DNA of 64,000 nt from Paraburkholderia ginsengiterrae (lineage in GTDB: Bacteria > Pseudomonadota > Gammaproteobacteria > Burkholderiales > Burkholderiaceae), in NCBI RefSeq assembly GCF_001645125.1, contig NZ_LXKA01000338.1:124001-188000 (forward strand), read 5' to 3'. This document shows positions 1 to 64,000 of the stretch, piece after piece. The notes under the pieces were generated by a model, which saw only the letters and a program-made list of their open reading frames with translations, made no database searches and was not told the DNA's origin. How positions within the stretch are numbered: position 1 is the first letter of the stretch; each line of letters starts with the position of its first letter. The position numbers and the translations under genes were made by a program.

Positions 1-31
1 TGCCGTCGGCTGCACCGACGACGCACTCGCT

Positions 32-985
32 CTAGTCTTTCGCGGGATTGCTGCCCGCGCTAAACGCGGCCCTGACTTCGTTCACCGTCTGCTCAGGCGC
101 TTGCAAATGCGGATAATGGCCGAGCCCGGGGAGAATCGTAAGCTTCACTCCGTTACGGTTTGCGTACTCGACGCCCATTTCCTTCATGATGTAGATGTCC
201 TGCTCGCCCCACACCACCTTCACAGGGACCTTCAGCTTTGCCATATTGGCTTCGAAGTAGTCCTGGTCGCGGGTGAAGCAGGAGTAGTAGTGATAGAAGG
301 CGTCTGCCGATGTGACCTCACCGCCCCACCCTTTCGCCATATCGTCCCTGAACTCCTGCGACAACGCGTAGCGCTCCTCCGGAGGCATGCCGCGGAAGAA
401 GGTGTTTGCCAGAATTTCGTCACGGTTCGTGTTCATCGCGGCATGCACGGCGTCCGACGAAGGCTTGGACTTCAGACCCTGCAAAGTTGAATACATATAC
501 TGCGGACGATTGAACGGGGCAAAGTCGCCAACGATGATCTCCCTGGCGATATCCGGTTGCTCCAATGCTGCCAGCAGCGCGGGCAAGGCCCCGATATCGG
601 TCGCATAAATCAACAGCTCCGAACTGTCGATCCCAGACGTGCGGATATAGTCTTCCAGCACGTGGGCATAATCCTTTGGCGCATAGGAGAAGCGATCGGC
701 GCCTGGACGCGAGGACTGTCCGTAACCCGGCCAGTCAAACGCATGCACCTCGTAGTCGCTGGACAAGGATTCGGCAATCGGCTTCCACGCATACATCGTC
801 TCCGGGAAGCCGTGCAGGAACAGTACCGTGCCCTTGGGATGCGCAGGCCGATAGACCATGCGACGCAGCTTGATGTCAGGATTGACCTGCACCTCGCCGA
901 CTTCGACCTTCGGTGCCGACGAGGATGACGTCGGCAGATTGGTGCTTGCGGAGAAGACTGTCGCCTTCGTTAAATGTCTGAACAT
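32..985 (-). CDS. alpha/beta hydrolase, epoxide hydrolase/dehalogenase-like
   Basis: A 317-residue alpha/beta-hydrolase. An oxyanion-hole HGFP motif lies at about residues 58-61. The nucleophile elbow reads ATDIGA with Asp at about 130, which fits Asp-nucleophile members (epoxide hydrolases, haloalkane dehalogenases) rather than Ser esterases. GEQD supplies a likely acid and the GLGHYPH segment the catalytic His at about 290. The ATG at 985 is chosen because GAGGA precedes it at good spacing; the frame stays open upstream, but that stretch runs through the promoter. The gene is divergent from the RND efflux operon and shares its symmetric control region, which suggests joint control by one regulator. 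The substrate is unknown; detoxification of an epoxide or halide that is also a pump substrate is inference. Confidence 0.85.
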   Translation of the reverse strand: MFRHLTKATVFSASTNLPTSSSSAPKVEVGEVQVNPDIKLRRMVYRPAHPKGTVLFLHGFPETMYAWKPIAESLSSDYEVHAFDWPGYGQSSRPGADRFSYAPKDYAHVLEDYIRTSGIDSSELLIYATDIGALPALLAALEQPDIAREIIVGDFAPFNRPQYMYSTLQGLKSKPSSDAVHAAMNTNRDEILANTFFRGMPPEERYALSQEFRDDMAKGWGGEVTSADAFYHYYSCFTRDQDYFEANMAKLKVPVKVVWGEQDIYIMKEMGVEYANRNGVKLTILPGLGHYPHLQAPEQTVNEVRAAFSAGSNPAKD

Positions 986-1038
986 AATCGTGATCCTCGT
1001 CGAGTGCTCGCGTCGTATGCCGCACCATATGGTTAGAT

Positions 1039-1084
1039 ATGGTGCATATACACCATGCAGCGGACTATAGTGTATATACACCAC
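1039..1084. promoter_or_regulatory. Two 18-bp operator-like palindromes (left pair)
   Basis: Site 1 at 1039-1056 (ATGGTGCATATACACCAT) has perfect 6-bp arms. Site 2 at 1067-1084 (ATAGTGTATATACACCAC) has a perfect 12-bp core palindrome. The two match at 15 of 18 positions and start 28 bp apart. Site 2 lies in the -10/-35 spacer of the hydrolase promoter and site 1 over its expected start point, as expected for a dimeric repressor of the TetR or MarR type. A further 10-bp palindrome ACCATATGGT lies at 1024-1033. No regulator gene is visible beside them. Confidence 0.7.
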
Positions 1085-1092
1085 ACGATCAA
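1064..1092 (-). promoter_or_regulatory. Sigma70-type promoter for the hydrolase gene
   Basis: Read on the minus strand: -35 TTGATC (1087-1092), a 17-bp spacer, and -10 TATAGT (1064-1069). The predicted start is near 1057, about 70 bp before the hydrolase ATG. The spacer contains operator-like site 2. Confidence 0.65.
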
Positions 1093-1108
1093 GCGAGAAC
1101 GTGTGCAG

Positions 1109-1161
1109 GAAATCGCACTTCACTGTTTCATGATCAGACTGAAACAATGAAGTGCAATTTC
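1109..1161. repeat. Long inverted repeat at the dyad centre
   Basis: Arms 1109-1130 and 1140-1161 are complementary at 20 of 22 positions around a 9-nt centre that contains TGATCA. The centre (about 1135) coincides with the midpoint of the two operator pairs. The flanks 1087-1100 and 1171-1183 also resemble each other in inverted orientation, so the whole of 1039-1232 reads as a decayed inverted duplication of one promoter. Confidence 0.7.
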
Positions 1162-1177
1162 TAGAACGCAATTTTCG

Positions 1178-1206
1178 TTGACCATATAGTGCATACGCAC
1201 TATATT
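1178..1206 (+). promoter_or_regulatory. Sigma70-type promoter for the RND efflux operon
   Basis: -35 TTGACC (1178-1183), a 17-bp spacer, and -10 TATATT (1201-1206), both close to consensus. The predicted start is near 1213, giving a leader of about 265 nt before the adaptor gene. It mirrors the minus-strand promoter at 1064-1092, with an operator in the same position in the spacer. Confidence 0.7.
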
Positions 1207-1232
1207 TTGCGACGATGGTGTATCTGCACCAA
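1186..1232. promoter_or_regulatory. Two 18-bp operator-like palindromes (right pair)
   Basis: Site 3 at 1186-1203 (ATAGTGCATACGCACTAT) has perfect 7-bp arms and fills the spacer of the efflux promoter. Site 4 at 1215-1232 (ATGGTGTATCTGCACCAA) covers the expected start point. They start 29 bp apart, mirroring the left pair. A shorter related palindrome TGCATATGCA lies in the leader at 1392-1401. Confidence 0.7.
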
Positions 1233-1478
1233 GTTCGTCCATCGTATGCGGCGTATCAAGCCGTTCACGAGCGGGGATTTTGCAGTGACCAGCACACTTG
1301 ATGGCGTACCGCCATCACCGCATCGCACGCACTTCCGATTCGCCTCTGCTGCCTAGGACAGTTGTCGTTTTACTAACTATGCATTTAAGTATGCATATGC
1401 ACAGCTAGCCTCCGTCGCCGCAATGCCTCGTTTGATGCCTGCCGGCGCGTGAATTTTTGATACTTGCACGGATTGGTT

Positions 1479-2612
1479 ATGGATGTCACACGGATTAAAT
1501 TGGGAATGGTCGGCGCCGTAGCGGGAACGCTAGCCCTGGCCGCATGTGGGCAAAAGCCGCCCGTACGTTCACCCGGGCTGCCTGAGGTCGGCGTGATAAC
1601 AGTCGCACCACAGGCGGTCACGACGACAACCGAACTACCGGGCCGCACCAATGCCTTTCTTGTCGCCCAGGTTCGGGCACGCGTCGACGGTATCGTGCTG
1701 CACCGCGGATTTACAGAAGGCGACGACGTAAAGGAAGGACAACGTCTCTACAAGATCGACCCGGCGCCCTATGTCGCCGCGTTGAATAGCGCCAGGGCAA
1801 CGCTCGCGAAGGCGAGAGCCAACGCGATTGCCGCCGATTCCCTTGCTCAGCGTGATAAGCCGCTGGTGGCCGCAAACGCGATCAGCAAGCAGGAATACGA
1901 CAATGCTGTCGCCGCGGCTGGACAAGCGGAAGCCGACATTGCCGCAGCGAAGGCAGCGGTCGATACAGCGCAGATCAATCTCAACTACACGGACGTGATA
2001 TCGCCGATCTCGGGCCGGGTTGGCATATCGCAAGTCACGCCGGGCGCGTATGTGCAGACGAGCCAGGCGACGCTGATGGCCACGATCCAGCAGTTGGACC
2101 CGATGTATGTGGACGTGACGCAATCGAGTCTCGAAGGCTTGCGACTGCGCCGCGAATTCGAGGAAGGAAAGCTCGACGCGGCTGGACCGAACGCGGCTGC
2201 GGTTTCACTGACCCTCGAAGATGGACGCGTTTATCCGCTGCAAGGCAAGCTGCAATTCTCGGACGTGACCGTCGATCAGACCACCGGGTCGGTGACGATC
2301 CGCGCGCTTTTCCCGAACCCGAACCATGTTCTGCTGCCGGGTATGTTTGTGCGCGCGCACATTCAGGAGGGAATCAGACAAGGCGCATACGTGGTGCCGC
2401 AAATCGGCATTACACATGATCAGAAGGGCCGCGCAACGGCGCTGGTCGTCGGACAGGACAACAAGGTGGTGTTGCGTCAGGTCGTCACATCGTCGACTTC
2501 CGGCACCAACTGGATCGTGGAAGGCGGCTTGAATCCAGGCGACCGCGTGATCGTGGAGGGCACCGAGAAGGTTCGCCCGGGCGCGATCGTGAAAGCCACT
2601 GCTGCGCGGTAA
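1479..2612 (+). CDS. RND efflux periplasmic adaptor (membrane fusion protein)
   Basis: A 377-residue HlyD/AcrA-family adaptor linking an inner-membrane RND pump to an outer-membrane channel. The N-terminus is a lipoprotein signal ending in LALAAC, so the mature protein should be lipid-anchored. The VRARVDGIV and later ISPISGRVG segments form the two lipoyl half-motifs, with an alpha-helical hairpin between them (about residues 100-165), followed by beta-barrel and membrane-proximal domains. The ATG at 1479 was chosen; an in-frame TTG at 1464 is possible and neither has a strong ribosome-binding site. It is first in a three-gene operon, 10 nt before the pump gene. Close in type to AcrA/MexA/BpeA; the exact substrate cannot be read from sequence. 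Confidence 0.93.
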
Positions 2613-2622
2613 CGGGGGCGAC

Positions 2623-5600
2623 ATGGCTAATTTCTTCATTGATCGCCCCATTTTTGCCTGGGTCATCGCCATCATCCTGATGCTGGCAGGCGCGGCATCG
2701 ATCTCCACCCTGCCCGTCGCGCAGTATCCGACCATCGCACCGCCGTCGATCCAGATCACAGCGACTTATCCGGGCGCGTCCGCGAAAACCGTGGAAGACA
2801 CCGTCACCCAGGTGATCGAGCAGCAGATGAACGGTCTCGATCATCTGCTTTACATTTCGTCGCAGTCGGACGACTTCGGCACGGCGACGATCACGCTGAC
2901 CTTCGCGGCCGGCACGAACCCCGATACCGCGCAGGTACAGGCGCAAAACAAGCTATCTCTGGCGACACCGCTTTTGCCGCAGGCAGTTCAGCAACTCGGA
3001 ACAAAGGTCACCAAGTCGAGCAGCAGCTTTTTGCTGGTCCTCGCTTTCGTGTCCGAAGACGGGAGCATGAACAAGTACGACCTTGCCAATTACGTGGCCT
3101 CGAAGGTGCAGGATCCCGTTAGCCGCATCGACGGCGTCGGCACGGTGGCGCTGCTGGGCGGTACGCAGTTCGCCATGCGCGTGTGGCTGGACCCGCACAA
3201 ACTTGACGACTTCGGGTTGTCGCCGGTCGACGTCGAACAGGCACTGCAGACGCAGAACGTGCAAGTCGCGTCCGGCCAGGTCGGCGGCACGCCTGCGGTG
3301 CCGGGTCAGGCGCTGCAGGCGACCATCACGGAGGCGACCCTGCTGCGTACGCCCGAGCAGTTCGGCAACATACTCCTGAAGGTCAATCAGGACGGCTCCC
3401 AGGTTCGCATCAAGGATGTGGGACGCGTCGAGCTTGGCGGCGAGAACTTCAACATCGACACGAAGTACAACGGCCAGCCGGCTGCGGGCGTCGGCATCTA
3501 CCTTGCGACCGGCGCGAACGCTCTGGCCACCGCAAAGGCGGTGCGAATGAAAGTCGACGAGCTGTCGAAGTACTTTCCGCATGGCCTCGTCGTGAAGTAT
3601 CCGTATGACACGACGCCGTTCGTCAAGCTGTCCATCGAGGATGTGATCAAGACGCTGCTCGAAGGCATCGTGCTCGTGTTCCTCGTGATGTACCTGTTCC
3701 TGCAGAACCTGCGTGCCACGTTGATCCCCACGATCGCAGTGCCTGTCGTTCTGCTCGGGACGTTCGCCGTGATGGCCGCGGTGGGTTTCACCATCAATGT
3801 GCTGTCGATGTTCGGTCTCGTGCTCGCGATTGGCCTGCTGGTGGACGATGCGATCGTGGTGGTCGAAAACGTCGAGCGGGTGATGTCGGAAGAAGGCCTG
3901 TCACCACGCGATGCAACCCGCAAGGCGATGGGCCAGATCACGGGCGCGCTGGTCGGTGTGGCGCTGGTGCTGGGTGCCGTGTTCGTGCCCGTGGCATTCT
4001 CGGGCGGCTCGGTCGGCGCGATCTACCGGCAGTTCTCGCTGACCATCGTGGCCGCGATGGTGCTGTCCGTGCTGGTCGCTCTGATTCTCACACCGGCGCT
4101 GTGCGCGACGATCCTGAAGCCCATCCAACAGGGTCACCACGAAGAGAAAAAGGGCTTCTTCGGCTGGTTCAACCGCACCTTCGACAAGAGCCGCGACAGA
4201 TACCACGCTGGTGTACACCATGTGATCAGGCGTTCGGGCCGCTGGCTCGTGATCTATATCGCGGTGATCGCCGCAGTGGGCCTGTTGTTTGTGAAGCTGC
4301 CGAAGTCGTTCCTGCCGGACGAGGACCAGGGAACCATGTTCGTGCTGGTCCGCACACCAGCGGGTTCGACCCAGGAAACGACCGCACATACGCTAAAAGA
4401 TATTTCCGACTACCTGCTCAACGACGAGAAAAGCATCGTCGAGTCCACGTTCACGGTTGACGGCTTCAGTTTCGCGGGGCGTGGCCAGAACTCCGGTATC
4501 GTCTTCATCCGTCTGAAGGACTACGCGGCGCGGCAACGCTCTGATCAGAAGGCGCAAGCGTTGGTCGCCCGGCTCGCCGCGCGATTCGCCCCGTACAAGA
4601 CCGCACTGGTCATCCCGGTCAACCCGCCATCGATACCCGAACTGGGGACGGCGTCCGGCTTCGATTTCGAACTCGAAGACCGGGCCGGTGTGGGGCACGA
4701 TGTGCTCATGGCGGCGCGCAACCAGTTGCTGGAGATAGCTGCGAAGGATCCCGCGCTCGCGCGCGTACGTCCGAACGGTCTGAACGACACGCCGCAGTTC
4801 AAGGTGGATATCGATCGCGAGAAAGCCCTGTCGCTCGGCGTCACGCCGGCCGCGATCGACCAGACGTTCTCGATTGCGTGGGCGTCGCAGTACGTGAACA
4901 ACTTTCTCGATACCGACAACCGGATCAAGAAGGTGTATGTGCAGGGCGACGCGCCGTTCCGCATGTCGCCGGATGACCTGAACGTCTGGTACGTGCGTAA
5001 CGCGTCGGGTGGGATGGTGCCGTTCAGCGCGTTCGCGACCGGCCAGTGGACCTACGGGTCGCCCAAGCTCGAACGCTACAACGGTGTATCGGCGGTCGAA
5101 ATCCAGGGTGCGGCCGCGCCGGGCAAGAGCACCGGGCAGGCGCTAGGCGCGATGGAAAAGATCGCGGCTCAACTTCCGGCGGGCATCGGCTTCGAATGGA
5201 CCGGGTTGTCGCTCCAGGAAATCCAGTCCGGCTCGCAGGCGCCCATTTTGTACGGCGTCTCGATCCTCGTCGTGTTTCTGTGTCTCGCGGCCCTCTACGA
5301 GAGCTGGTCAATTCCGTTCTCGGTGATCATGGTCGTGCCGCTCGGCGTGATCGGCGCCCTCCTCGCCGTCATGCTGCGCGGGCTCGAAAACGACGTGTTC
5401 TTCCAGGTGGGTCTGTTGACCACAGTCGGCCTGTCCGCGAAGAACGCGATCCTGATCGTGGAATTCGCACGGGAATTGCAGCAGACACGCGGCATGGGAC
5501 TCGTGGCAGCGGCGCTCGAGGCGTCACGCTTGCGGCTGCGGCCGATCCTGATGACGTCGATGGCCTTCATCCTCGGCGTGCTTCCGCTTGCCATCAGCAA

Positions 5601-5832
5601 CGGCGCGGGATCGGCGAGCCAGCACTCGATCGGAACGGGCGTGATCGGCGGGATGCTGACGGCGACGTTCTTTGCCATCTTCATGATCCCCATGTTCTTC
5701 GTCGTCATCCGTTCGACGTTCTCCGGTGAGAAGGATGACTCCGTTCACGCGTTCCCGCACGACGAGCCGCACCAACCCGACGATTCCGGCGAGCGCGTCG
5801 CGATAGGTGTCAACGATGAAACGGCCGGTTGA
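2623..5832 (+). CDS. RND multidrug efflux pump, HAE1 family (AcrB/MexB type)
   Basis: A 1069-residue inner-membrane proton/drug antiporter of the hydrophobe/amphiphile efflux family, at the usual family length. It begins with the characteristic [11 protein letters not shown] segment. The proton-relay residues are intact: the TM4 acidic pair is Asp408/Asp409 ([13 protein letters not shown]) and the TM10 lysine is Lys940 (GLSAKNAIL), matching AcrB D407/D408 and K940. Two large periplasmic loops follow TM1 and TM7 as expected. A GGGGGCG stretch precedes the ATG. It sits between its adaptor and channel genes. Likely exports antibiotics, solvents or aromatic compounds. Confidence 0.96.
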
Positions 5833-5842
5833 GGAGAGCGAA

Positions 5843-7315
5843 ATGCGAAAACTTTCGTTGATGCCAATCGCGCTTGCGATGCTGATCACCGGCTGTACGA
5901 TGGAGCCGCACTACCATCGCCCGGATGCGCCGGTGGCGGCGTCGTTCCCGAGCGGCGGCGTCTATCAGACGGGGGCACCTTCAAAGAGCAGCGAGCGCTC
6001 GGCGAACGGCCAGCCGGCTCCCGACATCGGCTGGCGCAACTTCTTCGTCGATGCGCGTCTGCAGGAACTCATCGCGATCGCGCTGAAGAATAACCGCGAT
6101 CTGCGCGTGTCGGCGCTCAACATCGAGGCTGCACGTGCGCAATATCAGATAACGCGCGCGGGGTTGTTTCCAGCAATCGACGCGGCGGCTTCGCAGAGCA
6201 AGCTGCGCACCCCGCGAGATCTGTCGTCTACGCCACGGACCGTCTCGGACGTGTATTCGGTCGGCCTGAACGCGTCATGGGAAATCGACTTCTTTGGGCG
6301 AATCCGAAGCCTCAAGGACCAGGCGCTCGCGCAGTATCTGGCCACATCGCAAGCTCGCAAGGCGGCCGAACTCTCGCTGGTTTCGGAGGTGGCGGACCAG
6401 TACCTGACGATGATCGCCTACGATGAGCTACTCGAGGTCACGCGCGACACGCTCAAGACCGCGCAGGGTTCCTACGGGCTCACGAAGCTGCAGTTCGACA
6501 ATGGCACCGGCTCTGAACTCGATCTGCGCCAGGCGCAGACCGTAGTCGACGAGGCGCAGGCGAACCTGCAGGCACAGGAACGTGCGCGCGCTCAGGCCGA
6601 GAATTCGCTCGTGTTCCTGATCGGCGAACCATTGCCCGCGGATCTCCCGCCGGGCGCAACGCTCGACGGGCAGGATTTGCTGGAGGACATTCCGGCGGGT
6701 CTGCCTTCCGATTTGTTGAGCCGCCGGCCGGACATCATCGAAGCTGAAGAGAACCTCCTGGCGGCGAATGCGAATATTGGCGCGGCGCGCGCCGCGTTCT
6801 TTCCGAAAGTTTCGCTGACCGGCAATTTCGGCACGCTCAGTCCGTCGCTGGGCGGACTGTTCAAGCCGGGTTCCGCGGCGTGGGGCTTTGGACCACAGAT
6901 ATCCGTGCCGATTTTCGCAGGTGGCGAGAACCGGGCTAATCTCGACTTGGCCAATGTGCAGAAAAACATCCAGGTCGCGCAATACGAAAAGGCGATCCAG
7001 ACTGCGTTCCGCGAAGTGGCTGACGGTCTTGCAGCGCGCGGCACGTACGATCAGGAGATCGAAGCTCGCCAGCACGACACGTTAGCTGAACAGCGCCGGC
7101 TCGAGTTGTCGGAGCTGCGGTACCGGCATGGCGTCGACAGCTATCTGTCGGTGCTGACCGCTCAGAATGACCTCTACGCTTCGCGGCAGTCATTGATCAC
7201 CGCGAGGATGCAGCGTCTAACGAGTCTCGTCGATCTGTATCGTGCGCTTGGGGGTGGGTGGATCGAGCGGTCAGGCGACGAGCCGCGAGCTGCCGACGCT
7301 CCGGGCGTCGGCTAA
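5843..7315 (+). CDS. RND efflux outer-membrane lipoprotein, OprM/NodT type
   Basis: A 490-residue TolC-like outer-membrane factor. The ATG at 5843 is chosen over an upstream ATG at 5807, which lies inside the pump gene, because GAGGAGAG at 5831-5838 is well placed and the protein then begins with a clean lipoprotein signal ending in LITGC. Two repeated outer-membrane-efflux domains follow, including DIGWRNFFVDARLQELI and the RRPDIIEAEENLLAANANIGAARA signature of the second half. It completes the tripartite pump; there are only 10 nt between the pump stop and this start. Confidence 0.95.
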   Translation: MRKLSLMPIALAMLITGCTMEPHYHRPDAPVAASFPSGGVYQTGAPSKSSERSANGQPAPDIGWRNFFVDARLQELIAIALKNNRDLRVSALNIEAARAQYQITRAGLFPAIDAAASQSKLRTPRDLSSTPRTVSDVYSVGLNASWEIDFFGRIRSLKDQALAQYLATSQARKAAELSLVSEVADQYLTMIAYDELLEVTRDTLKTAQGSYGLTKLQFDNGTGSELDLRQAQTVVDEAQANLQAQERARAQAENSLVFLIGEPLPADLPPGATLDGQDLLEDIPAGLPSDLLSRRPDIIEAEENLLAANANIGAARAAFFPKVSLTGNFGTLSPSLGGLFKPGSAAWGFGPQISVPIFAGGENRANLDLANVQKNIQVAQYEKAIQTAFREVADGLAARGTYDQEIEARQHDTLAEQRRLELSELRYRHGVDSYLSVLTAQNDLYASRQSLITARMQRLTSLVDLYRALGGGWIERSGDEPRAADAPGVG

Positions 7316-7355
7316 GGAGGCTGGCCGAGCCAGCGAATGCGAACCGTGTTGTGGT

Positions 7356-7448
7356 GTTGTCGTGACGTCTTCGCACCAGCACATCGAGTTCGGCGCCGTG
7401 CCCGTCCACCGCCCGCCACAACAGATACGGCTCTGCGCGCAGCGTCAC
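7356..7448 (-). pseudogene. Fragment of an IS6-family transposase
   Basis: One minus-strand frame reads VTLRAEPYLLWRAVDGHG followed by AELDVLVRRRHDN. This is very like the stretch around the first catalytic Asp region of IS6-family DDE transposases (family pattern EPYLLWRAVDEHGAELDILVQKRRDK). The first DDE Asp should lie just upstream (DEVxV), but the frame reads RPIVTL there, and no start, HTH or later DDE residues follow. It is a relic of about 30 codons with no recognisable terminal inverted repeats. It ends exactly where a different gene fragment begins on the other strand. Confidence 0.6.
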
Positions 7449-7628
7449 GATTGGTCGGCTTTTGCCACGTCGCTCGGTGTCGCAGCGCGCAGGGTCGAAC
7501 GCCTCGACGACCTCGCGGATGCAGTGAGCGAGGCATCCCAATCGAATGGACCATTCCTGATCGAATTGTCGACCGGGGTCTTTCCGGCGCCGAATCGGTA
7601 CTACACGGAATGCGCGGCTTGTCCTTGA
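7449..7628 (+). pseudogene. C-terminal fragment of a thiamine-diphosphate-dependent enzyme
   Basis: The plus-strand frame reads DWSAFATSLGVAARRVERLD, then LADAVSEASQSNGPFLIELS, and stops at 7628. The pattern DFAxLAxxxGVxxxRVExxxDLxxAxxxAxxxxGPxLIE is the C-terminal signature of acetolactate-synthase/benzoylformate-decarboxylase-type enzymes. Everything upstream (TPP motif and earlier domains) is missing, and the similarity begins at the edge of the IS6 relic. This fits a gene truncated by an insertion that has since decayed. The original substrate cannot be told. Confidence 0.55.
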
Positions 7629-7867
7629 TAGCGAGGATGTAGAGGACCGCCCGTTCAAACGCACGCTCTCGCACTCGTCCGGTAGCGAAGCGTCTGGACG
7701 AGCGCTGTCACGTTGGGTGGCGTGTTCGCGTCACATGATGCGATGACGAAAACGACGAGATGTTCGTCACCCTGCGCGACTCCGCCCAGGGCATCGCACT
7801 CAAGCCTGAGCTGAACTGGAGAAGCATTACCATAAAAGGCCCCATTAGCCCCATCAAAGACGCGCTC
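7629..7867. other. Decayed intergenic stretch
   Basis: Together with the two relics upstream this forms a gap of over 500 bp without an intact gene between the efflux operon and the chemoreceptor. I see no convincing coding frame, RNA or terminator in this part. Confidence 0.4.
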
Positions 7868-9430
7868 TCAACGATGTCCATCGGAATCCAGTTTGAACGT
7901 TGCTACGGCACTGCTCAGCAGCACGGCCTGTTGTTCGAGCGACTGTGCGGCAGCGCTGGCCTCTTCGACGAGTGCGGCGTTTTGTTGCGTCGTGGCATCC
8001 ATCTCTACGACTACCTTGCTGACTTCTTCAATGCCTCGACTTTGCTCCTGAGCGGCATCGTAGATCTCGATCATCAGTTCGCTCACTGACGTCACCGACG
8101 ACAAGACGTCGGTCATGGTACGGCCCGCACGCTCGGCGAGCGCCGAGCCTTCGGCGATCTTTCCAACCGTGCCATCGATTAACTGTTTGATTTCCTTCGC
8201 TGCCTGGGCACTGCGCTGGGCGAGGCTTCTGACTTCGCTCGCGACCACGGCGAACCCTCGCCCCAGCTCGCCTGCCCGCGCGGCCTCCACAGCGGCGTTC
8301 AAGGCAAGAATGTTCGTCTGGAAGGCGATGCTGTCAATCAAGCCCACGATCTCAGCAATCTTGCTGGAATGAACCGAAATGCCCTGCATGGTTCTGACAA
8401 CGTCGTCGACGACCTGTCCGCCGGCGGACGCCGTCTCCGATGCTTTCGACGCCTGTCTACTCGCCTTGTCGGCATTCTCCGCGTTCTGTTTCACCGTGGA
8501 GGTCAATTGCTTCATGCGTGCCGCCGTAACCTCAAGCGAGGCCGCCTGGTGCTCGGTGCGGCGCGACAGATCCGCACTACCGGACGCTATTTCCTGAGCG
8601 CCGCAGTTGATTGACTCGGTGCTCGTTCGTACACTTCGCACGGTCTGGACCAGCGCCTCCTGCATCGTCTTAACGTCCGCGAGCAGCGCCCCCATTTCGT
8701 TGTGGTGCTGAACCAGCACCTCTGCGCTCAAATTGCCGGATGCGATGCGTCGCAGGTGATCCATTATCTGCGCAACCGGACGGACCACAATTCCGACCAG
8801 CATTGCCCGCGCAAGTATGCCGATTACGAGCGCCGCGAGCGCCGTTCCCGCAAGCATCGCAACCATCATCCGGAAGCGTGTCTGAGCTTGTGCATAGCGC
8901 GTGCGCTGGCCGTCAATGACGGAATTCTCACTCTCCTTCATCGTACGCTGGTAGGCATCGACGGACGCTTGGGTTTCCTTGCCTTGCAGTTCCTTGAAGT
9001 GACCGAAATTCATGTGCTCGAGCGCTTCCAATTCCGGCAGCACCGCCTTGTCGAGAACCGCGCGACGTTGTGTCTTCAACTGCGTTGCGGCCCGCGATTC
9101 CGCATATTGGGACTGCAACGAAAGGAAACTGGAGAACTGACGATCAGATTCGCCAATATCCAGGCGTGCTGCATCGAGCAGTGCGGGTTCGGGATCCCCT
9201 AATCCGTATAGCGCATGGTAGCTGTCGAGCGAAACGCGAGCGCGTTGAAGCAGTGTATCGCTGGTCTTGAGCGCGACCAAAGCACTCGTATCCGTTTCGT
9301 ACATTTCACGTAACGCGTCATTGCCTAGCTTCAGCGCCCCGATACCCACAATGCTCTCGACGACGAGAATCGTGACGAATACTGCGATCACGAACGTCAA
9401 ACCCGCACGAATGGTCAAACCTTTGAACAT
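7868..9430 (-). CDS. Methyl-accepting chemotaxis protein, four-helix-bundle sensor
   Basis: A 520-residue transmembrane chemoreceptor. TM1 is at about residues 8-32, a periplasmic four-helix-bundle (Tar-like) sensor at 33-186, TM2 at about 187-212, a HAMP domain at about 213-265, then the signalling helices. The highly conserved hairpin tip [20 protein letters not shown] followed by [20 protein letters not shown] is intact, so coupling to CheA/CheW is expected. There is no C-terminal WEVF-type CheR/CheB docking pentapeptide. It stands alone with no chemotaxis genes beside it. The ligand is unknown. Confidence 0.93.
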
Positions 9431-9599
9431 GCTCGCCCCGTTATGTAGCGATCTGGCGAATCCTGCGACAAAGTGTGTAACTCGGCCAGGATCGTTTTCC
9501 GCACCTGTAATGATGCATTGAGTTCTTGTTGTGAATAAACAGGAGTCCGTGATATCCGGCCGAAGTCAGGACCACGACCAGAGCGCTGTGCCCGATCCT

Positions 9600-10724
9600 T
9601 TACTGCGCTGTCTGCCTTGTCAGTACTCCAGTTTGGTAAACCGTCACCTGACGATACGGAATCTCGCTCGTCGTTATGACCGCACGACTGTCTGGCATGT
9701 TGATCTGGTTCGGAAACCCGCCTGCCTCCAGGCAGAAGCCGGCGTGGTTTCGATAGGGCACACCACCACGTCCCAGTGTTCCTCCGACCCTGTTTCCGCT
9801 GTAAAACTGCAACCCGGCCTGGTCGGTCGATACGGTCAGCATGCGTCCGCTTTCCGGGTCGACCACTGTTGCTACCGGACGCACCCGCGATTCCACGAGT
9901 CCGGGGCTCGACGTATTCGCCGGTATGTCTGCTCCGTCACGCAGCACGTAACAGTGGTCGAAACCCTGAGCGAGCTCTAGCTGGGGATGGCGAACATCGA
10001 GCCTCGAGCCAATCGAAGCTTCGTGCCGGAAATCGAACGGCCCGCCGCCTACGGGTGCGCAGTGGCGAGGGATTAGCGCTGCGTCGACCTCAAAATAGGC
10101 GTCCGACTGTATCTTCATCCGGTGTGCGCGGATGTCGCAATCCGGCCGGGCCGCGAGGTTGAAGTACGGATGACTCGTAAGGTTAACCGGTGTTGCACGA
10201 TCCGTGAGTGCCAGGTATTCAATCGCCAGTGCATTATCTTCACTCAATGTATAGCGGACCTGCACCTGCAGATTACCTGGAAACCCGCCGTCGCCATCTG
10301 GGGAATCGAGCCGCATGATGACCGAGTCACCGTCCTGTTCGGATTCCCACAGTCTCTGGTGAAATCCGTTCACTCCGCCATGCAGTAGATTCTGCCCCTC
10401 GTTCGGAATCAGCGGATATTCGACTCCGTCCAGATTGAACCTTGCCGCTTCAATCCTGTTGGCCCATCGACCGACAAGCGCTCCCATATACGCGCCGGAC
10501 GTCAGATACTCTCGAGGTGTGTCATGACCTAGCAGGATCTCGCCTGGAAGGCCGTCCCCGTCCGGCGCTATCCACGAGACAAGCGCCGCACCCAGATCGC
10601 TAATCCGGACACTCACACCGCTCGTATTCGTGAGCGTAAACGTCCGTACGTTCCTCCCGTCGGGCAGCGTGCCCCAGGAGGTGACCCTCACCCTTTCAGA
10701 CCCATTCGCCTTGTTCGACAGCAC
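9600..10724 (-). CDS. galM: Aldose 1-epimerase (mutarotase)
   Basis: A 374-residue mutarotase that interconverts alpha and beta anomers of aldoses in the cytoplasm. Family residues are in place: WANRI (sugar-binding Arg), LLHGG with His115, the catalytic NLTSHPYFNL with His185, and the catalytic glutamate in CLEAGGFPNQIN (Glu333). The start is a GTG at 10724, with GGAGGTGAGGG upstream. It is the last gene of the minus-strand sugar locus, where it would supply the anomer used by the aldose 1-dehydrogenase. A 168-bp gap containing a 20-bp perfect palindrome separates it from a second, divergent mutarotase homologue. Confidence 0.93.
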   Translation of the reverse strand: MLSNKANGSERVRVTSWGTLPDGRNVRTFTLTNTSGVSVRISDLGAALVSWIAPDGDGLPGEILLGHDTPREYLTSGAYMGALVGRWANRIEAARFNLDGVEYPLIPNEGQNLLHGGVNGFHQRLWESEQDGDSVIMRLDSPDGDGGFPGNLQVQVRYTLSEDNALAIEYLALTDRATPVNLTSHPYFNLAARPDCDIRAHRMKIQSDAYFEVDAALIPRHCAPVGGGPFDFRHEASIGSRLDVRHPQLELAQGFDHCYVLRDGADIPANTSSPGLVESRVRPVATVVDPESGRMLTVSTDQAGLQFYSGNRVGGTLGRGGVPYRNHAGFCLEAGGFPNQINMPDSRAVITTSEIPYRQVTVYQTGVLTRQTAQ

Positions 10725-10820
10725 AGACCCTCACCTCCGCAAAAACATATTCGACAATACAAGCGTCTCGATCACCGCCCCACTGCCTTCACGAGCCGTG
10801 TCCGTCCAGCACAACTTCGT

Positions 10821-10840
10821 GGCGTGCCACGTGGCACGCC
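10821..10840. repeat. 20-bp perfect palindrome
   Basis: GGCGTGCCACGTGGCACGCC is its own reverse complement and lies between the two mutarotase-like genes, about 96 bp before galM. It could be an operator or a cruciform/hairpin; there is no T-run, so a rho-independent terminator is unlikely. Confidence 0.55.
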
Positions 10841-10892
10841 GTGCGCATCGCGCGAACCTTGGCCGCGCAAGATCGGCCAAGCAGGCGTCCAA

Positions 10893-11891
10893 TCACTGTC
10901 GTACAGTTCTTGTCAGCGATCCCAGACGTTCGGCCGTGAAACTGAAGCGGCGAGACAGGCTTTCACCGGCCGCGAGCATCGTCAGGCCATTTGCCTCGCC
11001 CCTCCCTGGAAGAGCCGCCGCACCAGACCGGCCATCGCCCGGTTCGAAGCAGAAGAAGCTCCCCTGACGTGGTGTATGAAGTGCGTAGTTGGCCGTGTCC
11101 GCGGTAATCGTCAGCGAGAACTGACGCGTGGGCCACTCCACGAGCGCACGGCCGCCCCAACCGGTAAACACGTGATCGACCAGCGTCCTTGGCAACGGAT
11201 AGGTCACACCGAACTGCCACGCGGGTGGAGTCGGAACGTGCCGCCGCGCCTCCCAACCATCTCTGGTGAGCCACAGGCCACTGGCCGGCGCACACAGTCC
11301 GGTATCCGCATCTCGCACCAGAAATGGACGAATGCCAATCCCGAACGGTAATGTTCTACGCCCCCTGTTTTCGATCTCGATCGTCACCGTCAGCGTCGGT
11401 CCGTCAATCTGATACGTCTGAATGGCGTGATACGGCTTGCGCAAAGTGCCTGCGCTTCTCAACCGCACGCACCTTGCGTCCACCGATTCAATTTCCCAAT
11501 CTTCCGGAACACGACCTTCACCGACCGGGCCCCGAACTTCGGCACAATCGCAAAGTGTTCCTAACCGACATCCCGCAAGGCACGACTGCCGCCCATCCAG
11601 ACAAAAAGGAGTTGAAAACACGGGATGACATGCGAGTTGCCGGGTTTCCACATCCGACGTAACCGCCGACGGCGCGAGAAACACAGGCACCCACATACCA
11701 CGATCATTCCAGTCAAACCGGGTAACGCCGCCAACCACGCCTGATACAACGTCAAGCTTCAGATAGGCGTTGGCCAATGTCACGCAGTCGCCGACATTCA
11801 CAGCCCCGTTTGACCTGCCGGCGCCCCGCCGTGCGATGTCCATAACGGCTGAGGCAGCCGAATCGACCTCGCGGGGATCTACCATGTACAT
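10893..11891 (-). CDS. Divergent aldose-1-epimerase-like protein, catalytic His replaced
   Basis: A 332-residue galactose-mutarotase-fold protein. The ATG at 11891 is chosen because AAGGAG lies six bases upstream; a longer frame from 11936 lacks a site. The LPFGIGIRPFLVRD segment corresponds to the family's GxGxHPYFxR motif, but the catalytic His is replaced by Arg (R188). The C-terminal FFCFEP motif keeps the glutamate (E283). Ordinary mutarotase activity is therefore doubtful. Possible roles are sugar binding, or action on a different sugar or lactone. It is co-oriented with galM and the furanose-transporter genes and probably belongs to the same transcript or follows it. Confidence 0.75.
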   Translation of the reverse strand: MYMVDPREVDSAASAVMDIARRGAGRSNGAVNVGDCVTLANAYLKLDVVSGVVGGVTRFDWNDRGMWVPVFLAPSAVTSDVETRQLACHPVFSTPFCLDGRQSCLAGCRLGTLCDCAEVRGPVGEGRVPEDWEIESVDARCVRLRSAGTLRKPYHAIQTYQIDGPTLTVTIEIENRGRRTLPFGIGIRPFLVRDADTGLCAPASGLWLTRDGWEARRHVPTPPAWQFGVTYPLPRTLVDHVFTGWGGRALVEWPTRQFSLTITADTANYALHTPRQGSFFCFEPGDGRSGAAALPGRGEANGLTMLAAGESLSRRFSFTAERLGSLTRTVRQ

Positions 11892-12067
11892 ACCCCACTC
11901 CTTCCAGACAAAACGCTTGTCAGTTATCCTTTTCATCCTGCATCTGGACGACTTTCAGTTCGCTGGCTATGCATTTGTGATCGTGCTATTTCCATCGAGA
12001 CCGCAATCCAACGAGTACCCGGTGGTTGTCTCACGCCACCGGTTCACCCGCTGCGGGGTCAAGCCGC

Positions 12068-13147
12068 TTACGTCATCGTCACCAGATCGGCCTCATCATT
12101 AGCGCCCGCTGACGGTGGCCGTTTGCCAGGAGGCACTCGCGGCTTCGCGTCGAGCCCTGTACCACCTGAGCGCCGTCGCACCGCGTGCCGCTCGATAATC
12201 CGCTGCAGCAGGCAGAACACACACAGGAGCGCGCCGATTACGATGCGTGTCCACCACGAACTCAGCGTGCCATCGAACGTGATCAATGTCTGGATCGTGC
12301 CGAGTATGCCGACACCGAACAACGAGCCGATCACATAGCCGACGCCGCCGGTCAACAACGTGCCGCCAATCACGGTCGCGGCGATCGCGTCCAGCTCCAT
12401 CCCCTGCGCCTGCAGCCCATAGCCGGACAGCACGTACAACGTGAACACGACACCGGCGAGCGCCGAGCACAGGCCACTCAGCGCGTACACGGCGACCTTC
12501 GTACGCGCGACCGGCAGCCCCATCAGCAGCGCCGAGCGCTCACTGCCTCCGACCGCATATACGTTGCGCCCGAAGCGCGTGAAGTGTGCAACATAGATTG
12601 CGGCGGCGAGCGTCGCGAGCGCAATCAACGCGCCCGCGTTGAGCGAGCCGCCGCCGACTGGCATGCTCAGGCCCGCAATCGCATGGAACGTCGGCTCGTT
12701 AATCGTGATCGATTGCGTCGTGATCAGGAAACATGCGCCGCGCGCAAGGAACATGCCGGCAAGCGTCACAATGAACGGCTGCAGACGGAAGAAGTGAATC
12801 AGCGCGCCCATCGCCGCGCCATAGAGCGCACCGAACATCAGTACGAGCGGCACGATCACCCAAATCGGCCAATGCAGCCATTCAGCACCGACAGCACAGA
12901 GAATAGTCGTCAGTGCGACCACCGCTCCAACCGACAGGTCGATACCGCCAGACACGATCACGAACGTCATGCCGATGGCAACGATCAGCAGGAACGCGTT
13001 GTCGACGAACAGACCGGTCAACACCTGCATCGAGAAAAATCCCGTGTACATCACCGAGCCGAAGCCGAAGAGCGCGGCAAACAACACGATTGTCACAACA
13101 ATCGGCAAAGTACGAGGGTCGGCCAGTCGACCGATCAACTTGCTCAT
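12068..13147 (-). CDS. yjfF: Sugar ABC transporter permease, galactofuranose type
   Basis: A 359-residue inner-membrane permease of the ribose/galactofuranose class (BPD_transp_2), with about nine to ten hydrophobic segments and the conserved IVSGGIDLSVGAVVALTTI and later TVIGGTLLTGG motifs. The ATG at 13147 overlaps the stop of the preceding permease (ATGA, 13144-13147), showing translational coupling. An apparently longer frame continuing to 14251 only runs antisense-like through the neighbour in a different frame and is not a fusion. The C-terminal tail after the last TM (about 35 residues, Pro/Arg-rich) is longer than usual. Confidence 0.92.
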   Translation of the reverse strand: MSKLIGRLADPRTLPIVVTIVLFAALFGFGSVMYTGFFSMQVLTGLFVDNAFLLIVAIGMTFVIVSGGIDLSVGAVVALTTILCAVGAEWLHWPIWVIVPLVLMFGALYGAAMGALIHFFRLQPFIVTLAGMFLARGACFLITTQSITINEPTFHAIAGLSMPVGGGSLNAGALIALATLAAAIYVAHFTRFGRNVYAVGGSERSALLMGLPVARTKVAVYALSGLCSALAGVVFTLYVLSGYGLQAQGMELDAIAATVIGGTLLTGGVGYVIGSLFGVGILGTIQTLITFDGTLSSWWTRIVIGALLCVFCLLQRIIERHAVRRRSGGTGLDAKPRVPPGKRPPSAGANDEADLVTMT

Positions 13148-14184
13148 GAGTTTGTCATTCCGGTGGATGCGCGGGACCGCGCAGAAGAGAAAAATCGCAC
13201 TAGCTGCTTGACGAGCAACGCGCGAGCTGCCTCCGACTGGATCACGCTGACCACCACGACGACGATGGCCTTCACAACAAGCGTCGCCTCCGGCGGCACG
13301 CCGATCGAGTACGTCGTATAGGTCAGCGTCTGGATGATCAGCGCGCCGAGCACCGTGCCCGCCAGGCTGAAGCGGCCGCCTAGCAATGAGGTGCCACCGA
13401 GCGTCACCGCGAGAATCGCGTCGAGTTCGAGCAGCAGTCCCGCATTGTTGCCATCGGCGCTGCGCACGTTGGAGCTCGCGATGATCCCGGCAATCGCCGC
13501 CATCAGCCCGGCGAACACGTAGACGCTGAACACGATCGTGCCGGAGCGCAAGCCGACCAAACGGGTCGCGACTGGATTCACGCCAATGGAGCGGATGAAG
13601 AGTCCGAGCGCGGTACGGTTCACGAGCAGCGCGGTCGCCGCCGTCACGGCGATCGCAATCCACACCGAGCACGGCAGCGTCGCAAGATAGCCGTCGCCGA
13701 GCTTGAGGTAACCCGGCGCGTCGATCGGGATAATCTGGCCGCCCGTCAGCAACTGCGCGATGCCGCGCCCGGCGACCATCAGGATCAGCGTCGCGATGAT
13801 CGGCTGCATGCCGACGAACGCAACCAGCAAGCCATTCCACATGCCCGCCAGCAGCCCAACTCCGACGGCTGCGAGCAGCGCCTCGCCAACGTGGGACGGG
13901 TCCGCTTCGAGGACGATGGAAGCCGCCGCGCCGGCAATCGCGCCGGTCGCACCGACCGAGATGTCGATGCCGCGCGTCGCGATCACAAGTGTCATGCCGA
14001 GCGATACGATCACGAGCGGCGCCGCCCGATTCAGGATGTCGATCGGTGCGCCGAACAGGTGGCCGTCGAGAACCGTGATCGACAGGAAGCTGGCCCGATG
14101 CGCGAGGTCGAGCGCGAACAGCAGCACGAGCGTGAGCGCCGGCCAGATCAACTGATGACGAAGCAATGCCTGAATCCGTTTCAT
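13144..14184 (-). CDS. ytfT: Sugar ABC transporter permease, galactofuranose type
   Basis: A 346-residue permease of the same class as the next gene, its heterodimer partner. Conserved features are LVIATRGIDISVGATGAIAG, QPIIATLILMVAGRG and AVTLGGTSLLGGRF. The ATG at 14184 overlaps the stop of the ATP-binding gene (14181-14183), so the ATPase and both permeases are translationally coupled. With YjfF it forms the membrane channel for the substrate delivered by the YtfQ-like binding protein. Confidence 0.92.
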   Translation of the reverse strand: MKRIQALLRHQLIWPALTLVLLFALDLAHRASFLSITVLDGHLFGAPIDILNRAAPLVIVSLGMTLVIATRGIDISVGATGAIAGAAASIVLEADPSHVGEALLAAVGVGLLAGMWNGLLVAFVGMQPIIATLILMVAGRGIAQLLTGGQIIPIDAPGYLKLGDGYLATLPCSVWIAIAVTAATALLVNRTALGLFIRSIGVNPVATRLVGLRSGTIVFSVYVFAGLMAAIAGIIASSNVRSADGNNAGLLLELDAILAVTLGGTSLLGGRFSLAGTVLGALIIQTLTYTTYSIGVPPEATLVVKAIVVVVVSVIQSEAARALLVKQLVRFFSSARSRASTGMTNS

Positions 14185-15695
14185 GACTGGCCTCCGGCGA
14201 TGAGTCGATACACCTGATCTTCCGACAGTTTCTCTCCAGAGACCTCCGCAACCTTGCGCCGATCGCGCAGCACGGCGACCCGGTGGCTCACGCGCACCAC
14301 CTCGCTTATCTCCGAAGAGATGAACAGGATGGCAAGCCCCTTCGCGCACAGCGAAAGCACGCGATCCATGATGTCGAACTTCGCGGCTACGTCGATGCCT
14401 CGTGTCGGCTCATCGAGAATCAACAGCTTCGGCTCGGTCGCCAGCCAACGCGCCAGCAGCACCTTCTGCTGATTGCCGCCTGAAAGCAGGCCGATCGGCT
14501 GCTCGGCGTCGCGCGCCTTGATGCCGAGGCGCCCGATGTAGTCCTCGGCGATCTCGCGTTGCCGCGCCCGGCTTAGCATGCGCCACCAGCCGCGCCGCGC
14601 CTGCAGCGCGAGAATGATGTTCTCGCGTATCGACAGCTCGGCAACGATGCCCTCCTTCTTGCGATCTTCGGGACAATACGCAATGCCGTGCCGCACGGCA
14701 TCGCGCGGCGAAGCGAGCTTCACGCGCCGTCCGTCGACCAGCATCGTGCCGGCGTCCAGGCGCTGTTCACCGAATACGAGCCGCGCCGTCTCGGTGCGGC
14801 CCGAACCGAGCAGCCCCGCGAGCCCGAGAATCTGCCCCGGATGCACATCGAGGTCGACCGGGTTCATCAGACCGCGCCGACCCACGCCCTGCATTGACAG
14901 GAATGGTGCTGCGCGATTGTCTTCGCGTGCGACGTCCGAAGCGTCATTCTTGGGCCTCTCTCTCATACGCTCATGGCCCGTCATCTTTGCTACGAGCAAC
15001 TCGACGGGCAGGTCCTTCGCGAGATATTCACCTTCGCGCTCGCCGTTGCGCATCACCGTGATGCGATCGGACACCGCATAGGTTTGCTCAAGAAAGTGAG
15101 TCACGAACAGGATCGCCATGCCCGACGCCTTCAGTTGCCGCAACACGGCAAAGAGGCGCGCAACCTCGCCGTCGTCGAGGCTCGAGGTCGGTTCGTCGAG
15201 AATCAGCACGCGTGCATCGACCGACACCGCCCGCGCGATCGCGACCATCTGCTGCACCGCAATCGGATAGGCGTCGAGCGAGAGCGTGACATCGAGGAAA
15301 AGGTCCAGGTCCGCGAGTGCTTCACGGGCGCGCGCGTTGATTGCCTTCCAGTCGATCGCTCCGCGCTTCTTCGGCTGCCGGCCGGCGAAAATATTCTCCG
15401 CGACGGACAGGTTTGGACACAGGTTCACTTCCTGGTAGAGCGTCTGGATGCCCGCGGCTTCGGCCTCGAGCGGGGCGGCGAAGCGCACGGTCTCACCACC
15501 GAGCCGGATCTCGCCGGAATCGTGCCCGAACACGCCGGTCAGCACGTTGATCAGCGTTGACTTCCCGGCGCCGTTCTGGCCCATCAGGGTATGAATCTCT
15601 CCCGGAAAGAGGCGAAAATTCACCTGCTGCAGTGCCTTGACGCCCGGAAACGTCTTGTCGATGCCGACAATCTCAAGAATGGGTGCGTGGATCAT
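14181..15695 (-). CDS. ytfR: Sugar ABC transporter ATP-binding protein, galactofuranose type
   Basis: A 504-residue duplicated ATPase of the RbsA/MglA/YtfR type. The first domain has Walker A GQNGAGKST and Walker B VLILDEPTSSLD. The second has the degenerate GLLGSGRTET P-loop typical of the class, a normal [17 protein letters not shown] signature and [12 protein letters not shown]. It energises import through YtfT/YjfF. The start at 15695 has no strong ribosome-binding site; 110 nt separate it from the binding-protein gene upstream. Confidence 0.94.
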   Translation of the reverse strand: MIHAPILEIVGIDKTFPGVKALQQVNFRLFPGEIHTLMGQNGAGKSTLINVLTGVFGHDSGEIRLGGETVRFAAPLEAEAAGIQTLYQEVNLCPNLSVAENIFAGRQPKKRGAIDWKAINARAREALADLDLFLDVTLSLDAYPIAVQQMVAIARAVSVDARVLILDEPTSSLDDGEVARLFAVLRQLKASGMAILFVTHFLEQTYAVSDRITVMRNGEREGEYLAKDLPVELLVAKMTGHERMRERPKNDASDVAREDNRAAPFLSMQGVGRRGLMNPVDLDVHPGQILGLAGLLGSGRTETARLVFGEQRLDAGTMLVDGRRVKLASPRDAVRHGIAYCPEDRKKEGIVAELSIRENIILALQARRGWWRMLSRARQREIAEDYIGRLGIKARDAEQPIGLLSGGNQQKVLLARWLATEPKLLILDEPTRGIDVAAKFDIMDRVLSLCAKGLAILFISSEISEVVRVSHRVAVLRDRRKVAEVSGEKLSEDQVYRLIAGGQS

Positions 15696-15805
15696 AGGTC
15701 AATGGAACGTCAAATCCGCCCCGCCAAAGTGGTCGAAGACACAGCCACACGACCCGGGCGATGCACGCCGGGCCGTGGAGCACGTAGTACCGCTTACGAC
15801 CTGTG

Positions 15806-16774
15806 TCAATACTTGCGGGTCGGCAGGATCTGCGCGGCAACGTTCATCGGAAAGACGGTCTCGTTTGTCACGATGCGCTTCGGCACCTGCTTGCCCGCGA
15901 CGACGTCCTTCACCGCAGCCATCAATTGCGGCCCGAGCAGCGGGCTGCATTCGACGTCGACATTGATCTTGCCCGCGACCATTGCCTGAAAACCACCCTT
16001 CGTCGCATCAAAGGAGACGACGCTCACGTCCTTGCCGGGCTTGATGCCCGCTTCCTCCATTGCCTGGATCGCGCCGAGCGTCATGTCGTCGTTGTGCGAG
16101 TAGACGACATTGATCTGCTTGCCGTAAGTCTTTGCGAACGCTTCCATCACCTGCTTGCCGCCTGCAAGCGTGAAATCGCCGCTTTGCGACGCGATGATCT
16201 TGAACTTCGGATCGCTCTTGATCACCTCGATCAGGCCCGCGTGACGGTCGTTGGCCGGCGCAGAGCCGACGGTGCCCTGCAGCTCCACGATATTGACGGG
16301 TCCCGCATCGTTCTTGTAGCGTTCTTCGAGCCAGCGGCCAGCGCGCCGTCCTTCCTCGACGAAGTCGGATCCGATCACCGTTACGTAGAGCGAAGTGTCC
16401 TTCACGTCGACCGCGCGGTCGGTCAGAATGACGGGAATGTGCGCAGCCTTCGCCTCGGCCAGCACCGGCTCCCAGCCAGACTCGACGACCGGCGAAAACG
16501 CGATCACGTTGACCTTCTGCGCGATGAACGAGCGGATCGCCTTGATCTGGTTTTCCTGCTTCTGCTGTGCATCTGAGAACTTAAGGTTGATGCCCGCATC
16601 TTTCGCGGCGGTCTTCACCGACACGGTATCGGCCGTGCGCCATGCGCTCTCTGCACCGACTTGCGAAAAACCGAGCGTGATCTGTTTTTCCTGCGCTGAT
16701 GCGTCGACACCTGCTGCCAGCGTTAGCGTCGTGCCGATCAGCGTGCCGATTGCGAGCTTCCCGATAAGTCTCAT
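15806..16774 (-). CDS. ytfQ: Periplasmic sugar-binding protein, galactofuranose type
   Basis: A 322-residue periplasmic binding protein (Peripla_BP_4 fold). An N-terminal signal peptide is followed by a cleavage-like site near ASAQEK. ITLGFSQVGAESAWRTA and SFDATKGGFQAMVAGKINVDVECSPLLGP are characteristic of YtfQ, which binds D-galactofuranose in E. coli. The ATG at 16774 is supported by GGAGAGA six bases upstream; an in-frame upstream start lacks this. In this locus the ligand may also be L-arabinofuranose (inference). Confidence 0.92.
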   Translation of the reverse strand: MRLIGKLAIGTLIGTTLTLAAGVDASAQEKQITLGFSQVGAESAWRTADTVSVKTAAKDAGINLKFSDAQQKQENQIKAIRSFIAQKVNVIAFSPVVESGWEPVLAEAKAAHIPVILTDRAVDVKDTSLYVTVIGSDFVEEGRRAGRWLEERYKNDAGPVNIVELQGTVGSAPANDRHAGLIEVIKSDPKFKIIASQSGDFTLAGGKQVMEAFAKTYGKQINVVYSHNDDMTLGAIQAMEEAGIKPGKDVSVVSFDATKGGFQAMVAGKINVDVECSPLLGPQLMAAVKDVVAGKQVPKRIVTNETVFPMNVAAQILPTRKY

Positions 16775-16852
16775 GTTGTCTCTCCGATCTGGTTGGTTTA
16801 TTTGTAGCGCCGTATCACGCGTGATAACGCTCACGCGTAAGCGTGAAACTAT

Positions 16853-17863
16853 TCAGACTGCTCGCTTGCTCCGACGGAACTGATCGAACAGGACCGCCAG
16901 CAGCAGGATGCCGCCGCGAATCAGATACTGGTAGAACGTCGGCACATTCAGCAGGCTCATTGCGTCTTGCACGGAGCCCATGATCAGCACGCCGACCAGC
17001 ACGCCGGAAATCGTTGCAACGCCACCCGTCAGCGAGACGCCGCCGAGCACGCACGCGGAAATCACACCGAGTTCAAGGCCGACCGAGGTTTTCGGATCGC
17101 CGAGGCTCATGCGCGAGGCGAGCATGACGCCGGCAAAACCGGTGACGAGCCCCTGCAGCACGAACACGGTGATCTTGATCCGCGTGACCGGCAGGCCCGC
17201 GAGCAGAGCCGCTTCGCTGTTGCCGCCGACGGCCAGCACGTTCTTGCCGAACACGGTCTTTTTCAGCAGAAAACCGAACAGCACGAAGCCGACGATGTTG
17301 CTCCAGATCGGATACGAGATACCGAGGAACGAGCCGCCGCCGAGGTCGAAGAAACGCTCTTCCGAGATCATCACCGCGTCGCCGTTCGACGTGATGAAGG
17401 CGAGACCGCGCACGACTTCCATCATTGCCAGCGTGACGATCAGCGAATTGATCTTGTAGCGCGCGACCAGCACGCCGTTCACGAGCCCGACCGCACCGCC
17501 CGCCAGCACGCCGGCGGCAACGCCGAGCAGGACGCTATGCGTCGCGGTGATCAGTGTGGAGGCGACTACGCCCGCAAAAGCGACGATCGACGCGACCGAC
17601 AGATCCACTTCGCCGAGCGCCAGCACGAACATCATCGTGACGGAGATGGAGCCGATCAGCGTGACCGACAGCAGCAGCCCCTGGATATTGCGCGAGCTGA
17701 TGAAGTCCGGCACCGTGAACGACAGAACGGCGAACAGGATGATGAAGACCATCACGATCCCGGACTTGTTGATCAGGTCCCAGGTGCGCGCGGCGCGTGC
17801 GCTGATACCGTTGGAGACGGCCGGCGAGCTGCCCGGATCGGAGGAGCTTGATTGCGTTTGCAT
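16853..17863 (-). CDS. araH: L-arabinose-type ABC transporter permease
   Basis: A 336-residue permease whose sequence tracks AraH closely: LALGEVDLSVASIVAFAGVV, KINSLIVTLAMMEVVRGLAFI, VISACVLGGVSLTGG and a C-terminus FDQFRRSKRAV like the FDRYKQKAKRTV of E. coli AraH. It forms the membrane part of a homodimeric arabinose importer with the AraG and AraF homologues upstream. AAGGAAA lies before the ATG. The gap to ytfQ is only 78 bp, so both transporters are probably on one transcript. Confidence 0.92.
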   Translation of the reverse strand: MQTQSSSSDPGSSPAVSNGISARAARTWDLINKSGIVMVFIILFAVLSFTVPDFISSRNIQGLLLSVTLIGSISVTMMFVLALGEVDLSVASIVAFAGVVASTLITATHSVLLGVAAGVLAGGAVGLVNGVLVARYKINSLIVTLAMMEVVRGLAFITSNGDAVMISEERFFDLGGGSFLGISYPIWSNIVGFVLFGFLLKKTVFGKNVLAVGGNSEAALLAGLPVTRIKITVFVLQGLVTGFAGVMLASRMSLGDPKTSVGLELGVISACVLGGVSLTGGVATISGVLVGVLIMGSVQDAMSLLNVPTFYQYLIRGGILLLAVLFDQFRRSKRAV

Positions 17864-17935
17864 GTTGTCTATTTCCTTGAAGCCTTTTACAAAACCAACT
17901 TCCCACTCAGTTGCGCGGTGCGAAATGCGAGCTTA

Positions 17936-19477
17936 TTAGCGTGGCAGGGCGAGCTTGATCAATGTGTCGGGCGCGGCCTGCGACTTCGGCAGATCGCCGA
18001 CAATGCGGCCTTCTTTCATCACCATCACGCGATCCGCCACGCCGATCACTTCAGCCAGATCGCTCGACACGACGATCACCGTTCGGCCCGCTTCAGCGAG
18101 TCCATACAGCAGGCCGTAAATCTCGCTGCGCGCGCCGACGTCGATACCGCGCGTGGGCTCGTCCATCAGGAATACGTCGATCTCTTCCGCGAGCCAGCGT
18201 GACAGAATCACCTTCTGCTGATTACCACCGGAAAGCGTGCCGATAGGGGTCTCGCCGTTGCGCGTCTTGATGGCGAGCTTCGCGATGAAGTCCTTCGCGA
18301 TCTGCGCCTCCTTACGGCTGTTGAGCACGCTGAAGCGGCTGAAGTGGCGTCGGCAGCTGATATTCAGGTTGTCGGACACGGAGGCGATCGACACGATGCC
18401 TTCCTGCTTGCGGTCCTCAGGACATAAGGCGACGCCCGCGCGCACCGCATCGCGCGGCGTGGCAAATTGCACCCGCTTGCCTTTGAGCGCGATCTCGCCG
18501 CCAGTGGGCCTCACCGCGCCGTAGATCAGCTTCATCAACTCGGAGCGGCCCGCGCCCACGAGTCCGAAGAAGCCGACAATCTCGCCGGCGCGTGCGGAGA
18601 ACGACGCGGGTTCTCTCAGACCCGGTCCCATCAATTCCCTTACCTCGAGCTGCACGTCGCCAGTTGCACGTGGACGATAGCCGTACACGTCCGCAATCGA
18701 ACGGCCCACCATGCTACTGATCAGGCGGTCGCGATCGAGTCCTTCGCCCGCTTCGAACGTATCGATGTGGCGGCCATCGCGAAACACCGTCACGCGATCG
18801 CACAGTTCGTAGACTTCGTCCATCCGATGCGTGACGTAAATGATCGCGCGACCCTCTGCCTTCAATGCGCGAATGATGCGAAACAGTTGCGTAGTCTCGC
18901 GCGCCGACAGCGAACTGGTCGGCTCGTCGAACGCAATCACACGCGCATCGCGCATCAAGGCCTTGCCGATTTCGATCATCTGCCGCTGACCAATGGACAG
19001 TTGCTTGACCTGTTGCGACGGATCGATCTTCTCGCCGAGTCGTTCGAGTTCGCGAATGGCGCGCGCAACCAGCGTTTTTTCGTCCAACACGCCGAAACGA
19101 TTCGGCAGTGCGCCGAGCATCAGGTTTTCCGCGACCGTCAGTTCCGGCACCAGATGCAGTTCCTGATAGATGATCGCGACGCCAGCCGCGATGGCCGCCT
19201 TGGTGGTGATGAACTGCTGCTCGACGCCATCGAGCGACAATGTGCCCGCCACCGGCTGGTTCACTCCGGAAAGCACTTTGAGCAATGTCGATTTGCCGGC
19301 GCCGTTCTCGCCCATCAACCCGTGTACTTCGCCGCGCCGCACATTGAGTGACACCTGATCGAGCGCCAACACGCCCGGAAAGCGTACGGTAATGCCGTCG
19401 AGCTGCAGACACTCCCGGGTATCGGCGGACGCCGGCGCGAAGGGTGTATGGGCCTGGTTGTATTCTGAAACCGTCAT
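17936..19477 (-). CDS. araG: L-arabinose-type ABC transporter ATP-binding protein
   Basis: A 513-residue double ATPase. Walker [10 protein letters not shown] and [16 protein letters not shown] in the first half; [31 protein letters not shown] and [14 protein letters not shown] in the second. The ATG at 19477 has AAAGGC upstream; a TTG one codon earlier is less likely. It sits between the araF and araH homologues and energises pentose import. Confidence 0.94.
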
Positions 19478-19596
19478 CAAATGCCTTTTACAGATGGACG
19501 CGCGCGCGGTCCATGCCGCGAATACCTCGCCTGAGAAACCGGTAGCGGGTAACGGTCATGGTCCGCGCCAAACGTTGTCAGCTCATACAGACGTGC

Positions 19597-20601
19597 TTAG
19601 ATACCAAGTTCCTTGCGCACGTCCTGCCAGTTGCTGCGCACCATCAGCTTGCCTGTGGTCTGCGTGTCGGCGGGCGGCTGCTTGCCGCCCTTGATCCATT
19701 CGACGAGGTTCTCCGTGCTCTCCTTGCCGTGCATCGTCGAGCTCACCGCGATCGTGCCGTAGAAGCCGGTCGGCTCCTTCTTCTGGAATTCGGCAAACGC
19801 TTCGCCCGCGCCGTTGATGCCGACGCCGATCACGTCCGCCGCCGGAATATGCAGCTGTTCGGTGGCGCGCACGCCGCCCAGCACGCTTTCCTCGTTGAGC
19901 GCGAAGATCACCCACTTCTTGATGTTCGGATGCTGCGCGAGCACGGGCGACGACGCGTTGAAGCCGCCTTCGTCGTCGGTCGTTTTCTGCGGCGCGTCGA
20001 AAATGTTGTCCTTCTTGAAGCCGCCGGCCAGCAGCGATTGCGTCGCGCCAACGGTGCGCAGTTTCGCGGTCGGCAGTTCATAGTTCGTGATACGCAGCGC
20101 GCCGACTTCTTCCGGCTTCCAGCCGCGACGCTTCATCTCTTCGGAGATCGCGGTGCCGACCTGATTGCCGATCTTGAGCGCGGACATGCCCAGATGCGGC
20201 ACGTTCGCGAGCGGCTTGCCGGTGGAGTCGACCAGTTGATCGTCGACGGTGACGAACTTCATGTTGTAGCGCTTCGCGCGCGCCTGAATCGCGGGTCCGA
20301 GACGCACGTCGGGTGCGCAGATCACGAAGCCCTGCGCACCTTGCGCGCCGAGGTTGTCGATCGCGGCCAGCACCTTTTCACCGTCCGGCGTGCCGATGTT
20401 CACCACCGAGAAGCCGTCCTTCTGGCCCAGTGCGGTCGCGGCTTTCTGTTCGTTGATGAACCATGCCTGTTCCGGCATCTTCACGAGAAACCCGATCTTG
20501 AGCGGCGCATCGGCGCGCGCCGCGAGGTTCATGCCGAGCGGTGCGATGCACATCGCTGCGAGGGTGGCGCGAAGGGTCAGCCGGCGGATCTTGCTGGTCA
20601 T
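19597..20601 (-). CDS. araF: L-arabinose-binding periplasmic protein
   Basis: A 334-residue periplasmic binding protein with a signal peptide ending near LAARADA. It resembles AraF throughout: LKIGFLVKMPEQAWF, DGEKVLAAIDNLGAQGAQGF, ICAPDVRLG, KFVTVDDQLV, IGVGINGAGEA and TGFYGTI. The ATG at 20601 has GGAGA at good spacing. It delivers arabinose (E. coli AraF also binds D-galactose) to AraG/AraH. It lies just downstream of the catabolic genes. Confidence 0.93.
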   Translation of the reverse strand: MTSKIRRLTLRATLAAMCIAPLGMNLAARADAPLKIGFLVKMPEQAWFINEQKAATALGQKDGFSVVNIGTPDGEKVLAAIDNLGAQGAQGFVICAPDVRLGPAIQARAKRYNMKFVTVDDQLVDSTGKPLANVPHLGMSALKIGNQVGTAISEEMKRRGWKPEEVGALRITNYELPTAKLRTVGATQSLLAGGFKKDNIFDAPQKTTDDEGGFNASSPVLAQHPNIKKWVIFALNEESVLGGVRATEQLHIPAADVIGVGINGAGEAFAEFQKKEPTGFYGTIAVSSTMHGKESTENLVEWIKGGKQPPADTQTTGKLMVRSNWQDVRKELGI

Positions 20602-20686
20602 ACTCTGTCTCCGAGATGTGTGGTTGTGGTCAACCGTGCGTGGGTATTGCGGTGATTTCTGGCGAATGAATTGCAGACGATAAGGT

Positions 20687-22604
<1,918 letters not shown>

Positions 22605-22703
22605 CACTCCAATCCTGCAAAAAATAGCGTTCGTCGAAAGTCGCGCCTTCACGATTCGCGTGTGGATCCGCCTTCGGCGCGCGGCGCCGGGCCTAGCCCC
22701 GCG

Positions 22704-24293
22704 TTACGGCGCGCGCGGCGTTTCCGGCTTGCCTGCAAAGCGGCGCCGCATGTTCAGCGGATTGGCGTCGCGCAGCGCGTCGGGCAACAGGCCATCGGCG
22801 AGATTCTGGTAGCACACGGGGCGCAGGAAGCGCTCGATCGCGGCCGTGCCAACCGATGTGCTGCGGCTATCCGAGGTCGCTGGAAATGGGCCGCCGTGGA
22901 CCATTGCGTCGCACACTTCGACACCGGTCGGAAAGCCGTTCGCAAGCACGCGGCCCGCCTTGCGCTCGATGAGCGGCAGGAGCGTGTGCGCGAGTTCGGC
23001 GTCGACGGCCTCCATGTGCAGCGTGATCGTCAGTTGGCCTTCGATTTTGCGCAGTACGGCGCGCAACTCGACCGCGTCCGCGCATTCCACGAGCATGCTG
23101 CTCGGACCGAACACTTCTTCGCCGAGTGTAGGATCGGCGAGCAGATCGCTTGCGCTCACGCGCAGGAACGCCGCTTGGGCGCGTCCCGGCGCTGGCGCGC
23201 CGCGCGCAAGCGTCATTACTTTCGGATGCTGTATGAGACGCTCGATGCCGTGCTCGTATGCGCGCAGGATGCCTGCCGAGAGCATTACGCCAGCGGGCGC
23301 GGCGCTGAATTCGCGCGCGGCGTTGGCGGCGAAGGCGTCGAACCCGTCACCCGCGAGGCCAAGCATCAAGCCCGGATTAGTGCAGAACTGCCCGCAGCCG
23401 AGCGTCGCGGACGCGACGAACTCGCGCGCCAACGTTTCGCCGCGCGCGGCGAGCGCGCCCGGCAACAGCAGGTTCGGATTCACGCTGCTCATTTCGGCGT
23501 AGACCGGAATCGGTTCGGCACGCGCCGCCGCGAGCTTCACCAGCGCGAGGCCGCCCGCACGCGAACCGGTGAAGCCCACCGCGCGGATCGCCGGATGCTG
23601 CACCAGCGCGCCGCCGACTTCGTGGCCCGCGTCGAACAGAAGTGCAAAGACGCCCGCGGGCAACCCTGCCGCCGCAACGGCCTCCTGGATTGCGCGTCCA
23701 ACGAGTTCAGATGTGCCCGGATGCGCCGGATGCGCCTTCACGACGACGGGACAGCCCGCCGCCAGCGCCGAGGCCGTATCGCCGCCCGCCACCGAAAACG
23801 CCAGCGGAAAATTGCTCGCGCCGAACACCGCGACGGGGCCGACACCGATGCGCCAGAAGCGCAAATCGGTACGCGGCGGCTGGCGTTCGGGCAGCGCGGG
23901 CTCAATGCGCGCGTCGAGCGCGTCGCCGCTGCGCACGAGCGCCGCGAACATGCGCAGCTGATTCGCAGTGCGTGCGCGCTCGCCTTCGAGGCGCGCACGC
24001 GGCAGCCCGCTTTCGGCCATCGCGCGGTCGATCAGTGAATCGCCCAACGCTTCGATGCGCGCCGCGCAATCGTCGAGGAATTGCGCGCGCTTTTCGGTGG
24101 GCAGCGCGCGATAGAGGTCGAACGCTTCATCCGCGAGTTCACACGCCGCATCGACATCGGCACTCAAGGCGCTATGGAAAACCGGCTGTGCGATGGGCTC
24201 GCTCGTCGCGGCGTCGAGCGCCTGGAACGGTGCGCCCGCGCCGCGCCTCGCCTCGCCCGCTATCAGCAGTTCGCCCGTCAGCTGAATCGTCAT
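22704..24293 (-). CDS. 2,5-dioxovalerate (alpha-ketoglutarate semialdehyde) dehydrogenase
   Basis: A 529-residue aldehyde dehydrogenase. Active-site residues are present: Asn161 ([10 protein letters not shown]), the general base Glu267 ([10 protein letters not shown]) and the nucleophile Cys304 ([11 protein letters not shown]). The last pair is typical of the KGSADH type that follows sugar-acid dehydratases. It oxidises alpha-ketoglutarate semialdehyde to alpha-ketoglutarate, the final step of the pathway. The ATG at 24293 has GGGAG upstream and lies 15 bp after the preceding stop. Confidence 0.9.
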
Positions 24294-24308
24294 GCTTCGA
24301 GCTCCCAA

Positions 24309-26060
24309 TCAGTGCGAGTGGCGCGGCACGGCGGCGCCGCGCTTGCCTACGAGGAAATCGAGGTCGCAACCTTCGTCGGCCTGCAGCACGTGATCGACAT
24401 AAAGACGCGCATAGCCGCCCTTGCCCTGCTGCTCCGCCACGCCCGGCGCGGCCATCGGATCGACGTCGGAGAGGCGCCGCAGCAGTTCTTCGTCGCTGAT
24501 GTCAAGATGCAACCGGCCCGCCTCGCAATCGAGCTCGATCCAGTCGCCGTTGCGCACCGCCGCAAGCGGGCCGCCCGCCGCCGCTTCCGGCGCGACGTGC
24601 AGCACCACCGTGCCGTAGGCCGTGCCGCTCATGCGCGCGTCCGAGATGCGCACCATGTCCTTCACGCCCTGACGCAGCAGCTTGGGCGGCAGGCCCATGT
24701 TGCCGACTTCGGCCATGCCCGGATAGCCGCGTGGGCCGCAATTCTTCATCACGAGGATCGAGTCCTTGTCGACATCGAGCGATTCGTCGCCGATGGTCGC
24801 CTTGTAGTGATCGAAGTTCTCGAACACCACGGCGCGGCCACGATGTTTGAGCAGTTCGGGTGTCGCCGCCGACGGTTTCAGCACCGCGCCGCGCGGCGCA
24901 AGATTGCCGCGCAGGATACAGATGCCGCCGTCTTCGATCAACGGCTTGCCCAGCGGTCTGATCACCTCGTCGTTGTGGTTCGGCGCTTCGCACACGTTGT
25001 CCCAGATCGACTTGCCGTTGACCGTGAGCGCATTGGGATGCGGCAGCAGGTTCGCTTCGCCCAGACGCCGCAGCACCGCCGGCAGACCGCCCGCGTAATA
25101 GAACTCTTCCATCAGGAAGCGGCCCGAGGGCTGCAGGTCGACGATGGTCGGCGTATTACGGCCGATACGCATCCAATCCTCGAGCTCGAGCGGCACGCCC
25201 ATGCGCCCCGCAATCGCCTTCAGGTGGATCACGGCATTGGTCGAGCCGCCGATCGCGGCATTGGTGCGAATCGCGTTCTCGAACGCTTCGCGCGTCAGCA
25301 CCTTGGAGAGCGTGAGGTCCTCAAGCGCCATCTGCACGATGCGCATGCCGGACAAATGCGCGAGCACGTAGCGGCGCGCATCGACGGCGGGAATCGCAGC
25401 GTTGTGCGGCAGCGAGACGCCGAGCGCTTCGGCCATGCCCGCCATCGTCGAGGCCGTGCCCATGGTATTGCAGGTGCCCGCCGAGCGCGACATGCCCGCT
25501 TCGGCTGAGAGGAAATGATGCAGGTCGATCTCGCCCGCCTTGAGCGACTCGTGAAGCTTCCACACCGCAGTGCCCGAGCCGATGTCCTTCCCTTCGAGCT
25601 TGCCGTTGAGCATCGGGCCACCGCTCAGCACGATGGCGGGCACGTCGCAGCTCGCCGCGCCCATCAGCAGCGCGGGCGTGGTCTTGTCGCAGCCGCACAG
25701 CAGCACGACGGCGTCAATGGGATTGCCGCGAATTGCCTCTTCCACATCCATCGAGGCGAGATTGCGTGTGAGCATCGCCGAAGGACGCAGGTTCGATTCG
25801 CCGCTCGAGAACACCGGAAACTCCACCGGGAAGCCGCCCGCCTCGTAAATGCCACGCTTCACGTGCTCCGCGAGCTTGCGGAAATGCGCATTGCAGGGCG
25901 TGAGTTCCGACCAGGTGTTGCAGATGCCGATGATCGGCCGGCCGTCGAATTCGTGATCCGGAATGCCCTGATTCTTCATCCAGCTTCGGTACATGAAGCC
26001 GTTCTTGTCCATGGTGCCGAACCATTGGTGGGAGCGCAGTTTGGGTTTGGTTGCCGACAT
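24309..26060 (-). CDS. L-arabinonate dehydratase, IlvD/Edd family
   Basis: A 583-residue Fe-S sugar-acid dehydratase. Cluster ligands can be placed at Cys56, Cys124 and Cys197, and the metal-binding (carbamylated) Lys at 126 in CGCDKTTP. The spacing equals that of the characterised Rhizobium L-arabinonate dehydratase (C59, C127, C200, K129) with a constant offset of three. It converts L-arabonate to L-2-keto-3-deoxyarabonate. First gene of the 13-gene minus-strand locus; its promoter region faces the LysR gene. D-galactonate or D-fuconate are also handled by this subfamily. Confidence 0.92.
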   Translation of the reverse strand: MSATKPKLRSHQWFGTMDKNGFMYRSWMKNQGIPDHEFDGRPIIGICNTWSELTPCNAHFRKLAEHVKRGIYEAGGFPVEFPVFSSGESNLRPSAMLTRNLASMDVEEAIRGNPIDAVVLLCGCDKTTPALLMGAASCDVPAIVLSGGPMLNGKLEGKDIGSGTAVWKLHESLKAGEIDLHHFLSAEAGMSRSAGTCNTMGTASTMAGMAEALGVSLPHNAAIPAVDARRYVLAHLSGMRIVQMALEDLTLSKVLTREAFENAIRTNAAIGGSTNAVIHLKAIAGRMGVPLELEDWMRIGRNTPTIVDLQPSGRFLMEEFYYAGGLPAVLRRLGEANLLPHPNALTVNGKSIWDNVCEAPNHNDEVIRPLGKPLIEDGGICILRGNLAPRGAVLKPSAATPELLKHRGRAVVFENFDHYKATIGDESLDVDKDSILVMKNCGPRGYPGMAEVGNMGLPPKLLRQGVKDMVRISDARMSGTAYGTVVLHVAPEAAAGGPLAAVRNGDWIELDCEAGRLHLDISDEELLRRLSDVDPMAAPGVAEQQGKGGYARLYVDHVLQADEGCDLDFLVGKRGAAVPRHSH

Positions 26061-26104
26061 TGTCCGTCTTTGGGAGGGCTAGATTTGCGTGCAGTTTAAG
26101 GACC

Positions 26105-26164
26105 AAACTGATAACCTACTAATGAAATGTTGGCTGCTTGCCATATCAGTTTAGATATCAGTGT
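26105..26164. promoter_or_regulatory. Repeated TATCAGTTT-type motif between the sugar locus and its LysR gene
   Basis: AAACTGATA at 26105-26113 is the exact inverse of TATCAGTTT at 26144-26152. The latter is followed 11-12 bp later by a direct near-copy, ATATCAGTGT, at 26155-26164. Three copies of one motif in a 117-bp divergent region are best explained as binding sites of the neighbouring LysR-type regulator (inference). Confidence 0.55.
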
Positions 26165-26177
26165 AAACACGTAAATC

Positions 26178-27182
26178 ATGCTGGATTCGAACCCCTGGTA
26201 CGTCCGTACCCGCCTGAAAACTCGCCAATTGCTCCTTGTGGCTGCGCTGGCCGAAGAAGGCAACATCCACCGGGCGGCAACGGCCTTGAACATGACCCAG
26301 CCTGCCGCCTCGAAACTGTTGCGCGAGTTGGAGGAGATGCTCGGCGCGGTCCTATTTGAGCGCATGCCGCGCGGCGTGCGGCCAACTCTCTATGGCGATG
26401 CGTTGATCCGCCATGCACGCGTCGTGCTCGATAGTCTCGACCAGGCACAGGAAGAACTGGCCGCGTTGAAGGCCGGGCGCCTGGGGCACGTTGCGGTGGG
26501 TGCTATCACCTCGCCGGGCGTGCGAGTGCTGCCGGCGGCTGTCGCGGCAGTCAAGCGCATACATGCGAACATGCGTGTCTCGGTCGAAATCGACACCAGT
26601 AACCTGCTGCTGGAGCGACTGGCGCAAGACAAGCTCGACGTCGTGATCGGGCGCCTGTCGGCGGAGCACGACAAGCGCCAGTTGTCCTACGAACCGTTGG
26701 CCGGCGAGCCCGTCTGCGCAGTGGTTCGGCGAGGCCACCCGCTGCTGACGGGGGAGCCAGTTGCGCTGTCCGATGTCCAACGCGGCGCGTGGGTCGTGCC
26801 GCCGGCCGGCAGCGTGCTGCGGCATCGCTTCGAGCTCATGTTCCAGCGCGCAAGCCTTGCTCCGCCCTCGAACGTCGTGGACGCGGCGGCGCTGCTCTTC
26901 ATTACGCGGGCGCTCGAGAAGAGCGACATGATCGCCGTGCTCGCCGAAGATGTTGCGCGTTATTACGCGGCACACGGCATGGTGGAGATCCTGCCTCTGC
27001 CGATGGACTGTCAAATGGACGACTTTGGGATCATCACCCCGGCGGAGAAACTTCTCTCCCCCGCCGCGGCTCTGATGATCGACGCGCTGCGCGAAGCGAG
27101 CCGCGAGACGTACGACCTGCCCTATCGCGTTGGCGCAGACGCCGTCGATACGCTTGCAAGCCAGCTTCCATTCGGAAGCTAA
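26178..27182 (+). CDS. LysR-family regulator of the sugar locus
   Basis: A 334-residue LysR-type regulator. The winged HTH is at about residues 12-70 (NIHRAATALNMTQPAASKLLRELE, described in two runs: NIHRAATALNMTQPA then ASKLLRELE), followed by a substrate-binding effector domain. It is of the GbpR/galactose-regulator kind often found beside arabinose/galactose genes. It diverges from the L-arabinonate dehydratase gene with 117 bp between them containing a repeated motif, so it probably controls the whole minus-strand locus in response to the sugar or a pathway intermediate. No clear Shine-Dalgarno sequence precedes the ATG at 26178. Confidence 0.9.
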   Translation: MLDSNPWYVRTRLKTRQLLLVAALAEEGNIHRAATALNMTQPAASKLLRELEEMLGAVLFERMPRGVRPTLYGDALIRHARVVLDSLDQAQEELAALKAGRLGHVAVGAITSPGVRVLPAAVAAVKRIHANMRVSVEIDTSNLLLERLAQDKLDVVIGRLSAEHDKRQLSYEPLAGEPVCAVVRRGHPLLTGEPVALSDVQRGAWVVPPAGSVLRHRFELMFQRASLAPPSNVVDAAALLFITRALEKSDMIAVLAEDVARYYAAHGMVEILPLPMDCQMDDFGIITPAEKLLSPAAALMIDALREASRETYDLPYRVGADAVDTLASQLPFGS

Positions 27183-27390
27183 AATTGTGAGCCGCTGGCA
27201 TGCTATGAAAGCCGTTGTCAGTGAGCGCTCGATACCGACGCCAAATCCAAGTCCAAAAGATCCTTAACTCCTGTTTTTAGTCAGACAGACCGCACTCCTT
27301 GTGTAGCAAGCCTCACAGCGCATCAAAAATTCCATAACGTTAGGAAATTGAAGTACGCTGCGCTCTTTGCCACCGCTAGCATCCGATTCG

Positions 27391-27780
27391 ATGGAAACTC
27401 CTTTCAATGATCGCGGCGTGTCCGTCACGCGCAACGCACTCTCGTCAGCTGGCCAGGTGTTCCCGCTGCGCGATATCGCGGGCGTGCAGGTCGTCACCGT
27501 GCAGAAGAACAAAGTCTTGCCAGTCACGATTTCGGTGCTCGGTGTTATCGGCGCAATTGTCGGCGCCGTATTGCACTCGCCGGCGGGCATGGTGTGCGGC
27601 ACGATGCTGGTCGTGGTCGGCTGGATCACGTGGGCGACCCAGGACGTCACCCATCGTCTGATGGTGCAGACGGCCAACGGTGAACGCGAAGCGCTCATGA
27701 GCACCGACCGCGATTTCGTCGAGCGTGTCGGCGCGGCCGTGAATGAGGCAAAGGCAGCAGTGGTGACGGCGAAAGACTGA
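27391..27780 (+). CDS. DUF6232-like small membrane protein
   Basis: A 129-residue protein: a short N-terminal region (VSVTRNALSSAGQVFPLRDIAGV), two adjacent hydrophobic segments at about 47-64 and 67-86, and an Asp/Glu-rich cytosolic tail. The layout matches DUF6232-type proteins, whose function is unknown. The start at ATG 27391 is preferred to a TTG at 27367; neither has a clear ribosome-binding site. No operon partner. Confidence 0.7.
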   Translation: METPFNDRGVSVTRNALSSAGQVFPLRDIAGVQVVTVQKNKVLPVTISVLGVIGAIVGAVLHSPAGMVCGTMLVVVGWITWATQDVTHRLMVQTANGEREALMSTDRDFVERVGAAVNEAKAAVVTAKD

Positions 27781-27962
27781 GACCACCGCCGGTGCCGGCC
27801 TGGCACCACGCCGCGCGCCGCCCATGGCATCTCGGAACGCCCACGCGTGTTAACACAATTTTGATTCGCCGCGCAGCAGCTTTAGCGCATCCTTAAGGCG
27901 GGCGTCGTTAGAGTGGACGGGTATCAACAACGCGCGCCGCCTCGCCGCATCGGCGCAACGCT

Positions 27963-28304
27963 ATGCTTACCCCTGTCGCAACGTCCGAACTCGCCGCCCC
28001 GCGCTCCTCGCGCGCGCCACGTCCTGCCCGCCGCACGCATATCGTCGTTCCTCTTGTCATGATCGACGTCACCGTGCCCGGCACCTCGTCGGCAAACGGA
28101 CGGCGCGCGTTGCACGCCGCGTTCGGCAACGATCTGCGGCTCTATGTAGTCACCGTCGACCAACAGCACGAACGCGTGACCTTTCGCGTCGAAGTCACTT
28201 CGCGCACGCTCGACAATGTCATCGGCCTGCTGATCGCCTCCCTCGATCACGCCACGCTCGGCCGCGCGCAGGAAACCGTGATCCGGCGTGCGCGCGACTA
28301 TTGA
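27963..28304 (+). CDS. Hypothetical protein, 113 residues
   Basis: Not recognised. The first 25 or so residues are Arg/Pro/Ala-rich and low in information, while VPLVMIDVTVPGTSSANGRR onward looks like a folded domain with alternating beta-strands (LRLYVVTVDQQHERVTFRVEV) and a helix (LDNVIGLLIASLDHATLGRA). Strong third-position GC supports coding. Translation might start later than the ATG at 27963. Confidence 0.6.
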   Translation: MLTPVATSELAAPRSSRAPRPARRTHIVVPLVMIDVTVPGTSSANGRRALHAAFGNDLRLYVVTVDQQHERVTFRVEVTSRTLDNVIGLLIASLDHATLGRAQETVIRRARDY

Positions 28305-28551
28305 CGCGGAGCGTCGACGGCACGGGTTTGCCCAGCGCACCGGGACCTTGACACATCTTTGCAGACGCACGCGAGCGGCCATGTAGAGTCGCCGCTCCGT
28401 TACCGCGTTTTCCCTCGCGCAGGCCCCCAGGTGCCCCGGTTTCACCGCTCATGCAGCGGCAGTCCAGTGAGATTGCCGCCCGCGCGGTCCGCCTCGCCAC
28501 TCACATCGCACCGCCTTCGTCAGGGACTCGCTCTTTTGCAAAGCGTGATCT

Positions 28552-29640
28552 ATGTTCCTGTCGTCTCTCGATGCCGCGCGCCGGCAGTTGCGTTTCCATG
28601 GCCGGCGCTTCGGGGCTGTCGCGTTCGTCGCCGCCGGCGCGCTCTTCGCGCTGAGCGGTTGCGCCGTCTCCTTCCCCACGCCCACCCCGCCGGCGCCCAC
28701 CGCCTCGCTGATTAACGGCGGCAACGACGGCCTGTTGATTCCGCTGCACGTGGAACGCGCCGACGGCGACCACGCCCGCCTCGGCCTGCCCGTTCAACTG
28801 GACGGCAAACCGGTGTATCTCGGGCTGGACACGGGCACGCAAGGCGTGCGCGTACTGAAGTCGGTTCTGCCAGGCAGCTATCCAAGCGCCGGTCCTGCGA
28901 CGTCGCTGCCGCTCGCGAACGGCGCACAAGTCTCCGGCGCGGCCGTTAAATTGCCCATGAGCATCGCCGGCACGAAGCCGGCGCAGATCGACGCGCAAGC
29001 GGTCGATTCAGTGAGCTGCCAGGTCAACTTCCGGCGCTGTGTGGGCATGGACGGCTACACCGCCGAATTCGGCTGGGCGTTCTCGGGCCTGTTCGGCATC
29101 GGCGCGGCGCAACCGGACGACAGTTGTTGCACGCAACCGCTGCGCGCCCTGCCCGGCAACATCGGCCAGCGCTATCTGGTGCACTCGAATTTCGCGAAGC
29201 CTTACCTGGTGCTGAGCCCTTCGGGCACGCTCACGAAGGACTACACGATGGTGCCGATGACTGTCCTGCAGGACGGCACGGTGCAATGGCCGAGAGGCTG
29301 CGTCAACGTAGGCGACAAGATGACCTTTTGCGCGCCGCTGATGTTCGCCACGGCGAGCACGGACATGATCCGCGTCGAAATGGACAAGGCGCCGAACTGG
29401 ACCGGCGACGACGAGGTCGGCAAGGTGCTCAATCAGGGCAACTACAACGCGGCGCTCGGCTCGGGCAAATGGGTGCATCGCTACGAAGGCGCCCAGGTCA
29501 CGATCGTCAAGGCCAAACCGGGCGCGGACCGTATCGTGATCGGTCTGATGGGCATGCAGAACATCGACGTGCTGTTCGATTTTCCGCGTGGCCAGCTGGG
29601 CCTGCGCGCCGCCACCGAGGTCGAGCAGCTCGCGCAGTAA
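28552..29640 (+). CDS. Lipoprotein with retropepsin-like fold, DUF3443-like
   Basis: A 362-residue secreted protein. The N-terminal hydrophobic segment ends in ALSGC, a plausible lipobox, followed by a Pro-rich linker (FPTPTPPAPTA). YLGLDTGTQGVRVL resembles the Asp-Thr-Gly active-site loop of retropepsin-like proteins such as DUF3443. Several cysteines (CQVNFRRC, DDSCC, GCVN, TFCAP) suggest disulphides in the periplasm. Proteolytic activity is not established. It is convergent with glycogen phosphorylase, 19 bp away. Confidence 0.65.
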   Translation: MFLSSLDAARRQLRFHGRRFGAVAFVAAGALFALSGCAVSFPTPTPPAPTASLINGGNDGLLIPLHVERADGDHARLGLPVQLDGKPVYLGLDTGTQGVRVLKSVLPGSYPSAGPATSLPLANGAQVSGAAVKLPMSIAGTKPAQIDAQAVDSVSCQVNFRRCVGMDGYTAEFGWAFSGLFGIGAAQPDDSCCTQPLRALPGNIGQRYLVHSNFAKPYLVLSPSGTLTKDYTMVPMTVLQDGTVQWPRGCVNVGDKMTFCAPLMFATASTDMIRVEMDKAPNWTGDDEVGKVLNQGNYNAALGSGKWVHRYEGAQVTIVKAKPGADRIVIGLMGMQNIDVLFDFPRGQLGLRAATEVEQLAQ

Positions 29641-29659
29641 TCGCCCGCCAAACCGCCCG

Positions 29660-32113
29660 CTAGCCGAGATTGAGCGGATTCACATGCCAGATATTGCGCG
29701 CATACTCGCCAATCGTGCGGTCCGACGAAAACTGCCCCATGCCGGCCACATTCTCGATCGCACTTTCAGCCCACGCGCGCTTGTCGACATAGCGGGCATC
29801 CACGTCGTTCTGTGCCTTCGCAAACGCGGCGAAATCGGCCAGCACCATGTAGTGATCGCCCCAATCGACCAGCGTGTGGAAAATATCCGCAAAGCGCCGC
29901 TGATCGTGCGGTGAAAAGTAGCCTGAGCGGATCTGGTCGAGCGCCATGCGCAGTTCCGGGTTCTCTTCGTAAATCTGCCGCGGCCGGTAGCCGGCGGCGC
30001 GCAGGCTGTCCACTTCGTCGGCGGTGTGGCCGAAGATGAAGATGTTCTCGCGGCCCACCGCGTCGCAGATCTCGATGTTGGCGCCGTCCATCGTGCCGAT
30101 CGTCAACGCGCCGTTGAGGGCGAGCTTCATGTTGCCGGTGCCCGATGCTTCCGTGCCGGCCGTCGAAATCTGCTCCGACAGATCGGCCGCCGGGATGATC
30201 AGCTCGGCCACGCTCACGCCGTAGTTAGGCACGAACACCACCTTCAGCCGGTCGCCGATCAGCGGATCGTGATTGACCTTATGACCGACGTCGCCGATCA
30301 GCTTGATGATCGTCTTCGCCATCCGGTACGCGGACGCGGCCTTGCCGGCGAACATCACCACGCGCGGCACCCAGTCGCGCTCGGGGTTCGCGCGAATCTG
30401 GTTGTAGCGCACGATCACGTGCAGCACGTTGAGCAGTTGCCGCTTGTATTCGTGAATCCGTTTGACCTGCAAATCGAAAAGCGCGTCCGGATCGAACTGC
30501 TGTTTCGTGTGATGCGCGAGCCGCTCCACGAGCCGCAATTTGTTCTGCCGCTTCGCTTCACGGAAGGCCTCGATAAACCCGCTGTCGTTGCGCAGATTGC
30601 GCAGTTGCTCCAGCTCGAACAGGTTGCTGCGCCAATGCCTGCCAATCTGCTGATCGATCAGCGACGACAGCGACGGGCTCGCCTGCGCGAGCCAGCGGCG
30701 CGGCGTGATGCCGTTGGTCACATTGGTGAAGCGGTCCGGATAGAGGCGCGCGAAGTCGGCGAAGATATTGCGTGTCATCAGTTGCGAATGCAGCTTCGAC
30801 ACGCCGTTCACCTTGTGGCTCGCCACGATTGCCAGATACGCCATGCGCACGCGCCGCTGGCCGTATTCGTCGACGAGCGAGATGCGGCGGATCATCTCGC
30901 CGTCGTGGTTCGATTGCGCGCTGACGTGCTTGAGAAACTCCGCATTGATCTCGAAGATGATCTCGAGATGCCGCGGCAGCAGGCGCGCCAACATTTCGAC
31001 GTCCCAGGTTTCGAGCGCTTCGGGCATCAACGTGTGGTTCGTGTACGAAAAGATCTGCGTGACATGGCTCCACGCCTTGTCCCACTGTAGATGATGGACG
31101 TCCACCAGCAAGCGCATCAGCTCGGGAATCGCCAGCACCGGGTGCGTATCGTTCAGATGCACCGCCACTTTTTCGGAGAAGCGCCCGAACGTGCTGTGCG
31201 TGCGCTGATAGCGGCGAATCAGATCCTGCATGGTCGCCGAGACGAAAAAGTATTCCTGCCGCAAGCGCAGTTCGCGGCCGGCCGGCGTCGAGTCGTCCGG
31301 ATACAGCAGGCGCGACACATTCTCCGACATGTTCTTCGTGTCGACCGCGTTGCGATAGTCGCCGCGATTGAACGCGCCGAGATCGAGCTCGTCGGTCGCG
31401 CGTGCCGACCACAGGCGCAGCGTGTTGGTGGCGTCCGTCGCGTAGCCCGGAATGACAGTGTCGTAGGCGGTGGCGTTCACATGCTCCGTGTCGATCCATT
31501 CGACATGCTCGCCTCGCTGTACCGTGCGCCCGCCAAAGTGCACCATGTACTTGATCTCGGGCCGTGGAAATTCCCATGGATTGCCCGCGCGCAGCCAGTA
31601 GTCCGGCGCTTCGACCTGTTCGCCGTTGACGATCTGCTGGCGGAACATGCCGTACTCGTAACGGATCCCGTAGCCGAACCCCGGAATGCCAAGCGTCGCC
31701 ATCGAGTCGAGAAAGCACGCCGCCAGCCGGCCCAGGCCGCCGTTGCCGAGCGCGGCGTCCGGTTCGATTTCGGCCAGCATGTCCATGTCGACGCCCAGGC
31801 TCGCGAGCGCCTCCTTCATCTGGTCGTGAATGCCGAGCGCGAGCAACGCGTTCGTGAAAGTCCGGCCGATCAGGAATTCCATGGACAGGTAGTAGACGCG
31901 CTTCACGTCCTGTTCGTATTGCAGGCGCGTGGTCTTCATCCAGCGCGCGACCAGCCGGTCGCGCACGGCCAGCGCGGCGGCATGCAGCCAGTCATGCGGA
32001 TGCGCGGTGACGGCGTCCTTGCCGACGCCGTACATCATGCGATTGGAAATAGAGCGCCGTAGCGCGTCGACGGTACTGTTGAGCTGGTCGAATTCCAGAT
32101 CGACGGTTGTCAT
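29660..32113 (-). CDS. glgP: Glycogen/starch phosphorylase
   Basis: An 817-residue PLP enzyme, full family length, releasing glucose-1-phosphate from glycogen or maltodextrin. The VYYLSMEFLIGR and EPDAALGNGGLGRLAACFLDSMA (seen as EPDAALGNGGLGRL plus AACFLDSMATLGIP) motifs and the pyridoxal-phosphate lysine in EASGTGNMKLALNGALTIGT are intact. The ATG at 32113 is chosen because GGAGG lies six bases upstream; the open frame extends further without support. It stands alone here, not with other glg genes. Confidence 0.95.
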   Translation of the reverse strand: MTTVDLEFDQLNSTVDALRRSISNRMMYGVGKDAVTAHPHDWLHAAALAVRDRLVARWMKTTRLQYEQDVKRVYYLSMEFLIGRTFTNALLALGIHDQMKEALASLGVDMDMLAEIEPDAALGNGGLGRLAACFLDSMATLGIPGFGYGIRYEYGMFRQQIVNGEQVEAPDYWLRAGNPWEFPRPEIKYMVHFGGRTVQRGEHVEWIDTEHVNATAYDTVIPGYATDATNTLRLWSARATDELDLGAFNRGDYRNAVDTKNMSENVSRLLYPDDSTPAGRELRLRQEYFFVSATMQDLIRRYQRTHSTFGRFSEKVAVHLNDTHPVLAIPELMRLLVDVHHLQWDKAWSHVTQIFSYTNHTLMPEALETWDVEMLARLLPRHLEIIFEINAEFLKHVSAQSNHDGEMIRRISLVDEYGQRRVRMAYLAIVASHKVNGVSKLHSQLMTRNIFADFARLYPDRFTNVTNGITPRRWLAQASPSLSSLIDQQIGRHWRSNLFELEQLRNLRNDSGFIEAFREAKRQNKLRLVERLAHHTKQQFDPDALFDLQVKRIHEYKRQLLNVLHVIVRYNQIRANPERDWVPRVVMFAGKAASAYRMAKTIIKLIGDVGHKVNHDPLIGDRLKVVFVPNYGVSVAELIIPAADLSEQISTAGTEASGTGNMKLALNGALTIGTMDGANIEICDAVGRENIFIFGHTADEVDSLRAAGYRPRQIYEENPELRMALDQIRSGYFSPHDQRRFADIFHTLVDWGDHYMVLADFAAFAKAQNDVDARYVDKRAWAESAIENVAGMGQFSSDRTIGEYARNIWHVNPLNLG

Positions 32114-32697
32114 CGAAGCCTCCGGGGAAAAGCGACGCGGGCTGCGCGAACCGCACAGGTGACGGGCGGGAGGCACGTCCCGGTCAGGTGAGTGAACAAA
32201 CAGAGTAGGACATTTTAAGACTACCCGGCGTCGGCGGACATCGGCAAGCACGAGCGGTAAGCTCACGCACATGCCATGCCCGGCGCCAAACCGCGCCGCA
32301 CCGTCTGTTTTGCACGGGCGAGGTGCAGGTCGTGTGTGAGCGGCACAGCTCATGTGCATCGGCCGTCGCAAAACAGGTAACGAGTGGCGAACGGCCGGGA
32401 ACGCAGCAACGGGAATGCCCTGCCATTATTTTTTTGCCGCATGACGCGCGGATGACCGCGTCGACCGCTTCAGCGCGTGGTCAAATCGGCGCGCCTCGTC
32501 TGCCAGGCGGGTGTACCGGAAGTGCACGCGCCGGCGAGCGCGCGCGCGAATTCAAAGTGGCCGTGCGGGCCTGACCGTTAGTTGCATTATAGACGGCCAA
32601 GGCGCATCCCTTCTGCCCGTTTCCCAGCACGATTTCCACGTCTCTGCAACAATCGCTTAACTCGCCGCGCATCAATCCCGACCAGCAGGTTCAGGTC
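32114..32697. other. Intergenic region without a recognised gene
   Basis: About 580 bp between two divergent genes (glycogen phosphorylase and the MFS transporter). No convincing coding frame, RNA gene or repeat is seen; it presumably holds both promoters. Confidence 0.5.
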
Positions 32698-34206
32698 ATG
32701 CGCGTCGCGTTCCTTGCAACCCTGCCGTCCGCGCGCCGTGCTCCTCGACCGGTCCGGCGCATCGGCGTGCCCACCTCGACGAGCCACGCCTTGTCCGACC
32801 AATCCAGCGCCGCCCCGCCGTTCCCCGCGGACGGCCCGATGTCCGCAGCCAACCGCCGCGCGATGGCGGCGATCATGCTCGCCGTCGCGCTCGCCACGCT
32901 CGACACCGCCATCGCCAACACCGCCCTGCCCGCCATTGCCGCCGACTTGCATGCGGCGCCCGCGGCGTCGGTGTGGATTATCAACGCCTATCAGCTCGCG
33001 ATGGTCGCGACCCTGCTGCCGCTCGCCGCGCTCGGCGATATCGTCGGGCACCGGCGCATCTATATCAGCGGCATCGCGCTGTTCACGCTGGCGTCGCTGG
33101 CGTGCTCAATGGCGCCGACCCTGCCGCTGCTGGCCGCCGCGCGCGTCGTCCAGGGCCTCGGCGCGAGCGCGATCATGAGTGTCAATACCGCGCTGATCCG
33201 CTATCTGTATCCGCCGCACCGGCTCGGCCGCGGCCTCGGCACCAATGCGCTGATCGTCGGCGTATCGTTCGCGGTCGGGCCGACGGTGGCGTCGCTGATT
33301 CTGTCCGTGGCCTCGTGGCCGTGGCTGTTCGCGGTCAACGTGCCGCTCGGCCTGCTGGCGTTGAGCTTTGCATGGCCGGCGTTGCCGCACACGGAGCGCG
33401 GCAGGCACAACTTCGATCGAGTCGCGGCGCTGCTCAACGTCATCACCTTCGCCGCCCTGATCTTCACGCTGGGCGAAGCGGCCCAGCGCGCGCCGACGCA
33501 ACTGGTGCTGAGCGCGGCGGCGCTTGCGCTGGTCTTTGGCCTGTTGCTGATACGCCGCGAAGCGGGCCACCCGGCGCCGATGCTGCCGGTCGATCTGTTC
33601 AGGCGGCCGGTGTTCGCCTTGTCGGCGGTCACTGCCGTGTGCTCGTTCGCCGCGCAGGGGCTGGCGTTCGTCTCGCTGCCCTTCTACTTCGAAGACGTGC
33701 TCCAGCGCAGCCAGGTCGAGACCGGCTTTCTGATGACACCCTGGCCAGTCGTGGTCGCGCTCGCTGCACCGCTGGCCGGCAGTCTGTCCGACCGTTACCC
33801 GCCTGGCTTGCTGGGCGCGATCGGACTGGCAGTGCTGTCGGCGGGGATGGCGTCGCTGGCGCTCCTGCCAGTGCACCCTCACGTGCTCGACATCGGCATT
33901 CGCATGGCGATATGCGGCGCGGGCTTCGGCTTCTTCCAGTCGCCCAATCTGAAGGCGTTGATGGCGAGCGCGCCGCCCGAACGCAGCGGCGGTGCGAGCG
34001 GCATCGTCGCGACCGCACGGCTGATCGGCCAGGCCACGGGCGCGGCGCTGGTCGCCTTGAGCTTCAGCATTGCCGGCCGGCACGGGCCGACGCTCGCGCT
34101 GGGCGCCGGCGCCTTCTTCGCGGGTGCAGCGAGCCTGGCAAGCGGACTGCGGTTGCTGGCGCCGTCGCACCGGTCGGGGCAGCCAGTGAAAGCGTCGATG
34201 AAATAG
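32698..34206 (+). CDS. MFS transporter, DHA2 (14-TM) drug exporter type
   Basis: A 502-residue major-facilitator exporter. TM1 with LATLDTAIANTALPAIA and motif A GDIVGHRRIYISG are diagnostic for the EmrB/QacA (DHA2) branch; motif C-like GVSFAVGPTVASLIL follows. The frame opens at ATG 32698 (AGG just upstream) but the first 47 residues are Arg/Pro/Ser-rich, so the ATG at 32839 (MSAANRRA) is a serious alternative start. It ends at a strong shared terminator. Substrate unknown. Confidence 0.88.
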   Translation: MRVAFLATLPSARRAPRPVRRIGVPTSTSHALSDQSSAAPPFPADGPMSAANRRAMAAIMLAVALATLDTAIANTALPAIAADLHAAPAASVWIINAYQLAMVATLLPLAALGDIVGHRRIYISGIALFTLASLACSMAPTLPLLAAARVVQGLGASAIMSVNTALIRYLYPPHRLGRGLGTNALIVGVSFAVGPTVASLILSVASWPWLFAVNVPLGLLALSFAWPALPHTERGRHNFDRVAALLNVITFAALIFTLGEAAQRAPTQLVLSAAALALVFGLLLIRREAGHPAPMLPVDLFRRPVFALSAVTAVCSFAAQGLAFVSLPFYFEDVLQRSQVETGFLMTPWPVVVALAAPLAGSLSDRYPPGLLGAIGLAVLSAGMASLALLPVHPHVLDIGIRMAICGAGFGFFQSPNLKALMASAPPERSGGASGIVATARLIGQATGAALVALSFSIAGRHGPTLALGAGAFFAGAASLASGLRLLAPSHRSGQPVKASMK

Positions 34207-34207
34207 A

Positions 34208-34243
34208 AAAGCGGCCGTACCGGAGTGACGGTACGGCCGCTTT
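34208..34243. terminator. Bidirectional intrinsic terminator
   Basis: A perfect 14-bp stem, AAAGCGGCCGTACC (34208-34221) and GGTACGGCCGCTTT (34230-34243), with an 8-nt loop. It lies two bases after the MFS stop and serves both it and the convergent threonine aldolase gene. Confidence 0.85.
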
Positions 34244-34313
34244 GCCTGTTGACGCGCCCTGATTGATTGCGTGCGACGCGTGGGCCCAACCCACGCCAAC
34301 TCGCACCAACTAC

Positions 34314-35321
34314 TTACTGCGCCGCGAAATACCCCTTCACCGCGGCGACGAATGTATCGATATCCTCGCGCGACACATCCTTATGCGTCACAAAGCGCGA
34401 CGCATACAGCATCTGCGTGAGAATGCCGCGTTCCTTGAGCCACGCTTCGAGCGGCGCGCAATGCTGCTGCGGAAACTGCGCGAACACCATATTGGTCGCC
34501 ACCGACTGCACCTTGACCTGCTCGATCGCGCCCAGCCCCGCTGCCAGATGCTCGGCGTTGTCGTGATCGTCGGCGAGACGCTCGACGTTGTGGTCCAGCG
34601 CGTACAGACACGCCGCCGCCAGCACGCCGGCCTGGCGCATGCCGCCGCCCAGCACCTTGCGCCAGCGATGCGCCACGTCGATCAGCGCCTGGCTGCCGAC
34701 CAGCACCGAGCCCACCGGCGCGCCGAGGCCCTTCGAAAAACAGATCGACACGGAATCGAACGGCTCGCACAGCGCCGCGACCGGTTTGCCCGACGCGACC
34801 GCCGCGTTGTAGACGCGCGCGCCGTCGAGGTGCAGGGACAAACCGCGCTGCCGCGCAAGCTGCGTGGCCTCGGCGACATAAGCGGCCGGCAGCACCTTGC
34901 CGCCGATGGTGTTTTCCAGCGCCAGCAACCGCGTGCGCGCGAAGTGATTGTCGATCGGCTTGATCGCCGCGGCGACCTTTTCCAGCGGGATCGAACCGTC
35001 CGCGGCGTTTTCGAGCGGCTGTGGCTGGATGCTGCCGAGCAGCGCCGCGCCGCCGCCTTCGTACTTATAGGTGTGCGCCAGTTGACCGACGATATATTCG
35101 TCGCCGCGCGCGCAGTGCGCCATCAAGGCAGCAAGGTTGCTTTGCGTGCCGCTCGGGAAAAACAGCCCCGCTTCCTTGCCGGTGCGTTGCGCGACCGTGG
35201 CCTGCAAGCGGATCACGGTGGGGTCGTCGCCCCAGACATCGTCGCCGACTTCGGCGGCAGACATGGCCGCGAGCATGGCCGCGGTCGGACGGGTGACGGT
35301 ATCGCTGCGCAAATCGATCAT
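34314..35321 (-). CDS. ltaE: Low-specificity L-threonine aldolase
   Basis: A 335-residue fold-type I PLP enzyme cleaving L-threonine (and allo-threonine) to glycine and acetaldehyde. MIDLRSDTVTRPTAAM is the hallmark N-terminus; SGTQSNLAAL, HLDGARVYNAAV and the PLP lysine in ICFSKGLGAPVGS are intact. The ATG at 35321 fits the family start; an upstream extension to 35459 would add unrelated sequence. Single gene. Confidence 0.94.
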   Translation of the reverse strand: MIDLRSDTVTRPTAAMLAAMSAAEVGDDVWGDDPTVIRLQATVAQRTGKEAGLFFPSGTQSNLAALMAHCARGDEYIVGQLAHTYKYEGGGAALLGSIQPQPLENAADGSIPLEKVAAAIKPIDNHFARTRLLALENTIGGKVLPAAYVAEATQLARQRGLSLHLDGARVYNAAVASGKPVAALCEPFDSVSICFSKGLGAPVGSVLVGSQALIDVAHRWRKVLGGGMRQAGVLAAACLYALDHNVERLADDHDNAEHLAAGLGAIEQVKVQSVATNMVFAQFPQQHCAPLEAWLKERGILTQMLYASRFVTHKDVSREDIDTFVAAVKGYFAAQ

Positions 35322-35511
35322 TGTGTGTCTCTGTGCGTCGAGGGTTGATAGCCGGGCTGACAGTTTGGCAGGTAGCCTGGCGATTAGCCGGCTACGGCCG
35401 CCCGGCGCACCGCATCGCTTGAAGCAATGGGCGGCCGAAGCGCCGGCGGGTTGAGCCACACAGTATATTCACAATTGACGCCGCGCTGCATTGGCGCTCA
35501 CACGGCGCTTG

Positions 35512-35545
35512 AGGGACGCTTCAGGGACGCTTCAGGGACGCCTCA
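35512..35545. repeat. Short tandem repeat, three copies of an 11-bp unit
   Basis: GAGGGACGCTTCA is followed by GGGACGCTTCA and GGGACGCCTCA. The array lies at and just beyond the stop codon of the LysM lipoprotein gene, so unit number changes would alter its 3' end. Confidence 0.6.
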
Positions 35546-36292
35546 GCCGCCCGACCTCGGCAACCACGCGAGCGGATCGACCGGCTGGCCGTTCTGGCGG
35601 ACCTCGAACTGGATCGACGCGACGCCGTGGCTATCCGCCCCGACTTCGCCGATCGTCTGCCCTTGCGCGACCGCGTCGCCCTCCTTGACGAGCAGCGTGC
35701 TGTTCTGCCCATAGGCGGTGATCAGCGAGTCGTCGTGTTTGATGATGATGAGCGGCCCATACGACTCGATCCCGGTGCCGGCGTAGACCACGCGTCCCGT
35801 GGCGGCGGCCTTGACCGGGTCGCCGGGTCGCCCGCCGATCACGATGCCGTTCGACCTGCCCGGTGCGAACGTCCTCAGTACCGGCCCGCGCAGCGGCCAT
35901 TGCAGCACGCCCTGCTGCGGACCTGCGGAGGCGGTGGGCGGGGACGGCGTGACGCTGACCGGCGGCGTCACCACGCTGCCAGAGGCCATCGGTGGGGACA
36001 CGCGCAGCACTTGCCCCGGACTGACGGTTGCGTTGGCCGGCAGACCGTTCCACCCCGCGACTTCCTGGATTTTGCGGCCATATGCCGACGCAATGCCGCC
36101 GAGCGTATCGCCCGGATTGACGCGATAGAACCCGGCGGGAACCGGAACCGTGCCGAGTGTGGTCGGGCGGGACGGTGTACTGCTGTAGAACGGCGTGCTT
36201 TCCCACGGCATGGTCGTACAGCCGCTCATGATCACGCCAAGCGCGACCGCCATCAGGAACCGGCTCGCCATCCATTGCCCTTGTCTTGTCAT
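35543..36292 (-). CDS. LysM and degenerate LytM/M23 lipoprotein, NlpD-like
   Basis: A 249-residue envelope lipoprotein: signal with lipobox IMSGC (Cys25), a LysM peptidoglycan-binding domain at about 55-99 (YRVNPGDTLGGIASAYG), a Pro/Ser linker, and an M23/LytM domain at about 128-245. All four zinc-ligand positions are changed: Asn148 and Val151 replace the His and Asp of HxxxD, and Gln196 and Gln228 replace the two histidines of the later motifs. It therefore cannot be an ordinary metallopeptidase and should be an amidase activator like NlpD or EnvC. GAGGAAA precedes the ATG. Confidence 0.85.
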   Translation of the reverse strand: MTRQGQWMASRFLMAVALGVIMSGCTTMPWESTPFYSSTPSRPTTLGTVPVPAGFYRVNPGDTLGGIASAYGRKIQEVAGWNGLPANATVSPGQVLRVSPPMASGSVVTPPVSVTPSPPTASAGPQQGVLQWPLRGPVLRTFAPGRSNGIVIGGRPGDPVKAAATGRVVYAGTGIESYGPLIIIKHDDSLITAYGQNSTLLVKEGDAVAQGQTIGEVGADSHGVASIQFEVRQNGQPVDPLAWLPRSGG

Positions 36293-36461
36293 GTGATTTT
36301 CCTCGATGCTTTATTCAATCAATCGGATTCAATCGCTGCCCAAGCATTTGCCGTGCCGCTCACGCCGAGCACACCGCAGTGGTCAATCCACTATCCATTA
36401 TCCCGCCGATACGCGGCCGCGCCGACGCCGGTATGGCATCAGGACGCGCCAATGCCGGCGT

Positions 36462-36773
36462 TCACACGCTGCCCGCCGCCTCGACCACCAGTATGCGCGC
36501 CGCGCCGATCGGATGAGCCACGTGTTCGGTGCCCGCCGAGGCGTAGAACACGTCGCCCGTTTCCAGAACGGCCGACTGCTCGACGCCGTCTTGCCGATAG
36601 CGCATCTCGACGCGGCCATCGAGTACCGCGAACACTTCCTCGCCGTCGTTGACGTGCCATTTGTACGGCTGGTCTGTCCAATGCAGGCGCGTCGTGATGC
36701 CACCCATGTTGGCGATATCGAGCGCGCCCCAGGCACGCTCCGCGGTAAAGCTCCTGCTGCGAATGATCTTCAT
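36462..36773 (-). CDS. Small single-domain cupin protein
   Basis: A 103-residue cupin_2 beta-barrel. HVNDGEEVFAVLDGRVEMRY carries the first cupin motif and GDVFYASAGTEHVA the second, with the metal-type His/Glu largely present. The start is ATG 36773 or a GTG two codons upstream. No operon partner indicates its substrate; comparable proteins are sugar or small-molecule binders. Confidence 0.8.
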   Translation of the reverse strand: MKIIRSRSFTAERAWGALDIANMGGITTRLHWTDQPYKWHVNDGEEVFAVLDGRVEMRYRQDGVEQSAVLETGDVFYASAGTEHVAHPIGAARILVVEAAGSV

Positions 36774-36935
36774 GGTCACCAGACTGTTGAGAAAGGCGGC
36801 GCCGGCCAGCCGTTATTCATGCACATGACAGGCCGCCGGACCCGGCGCGCGCCGGCATTCCGGCTGGCCCCATTATAGTTCTGATGACCGGCCCGCCCGC
36901 CGCAGCAAGGCCGAGCCGCCGGATTGGTGTGAGTA

Positions 36936-36963
36936 TTGAATCATTTTAGTGCTCGCCTATACT
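36936..36963 (+). promoter_or_regulatory. Sigma70-type promoter
   Basis: TTGAAT (36936-36941), a 16-bp spacer, TATACT (36958-36963). It lies about 60 bp before the 106-residue gene and in the same direction. Confidence 0.6.
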
Positions 36964-37021
36964 CAGACTTAATGTGCGCTGCACCGTAAGCAAAACGACT
37001 GGATACTGAGAGGAGTCGGGG

Positions 37022-37342
37022 ATGAACAATGCCACCTTTCTGGCCGTGCAACTGAACGTCGACGATGTTGCGGCGTCACCCGGTCTGGTCGAATTGCTGA
37101 ACACCCACCTCATTTTTGCCGCCGACGTGGCCGAAGCCGCCGACGCCCTGGTGCAACTGGCCAGCATCGCGGGCCTGTCGAGCGGCGTGGAAGCCAGCGT
37201 CAGCATTCCCGCTGTGGCAATCGAAAGGCTGCGCGAGGCGCTCGACAATCTGAGCGGCTACGACGAATCCTGGCTGCTCGCCCTTGAACCGAGCCGCGCG
37301 CTCTTCGACGACATCGGCCGCCGGCAGCGCACTTTGCATTAG
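37022..37342 (+). CDS. Hypothetical 106-residue protein
   Basis: Not recognised. A small, acidic, mostly helical protein without signal peptide or membrane segment (MNNATFLAVQLNVDD at the start, ALEPSRALFDDIGRR near the end). A good ribosome-binding site, AGGAG, and a near-consensus promoter upstream make it a real gene. It precedes the DUF2968 gene by 171 bp on the same strand and may share its transcript. Confidence 0.75.
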   Translation: MNNATFLAVQLNVDDVAASPGLVELLNTHLIFAADVAEAADALVQLASIAGLSSGVEASVSIPAVAIERLREALDNLSGYDESWLLALEPSRALFDDIGRRQRTLH

Positions 37343-37513
37343 CAACGCCACGCCAGGGGAATGCTCGCGCATAGCGGCACGCCCTGGCGTTTGCTCACCG
37401 GCGCCGCCTGTCCGCCACGTTTCGCTCACCGCCCGGCTTGCGCGGCCAACCGGCATGCTTCACCGCCGGCGCCCTTTGCAGGCCTCGGCCGAAGTCAACC
37501 GGAGGGAACAGCC

Positions 37514-38257
37514 GTGAAAAGTCTCCTGAACCGCCGCAGCGTGCTGGCAGGCCCGTCGCATCTCGTGCAGATCGCGCGGGAACACGCCGCCAATCCCGTT
37601 TTGCCCGACGACAAGGACGAAACAGCATTCGCAGCCACCGATTCGTCGGCTGTGCCGACCTCGCCGGCTGAGCCGGTACGGCCGGTGACGACATTGCGGC
37701 CGGTGCCGGTGGTGCCGTCGCCAGTCTATACGCGCGGCGTGCAGATTGCCGACACGGCGGAAGTCGAATGGCTCTGCAAAGAAGAAGCGCTGACACCGTT
37801 TCGCGTGTTCCGCAGCTTCGACTACTCGGTCAGCCTGCTCTTTCACGCGAAGGAACTGGCCTACTACATCGCGCTATATCAGGACGGCTCGCTGTGGCGC
37901 GCGCTGAAAGCCCCCGACCTCGAAGCCGCCGAAGGCGCCTTTCATCATTTCGAGGAACAGGCCACCCGGCTCTCGGACGGCGAAACCCGCCGCGCGCAGC
38001 TGGAGGCGCAGAACGAGCAGCTGGCGCGTATGATCGCGAGTTCCGAGGCGCAGGCCGAACGGCTGCGCAACGATCTGCAGCGGCGTGGCGCGCAGGAGCA
38101 AACAGTGTCGAGCCGGCAGCACCAGGTGCGCAAGGAAGTCGCGCAACTGGAAGCGCAACGCGTCGCCGCGCAGGCCCATCTGAACAAGGCGCATCGGCAG
38201 ATTCATCAGCTCAATCTGGCGAGCAATGAAGCGATTCCGCATTTGCCGGGTCGCTGA
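37514..38257 (+). CDS. DUF2968 family protein
   Basis: A 247-residue cytoplasmic protein. The start is a GTG at 37514 preceded by GGAGGG; the frame is open earlier but without a site. A Pro/Thr/Val-rich linker (about 40-75) precedes a globular part (FRSFDYSVSLLFHAKELAYY, YQDGSLWRALKA) and a long C-terminal coiled coil (about 125-235, Gln/Arg/Ala-rich). This layout is DUF2968, found mainly in Burkholderiaceae; function unknown. A terminator follows at 38349-38382. Confidence 0.82.
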   Translation: MKSLLNRRSVLAGPSHLVQIAREHAANPVLPDDKDETAFAATDSSAVPTSPAEPVRPVTTLRPVPVVPSPVYTRGVQIADTAEVEWLCKEEALTPFRVFRSFDYSVSLLFHAKELAYYIALYQDGSLWRALKAPDLEAAEGAFHHFEEQATRLSDGETRRAQLEAQNEQLARMIASSEAQAERLRNDLQRRGAQEQTVSSRQHQVRKEVAQLEAQRVAAQAHLNKAHRQIHQLNLASNEAIPHLPGR

Positions 38258-38348
38258 CCATCGGGCGTCGGGAATCGCGCGTTGACAACGGCGCGCTGTT
38301 CCCTGCGCATGACTTGCGCGCACTTCCAGGCCACTGCGCCGCACAACA

Positions 38349-38382
38349 AAAAACGCCGCCCGGCAAGCCGGACGGCGTTTTT
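38349..38382. terminator. Bidirectional intrinsic terminator
   Basis: A 16-bp stem, AAAAACGCCGCCCGGC and GCCGGACGGCGTTTTT, with a 2-nt loop and one G-T pair. It separates the DUF2968 gene (plus) from the DUF4148 gene (minus). Confidence 0.85.
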
Positions 38383-38438
38383 CATTTGCAGCACGCGGCC
38401 GGTTAGTCAGGCGGCGTTTGCAGCAGCTTCAGCGCGAA

Positions 38439-38756
38439 TTAGTTGCCGAAGTAGATCGAGTTGCGATCCTTGCCGACCACCGGACGACCGGCTTCCGAGG
38501 TGCCGGCCGTCGGTGCGCCATAGCCGCTGTTGGCAGCTTGGGCGGTGCCTTCCTGAGCATCGACGCGGGCTTGTGCGGCCTGCAGTTGCGCCGGGTAGGT
38601 GATGTTATCGCCAGCCGGGTTGTAGCCAGCCTTTTCGAGCTGCACCAGTTCGGCGCGAACTTGAGCGCGCGTGACCGGCTGGTTCGATTGGGCGAACGAT
38701 GCGACAGGAGCGACCAGAGCGGCGGCGACGACAACAGCAGAGATAAGAGTCTTCAT
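38439..38756 (-). CDS. DUF4148 exported protein
   Basis: A 105-residue secreted protein: a classic signal peptide ending in ASFAQ, then the DUF4148 core TRAQVRAELVQLEKAGYNPA, then a Gln/Ala/Gly-rich tail. DUF4148 proteins are abundant in Burkholderia-type genomes and are often stress-induced; no molecular role is known. GGAGG lies before the ATG. Single gene with a 270-bp upstream region. Confidence 0.9.
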   Translation of the reverse strand: MKTLISAVVVAAALVAPVASFAQSNQPVTRAQVRAELVQLEKAGYNPAGDNITYPAQLQAAQARVDAQEGTAQAANSGYGAPTAGTSEAGRPVVGKDRNSIYFGN

Positions 38757-39025
38757 GATGTAAACCTCCAGAACTTGTATTTGAATCGCTTTGGGCTCGT
38801 TGTCCCGTAGCGCTTAAGTAGAAGTCTAGGAGCGTCGACATCCAGGGGAAACCCCTAAAACCATGAAACTCTATTCCGAATTCTGCAACAGTTTAATAAC
38901 GATTCGCCGCGGGGCCACTTGTCGCACTGTTCTCAGCAACAATCGCCAATCTAGAATTTCAAGCGCTAATAAAGCCCGGCACGCCTTGCTGGAAGGACGC
39001 GCCAGGACTTGATTCAAACGCCGGT

Positions 39026-40435
39026 TCAGCTCCAGTTCGCGTGGAAGCTACCCGGCTTGTCGACACGTTCGAACGTATGTGCGCCGAAGAAATCGCGCTG
39101 CGCCTGAACCAGATTCGCCGGGAGGCGTTCCGAGCGATACGCGTCGAAATACGCCACCGCCGACGCAAAAGCCGGCACCGGCACGCCCGCATTGACCGCG
39201 GCCACCACGACCTCGCGCAACGCCGCCTGATAGTTCTTCGCGATGTCGCGGAAGTACGGGTCGAGCAGCAGGTTCGCGATGGTTTTATCCTTCGTGTACG
39301 CGTCCGTGATCTTTTGCAGGAAGCGGGCGCGGATGATGCAGCCGGCCCGGAAAATCTTCGCGATCGTGCCGAAGTCCAGATCCCACTTGTACTCTTCGGA
39401 AGCGGCGCGCAGTTGCGCGAAGCCCTGCGCGTACGAAATCACCTTGCTGAAGTACAGCGCGCGGCGCACCGACTCCACGAACGCAGCACGCTCGACGCCG
39501 AGCGGCTTGGCCTGCGGTCCTTCCAGCACCTTGCTCGCGGCCACGCGCTGATCCTTCAGCGACGACAGCACGCGTGCGAACACCGCTTCGGTGATCAGCG
39601 GCAGCGGCGCGCCGAGGTCGAGCGCGTTCTGGCTGGTCCACTTGCCGGTGCCCTTTTGCGCGGCGCGATCGAGAATCACGTCGACCAGATCCTTGCCGGT
39701 CTCGTCGTCTTTCTTGCTGAAGATCTTCGAGGTGATCTCGATCAGATAGCTGTCGAGCTCGCCCTGGTTCCACTCGGTATAGACCTTGCCCAGCTCTTCG
39801 TTCGACAAGCCGACGACCTGCTTGAGCACCGCGTAGCTTTCCGCGATCAACTGCATATCGCCGTATTCGATGCCGTTATGCACCATCTTCACGAAGTGGC
39901 CCGCGCCGTCCGGTCCCATGTAGGCGACACACGGTTCGCCGTCCGGCGCCTTCGCAGCGATTTCGGTGAGAATCGGCGCCACCAGGTCGTACGCGTCGCG
40001 CTGGCCGCCCGGCATGATGGACGGGCCCTTCAGCGCGCCCTCCTCGCCGCCTGACACGCCCGTGCCGATGAAGTGCAGGCCAGCTTTCGCCAGCTCCTGA
40101 TTGCGGCGAATGGTGTCCGTGAAATGCGTATTGCCGCCGTCGATCAGAATGTCGCCCTTGTCCAGCAGCGGCTTGAGCGAAGCGATGGTGGCGTCGGTCG
40201 GCTCACCTGCCTTGACCATCAGCAGAATGCGGCGCGGCTTTTCCAGCGACTCGACGAACTCTTCCAGCGTGAAAGCCGGCACCAGCTTCTTGTCCGGACA
40301 TTCAGCGATGAGTTCGTCGGTTTTCTCGCGGCTGCGGTTGTACACCGACACCGCGTGGCCGCGGCTTTCGATGTTGAGCGCCAGATTGCGGCCCATGACC
40401 GCCAGCCCCACCACGCCGATTGCCTGTTTGCCCAT
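39026..40435 (-). CDS. gnd: 6-phosphogluconate dehydrogenase, decarboxylating
   Basis: A 469-residue NADP-dependent enzyme giving ribulose-5-phosphate and CO2 in the pentose phosphate pathway. [19 protein letters not shown] (NADP site), [30 protein letters not shown] and [13 protein letters not shown] (with the catalytic Lys) are intact, and the length is that of the dimeric E. coli type. GGAGAAT precedes the ATG. Confidence 0.97.
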
Positions 40436-40593
40436 GTGAATTCTCCAGAGTCCAAAAATGTCGTGACGCCGCGCCGGAAGGTACGTCGGCGGGACGTCGA
40501 GGGTGAAAGAATAAAAGAAATGCCGGCTTGCCGCTCGCTAGCGGGCAGCAGTGCAACCGGACAACAACCAGGCAGCAAGCGGCCGAACGCCTG

Positions 40594-41226
40594 TCAGACC
40601 CGCGCCGCGCCCGCGCGTTTCCTGAACACCAGACTGAAATTGTTGGCCGGCATCGCAACCGGCTCGTCGCGGACGAATCCCGCCGCGGCGCCCAACGCCG
40701 TCACAGCTTCCATGTCGCGCACGCCCCACTCGGGATCGCGGCGGCGCAACTGCTGATCGAACGCTTCGTTGCTCGGCGAGGTATGCGCGCCGCCACGTTT
40801 GTATGGACCGTAGAGATACAGTACACCGCCGTCGGCGAGCCGGTGGCCGGCGCCCGCGAACAGCGCCTGCGCCGCACTCCACGGCGAGATATGAATCATG
40901 TTGATGCACACCACCGCGTCGAGCGCGTCGATGCCCCATTCCGCCTGATGCACGTCCAGAACAAGCGGCGCGCGTATATTCGGCAGCCCTTCGTGCGCGG
41001 TCCACGCGGCAATCGAGGCGCGCGCCTCCTCGTCGGCGTCGCTCGGCTGCCAGTCGAGGCCGGGCATCGCTCGGGCGAAATGGATGGCGTGCTGGCCGGT
41101 GCCGCTCGCGATTTCGAGCACGCGGCCGGTGGCCGGCAGCACCTGGCGCAGCACGGCGAGGATCGGTTCGCGGTTGCGCTCGGCAGAAGGCGAATGCTGC
41201 CGCAACGCCAGAGGGAAATCAGTCAT
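40594..41226 (-). CDS. DUF938 SAM-dependent methyltransferase-like protein
   Basis: A 210-residue class I methyltransferase-like protein. SPSAERNREPILAVL and VLEIASGTGQHAIHFA (SAM motif I) followed by MIHISPW are characteristic of DUF938. Substrate unknown. It follows the pyridoxamine-phosphate-oxidase-like gene by only 14 bp on the same strand, so the two are probably co-transcribed. Confidence 0.88.
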   Translation of the reverse strand: MTDFPLALRQHSPSAERNREPILAVLRQVLPATGRVLEIASGTGQHAIHFARAMPGLDWQPSDADEEARASIAAWTAHEGLPNIRAPLVLDVHQAEWGIDALDAVVCINMIHISPWSAAQALFAGAGHRLADGGVLYLYGPYKRGGAHTSPSNEAFDQQLRRRDPEWGVRDMEAVTALGAAAGFVRDEPVAMPANNFSLVFRKRAGAARV

Positions 41227-41240
41227 GTTCAGCTTCGGGT

Positions 41241-41846
41241 TCAGTACAGGGCCGTGCGTACGCGTTCGGCGAGCTCACGGTCGTAGGCCGCGGCGTCGAA
41301 ATGGGCGCCGTTGATCCGCCGGTGAATCTCACCCGCGCTCGGCAGCCGCGAACGTTCGACGTAATGCGCCGGGTCCCACAGTTTCGAGCGCACCAGCGCT
41401 TTCGAGCAGTGAAAGTAGACGGCGTCCACGTCGATCAGCAGCACGGTGCGCGGCAGTTTACCTTCGACGGCGAAACTGTCCAGCCATTGCGGGTCGTTGG
41501 AAATGCGGCCGCGGCCGTTCACACGCAAACTCTCGCCCACACCCGGAATGATGAAGAGCAACGCCAGATTTGGCTCAGCGATGATATTGCGCAAACTGTC
41601 GATGCGATTGTTGCCGATGCGGTCCGGCAGCGCGAGCGTGCGTTCATCGACTACTCGCACGAAACCCGGCGCGTCGCCGCGCGGCGAACAGTCAAGACCT
41701 TCCGGGCCGGCAGTGGCGAGCACCACGAACGGCGCAACTTCGATGAACGCCCGATAGTCTTCGTTGATATACGGGATCTCCTTGCGCACGGCGCGCTCAT
41801 GCGGCTGACCGTAGATCGCTTCGAGCTGTTCGACTGTCGTCAACAT
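41241..41846 (-). CDS. Pyridoxamine 5'-phosphate oxidase-family flavin protein
   Basis: A 201-residue split-barrel FMN-binding protein of the PPOX class (MSMEG_1061-like subgroup). FVVLATAGPEGLDCSPRGD and LALLFIIPGVGESLRVNGRG are typical. The ATG at 41846 is chosen because AAGGA lies six bases upstream; the earlier ATG at 41852 sits directly on that site. Genuine PNPOx function is unlikely; these proteins are usually F420/FMN reductases of unknown substrate. Confidence 0.85.
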   Translation of the reverse strand: MLTTVEQLEAIYGQPHERAVRKEIPYINEDYRAFIEVAPFVVLATAGPEGLDCSPRGDAPGFVRVVDERTLALPDRIGNNRIDSLRNIIAEPNLALLFIIPGVGESLRVNGRGRISNDPQWLDSFAVEGKLPRTVLLIDVDAVYFHCSKALVRSKLWDPAHYVERSRLPSAGEIHRRINGAHFDAAAYDRELAERVRTALY

Positions 41847-41892
41847 CGGCATTCCTTGGTTAGTTTCGTGCATTCCTCTCGGCACCGCCCGG

Positions 41893-42762
41893 TCAATCGG
41901 CCGCCAGCCGCGCGGCCAGCGCGCTCAGCGTTTCCGCACACGGGGCCGCGACTTTCAACGCCAGCAGCGCGTCGGCGCGCGTGCGCCCCAGATTGATCGC
42001 CGCGACCGGCTTGCCGAGCCGTTGCGCCCAGACGCAAAAACGATAGCCGGAATAGACCATCAGCGAAGAGCCGACCACCAGCACCGCGTCCGACGCTTCG
42101 AGCGCATGCTCGGCCGCTTCCACCCGCTCCTTCGGCACGTTTTCGCCGAAGAACACCACCGCGGGCTTCAGCAGGCCGCCGCAGGTCGGGCACGCGGGAA
42201 TACGGAATCCGCCGAGATCGTGCCACTCGAGATGCGCGTCGCCATCGGCGGCGGTTTCGGCGGTCGCGTCCAGAAGCGCCGGGTTGTCCGCCTCGAGGGT
42301 CTGCTGGATCGACGCGCGCGAGTGCTGCGTGCCGCAGTCGAGGCACGTCACCGCGTTAATGCCGCCATGCAGTTCGATCACCTCGCGGCTGCCCGCCCGC
42401 TGATGCAAGCCGTCGACATTCTGCGTCACCAGTGCCTGCACATGGCCGGCCGCTTCGAGCCGGGCCAGCGCGGCATGCGCGGCGTTCGGCAGCGCGCGCG
42501 CCACTACCGGCCAGCCCACCATGCTGCGCGCCCAGTAGCGTTGACGCATGGCGAGCGAGCCGAGAAATTCCTGCACCGTGATGGGCTGCGAGCGTTGCCA
42601 CTCGCCGTTCTCGTCGCGATAACCGGGAATGCCCGAGTCGGTGCTGATGCCCGCGCCGGTCAGCACGAACAGGCGCGGATATCGCTGCACGAATTCATGC
42701 AGGTCGTCCAGCGTGGACGAGACGGTGGGAGGTTCGGGCGGAGCGGACGGAAGGTCTGTCAT
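41893..42762 (-). CDS. NAD-dependent protein deacetylase, Sir2 family
   Basis: A 289-residue sirtuin. GAGISTDSGIPGYRDENG (NAD-binding GAGxS), TQNVDGLHQRAGS, the catalytic ELHG His, and two Cys pairs (CLDC and CPTC) that bind structural zinc are all present. VFFGENVP follows. It removes acyl groups from lysines with NAD. The ATG at 42762 is chosen over an upstream extension of low-complexity sequence that overlaps the next small gene. The insertion between the Cys pairs (about 40 residues) is typical of class II sirtuins (SIRT4-like). Confidence 0.93.
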   Translation of the reverse strand: MTDLPSAPPEPPTVSSTLDDLHEFVQRYPRLFVLTGAGISTDSGIPGYRDENGEWQRSQPITVQEFLGSLAMRQRYWARSMVGWPVVARALPNAAHAALARLEAAGHVQALVTQNVDGLHQRAGSREVIELHGGINAVTCLDCGTQHSRASIQQTLEADNPALLDATAETAADGDAHLEWHDLGGFRIPACPTCGGLLKPAVVFFGENVPKERVEAAEHALEASDAVLVVGSSLMVYSGYRFCVWAQRLGKPVAAINLGRTRADALLALKVAAPCAETLSALAARLAAD

Positions 42763-42812
42763 GGCAGGACGTAGTGAAGGGCCGCGGCCGCGCAGCCGGT
42801 CTCGAACATCGC

Positions 42813-43034
42813 TCAACGACGCGCGCGCGGCTTGCCTCGCCGCGTCTGCGCCGCCTGTGTCGGGGGTGACTTCTGCCGCGCTTGCCATTGGGCGAGCGCG
42901 GTTTGATAGCGCTCGAGCGCTTCGTCGTAGAGATCGAATACACACGGATTGCAGCCGCTATGACAACAATCGTCGAGATCGGGTTGCACGGGCGGCACCG
43001 GCTGCGGGTCGTCCTGGGGTGTGGCTCGGGGCAC
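42813..43034 (-). CDS. Oxidoreductase-like domain small protein
   Basis: A 73-residue protein with a GTG start. DDCCHSGCNPCVFDLYDEAL is the Cys-rich signature of the oxidoreductase-like N-terminal domain family (pattern CCxSGCxPCVxDxYxExL). The four cysteines could bind a metal or Fe-S cluster. The C-terminus is Lys/Arg-rich. It lies 50 bp upstream of the sirtuin gene on the same strand. Function unknown. Confidence 0.8.
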   Translation of the reverse strand: MPRATPQDDPQPVPPVQPDLDDCCHSGCNPCVFDLYDEALERYQTALAQWQARQKSPPTQAAQTRRGKPRARR

Positions 43035-43111
43035 GGCGAATCGCTATCCGTCAAGGCGGGAAGCGCCCAGTATAAGTTGATCCCGCCCGCCGCGCAGTCT
43101 GGATTCGCTCG

Positions 43112-43876
43112 TCAGCCCCGTCCGACAAACGGCATCTTGCTCGCCATGATGGTCATGAACTGCACGTTCGCCGCGAGCGGCAACTGCGCCATGTGCAGCA
43201 CCGCGTCGGCCACATGCTGAACGTCCATCAGCGGTTCGACCGCGATCTCGCCGTTCGCCTGCGGCACACCGCGCGCCATACGCCCGGCCATCTCCGTGGC
43301 GGCGTTACCGATGTCGATCTGGCCGCACACGATGTCGTATTTGCGCCCGTCGAGCGACACGGCTTTGGTGAGGCCGGTGATCGCATGCTTGGTCGCCGTG
43401 TAGGCAATGCTGTTGGGCCGCGGCGCGTGTGCCGAGATCGAGCCGTTGTTGATGATGCGCCCGCCGCGCGGGTTCTGCGCTTTCATCAGACCGAAGGCGG
43501 CGCGCGTACAGAGAAACACGCCTGTGAGATTGGTGTCGACCACCGAGCGCCATTCGTCGATATCGAGTTCATCGATATCCACGGGCGTTCCATTGCGGCC
43601 CGCGTTGTTGAACAGCACGTCGAGCCGGCCGTACCGCGCGCGGATCGTGTCGAACAGCGCGGCGACGCTCGCGGCGTCGGTCACGTCGCACGCCACGGCG
43701 AGCGCGTTGCCGCCGGCTTGCCGCGCCTCCTCGGCCACCGTGTCGAGCGCCGCCTGACGGCGGCCCGCCAGCACGACGCTATAGCCGTGTCCCGCCAGCC
43801 TGAGCGCGCACGCCCGGCCAATGCCACTGCCCGCGCCCGTTACCAGCGCGACCTTCCCGATTCCCGTTTCCGTCAC
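43112..43876 (-). CDS. Short-chain dehydrogenase/reductase
   Basis: A 254-residue classical [11 protein letters not shown] at residues 13-20 is the cofactor motif, NNAG follows, and the catalytic YTATK (Tyr-x3-Lys) is intact with a Ser in NNGSISAHA. The start is a GTG at 43876 with GAGGAGA seven bases upstream, in preference to the longer frame from 43963. Substrate unknown; YxxxK context [14 protein letters not shown] is common in 3-oxoacyl-reductase-like enzymes. Confidence 0.9.
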
Positions 43877-44117
43877 GGCACATCTCCTCGCGTTGTGCAA
43901 AATGGGCAGATTGTGCGGTTTCCGGAGGCTCGCTGCACGCAAACCTGCCAGACCCGTCAGCATCCGGGCCGCCTCGCAAGCACTCAGTAAGCGCGCGATC
44001 CGGCGCGCGCGTCGAAGCTCGCATCAATGGTATCGTTTGTAGTTGCGCGCCACGCGCGCGATTCGAAACCTTCCCGCATCGGCATGCCGGGCGGAAGGAA
44101 GACAGGAAGCACGTTTG

Positions 44118-44984
44118 ATGAAACAACACTCCACGCCGCGGCACGAGGCTCAAGGCGCGCAGGCCGCGCCGACGCGCCGCTGGCCGTTCACCGGTTATCC
44201 GGCGATGCTCGTCGCCACCGCCGCATGGCACATATTCGTGCTGGCCGGCTGGCTGCTGGTGCCCGCGGCATGGCCGTGGTGGCTGGCCGCCATCTTTGCG
44301 AATCACGCCATCTTCACGGTGGCCGGCCTGTTGCCGCGCACCACGCTGCTGGGCCCGAACTGGACGCGCCTGCCAGCCGGCACGCGCAACGCCGACGCGA
44401 TCGCGCTGACCATCGATGACGGTCCCGACCCGGTCGTCACACCCCAGGTGCTCGACCTGCTCGATGCATTTGGCGTGCGCGCCACGTTCTTCTGCATCGG
44501 CGCGAAGGCGCAGCGCCATCCGGAACTAGCGCGCGAAATCGTCGCGCGCGGCCACGCGCTCGAAAACCATTCGCAGGTCCACGTGCACACGTTTTCCGTG
44601 ACGTTTCCCGCTGCGCTCACCCGCGAGATCGACGCCGCGCAACGCACGCTCGAATCCCTGAGCGGCGAACGGCCGATGTTCTTCCGCGCGCCCGCGGGCT
44701 TGCGCAACATCTTCCTCGAACCGGTGCTGAGCAAGCTGGATCTGAGGCTCGCCGCATGGACGCGGCGCGGCTACGACACGCGTGAGCGCGATCCTCGCGT
44801 AGTGGCGCGGCGGCTGCTCGACGGCCTCGCGCCGCGCGACATTCTGCTGCTGCACGACGGCAACGCCGCGCTGACGGTCGAGGGCAAGCCGCTGATCCTC
44901 GCCGTTTTGCCGCGTATCATCGACGCGGCCCGGCAGCGGCACCTGCGCTTCGTTACCCTGCGCGAAGCGCGCGTTGACGGCTGA
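44118..44984 (+). CDS. Membrane-anchored polysaccharide deacetylase (NodB domain)
   Basis: A 288-residue protein with two hydrophobic segments (about 28-50 and 55-73) followed by a NodB homology domain. Metal and catalytic residues are visible: TIDDGPDP with Asp100/Asp101, and the HSQVH motif with His151 and His155; FFRAPAGLRN and DILLLHDG are motifs 3 and 5. It should deacetylate a cell-surface or peptidoglycan sugar polymer. The ATG at 44118 is chosen, with GGAAG upstream at somewhat long spacing. Confidence 0.87.
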   Translation: MKQHSTPRHEAQGAQAAPTRRWPFTGYPAMLVATAAWHIFVLAGWLLVPAAWPWWLAAIFANHAIFTVAGLLPRTTLLGPNWTRLPAGTRNADAIALTIDDGPDPVVTPQVLDLLDAFGVRATFFCIGAKAQRHPELAREIVARGHALENHSQVHVHTFSVTFPAALTREIDAAQRTLESLSGERPMFFRAPAGLRNIFLEPVLSKLDLRLAAWTRRGYDTRERDPRVVARRLLDGLAPRDILLLHDGNAALTVEGKPLILAVLPRIIDAARQRHLRFVTLREARVDG

Positions 44985-45058
44985 GCGGCGCGCAGACCGG
45001 CACGAGCAAGCGCAGCCGCGAAACGCGGCGTAGCGCGAGCGGCGGCGCCGATACGCCG

Positions 45059-46471
45059 CTACACGCGGAAATCCGCGGCCATGTCTTCGTCGGTGCGCGC
45101 TTCGAGTTCGCCGCTGCGGCAGGCTTTGAGGAACACGTCGTAATCGCGTTCCACCTGGTCCGCGTAGGACGTGGCATACCCGTTCAGCGCTTCCGCGAAC
45201 TGGTCGCCGCGGCCGATATACGCGCTGACTTCGATGGCCTGCCCGCTCGCCTTGGCATGCGCGCGCGCCATGATCCAGCCGCATAGCCGCGCGTAGCCGT
45301 CGAGCAAGTCGTTGTCGAACAGCTCGATATTCGCCGACAACTTCATGTCGCGCAGCTGGCGAAAGTAGAAATGCCGCCCGGCGGGCCCGGTTGCCCAGCC
45401 AAGAAAAATGTCGCTCGCCGCCTGCAGCATGCGCTGTCCCTGCACCACGCGTTCACCCTCGTGCTTGACGGCCGGCGACTTGTGGAACTGCGCGATCACC
45501 GAGGGCCGCGCCTCCTTGATCTGCACGAATAGCGGCTTGCCCATGTGATCGACCATCAGCATCACCATGCAGCGGGTACCAACGCTGCCTACCCCCACCA
45601 CTTTGAAAACCATATCCTGCACGGTGAAATGACTCAGCAGCTCGCGCCGGTCATGCGACATGGTCTTCAGATACTCGCCCCACATGCGCTCGACCATCTT
45701 GCGCCAGTTGGCGTGCTTGAACGTTTCGGCCTCATCCTCGGTGAACAGCGTGTTGGCGCCCAGCACATGAAACAGGGCCGGTGGCGCGTCGCGAATCTTC
45801 CACTGCCCGCCGTCGAATTCGGCCATTTTCTCGAGCAGGCCCTCGTGCGTCCGGTTAGCGGCCTTTTCCATGCCGCGCCGCACAGCGCGGCGGCGTTCGG
45901 GCGGAAACGCGGTGTCCGCCATGCGGTCGAACGTGATGCGGTCGTACCAGAGTTCGAGCGCTCCGCATTGCGCGTACTGGGCCATGCGGTCGCGATATTC
46001 GTTGACCGCGGTCATCACCAGGCTTTCGGCCGTGCCGCGGCTCAGGCGCATGTGCCGCGCGGCAATCACGAGACTCGCGGTCAGACGTTTCAGGTCCCAC
46101 TCGAACGGGCCCACCGAGACTTCGTCGAAGTCGTTCAGATCGAATACGAGCTGCCGCTCGGGCGTGGCGAAACCGCCAAAGTTCATCAGGTGGCCGTCGC
46201 CGCAAATCGGCATGACGAGGCCGGTGTCGTGCACCCGGCTGAGATCGTGCGCCTGCAGGATCGCGGTGCCGCGAAAAAACGTGAAAGGCGACACGGCCAT
46301 GCGCCCGTAGCGCAGCGGCACGAGCTTGTGAACCCGGCCCTCGCTGCTTTGCCTGAGCAGATCGATCGGGTTGCGGTGCAGCTCGCCTACAGCCTGATGG
46401 CTTGAACGTTTCGAATGTTCGCGGGCGGCACGGCCACGGGCCTCCCGTTCGGCGATGGTGCTGGCTTTCAT
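45059..46471 (-). CDS. DUF2252 family protein
   Basis: A 470-residue cytoplasmic protein of DUF2252, a kinase-like-fold family of unknown function. LRYGRMAVSPFTFFRGTA, CGDGHLMNFGGFATPE and FDLNDFDEVSVGPFEWDLKR are its signature and resemble the catalytic loop/metal motif (HxxN...D) of aminoglycoside-phosphotransferase-type kinases. GGAGAAG precedes the ATG. It lies 53 bp downstream of an outer-membrane-protein gene on the same strand. Confidence 0.9.
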   Translation of the reverse strand: MKASTIAEREARGRAAREHSKRSSHQAVGELHRNPIDLLRQSSEGRVHKLVPLRYGRMAVSPFTFFRGTAILQAHDLSRVHDTGLVMPICGDGHLMNFGGFATPERQLVFDLNDFDEVSVGPFEWDLKRLTASLVIAARHMRLSRGTAESLVMTAVNEYRDRMAQYAQCGALELWYDRITFDRMADTAFPPERRRAVRRGMEKAANRTHEGLLEKMAEFDGGQWKIRDAPPALFHVLGANTLFTEDEAETFKHANWRKMVERMWGEYLKTMSHDRRELLSHFTVQDMVFKVVGVGSVGTRCMVMLMVDHMGKPLFVQIKEARPSVIAQFHKSPAVKHEGERVVQGQRMLQAASDIFLGWATGPAGRHFYFRQLRDMKLSANIELFDNDLLDGYARLCGWIMARAHAKASGQAIEVSAYIGRGDQFAEALNGYATSYADQVERDYDVFLKACRSGELEARTDEDMAADFRV

Positions 46472-46524
46472 GCGCTTCTCCGTTTTTTCTATGATCCTTC
46501 ACTAGCAGTTCGAGAGACTGCTCG

Positions 46525-47538
46525 TTACCAGCGGTAGCCCAACCCGCCGAAAATCACATCCGAATCGCGATCGTAACGGGTCACGACACGATTCCATTCG
46601 ATCCGCGCGTTCCAGTGATCGGTGAAACGGTACGAGCCCGCAATCGTGACGAGGCCGGAGAACTTGCCGGCGCCGGGCCCCGGCGTCGGGCTGTTCTCGT
46701 TTTCGTTGATCGCGTAGTAAGCACCGACGCCGAGGCCCAACGTGATCTTGTCGTTGACGAATGCGCGCGTGGCCCACAACTGGCTCGTCAGACCGTCGCG
46801 GCGCGACACCTTGCTGCTGCCTTCGTGAAGATAGCCGACCGTCACGTCGAGATATTTCGCGAGGCCGCGCCGGTACTCGATCGCGCCGCCAAGCGCCGTC
46901 GGCGAGCTGGTCGAATTGATGATGGTTTCGCCGAGGTACACCGCCACTTCGTTGTTGGTGACGTTGTGCGTGCTGGCGCTCGCCCAGGCACGCGGACCAG
47001 GCGAGCCCGGAGCGTCGAGCTGATAGCCGATGCCGAACATCACGCTGGTCGCATCGGGCCCACGCTGCACATGCACGCGATTCAACTGCAGCTGCGAGAT
47101 CCAGCGGCTCGACGAGTAGTACGCGGCGCGCACGCTGTACACCACGCCCCAGCCGTGCGTGTCGGAATAACTGCCGCCCTGCACGGCGGTGGTCGTATCG
47201 AAGTAACGGTAGGGACCGACGCCCGCTTGCAGGACGAACTGCGGGTTGCCCACGGGAATGCGCCCCCAGAACTGGATCATCTGGCCGTCGCGATGATGGT
47301 CGGGAATATGCCCTTCATTGAGCCACGTGAAGCTGGCGGCGAAATATTGCCCGAGGCCCTCCTGATAATTGATGGCCCAGGTATAGGTGTTCGTGTTGCC
47401 CGCACGCGAGCCGCCGCCGAACAGCGAAAGCTCCTGAGCGTGACCGGACATGGGGATGGAGAGCAGGCCAAGACCCGCCATGCAGGGCGCGAGCTTGAAA
47501 ATCAGCCGACGATAAACAGCAGATTTCAGAGTCCGCAT
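46525..47538 (-). CDS. Outer-membrane beta-barrel protein of unknown function
   Basis: A 337-residue protein with a signal peptide ending in SGHAQ and alternating amphipathic strands rich in Tyr, Trp and Gly, ending in the aromatic GLGYRW typical of barrel insertion by BAM. The ATG at 47538 is supported by GAGAGAAC; the frame stays open further upstream. I do not recognise the family. The repeated Y/W strands and YxxGLxKYLDVTVGYLHEG segment suggest a 12-strand-class barrel. Confidence 0.8.
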   Translation of the reverse strand: MRTLKSAVYRRLIFKLAPCMAGLGLLSIPMSGHAQELSLFGGGSRAGNTNTYTWAINYQEGLGQYFAASFTWLNEGHIPDHHRDGQMIQFWGRIPVGNPQFVLQAGVGPYRYFDTTTAVQGGSYSDTHGWGVVYSVRAAYYSSSRWISQLQLNRVHVQRGPDATSVMFGIGYQLDAPGSPGPRAWASASTHNVTNNEVAVYLGETIINSTSSPTALGGAIEYRRGLAKYLDVTVGYLHEGSSKVSRRDGLTSQLWATRAFVNDKITLGLGVGAYYAINENENSPTPGPGAGKFSGLVTIAGSYRFTDHWNARIEWNRVVTRYDRDSDVIFGGLGYRW

Positions 47539-47971
47539 GCTGAGTTCTCTCTTGTTGTGTCGCGAGCACTGCCGGTGATGGTGCGCATCGAACGTACCTG
47601 GCAACGTGCGTCCGAGGGCGACTGGGGACGGCCGCCACTGCAAGCTGTTCGTCATGCTAGCAGACGAATCGGTAAAAAGGTGAGCTATCCGTTTTGCATG
47701 GGCGTGCCATCAAGTTGGGGTTTTTATCTGCGTGGCGGAGACAAGTTGCGTCCGCAACGATTGCATCATTCGGACAAAGTTACCGGAGCCAATGCGAAAA
47801 ACTAACCGATTGGTGAATTCTTTCGCATTTCACCCTTGCGGGCACTTCAGCGCGCGCGAATTCAGCCGTTTACCCAAGCATGTGAAAATATCGCGGCGCA
47901 CAAGAAAAGCCCTTGAAATAGGGCCTGTTCTGATCAAACGTGCGCTGCGCAAGATAATCGGAGAGAGAAAG
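47539..47971. other. Divergent intergenic region upstream of motA
   Basis: About 430 bp between the outer-membrane-protein gene (minus) and motA (plus). No gene recognised. A short hairpin (GCCCttgaaatAGGGC) lies near 47910. I looked for a sigma28 flagellar promoter and found none with correct spacing. Confidence 0.45.
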
Positions 47972-48841
47972 ATGTTTGTTGCAATCGGCTGGGTTTTAGT
48001 CATTGGCTCCGTGATAGGGAGTTTTGTCGGCGTGGGCGGTCACCTGGCGGCTCTCGTTCAGCCGTTCGAACTACTCTGTATTTTCGGTGCGGCAATGGGC
48101 GCGTTTGTCGTGAGCAATCCAACTTCCACGCTGAAGAAAACCCTCAAGGCGATCCCCTCGTGTTTCAAAGGCGGCGGTTACACCAAGGCAAAATATCTCG
48201 AACTGATCGCACTGCTTTACGAGTTGCTCCAGAAGGCCCGCAAGGAAGGCATGATGGCGCTCGAAACCGATGTCGGCGCCCCACAGGACAGCGTCATTTT
48301 CCAGAAGTATTCGCACATGCTGGAAGACCATCATCTGCTCGACTTCATTGTCGACTACCTGCGCATGATGTCCAGCGGCAACGTGAACGTGCACGAAGTG
48401 CAGGACCTGATGGATGAAGAGCTGGCCACGCATCATGCGGAAGCATCGGTAGCGGCCAACGCGATCCAGAAAATGGCCGACGGCCTGCCCGCCTTCGGCA
48501 TCGTCGCAGCGGTCATGGGCGTCGTTCACACTATGGGCTCGGTTGGCGCGCCGCCCGCCGTGCTAGGCGAAATGATCGCCGGCGCGCTGGTCGGCACGTT
48601 CCTCGGCATTCTGCTCGCGTATGGCTTTATCGGCCCCGTCGCCGATCTGCTCAATGCCAAGGGCCGCGCGGAAGCCAAACCCTACCAATGCGTGAAGGCC
48701 GTGCTGCTTGCCTCGCTGTCCGGCTACCCGCCGCCCGTTGCTGTGGAGTTCGGCCGCAAGGTGCTGTTCACCGCGGACCGCCCGAGCTTCCAGGAGCTCG
48801 ACGACGCCGTGCGCGCCACCAGGATGCCGAAGTCGGCCTGA
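47972..48841 (+). CDS. motA: Flagellar motor stator protein
   Basis: A 289-residue inner-membrane stator subunit with four TM segments. AKYLELIALLYELLQKARKE, the cytoplasmic charged region, and LPAFGIVAAVMGVVHTMGSV followed by LVGTFLGILLAYGFIGP (conserved prolines in TM3/TM4) mark MotA. The ATG at 47972 follows GGAGAGAGAAAG. It pairs with motB 15 bp downstream. No flagellar or che genes surround it, so it may be a second, accessory stator. Confidence 0.93.
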   Translation: MFVAIGWVLVIGSVIGSFVGVGGHLAALVQPFELLCIFGAAMGAFVVSNPTSTLKKTLKAIPSCFKGGGYTKAKYLELIALLYELLQKARKEGMMALETDVGAPQDSVIFQKYSHMLEDHHLLDFIVDYLRMMSSGNVNVHEVQDLMDEELATHHAEASVAANAIQKMADGLPAFGIVAAVMGVVHTMGSVGAPPAVLGEMIAGALVGTFLGILLAYGFIGPVADLLNAKGRAEAKPYQCVKAVLLASLSGYPPPVAVEFGRKVLFTADRPSFQELDDAVRATRMPKSA

Positions 48842-48856
48842 CGCGGAGCGTGCAAG

Positions 48857-49831
48857 ATGAGCGATACAAGAATGCGGGCGTCGCAAGCGGACGACGCACC
48901 CGCCCCGGTCATCGTGCGCCGCGCGAAAAAGGCCGAAGACCACGGCGGACATCATGGCGGCGCATGGAAAATCGCGTACGCCGATTTCGTCACCGCGATG
49001 ATGGCCTTCTTCCTGTTGATGTGGCTGCTCGGCTCCACGTCGAAGTACGACAAGCAGGGCATCGAGGATTATTTCAACACGCCCTTGTCGAGCCTTTTCG
49101 GCGGCAACGACACGGCTGCGGCACGTCCGAGCGTGGTGCAAGGCGGTGGACGCGACATCTCCGATACGCGGCCCGGCGACGGCAGAAAGAGCCAGACACA
49201 GCCGTCTGCGCCCATCACCGCGGCGCCCTCCGACGCAACGCGCCTCGAGCAGCTGAAGGCGAGGCTCACCGCACTGATCGAACAAAACCCGGCACTCAAG
49301 GCATTCAAGGATCAGATCCGCATCTCGATCACCAATGAAGGACTGCGTATCGAAATCGTCGATTCGCAGAACCGGCCTATGTTCTCTTCCGGCAGTTCGA
49401 AGCTGCAAGCGTATGCGGTGACGATCCTCACGCAGATCGGCGCTGAGCTCAACGACGTCGACAACCGGATTTCGATCGCCGGCCATACGGATGCGGTGCC
49501 CTACACCGCGGGACCGGAAGGCTATTCGAACTGGGAGCTGTCATCCGAACGCGCCAACGCCGCGCGCCGTGCGCTGGTAGCAGGTGGCATGCATGGAGAA
49601 AAGCTGTTGCAGGTGCGTGGACTGGCGGACGTATTGCCGCTCGACAGCCATGTCGCCGACGAGCCGACCAACCGGCGCATCAGCATACTGGTATTGAACA
49701 AGGCCGCCGAACTGGCATTTTTCCGTGACGGCGGCAGGACCACGATCGACGAAGCCTCGCCCGCGAGTTCAGCGCTTCCCGCAGTCGTGGCGCGCATGCA
49801 GCCGGTAACGGGTTCGCATAGCACACCGTAG
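48857..49831 (+). CDS. motB: Flagellar motor protein, stator B subunit
   Basis: A 324-residue protein: short cytoplasmic N-terminus, one TM helix carrying the proton-conducting Asp43 (KIAYADFVTAMMAFF, the MotB plug/TM signature), and a C-terminal OmpA-like peptidoglycan-binding domain (SIAGHTDAVPYTAG, NWELSSERANAARR, RGLADVLPL). A linker of about 60 polar residues separates TM and OmpA domains. It forms the 5:2 stator complex with MotA. Confidence 0.94.
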   Translation: MSDTRMRASQADDAPAPVIVRRAKKAEDHGGHHGGAWKIAYADFVTAMMAFFLLMWLLGSTSKYDKQGIEDYFNTPLSSLFGGNDTAAARPSVVQGGGRDISDTRPGDGRKSQTQPSAPITAAPSDATRLEQLKARLTALIEQNPALKAFKDQIRISITNEGLRIEIVDSQNRPMFSSGSSKLQAYAVTILTQIGAELNDVDNRISIAGHTDAVPYTAGPEGYSNWELSSERANAARRALVAGGMHGEKLLQVRGLADVLPLDSHVADEPTNRRISILVLNKAAELAFFRDGGRTTIDEASPASSALPAVVARMQPVTGSHSTP

Positions 49832-49847
49832 TATCGGGTGAGCGATT

Positions 49848-49881
49848 CCGGCTCGCGGGCATGAGCGCCGCCGCGAGCCGG
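49848..49881. terminator. Perfect hairpin between convergent genes
   Basis: An 11-bp stem, CCGGCTCGCGG (49848-49858) and CCGCGAGCCGG (49871-49881), between motB and the convergent hydrolase gene. There is no T-run, so termination strength is uncertain. Confidence 0.45.
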
Positions 49882-49911
49882 TATAGCCCATGCGAGGCCG
49901 AGCGGCGCGTG

Positions 49912-52035
49912 TCAGTTCGGCACGTTCACCGCGCCGTTGACCACCGTAATGGCATTGGCACCGGGACTCGCCGCAATCGCCGGCAGATTGGCCGTGGTCA
50001 GCGGCGGCGCGGCACCCGGCGTGCCGCCGCGCGGAACTGTGTGAATCACTTGCGATGGCGGTAACGGTGTGCCGTTCATCAGATGACTCCACATCAGATT
50101 GAGCGCCTGCAGGTTGTAGTAGTGCACCGGCACGAAGCGCGTATCGAAACCCGCCACGCCGAGGAACGCATCGAAATGCTGGCCGTTGGTCACCTCGTAA
50201 AGCGATAGCTTGCTGGCGCCGCCTTCGTTCAGTTGATTCAACCCGAGGTACGGCCGCGACGCGTGGTTGATCGGCACGAGCGCATCGGCGCGGCCCTGCA
50301 CGATGATGGCGGGCTTGCCGTGCAGATTGGCATTCACGCGAATCGCCTCGACGCCGGGGCTCAGCGAATTGTTCGTCCATAGCGCGCGCAGGCAGAAGGC
50401 GCCCGCATAGCTGCCGTCCGCGGTCGCCAGCCGGTGATCCGCGCCCGCCCCCACGTTGTAGACAAGGTTGACGCCGTTGGTCGGCGGCACGCCGTTGCCG
50501 GTGCCGAACACCGTGAGCATCGGCGAGACCGCCGGCGTGACGCCGGCCGTGCCGGCGGCATTCGTGGTGCCGAAGCTGAAGTTGCAGAGGTTATCGGCGA
50601 CGCTCGCTTTGATATACGCATTCGCATAGGTCACGGCGACGGCCGGCACGGCCTGCGAGTCCCACATCGGCGCTTGCAGCAGATCGGAATCGGTCTGGTA
50701 GCCATACTGATGCAGCAGTGCCAGCGCGTTGACCGCCTGCGTCGTCACGTCCCCGCCCGTGATCACACCCGCGGCGGCCATCGTCGCGCAGCGCGCCGTG
50801 CGGATCGAGTTGGTCGTGGCGAGCGGCAGCGCCGACAGATACGGCGCGCCGGCTGCGGCGGGCGCGAGTGCGGCGCACGGCTGCAGCATATTGGCAAGTG
50901 TCGTGTAGTCGGCGAGCGGCTTGCCGAAGGCAGCGACCGGCACACCGCCCTGCGCCACCGCGACCAGTGGGGACAAGCGCAGGTTGATTTGCGGCTCGCC
51001 CACCACGACCGCCGTGATCAAACCCGAGGTGTCCTGTTCCGCCGCCGCGAGCGACGCGCCGCCGCCGTTGCTCACCGAAGCCGCGATGGTCGTGATGCTG
51101 CCGCTCGCATAACGCACCGTACGGGTCGAACCGTTGAGCGCGCCATACGAATCATTGAGCGCCCAGTAAGCGAACTGGATCGCCTCCAGGGTATCCGTGC
51201 CCCAGTCCTTCTCCGGATTCTGCTGCGAATGCGCGTGCTTGAACGCGTAGCGGTTCGGGAACTGGCTATTGAAGGTCGTGAGATTACTGTTGCCGAGGTT
51301 CGCCGTGAAGAGGCTGGCCTTGCCCGCCGCGGTGGCGTCCTGCAAGGTGCCGTCGATTAGCGTAATGCGATTGGTCGACAGTTCGTGCGCGCCGTTGCCG
51401 CTGCCCTTGTCGGTGTAGGCCACCGCGCAACCGCGCTTGAGGCCCCACTCGCCGGCCGCAGAAATCGCGCCGTACACGCCGCGCGAACCCGATGACGTCG
51501 CGGTCACGATGCACGGCTGATTCGGATTGAAGCTGGCTGGAATCTGCACCAGCATGCTGACGTTCTGCGTACCGCTGCCGTCGTCGGCAAAAGCAAGGTA
51601 TTCCTTGCCGGTGATCTTGCCTTCGCCCAGCGTATCGTTACCGTTCACATCGATATTCGGCCCCCAGAAGCGTCCATAGCCGCCATTCGCGGTCATGTCG
51701 ACGAGCGCGCGGTAGTTCGACCAGATCGCGAGGCGCCGCAGTTCCGCGGCGGTGGGTTGGGCCGGATTCGCAATGGCCGGCGCCGTGGCCGACGCAAGGC
51801 CGGTCTTGCCGAGGCCTGCCGTGAGCAGGTCGTCGGAATTGCCGTCGTAGGACTGGGTGTTCACCGCGCTGGTGATGAAAGCCGGCAGCACGTTGGCTTG
51901 CGGCGGCGGGTTGCTTTCGCTGCCGCCGCTGTGGCAGCCAGTCAGCATGACGGCCATGGACAGGCAGGCCGCCAGGAGGGCTCGAACCGGTGAGACAGAG
52001 GGTGGCGCAGGCTTCACTTCGAACGCTAATGCCAT
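49912..52035 (-). CDS. D-(-)-3-hydroxybutyrate oligomer hydrolase
   Basis: A 707-residue lipoprotein-like exported or periplasmic hydrolase: signal with VMLTGC, then the 3HB-oligomer hydrolase fold. The modified lipase box SVSNGGGAS holds the nucleophilic Ser (family Ser-Asn-Gly-Gly-Gly). ADALVPINHASRPY and GQHFDAFL carry the likely Asp and His. It degrades oligomers produced by extracellular PHB depolymerase to 3-hydroxybutyrate. The ATG at 52035 is preceded by CGGAGAC. Confidence 0.9.
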   Translation of the reverse strand: MALAFEVKPAPPSVSPVRALLAACLSMAVMLTGCHSGGSESNPPPQANVLPAFITSAVNTQSYDGNSDDLLTAGLGKTGLASATAPAIANPAQPTAAELRRLAIWSNYRALVDMTANGGYGRFWGPNIDVNGNDTLGEGKITGKEYLAFADDGSGTQNVSMLVQIPASFNPNQPCIVTATSSGSRGVYGAISAAGEWGLKRGCAVAYTDKGSGNGAHELSTNRITLIDGTLQDATAAGKASLFTANLGNSNLTTFNSQFPNRYAFKHAHSQQNPEKDWGTDTLEAIQFAYWALNDSYGALNGSTRTVRYASGSITTIAASVSNGGGASLAAAEQDTSGLITAVVVGEPQINLRLSPLVAVAQGGVPVAAFGKPLADYTTLANMLQPCAALAPAAAGAPYLSALPLATTNSIRTARCATMAAAGVITGGDVTTQAVNALALLHQYGYQTDSDLLQAPMWDSQAVPAVAVTYANAYIKASVADNLCNFSFGTTNAAGTAGVTPAVSPMLTVFGTGNGVPPTNGVNLVYNVGAGADHRLATADGSYAGAFCLRALWTNNSLSPGVEAIRVNANLHGKPAIIVQGRADALVPINHASRPYLGLNQLNEGGASKLSLYEVTNGQHFDAFLGVAGFDTRFVPVHYYNLQALNLMWSHLMNGTPLPPSQVIHTVPRGGTPGAAPPLTTANLPAIAASPGANAITVVNGAVNVPN

Positions 52036-52323
52036 GTTGTTTGTCTCCGATATTTGCGAATACCGATAGGAATGCAGCGACACCGAACTTGCCGCGTCAT
52101 GTCCAATCGGGCACGACACTTCGGATACCGGCGCATCGCTAGCCTGCATTGACCTTTCAATGGAGTCAACAGCACATCATGGCCATCCGTTACGAATGTT
52201 CGGATTCGGGCGATGTCCGCAGCGAAACGATCAGACAGAAAACGGCATGCAGATACATTCGCGCTTGCCTGTGACTGTTTTGCATCGCACAATCGGTCTC
52301 ATTCCCTCTTCCGGTTCCCGCCC

Positions 52324-52911
52324 ATGGCCTATGCTTCGCTCGCCACCGGCGTGCTGCTCGCCGCCGGCTTCGGGTCGCGTTTCGACCCCGACGGCCTGCA
52401 CGACAAACTGCTTGCGCGCATGCCCGACGGCACACCGGTTGCTCATGAATCCGCGCATCGGCTGCTGTGGGTCGTGCCGCGGGTAGTGGCCGTGGTGCGA
52501 CCCGGTTCAGAGGCGCTGGCGCGCCTCCTGAACGACGCCGGTTGCGAAGTGGTGTTCGCGCCGCGCGCCGAACGCGGCATGGGCGCGAGCCTCGCCGCGG
52601 GCGTCGAAGCCAGCGCGGACGCCGAGGGCTGGATCGTCGCGCTCGCCGACATGCCGCGCATCGCCGCCACGACGATCGAAAACGTGGCACGTACGCTCGA
52701 CGCAGGCGCCTCGCTCGTCGCACCGTTTTATCAGGGGCAGCGTGGACATCCGGTCGGCTTCGGCGCCGAGCACCGCGATGCGCTGCTGGCGCTCGACGGC
52801 GATACCGGCGCGAAGTCGCTGCTCATGTCGCAGTTGGTGACACGGCTGGAAGTCGACGATCCGGGCATTCTGCGCGACGTCGATACGCCCGAGGATCTCC
52901 GCAAGCTTTAA
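52324..52911 (+). CDS. MobA-like nucleotidyltransferase (MocA/CoxI-type)
   Basis: A 195-residue NTP_transf_3 family protein. VLLAAGFGSRFDPDG matches the N-terminal LAAGxGxRxG..K nucleotide motif, with Lys in LHDKLLARM, and ALADMPRI the metal-binding LxDMP. HPVGFG and DTPEDL are further family motifs. Relatives transfer CMP to molybdopterin or act on other cofactors. The ATG at 52324 has no clear ribosome-binding site; the frame opens earlier. No xanthine-dehydrogenase genes are nearby. Confidence 0.85.
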   Translation: MAYASLATGVLLAAGFGSRFDPDGLHDKLLARMPDGTPVAHESAHRLLWVVPRVVAVVRPGSEALARLLNDAGCEVVFAPRAERGMGASLAAGVEASADAEGWIVALADMPRIAATTIENVARTLDAGASLVAPFYQGQRGHPVGFGAEHRDALLALDGDTGAKSLLMSQLVTRLEVDDPGILRDVDTPEDLRKL

Positions 52912-52970
52912 CAGCCCACGCCGCCGGCGCGGCGGCTGCGAGACGATTGTGAGGCGGCCCGCCTGATCGC

Positions 52971-53000
52971 TTGATCCAGGCGGGCGTCTGGGTGCATACT
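52971..53000 (+). promoter_or_regulatory. Promoter of the UdgX-fusion gene
   Basis: TTGATC (52971-52976), an 18-bp spacer, CATACT (52995-53000). The predicted start near 53007 falls inside the SOS box, so LexA bound there would block transcription. Confidence 0.5.
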
Positions 53001-53016
53001 GTATACCCATACAGTA
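52997..53016. promoter_or_regulatory. LexA (SOS) box
   Basis: TACTGTATACCCATACAGTA has perfect 8-bp arms and matches the E. coli LexA consensus TACTGTATATATATACAGTA at 17 of 20 positions; it contains CTG-N10-CAG. It ends 10 bp before the first possible ATG of the UdgX fusion. Confidence 0.85.
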
Positions 53017-53026
53017 TTTTGTCCGC

Positions 53027-54571
53027 ATGGCTGGCGCGTTCCGTTGCGCGCAGTTCCGGCGCGTCCGCATGAAACGTATTTCAATCGAACCGTCTTTCGC
53101 CGCCTGGCGGCGCGCGGCGCGCGAACTGCTGCGGCAAGGTATCGAGCCGGAGCGGATCGAATGGGTGGAGGCTGACGGGGGGGCGGAAGCAACCGGCGGC
53201 ACTCCGGAGAATCCCGGCCTGAACCCTGCCCCCGCCATCCCGCGCGAGTTGCTGGCCCGGCTGAAAACCGCCGCCTGCTTCCGCGCGCCGGACCGCTGGT
53301 CGCTGCTCTATCGCGTCGTGTGGCGCTGGACGCACGGGGAGCGCGACGCTCTCGCCCCAGACGACCGCGACGGCGCGCTGCTCGATCAGCGCATCCAGTC
53401 GGTCGAACAGGAAACCGAGAATCTGGTGCTGCTCACGCTGTTCAGGCGGCGCGATCCGTCCATGGGACTGCCGGAATTCGTCGGCTGGTACGAACCCCGG
53501 AATGACCTGCTGGAACGCGCCGCCGCACGCTTCGCCGCGCGCATGGGCGACTCCACGTGGATGCTGGCCACGCCGTCGGGCGCGGCGTTCTGGAACGGGA
53601 TGCTGCTGCGTATCGGGCGGCCGGCCGCGCCGGAAACTGGAGCGCCCCCCCTCGCGTTACAGGCAGGCTCGCAGGGTCAGCAGGCCACGCAAGCATTGCA
53701 GCCGTCCGTCATGGACGGCGAGGCCGTCACCAGCGAACCCACCGAGGCGCTCTGGCTCGCGTATTACGCCAGCGTCTTCAATGCGCTGCCGGCCCCCGTG
53801 CCGCTGCGGTACTGGCGTACGCCGCCCGTGGGCCCGCCCCTGCCCGCGCGGCTCACGCGCGAGCGCAGCCGGCTCGGCGCGCAGAGCGGCACCGTCACCG
53901 TGCCGAAGATGCCGCCCATCGAATATTCAGCGACCACGCCGCCGCTGCGCGACCCGGCCGGCCCGCCAGCCACCTGCCGGCGCTGCGCGTTGTGGCGCAA
54001 CGCGCGGCAGGCCGTCACGGGCGCCGGGCCGGCCGAGGCGTCGCTCATGGTGGTCGGTGAACAGCCTGGCGAGCACGAGAACCAGCACGGCGAACCCTTC
54101 ACCGGCCCCGCGGGTCAGCTGCTGGACACGGTGCTCGCACGCGCCGGCCTCGAACGCGCGGCGCTGTATTTGACTTATGCCGTCAAGCATTACAAGTGGG
54201 AAATTCTGGAGCAGCAGCGCCTGGAACAACAGCGTGTGCACCGTACGCCCGCGTGGCGCGAGGTCGAGGCTTGCCAATACTGGCTGGAGAAGGAATTGGC
54301 GCAGGTCGCGCCGCGCGTGGTCGTCACGCTCGGCGCGACCGCGCTGAAAGCGCTGACCGGCCCGCACGTCAATCTGTCCGAGTATCTGGGGCAGACCATC
54401 GCTCACGACGGGCGTCTGATCGTGCCGACGTGGCATCCGTCGTATGCGCTGAGAACGGCCGACAGCCGTTTGCGCGAGGACATCGTGGCGGGCATGGTTG
54501 CGGCGTTCGGGCGCGCGGCGGGGTTGGTTGCGAGACCAAACCACCTCGCAAGCCACACCGATTCCGCCTAA
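53027..54571 (+). CDS. DUF4130-UdgX fusion, uracil-DNA-binding repair protein
   Basis: A 514-residue two-domain protein. Residues about 20-195 form the DUF4130 (TIGR03915-like) domain (EPSFAAWRRAARELLRQG, RIQSVEQETENL). Residues about 312-500 form a UDG-superfamily domain of the UdgX type: CRRC at 317-320 (likely Fe-S ligands), GEQPGEHENQ at 344-353, GPAGQLLD, and the UdgX His in RVHRTP (His405), which in Mycobacterium UdgX bonds covalently to the abasic site after uracil removal. VPTWHPSYALR is the family 4-like His motif. It is preceded by an SOS box, implying DNA-damage induction. The start is ATG 53027 or 53069; neither has a Shine-Dalgarno sequence. The usual radical-SAM partner gene is not adjacent. 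Confidence 0.9.
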   Translation: MAGAFRCAQFRRVRMKRISIEPSFAAWRRAARELLRQGIEPERIEWVEADGGAEATGGTPENPGLNPAPAIPRELLARLKTAACFRAPDRWSLLYRVVWRWTHGERDALAPDDRDGALLDQRIQSVEQETENLVLLTLFRRRDPSMGLPEFVGWYEPRNDLLERAAARFAARMGDSTWMLATPSGAAFWNGMLLRIGRPAAPETGAPPLALQAGSQGQQATQALQPSVMDGEAVTSEPTEALWLAYYASVFNALPAPVPLRYWRTPPVGPPLPARLTRERSRLGAQSGTVTVPKMPPIEYSATTPPLRDPAGPPATCRRCALWRNARQAVTGAGPAEASLMVVGEQPGEHENQHGEPFTGPAGQLLDTVLARAGLERAALYLTYAVKHYKWEILEQQRLEQQRVHRTPAWREVEACQYWLEKELAQVAPRVVVTLGATALKALTGPHVNLSEYLGQTIAHDGRLIVPTWHPSYALRTADSRLREDIVAGMVAAFGRAAGLVARPNHLASHTDSA

Positions 54572-54658
54572 GCTGATGTGACGCCGCGCTTTTCACGCAC
54601 CGGCGCGCCGTTCGCGCCGTGCCTGCGGCCGGCGCATGCCGACATCACCCCACGCCCC

Positions 54659-55396
54659 ATGAGCGAAACCAGCCCACGCCTTTTCGTCGTTTCACCCCAT
54701 TTCGGCGACGCCGTCTTCAGTTGCGGCGCATTGCTCGCCGCGCATCCCGACGCCGCGATCTGCACGGTATTTGCCGCGCCGCCCGAACAACCGATGCAGA
54801 CCGAATGGGATAAAAAATCCGGGTTTGCGAACGCCCATGAGGCGATTCACGAACGCACGCTCGAAGACAACCGCGCCCTGGAACTGCTCGACGCGATTCC
54901 GCTGCGCACGCCATTTCGCGACTGTCAGTATGCGGACTCGCCCTCGATCAGCCAGCTGGCGGCGGCGCTCGAGGAAATCATCTATCGCACGACCGCGAAC
55001 ACTCTGCTGATGCCGCTCGGTCTGCTGCACGACGACTACGTGCGCGTGTTCGAAGCCTGCTGTGAAATTCTGCCGCGCCTGTCGCATCTGACCTGGTTCG
55101 GCTACGAGGAAGCGATTCACCGCTGCACGCCCGGCGTGGTGCAGGCGCGGCTCGCCGATCTCGCGCAGCGCGGCATCGTCGCAACGCCGGCCTATCCCAG
55201 CGCCGGCCATACGATCGATGCGCAACGCCGCGAGCAACTCAAACGCGAGGCGGTGAATGCTTATGAGAGCCAGTTGCGCGCGTTCGGCGCAGGCCATTAC
55301 GACGACGTTTTCGCCGCCGAGCGCTACTGGCAACTCAGCGTGAGCCGCGGCGCGAAAAAGTCAGGGGCGCGACGCGCCGGAAACGCCTACGCTTGA
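54659..55396 (+). CDS. PIG-L/LmbE-type deacetylase family protein
   Basis: A 245-residue protein of the PIG-L family, whose members are zinc-dependent N-acetylglucosamine deacetylases. The N-terminal LFVVSPHFGDAVFSCGALLA aligns with the family's AHPDDE..xG motif, but reads HFGD instead of HPDD, so the metal-binding Asp spacing is altered. LMPLGLLHDDYVRVFEACCE carries the second metal motif (HxDH region: HDDYVRVFE). Activity is uncertain. The ATG at 54659 lies 87 bp after the UdgX-fusion stop and may share its transcript. Confidence 0.82.
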   Translation: MSETSPRLFVVSPHFGDAVFSCGALLAAHPDAAICTVFAAPPEQPMQTEWDKKSGFANAHEAIHERTLEDNRALELLDAIPLRTPFRDCQYADSPSISQLAAALEEIIYRTTANTLLMPLGLLHDDYVRVFEACCEILPRLSHLTWFGYEEAIHRCTPGVVQARLADLAQRGIVATPAYPSAGHTIDAQRREQLKREAVNAYESQLRAFGAGHYDDVFAAERYWQLSVSRGAKKSGARRAGNAYA

Positions 55397-55464
55397 AGAA
55401 CACGGCCGGCGCGGCTGTCACATGAGCAGCTGCCCGGCCTTCCGCCCCATCCAAAGGTGATGCC

Positions 55465-55617
55465 ATGAGCTACGACATGCATACCAGCCCGATTCCCGAT
55501 CCTAACGCCGATCCGAACCGCGATCCGGAGGCCGATCCGCTGGTGCCGCCGTCGCCAGGTCACCATACCGAGGAACCGCAGCGGCCCGACGGGCCACCGG
55601 ACAAAGACCCGGTATGA
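55465..55617 (+). CDS. 50-residue Asp/Pro-rich small protein
   Basis: A small reading frame from ATG 55465 to TGA 55617. It starts MSYDMHTSP and contains repeats of the form [14 protein letters not shown], then [16 protein letters not shown], ending PPDKDPV. It is acidic and disordered. AAAGGTGA lies upstream at good spacing, and the downstream 400 bp contain no continuation. No function is known. The DP repeats would be labile in acid. Confidence 0.6.
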
Positions 55618-55769
55618 GCGCGGCGCGCGACTTGGGTATGCCGCGCGCCGCGCAGCGCATCGTCCATGCACCAGCCCGCAATCAGCGCTTCGACTCGCGC
55701 GACGATCGAGAAATGTTCATCGGACGGCGAGTCTTTGCCTGCCTTGATCTTGCCGCAGAACTCGTCCAT
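55560..55769 (-). CDS. Possible small hypothetical protein
   Basis: A 69-codon minus-strand frame starting [19 protein letters not shown] and continuing [20 protein letters not shown] looks protein-like in its first 45 residues. The upstream in-frame stretch ([11 protein letters not shown]) is also protein-like but lacks a start, so this could be a remnant. It overlaps the 3' end of the 50-residue gene on the other strand. Low confidence. Confidence 0.3.
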
Positions 55770-56019
55770 ATCGGCAAGCGGTTGGGCCTGGCCGTTGATA
55801 ATCCAGCATCACAATAAACGCAAATAATCTCGCACAAAAAACATCACAATCGCATTTAATAAAATAAAAATCCTTTTTAATCAGACAAATAAATACCCGA
55901 CAACGGGTTTCCCCTGCCCTGCGGAGCGCGTGCCGCCGCGCCGTAAACACAGTCAGCGATAAGCCCATCGCTACAAGCGCCCTCTGACCGACCACTTTGC
56001 GAAAGCAAGCCCCATCGCT
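55770..56019. other. AT-rich upstream region of the chemoreceptor gene
   Basis: The stretch at about 55815-55905 is markedly A/T-rich (runs such as ATTTAATAAAATAAAAATCC) compared with the rest of the window. It probably contains the chemoreceptor promoter and could be a site for a nucleoid protein. No gene is seen. Confidence 0.45.
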
Positions 56020-57561
56020 ATGACTCTGAACAAAAAACTGGCCTCCATGGTCGCCGTCTTGTGGATCGGCCTGATCCTGATCGGCGGCTTTGGCGCATGG
56101 CAAAACCGCGCCTCGATGATCTCGGACCGCCGCGATCAGCTGAAATCGCTGATCGACCAGGCCAACCACATCGTCGGCCGCTACTACACGCTGGCTCAAC
56201 AACACACGCTCACCGAGGACGAAGCCAAAAAGCAAGCACTCGATACCCTGAAAGCCATGCGTTACGGCAAGGACGGCTACCTGTCCGTCAACGATTCGCA
56301 GCCTGTCATGCTGATGCACCCGTTCAAGCCGGAAATGGTCGGCAAGAACTTTGCGCAGTTCACCGATCCGGCGGGCAACCATCTGTTCGTCGACATCGTC
56401 AAGGCAGGCAGTCTGGAGGGCGGCGGCTTCGTCGACTACCTGTGGGCCAAGCCGGGCAGCGACAAACCCGTGGCCAAGACCAGCTACGCCGCCCACTTCG
56501 AGCCGTGGGACTGGTATCTCGTCACCGGCATGTACATGGACGACGTGCAAAGCGCGTTCTACGCGAGCCTGCTGCGCTGGCTCGTGATTACCGTCACGCT
56601 CGGCGCGATCGCCACGGTGGTCATGCTGCTGGTGTTGCGCAGCATCCGCCGCTCGCTCGGCGGCGACCTCGAAGTGGCGCTCGAACACGCGCAGCTGATG
56701 GCGCGCGGCAATCTCGCCACGCGCGTGCCGGTGCAAGCGGATCATGCGGGCAGCCTGCTGCACGCGCTCCAGACCATGCAGGCCGGCCTGGTCGATACGG
56801 TTTCGCGCGTGCGTCAGGGGACCGACAACATCAACATCGGCGCGACCGAAATCGCCGCCGGCAATACCGATCTCTCGCAGCGCACCGAGCAGCAGGCTGC
56901 CGCGCTCGTCGAAACGGCGTCGAGCATGGACCAGATGACCGTGAACGTAAAGCAGAACGCGGACAGCGCGCAGCAGGCCGCGCATCTCGCCGGCGAAGCC
57001 GCTGACGTCGCGAAGCGCGGCAGTCTCGTGGTGGAGGACGTGGTCCGCACGATGGGCGAGATCACCTCCAGCTCGCGGCAGATCGGCGACATCATCGGTG
57101 TGATCGACGGCATTGCGTTCCAGACCAACATCCTCGCGCTCAACGCGGCCGTCGAAGCGGCCCGCGCGGGCGAACAGGGGCGCGGCTTCGCGGTGGTCGC
57201 CGCCGAAGTGCGCAGCCTCGCCCAGCGCTCGGCCACGGCCGCCAAGGAAATCAAGGCATTGATCGAGACGTCGACGCATACGGTCGAAGCCGGCGCGTCG
57301 CTGGTCGCCAACGCCGGTTCGACGATGGGCGAGATCGTGCAGTCGGTGCGGCGCGTGAACGAGATTCTCGAGGAAATCAGCAACGCGTCGCGCGAACAGA
57401 GCGCGGGCATCGAGCAGGTCAATCGTGCCGTCGGCGAAATGGATCAGGTCACGCAGCAGAATGCGGCGCTGGTCGAACAGACCGCGGCGGCGGCGCATTC
57501 GCTGAAGGATCAGGTGGGCGTGCTGCGCGAAGCGATCTCGAGCTTCGCGCTGCCGGCCTGA
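56020..57561 (+). CDS. Methyl-accepting chemotaxis protein with Cache sensor domain
   Basis: A 513-residue chemoreceptor. TM1 about 7-27; a periplasmic single-Cache (sCache_2) domain about 30-185 with [20 protein letters not shown] and [16 protein letters not shown], typical of that class; TM2 about 186-208; HAMP about 209-262; then the signalling domain with the intact tip [20 protein letters not shown] and [18 protein letters not shown]. The class commonly senses small organic acids. It stands alone and ends at two terminators. Confidence 0.93.
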
Positions 57562-57616
57562 GCCCGCGGCTGAAGACCGGTACGAGCCAGGAGCCGCGCA
57601 CGGAAGCTGCACAAAA

Positions 57617-57651
57617 AAAGAAGGCGCTCAACAGGCAGGGAGCGCCTCTTT
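57617..57651 (+). terminator. Intrinsic terminator after the chemoreceptor
   Basis: Stem AGGCGCTC (57622-57629)/GAGCGCCT (57640-57647) flanked by AAAG and CTTT. Confidence 0.65.
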
Positions 57652-57693
57652 AACACGCCGCGTCGGAGTCGACGCATCAATCGAACGAACCAG

Positions 57694-57727
57694 CCGCGCG
57701 GATTTTTGAAATCCGCGCGGTTTTTTT
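57694..57727 (+). terminator. Strong intrinsic terminator
   Basis: A perfect 12-bp stem, CCGCGCGGATTT (57694-57705)/AAATCCGCGCGG (57709-57720), 3-nt loop, followed by seven T. It isolates the chemoreceptor from the penicillin-binding-protein gene. Confidence 0.85.
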
Positions 57728-57835
57728 ATGCCGGTGACCGCCATGGTCCCCTTGCACGAACCTCGCATACAGATTACGTTCTTATTACAATCATGAGTGA
57801 CACCAGTTAATCGAGCCGTTCGCCATCCGCACCCA

Positions 57836-59578
57836 ATGATCCAGAAGAAGAAATCGCAGCCGCACGATCCCTACGCGCCCGTCGCGAAGAACCAGCTACT
57901 GGCCGCGCGCCTGCCGATGTGGCGTTCGAAATTCATCGTCCTGCTGGTGTTCGGCGCGTTCGCCTCGCTGGCGGCGCGCGCGTTCTGGGTCCAGGTGGTC
58001 AACCAGAACTTCTACGTCGACCAGGGGCAAAAGCGCTATCAGCGCACCCTGGAACTCGACGCCACGCGCGGACGGATCGTCGACCGCAACGGCTCGATGC
58101 TCGCCGTCAGCCTCGCCACCTACGAAATCTGGGCCTCGCCCAAGCTGATCGACGAAGCCGCCGTCGCGCCGCTCGCCAAGCTGCTCGACTTGCCGCTGGC
58201 CGAATTGCGCCGGCGGCTGAACGGCGACAAGACCTTTGTTCTGCTCAAGCGCCAGGTGGACGCCGAAACCGCCGGGCACGTGTCCAAGCTGGGGCTGGCC
58301 GGTATCACGCAGATAGCGGATTCGAAGCGCTTTTATCCGGAAGGCGAATCGGCCGCGCACGTGGTCGGCTTCACGGATATCGAGGACAACGGCCAGGAAG
58401 GCGTCGAGCTCGCCGCCAACGAGCAGCTGCTCGGCATGCCCGGCCAGCGCGAAGTGATCCGCGACCGCCTCGGCCGCGTGGTGTCCGAGACCAGGCCACT
58501 GGTGCCTGCGCAGAACGGTGAAACCATTCATCTGACTATCGACCGGCGCATTCAGCAGCTCGCCTATACGCAGCTGAAGGACGCCATTGCCAAACACCAC
58601 GCCGAAGCCGGCAGCGTGGTGGTGCTCGACGCGCGCAACGGTGAGATTCTGGCGCTCGCCAACTACCCAAGCTTCGATCCGAACGACCGCGCTCGCCTGA
58701 CCGGCCGGCAACTGCGCAATCGCGCCGTGGTCGACACCTTCGAGCCGGGCTCGACGATCAAGCCGGTGGTCGTCGCGCTCTCGATCGACGAGGGCAAGGT
58801 GCGGCCGCAGAGCATCATCGACACGGCGCCGGGCTGGTACAAGATCGGACCGGCCGTGATCCACGACACCTCGAATCACGGCGCGATGACGGTCGCCGAA
58901 GCGGTGCAGAAGTCGAGCAATATCGCGCTCGCCAAGCTCGCGCTGAATCTGCCGGCGGAGAAAATCTGGAGCAAGTACCAGCAATACGGGCTCGGATTGC
59001 GGCCCGAACTGACTTTTCCCGGTGTGGCGTCCGGCAAAGTGCGGCCGTATAAACGCTGGCGCCCGATCGAGCAGGCGACCATGGCGTACGGTTATGGACT
59101 GTCCACCTCGCTGTTGCAGATCGCGCAGGTCTACACCGCTTATGCCGGCGACGGCACGATGCATCCGGTGAGCCTGTTGCGGGATGGGCCGGATGCCGCC
59201 GGGCAATCAGCACGCCCCGCGGATCAAGGCCATGCGGTCACGACGCCGGCCACCGCGCGCGCGATCCGCTCGATGCTCGAGATGGCAACCGGCACGGGCG
59301 GCACCGGCCGCGCGGCCACGGTGGAAGGCTACCGGGTCGGCGGCAAGACCGGCACGGCGCGCAAGCAGGTCGGTGCGACCTACGCGAAAAACCGCTACCG
59401 CGCCCTCTTCGTCGGCATGGCGCCGATGAGCGATCCCCGGTTGATCGTCGCCGTGATGATCGACGACCCGGCGGGCAAAGCGTTCTATGGCGGCACGGTG
59501 GCCGGACCGGTGTTCAGTGGCGTGACGGGTGGCGCGTTGCAGTTGCTGGGCGTGCCGCCGGATGCGCCCGCTATTTGA
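57836..59578 (+). CDS. Penicillin-binding protein, FtsI/PBP3-type transpeptidase
   Basis: A 580-residue class B PBP. A cytoplasmic tail and one TM (about 31-50), a dimerisation/pedestal domain (TRGRIVDRNGSMLAVS, VVGFTDIEDNGQEGVE), then a transpeptidase domain with all motifs: STIK at 306-309, SSN at 360-362, KTG at 504-506. It crosslinks septal peptidoglycan in FtsI-like proteins. The ATG at 57836 is chosen; a GTG at 57797 is possible. It lies outside any division/cell-wall cluster, so it is probably an additional FtsI copy. Confidence 0.93.
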   Translation: MIQKKKSQPHDPYAPVAKNQLLAARLPMWRSKFIVLLVFGAFASLAARAFWVQVVNQNFYVDQGQKRYQRTLELDATRGRIVDRNGSMLAVSLATYEIWASPKLIDEAAVAPLAKLLDLPLAELRRRLNGDKTFVLLKRQVDAETAGHVSKLGLAGITQIADSKRFYPEGESAAHVVGFTDIEDNGQEGVELAANEQLLGMPGQREVIRDRLGRVVSETRPLVPAQNGETIHLTIDRRIQQLAYTQLKDAIAKHHAEAGSVVVLDARNGEILALANYPSFDPNDRARLTGRQLRNRAVVDTFEPGSTIKPVVVALSIDEGKVRPQSIIDTAPGWYKIGPAVIHDTSNHGAMTVAEAVQKSSNIALAKLALNLPAEKIWSKYQQYGLGLRPELTFPGVASGKVRPYKRWRPIEQATMAYGYGLSTSLLQIAQVYTAYAGDGTMHPVSLLRDGPDAAGQSARPADQGHAVTTPATARAIRSMLEMATGTGGTGRAATVEGYRVGGKTGTARKQVGATYAKNRYRALFVGMAPMSDPRLIVAVMIDDPAGKAFYGGTVAGPVFSGVTGGALQLLGVPPDAPAI

Positions 59579-59718
59579 CTAGCGCCGCGCTGCAAGCGTT
59601 GCCGGAGGAGCGTCGCGTCGCACGATCTGGCAGCCGTCGCGGTGTTTGACGCGACGCAGCTTCAAGCACTGATGCGTCCGCCAGCGCGAGCGTCCACGCT
59701 ACACCTGAATCGCAGCGC

Positions 59719-60879
59719 TCAAAGCACGGCGTGATTGCCTTCCGCTTTCGCCAGCGCTTCGATGCGATTGCGGCCGTTGTGTTTAGCCTGATACATCGCG
59801 CGATCGGCTTCTTCCATCATCACCATACCCAGTTTGGCGGCCTCGGCCGGCGGCCCGCTGACAGTGCGCGCCGCCACGCCGATCGACACCGTCAACGCAA
59901 TCCGCTTGCCATGATCGTCCTGTAGATCCAGCCGTTCGACCGCCTGCCGCACACGCTCGGCCACGGTCAGAGCATCGGTCCGGTCGCCTTGCAGAAGCGC
60001 GGCGAATTCCTCGCCGCCATAGCGCGCGACGGTATCGCCCAGGCGAACCTGTTGCCGCACACAGGCGGCCACCGCCGCCAAGGCGCGGTCGCCGGTTTGA
60101 TGGCCGTAGGTGTCGTTGATCCGCTTGAAACTGTCGATATCGATGAAAAGACAGGCCACCGGCACGCCATAGCGCACAGCACGCATGATCTCTTCGCGCA
60201 GCCGCTCATCGAAATAGCGGCGATTGGCAAGGCCCGTCAGGGAGTCGGTCATACCCAGCTGCTTGAGGCGCTCGCGATGCGCGACATTGTCGAGGCTCGC
60301 CGTCACGATGCTCGCGAAGCGCTCCAGAATGTCAGTGGCCATGCCGGGTGCGAAACGCGCCGGATCGTCGCTGCCGAGACAGAGATAGCCGCTGACGGTG
60401 TTGCCGGCCGCAAGCGGCAGCAGGATCGCGCTCGCCGGCGTGCCGGCGTCGCCGAAGAAGGCGCGGCGCGCGGTGTCGTCCAGCTCGCGCGGTTCGCCGA
60501 GCCATGGCTCGCCGTCCTCGCACAGACCTTGCGCGGCAAGGCCGCCCTCGCGCGATGTTCGCAGCCGCGGCTCGCCAAGCGCGTGCAACGCCGCCGGCTC
60601 GAGCAGCTCGAGCAGGATCGGCGCCCGGTCGTCAAGCCATAGCGTCACGCCCGATAGCGAGAATTCCTGCGGCAGACGGCTGAACAGCGTGTCGAGGAAC
60701 GACATGAAGTCCTGCGCGCCGATCAGGCGCAGTTCGACGTTCTGGAAGCGGCGCAGCGTGCGCTCGTTGTGCTGCACGGTGTCGACGAGCGACCGAAGGC
60801 GCTCGGCAAGCGGCGTTTGGGCGAGATTCGTCACGTTATCAGGGGCGGGTCCGAAGGCAAGCGGGGTTGGCAGCACCAA
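59719..60879 (-). CDS. Diguanylate cyclase, DUF484 sensor plus GGDEF
   Basis: A 386-residue soluble c-di-GMP synthase. Residues about 23-200 form a DUF484/GAF-like sensor (ERLRSLVDTVQHNERTLRRF, LSGVTLWLDD); about 208-375 form GGDEF. The active site is RYGGEEF (GGEEF 288-292), and RLGD at 279-282, five residues before it, is a product-inhibition I-site. DSLTGLANRRYF is the usual entry motif. Active enzyme expected. No membrane segment. It is convergent with the PBP gene. Confidence 0.93.
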   Translation of the reverse strand: MVLPTPLAFGPAPDNVTNLAQTPLAERLRSLVDTVQHNERTLRRFQNVELRLIGAQDFMSFLDTLFSRLPQEFSLSGVTLWLDDRAPILLELLEPAALHALGEPRLRTSREGGLAAQGLCEDGEPWLGEPRELDDTARRAFFGDAGTPASAILLPLAAGNTVSGYLCLGSDDPARFAPGMATDILERFASIVTASLDNVAHRERLKQLGMTDSLTGLANRRYFDERLREEIMRAVRYGVPVACLFIDIDSFKRINDTYGHQTGDRALAAVAACVRQQVRLGDTVARYGGEEFAALLQGDRTDALTVAERVRQAVERLDLQDDHGKRIALTVSIGVAARTVSGPPAEAAKLGMVMMEEADRAMYQAKHNGRNRIEALAKAEGNHAVL

Positions 60880-61004
60880 TCCGCTCTAATAACGGCTATT
60901 TCCCGAAGGTCTTGAGGGTGCGATCGCGCCGCCTACGCTTTTAAGCGATCTTAAGTCTGGCTTAATTCTTTGCTGTAACTATGAGGTCCAACATCCCCTG
61001 TTGA

Positions 61005-61033
61005 GCCGCCAGAACATCGGCGGCGCTTTTTTT
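61005..61033 (+). terminator. Terminator-like hairpin in a 5' leader
   Basis: GCCGCC (61005-61010)/GGCGGC (61019-61024) followed closely by seven T; an outer CCCC/GGGG pair (near 60994 and 61036) could form an alternative structure. It reads on the plus strand, yet no plus-strand gene lies between 60880 and it. It is either a leader attenuator of the next gene or the end of a small RNA. Confidence 0.5.
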
Positions 61034-61093
61034 CCGGGGTGTTGACGACGCGCCAGAAGATGGGCTGCATGCCCGCGAAGAAGGAGTCAAACC

Positions 61094-61351
61094 ATGTTTG
61101 AAGACACGGTATTCGAGCATTTGCGCGCCATGCCCGGCAACGAATGGGTTCGCCAGATCCATTCATGCAAGGTCTCGGACCCGCTGCAACCCCCATGGGG
61201 ACGCTCATATCGACTGGTCGAATGGACCATGAAGCACACCCCCGAATCGAGCCGCCGGGTGGTGCCCGCCGAGAGCACGCCGCTCGAAATCGCCCAGGCT
61301 GTGGTCTCGCACGTGCCGGGCCGCCGCTTCTGCCAGCACGGCGACGAATAG
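61094..61351 (+). CDS. Hypothetical 85-residue protein
   Basis: Not recognised. A soluble basic protein (MFEDTVFEHLRAMPGNEW, HTPESSRRVVPAESTPLEIA). AAGGAG seven bases before the ATG is near-perfect. A terminator-like hairpin stands 60 bp upstream in the leader. Confidence 0.7.
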   Translation: MFEDTVFEHLRAMPGNEWVRQIHSCKVSDPLQPPWGRSYRLVEWTMKHTPESSRRVVPAESTPLEIAQAVVSHVPGRRFCQHGDE

Positions 61352-61403
61352 CGGCATAACGCGCGGCGCCGATTCCGCACGGCTCGCCAATCGCGGCATC
61401 ACA

Positions 61404-62042
61404 CTACTCGCGCGCGGCGATCGAAGCGCAGAAGTCCAACGCGTCGTCCAGCCGGTCGTTGCCCCAAAACATTTCACTGCCCACAAAAAACGTCGGCGCA
61501 CCGAAAATGCCGCGCGCCGCGGCCATTTCGGTTTGCTCACGCAAACGCTGCTTGTTCGCGTCGCTTTGCGCTTCGGCGATAATCTCGCGCGCGGACAAAT
61601 CCAGTTTGCCGAGCGCCTCGCTCACCACGTCCATCGAGCCGATATCGCGGTCATGCACGAAATTCAGTTGCATGATCTCGCGGCAGTAAGCGGCGATCCA
61701 TTCGCGATCCGCACAGAGCAGCGCCACGCGCGTGGCCAATAGCGCGGCACGCGGAAAAATGCTTGGGCGCGTCAGGGCAATGCCATATTTGCGGCATTGC
61801 CGCTCCATGTCCTTCCACACATACGCGCCCTTTTCTTTCTGCAGCACGAACGGCGAATTGTCAAAACCAAGATCGCGAAAAATCGGCCCCAGCAAAAATG
61901 GACGCCAGCGGACGCGCACGCCCCGTGCCGCCGCCAGCGCTTCGATGCGCATGACGCTGAGATAGCTGTAGTTGCTGCCGAAGTCGAACCAGAACTCGAT
62001 GTCCGGCGCCCGCGAGTCAGCGAAAGCCGCCGTGCCGCTCAT
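61404..62042 (-). CDS. 2-hydroxychromene-2-carboxylate isomerase-like, DsbA fold
   Basis: A 212-residue glutathione-S-transferase-kappa/DsbA-fold protein. FWFDFGSNYSYLSVMRIEAL starts the thioredoxin part with Ser in place of the CxxC cysteine, as in HCCA isomerases; RPFLLGPIF and GIFGAPTFFVG (cis-Pro) are typical. HCCA isomerases act in naphthalene degradation, but most homologues have unknown glutathione-dependent roles. GGGAGG precedes the ATG. Confidence 0.88.
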   Translation of the reverse strand: MSGTAAFADSRAPDIEFWFDFGSNYSYLSVMRIEALAAARGVRVRWRPFLLGPIFRDLGFDNSPFVLQKEKGAYVWKDMERQCRKYGIALTRPSIFPRAALLATRVALLCADREWIAAYCREIMQLNFVHDRDIGSMDVVSEALGKLDLSAREIIAEAQSDANKQRLREQTEMAAARGIFGAPTFFVGSEMFWGNDRLDDALDFCASIAARE

Positions 62043-62184
62043 GTTCGCCTCCCTGTTCGTACGCAACCGCGACACGCACCGATGCGCGGCTGCCGACGCC
62101 CCATGCCTTGCAATGCTTGACAGTTAAATGGGGCACTCCTGTCTATGATGGATTTCTCAACCCGCCAACCTTGCCGGTCACGCC

Positions 62185-62268
62185 ATGCACTACCCCTATG
62201 ACATTCTAAGCGCCGCGTGTCTCTTCATCATTGTGGTTTCCACGACCATCCTGCTGGCGCTCTCCTGA
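62185..62268 (+). CDS. Possible 27-residue membrane protein
   Basis: A short frame, MHYPYDILSAACLFIIVVST followed by TILLALS and a stop: a single TM helix with a short polar start, as in small membrane proteins. There is no clear ribosome-binding site, so it is only a candidate. It sits between the divergent isomerase gene and the convergent LysE gene. Confidence 0.3.
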   Translation: MHYPYDILSAACLFIIVVSTTILLALS

Positions 62269-62311
62269 GCGAACCGGCCACGCGGCGCATTTAGCGCATT
62301 TGGCGCGTTTA

Positions 62312-62944
62312 TTAGCGCGTTTGCGTGGCCACACGCAGGCCGAGCGAGATGAACAGCACACCAATCAGCTTGTTCTGCCAGCGGGTCAGCCACGTCAGAC
62401 GCTTGACGAATTTGCCCAGCGGACGAATTGTCAGCACGATCAGCGTCGTATAAAGCGCGCTCATGGCAACGAAAATAAGCCCGAGCGTGGCGAACTGCAG
62501 AAACGTGGAGCCGTGTTCGGGATGAACGAACTGCGGCAGGAATGCCAGAAAAAATAGTGCCGTCTTGGGATTCAGCACTTCGGCGGGAATCGCCTGAAAG
62601 AAGGCTTTCGAGGCCGATACCGGCGGCAGCGCCGGCGCCGGGCCGGTTGCGCTGGCCTGCTTTTCGCGCAACGCGCGTACGCCCAGATAGATCAGGTAGC
62701 CCGCGCCGACGAACTTCACCGCGTTAAAGGCCAGCGCGGAGGTCATCAGCAGCGCAGAGAGACCGACCGACGCACCCAGCGTATGAATGAAGTCGCCCAC
62801 CGCGATACCGAGCCCGGTAAGAATGCCGGCCTTGCGGCCGCCGTGCACCGTGCGCGTCAACACCAGCAGCACGGCCGGCCCCGGAATCAAAAAGAGCCCG
62901 AGTACCACGGCAACGAAAGTCCCTAACGTCGATAGATCAAGCAT
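62312..62944 (-). CDS. LysE-family amino-acid/homoserine exporter
   Basis: A 210-residue inner-membrane exporter (RhtB/LysE family) with about six TM segments. GLFLIPGPAVLLVLTRTVHG is the family N-terminal signature and EVLNPKTALFFLAFLPQFV the central one. It would export an amino acid or derivative. The ATG at 62944 has AAGGAG six bases upstream. Confidence 0.93.
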   Translation of the reverse strand: MLDLSTLGTFVAVVLGLFLIPGPAVLLVLTRTVHGGRKAGILTGLGIAVGDFIHTLGASVGLSALLMTSALAFNAVKFVGAGYLIYLGVRALREKQASATGPAPALPPVSASKAFFQAIPAEVLNPKTALFFLAFLPQFVHPEHGSTFLQFATLGLIFVAMSALYTTLIVLTIRPLGKFVKRLTWLTRWQNKLIGVLFISLGLRVATQTR

Positions 62945-63126
62945 GTCGTCTCCTTTGTCACGCGCTGGACTACCTGCCGGATGCGCGCGTTCAGCAGACG
63001 ATTGTAGATGAACTCGCGGCAGCGGACTCGCGCGTGGCGAGCGCGCCATATCGCGGTCCATGCTGACACGGTCGAAAAAGCGCGCGACGCGCCGTCTGTC
63101 CACCCGCACTCCGGCGATCCGTTACC

Positions 63127-63771
63127 ATGGCGGGCACAGCGCGCGCCGCGCACGGTGCCCTTCCTTCATCCGTCGAAGTTTTTGCCTTGCCCACTTACAC
63201 CTTGCCCGCACCGTTGAGCGCGGAACTCGAAATTCGCAAGAGCCGGTTTATTGCGTATGCCATACCGGTCGCCGACCGCGACGCCGCGATGGCCGAGTTA
63301 CGGCGCCTGCGCGACGAGCATCCTGCCGCGACGCATGTCTGCTGGGCGCTGCTGGCCGGAGGCCAGTCCGGCATGTCCGACGACGGCGAGCCGTCCGGCA
63401 CCGCCGGCCGGCCGATTCTCGAAGTATTGCGGCATCACGATCTGGATGGCGTGCTGGCCGCGGTCGTGCGCTATTACGGCGGGGTGAAACTCGGCGCCGG
63501 CGGCCTCGTGCGAGCCTATACCGACGCGATTGCCTCGGTTTTGCTGGATGCGCCGCGCGTCGAGAGGATTGCTCAGGTCACGCTAACCGTCGAGGTCAGT
63601 TACGCCGACGAAGCGAAAGTGCGCCGCTGGATCGAAGCGCAAGGCTATGCGCTCGCGGACAGCGCCTACGCGATGCTGGTGAAAATGACGATCCGTTTGC
63701 CCATCAACGCGGTGGACGACGCGCAGCGAGCGCTGGTGGATATGACTCAAGGGAAAGCCGGGTTTTTCTGA
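63127..63771 (+). CDS. yigZ: YigZ/IMPACT family protein
   Basis: A 214-residue protein of the YigZ/IMPACT (UPF0029) family. The signature SDDGEPSGTAGRPILEVL and VVRYYGGVKLGAGGLVRAY is complete, followed by the ferredoxin-like C-terminal domain. Members bind translation-related factors; the bacterial role is unclear. The ATG at 63127 leaves a longer N-terminus than usual; a TTG at 63187 would give the family-typical start. Confidence 0.92.
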   Translation: MAGTARAAHGALPSSVEVFALPTYTLPAPLSAELEIRKSRFIAYAIPVADRDAAMAELRRLRDEHPAATHVCWALLAGGQSGMSDDGEPSGTAGRPILEVLRHHDLDGVLAAVVRYYGGVKLGAGGLVRAYTDAIASVLLDAPRVERIAQVTLTVEVSYADEAKVRRWIEAQGYALADSAYAMLVKMTIRLPINAVDDAQRALVDMTQGKAGFF

Positions 63772-64000
63772 CACTCCGGGTTAAGTCGTTCGACATACGA
63801 ATATGAGATGCGCTCATCCGGGGCGCTGTTACCATGCTGCTTAACCACCGGGATAACTTCCTTAAAAAGGGTCACGCCTCTGACTTCGACCGCCGCATTT
63901 TCCAGTACAGCGCCTGAGTCCTCGCAACGGAACCCGTCTCTGCCGCCGCTCAGCCCCACGCACTCGCCCTTGAGGTCCACCGTGCTCAAGGGCTGCGGCG
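63747..64000 (-). CDS. C-terminal part of a gene running off the right edge
   Basis: A minus-strand frame is open from the edge to a stop at 63747. Visible residues include STVDLKGECVGLSGGRDGF, VEVRGVTLFKEVIPVV and SYSYVERLNPECQ. It is not recognised. The G/C bias at third positions is weaker than in neighbouring genes. It overlaps the end of yigZ by 25 bp on the opposite strand. Confidence 0.45.
   Translation of the reverse strand, partial: PQPLSTVDLKGECVGLSGGRDGFRCEDSGAVLENAAVEVRGVTLFKEVIPVVKQHGNSAPDERISYSYVERLNPECQKNPAFP

Follow-up and report, generated by a model that had tools for sequence, protein, structure and literature searches.

The marRAB operator of Escherichia coli contains two MarR sites, the first within the -35/-10 region and the second close to the start point, and belongs to a single promoter that has no mirror partner. 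In Pseudomonas aeruginosa, mexR and mexAB-oprM are oriented divergently. In the mexR system, an RND operon is controlled by a MarR-family repressor for which the mexR-mexA intergenic region has several sites, and the gel-shift pattern of MexR suggests multiple sites and/or cooperative binding, according to an excerpt of a paper that also cites the work identifying these sites (PMC3290565). In Agrobacterium tumefaciens, the gene of the MarR-type repressor EstR lies beside and divergent from the esterase gene estC; EstR has two operators, GTTATCGCGATAAC and AATATCGCGATAAG, that overlap two divergent promoters, it is autoregulated, and the excerpt of the paper mentions no pump (PMC5201249). The redox-sensing MarR protein SydR of Sinorhizobium meliloti has two TATCGCGATA palindromes in the intergenic region shared with the neighbouring SMa2023, one before each of two start sites, and SMa2023 is apparently not a pump, as far as the excerpt goes (PMC11633110). 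The sensor of both EstR and SydR is a cysteine at position 16 (PMC5201249, PMC11633110). In Burkholderia cenocepacia, a lipase-like gene, llpE, is located inside the RND pump operon llpE-ceoAB-opcM (PMC1557404). The CeoR regulator of that species is of the LysR type.

At the locus analysed here, as in the mexR case, a MarR-family gene is associated with an RND operon and with several predicted sites in one intergenic region; unlike mexR, marR is here the second gene behind a hydrolase gene, and the two promoters appear to be homologous copies. With EstR the locus shares the neighbourhood of regulator and hydrolase genes, but marR is codirectional with the hydrolase, the operators differ from those of EstR, and an RND pump is present. 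As for SydR, a palindrome precedes each of two start sites, which are predicted ones here, but its sequence is different. A lipase-like gene accompanies the pump in B. cenocepacia as a hydrolase gene does here, but the latter is divergent from the pump and not part of one operon with it. Two sites per promoter recall marRAB, from which the locus differs by its second, mirrored promoter. No paper with the locus itself in its title was found in the open-access literature searched. The excerpt of PMC4486848 gave nothing further on operator layout, and that of PMC5789663 deals with other RND pumps, induced by Mimosa root exudates.

Gene neighbourhood and candidate regulator

The window, i.e. the whole stretch of 64,000 nucleotides analysed, corresponds to C328:124001-188000 of its genome (G000); coordinates are counted from its first nucleotide. 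The genes considered are the following.

-503 to -33 (C328:123497-123967; 17497-17967 of L001), minus strand: MarR-family gene marR, Pfam MarR_2
32 to 985, minus strand: alpha/beta hydrolase gene with its ATG at 985, encoding 317 aa, Pfam Abhydrolase_6 at 5.3e-20
1479 to 2612, plus strand: RND periplasmic adaptor gene, MexA/AcrA type, NCBIfam TIGR01730 over cut-off
2623 to 5832, plus strand: RND permease gene, AcrB type, TIGR00915 with 1685.6 bits, over cut-off
5843 to 7315, plus strand: outer membrane channel gene, NodT type, TIGR01845 with 447 bits, over cut-off

The adjacent adaptor, permease and channel genes, all over their cut-offs, identify an RND efflux system of the AcrAB type. The start codon of the adaptor was picked by hand, a TTG at 1464 being a further possibility. 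An adaptor match at E 1e-150 or better was present in all 145 genomes of the genus; among the matches listed, identity was 100% for the window, 93% for P. piptadeniae and 71% for the next best.

According to the original prediction, the hydrolase gene and the RND operon are both shut by a single regulator, and its cognate gene is absent from the window. The latter is literally true but misleading: the search for a TetR or MarR gene in the flank, which the prediction had proposed, found marR on the minus strand, 33 bp beyond the left edge. Because marR is codirectional with the hydrolase gene and only 64 bp downstream of it, the two genes probably form one operon transcribed from the minus-strand promoter, divergent from the RND operon. 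The gene is thus divergent from the pump, yet second in its predicted operon. Its product belongs to the MarR family by Pfam MarR_2 (28.5 bits, cut-off 27), while PF01047 (MarR) stayed below its cut-off (22.9, cut-off 24.6). Eight sequences of solved structures match it, the best being 4fx0 (9.7e-11), and they are named as transcriptional regulators or repressors. It does not belong to the OhrR equivalog of Vibrio (NCBIfam NF052638; 19.8 bits, cut-off 200). Cys26, a possible counterpart of Cys22 of OhrR, is invariant in all ten MarR proteins aligned; given this residue and the precedents of EstR and SydR, redox sensing by the window MarR is a possibility.

Divergent promoters and four predicted operators

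Two sigma70 promoters facing away from each other had been proposed, each with one palindrome inside its spacer and another over its start point, at about 60 and 88 bp from a common centre near 1135. The elements of this control region, to which we add two boxes absent from the earlier account, are as follows.

1040 to 1055, no strand: predicted outer operator of the hydrolase-marR promoter, TGGTGCATATACACCA, 16/16 to the pattern TRGTGYATAYRCACYA
1064 to 1092, minus strand: sigma70-like promoter of hydrolase-marR, TTGATC-17-TATAGT, scan 9/12
1068 to 1083, no strand: predicted inner operator between the -35 and -10 hexamers of the hydrolase-marR promoter, TAGTGTATATACACCA, 16/16 to TRGTGYATAYRCACYA
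1109 to 1130, minus strand: upstream box of the hydrolase-marR promoter, TGAAACAGTGAAGTGCGATTTC, 16-nt core exact only twice in the genome
1140 to 1161, plus strand: upstream box of the RND promoter, TGAAACAATGAAGTGCAATTTC, 16-nt core exact only twice in the genome
1178 to 1206, plus strand: sigma70-like promoter of the RND operon, TTGACC-17-TATATT, scan 10/12
1187 to 1202, no strand: predicted inner operator between the -35 and -10 hexamers of the RND promoter, TAGTGCATACGCACTA, 16/16 to TRGTGYATAYRCACYA
1216 to 1231, no strand: predicted outer operator of the RND promoter, TGGTGTATCTGCACCA, 15/16 to TRGTGYATAYRCACYA, the weakest palindrome

A scan of positions 900-1500 returned exactly two sigma70-like promoters, one per strand; they are the two proposed ones and exact mirror images of each other about 1135. 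The palindromes were recovered as well, as imperfect sites of 16-18 bp with centres at -87.5, -59.5, +59.5 and +88.5 relative to this axis, one in each spacer and one over each predicted start (about 1057 on the minus and 1213 on the plus strand), the site at 1040-1055 overlapping the predicted start region of the minus-strand promoter. In the 18-mers, the arm positions paired are, in order, 8/9, 7/9, 8/9 and 6/9, the fourth site being the weakest. The two sites of a pair are 28 and 29 bp apart (about 2.7 turns), so that the outer pair is one base off the mirror. MarR operators are described as 16-20 bp long, palindromic and sometimes imperfect, in an excerpt of PMC6018408, and the four sites of 16-18 bp in the promoter region of the marR operon agree with this description.

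The axis at 1135 ranks first in the window among the odd and even axes tested with arms of 60, 70, 75 and 80 nt, with 51 of 80 pairs as compared to 43 for the runner-up axis. The symmetry runs through the upstream boxes, where 20 of the 22 positions at distances of 5-26 from the axis are paired, and fades past about 80 nt. Palindromes and symmetry could in principle be products of chance in an AT-rich intergenic region, and two observations taken singly would fit this: fifty shuffles of the scanned region gave a mean of 1.0 promoters (sd 1.0), so that the two promoters alone are not significant, and with 120-nt arms the axis at 1135 merely ties another one (58/120). The chance reading is contradicted, however, by the clustering of the operators, as the whole 8.53 Mb genome has five places that differ from TRGTGYATAYRCACYA by no more than one mismatch and four of them are inside these 192 bp, by the inner sites common to the window and P. 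piptadeniae, and by palindromes of the same kind beside 35 of 36 paralogous marR genes (see below). We regard it as vanishingly improbable. At up to two mismatches, TRGTGYATAYRCACYA was found 21 and 20 times and the reversed-pattern control 20 and 27 times, which is the control level.

The genome scan for further copies of the motif, also suggested earlier, thus yielded one further place within one mismatch. This site (C111:237714; L006:1501-1516) precedes an SDR gene and is accompanied, as read by eye, by a weak promoter fit in the same phase, TTCATT-17-TTTAAA. As a fifth operator it stays at chance level; the SDR gene had no match at E 1e-70 in the five genomes searched, a search that included no positive control. 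Two TRGTGNATNNNCACYA sites spaced by 10-16 bp occurred in one of 300 genomes of the family, the window's own, in a set that excluded P. piptadeniae (G418) and with a search that degenerate outer sites like those of this species would escape. No plasmid DNA resembling 950-1500 was matched. Beyond the outer RND operator, a short leader reading frame of 36 codons (MRRIKPF...) occupies 1246-1356; its counterpart in P. piptadeniae has 10 codons, as read by eye, and it is probably not a gene.

Palindromes beside related marR genes

MarR matches at E 1e-28 or better were found in 36 of the 145 genomes of the genus, at 39 places: the window gene, an ortholog with 84% identity in P. piptadeniae, a broken copy with 82% (G302) and 36 paralogs with 48-55% identity. 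The P. piptadeniae gene is the only intact ortholog found besides the window's own. The paralogs were counted in two sets, of 32 and of four loci, and include the window genome's own paralog (C354). At 35 of these 36 loci, a palindrome that agrees with TRKTGYATAYRCAMYA at 14 or more of the 16 positions is situated within 150 bp of marR; the sole exception is L095 (G399), where no TRKTGYATAYRCAMYA-type site was found. L040, a partial MarR match (E 1e-24) located where a contig ends and not among the 36, had no site either. In the 32 loci, 55 sites were counted in 10,240 bp near marR versus one in 86,358 bp elsewhere, with sites upstream of the gene in 23 and downstream in all 32. The pattern was fixed after 21 loci had been seen, and 11 new loci then gave 11/11. 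All paralog loci are from one genus and their sites are largely common by descent, so that they do not count as independent. In Sinorhizobium, homologs with 56-66% identity (L071, L079-L081) have palindromes of this kind beside marR in four of four cases, and the stretches fetched contained no hydrolase or pump match.

The hydrolase gene offers a second comparison. It was found in 8 of the 145 genomes, and an operator is present upstream of it in all three that have marR or a broken marR (window, P. piptadeniae and G302) and in none of the five without marR; the 16-kb stretches examined in these five contained no marR match, pump genes or upstream operator.

A regulator other than the neighbouring MarR might be the main ligand of the four palindromes, either one of the many TetR proteins or the C354 paralog. 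TetR_N matches number at least 54 in the genome (150 of 257 candidates scored), none of them on contig C328, and a TetR protein was dismissed as a candidate. The operator of the C354 paralog, TGTTGCATATGCAACA, is only two mismatches away from the pattern used here. We nevertheless consider another main ligand quite improbable: the presence of the operator tracks this marR in all eight hydrolase-bearing genomes, and the double GTG half-site of the window operators accompanies an altered presumed recognition helix in the neighbouring MarR. The window operators carry GTG in both half-sites, whereas the 55 near paralog sites (columns 3 and 14) have it in one half in 15 cases and never in both, with a TTG-type half on one side or more in all of them. 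The presumed recognition helix reads STSTRN in both window-type MarRs, which as orthologs (window and P. piptadeniae) represent one event, and STLTRN in the other eight aligned. This specificity argument is soft, because a GTG in one half is seen at 15 of the 55 paralog sites and also at certain sites in Sinorhizobium, the latter with STLTRN proteins. It points to a putative operator code for this MarR subfamily, with GTG versus mostly TTG half-sites alongside the change in the presumed recognition helix.

Proposed switch

Taken together, we consider it very probable that hydrolase-marR and the RND operon share one control region in which the neighbouring MarR represses both, and that the symmetry of this region is historical. 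The sites, the gene order, the link between this MarR subfamily and such palindromes and the presence/absence pattern were observed, whereas MarR binding, repression, signal and the function of the products are inferred. In its free form, a dimer of the MarR protein encoded just outside the window would bind the inner palindrome in each promoter spacer and exclude RNA polymerase from both promoters, and the second palindrome over each start point would add extra repression. MarR might be released by a small molecule (aromatic, from plants or drug-like) or by oxidation of the conserved cysteine. Upon release, hydrolase, MarR and pump would be made together, and MarR would then repress itself again.

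The proposal of one regulator for both transcription units is therefore well supported by the comparative evidence and can be specified as MarR type, one of the two kinds suggested earlier, while the symmetry is better explained otherwise (see below). The high cooperativity predicted along with it is questionable, given paired sites 28-29 bp apart and outer sites that are poor or absent in the relatives; on the other hand, the MexR gel shifts (PMC3290565) would allow for cooperative binding in that related system. The analysis names a candidate regulator for the RND efflux unit of the window and does not change what is known of MarR repressor action. As judged from its sequence, the locus is explained by known biology, being of the MarR-RND type with an unusual rearrangement history.

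Upstream boxes

Between the -35 hexamers, positions 1109-1161 form a second dyad of 53 bp, consisting of two facing 22-nt boxes (TGAAACArTGAAGTGCrATTTC) with 9 nt between them. It possibly represents an activator site or inherited intergenic sequence. If a separate activator on the boxes drove both promoters, the dyad would be the main control and the MarR operators would serve for fine-tuning. For this speaks that each box covers roughly -50 to -72 relative to its predicted start, that each window copy is identical to each P. piptadeniae copy at 19-20 of 22 positions as compared to 10-14 in the next 21 nt, and that the 16-nt core occurs exactly only at the window locus. However, the box upstream of the hydrolase gene, which is conserved at 20/21 in P. 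piptadeniae and G302, is nearly as good (19/21) in G343, which lacks marR and the operator-promoter, so that it may be inherited intergenic sequence; it is worn elsewhere (14/21 in G342, 11-13 in three others), its facing arrangement was seen in the window genome alone, and its core has no other place in the genome within one mismatch. Main control by such an activator is unlikely, albeit with a real chance of being correct. The box sequence TGAAACARTGAAGTGC was discarded as a regulon marker, with two exact copies, both at this locus, and five others with two mismatches, the control being similar.

Comparison with P. piptadeniae and probable origin of the symmetry

In P. piptadeniae, the gene order is MIase-hydrolase-marR-adaptor-permease-channel, all on one strand, and the hydrolase and pump promoters are homologous tandem copies about 2 kb apart (8772 and 10742 of L070). 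Both consist of the same cassette: a GAAACA(A/G)TGAAGTGCAATTT box, the -35 hexamer, a 17-nt spacer with the operator and the -10 hexamer. An inner operator with at least 14 of 16 positions is found in all five cassettes, two each in the window and P. piptadeniae and one in G302; the position of 1068-1083 is occupied in both relatives, and that of 1187-1202 in the pump promoter of P. piptadeniae (14/16). The outer site is good only in the window genome and poor or absent in the relatives: 12/16 in the pump promoter of P. piptadeniae, 27 bp after the inner site, at best 9/16 in its hydrolase promoter and 10-11/16 in G302. Only the 12/16 site is suggestive, because among 20,453 positions of L070 eight reach 12 and 709 reach 9. 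The core arrangement is, from these comparisons, one predicted operator per promoter. In G302 (L049, G302:C51), the hydrolase gene has an operator, but its -10 hexamer, CACATC, is poor, and the 14 kb fetched contain no pump; marR matches there in two pieces with a stop, and its hydrolase-marR system is apparently decayed.

Duplication of a promoter cassette and inversion explain the mirror better than a switch built to be symmetric would. The region carrying the hydrolase promoter would have been copied to a position ahead of the pump genes; of the two promoters, that of the pump is best regarded as the copy because the box is found upstream of the hydrolase gene in G343 and G342, which have neither marR nor a nearby pump. 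MIase and hydrolase genes lie on the same strand in six of the seven loci having both, and since the window genome is the exception, its hydrolase-marR block was probably inverted, which would have placed the two copies back to back. This would account for a mirror that runs through the boxes and fades beyond about 80 nt. The history may have been more complex, given further rearrangement in the window genome, where the tautomerase-glxA pair likewise has an inverted orientation with respect to MIase, and where a lysE gene is found between MIase and marR. The two window promoters do not clearly resemble their positional counterparts in P. piptadeniae more than they resemble one another, so that the duplication may be older or more recent, or gene conversion may have acted later; the order of the rearrangements is the one we infer. 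Promoter duplication followed by inversion is a plausible route to a mirror-symmetric divergent promoter.

Alternatively, the symmetry itself may be functional, with MarR dimers on the inner or outer sites touching each other and looping the DNA. For this speak the spacing of the inner centres, 119 bp or about 11.3 turns, and the near-exact mirror. In P. piptadeniae, however, the homologous promoters are in tandem at a distance of about 2 kb, so that the symmetry is not conserved, and looping is not known as a usual property of MarR; we therefore hold this reading to be very improbable. The duplicated cassette might also have recruited the pump into the MarR-hydrolase regulon, the inversion then creating a 53-bp dyad that couples the two operons via an activator or MarR looping. 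This combination is rather unlikely; if true, it would be a natural symmetric regulatory architecture built in two rearrangement steps. Duplication and inversion, with a symmetry that is historical, is the explanation we prefer.

Further observations at the C354 paralog

The paralog of the window genome (C354:29407-29820; region L038:1074-3002) has an Ohr gene (TIGR03561, above its cut-off) on one side and a nitrilase-like gene (TIGR04048 with 466 bits, below the cut-off of 502.6) on the other, and its operator TGTTGCATATGCAACA is situated beside the MarR gene. Similarly, a carbon-nitrogen hydrolase gene (Pfam PF00795) comes after the MarR gene of Sinorhizobium terangae (L079). Another alpha/beta hydrolase gene of the window genome (C134; L013:286-1516; Pfam PF00561) is preceded by TATTGCATATGCAACA and is perhaps part of the regulon of the C354 paralog.
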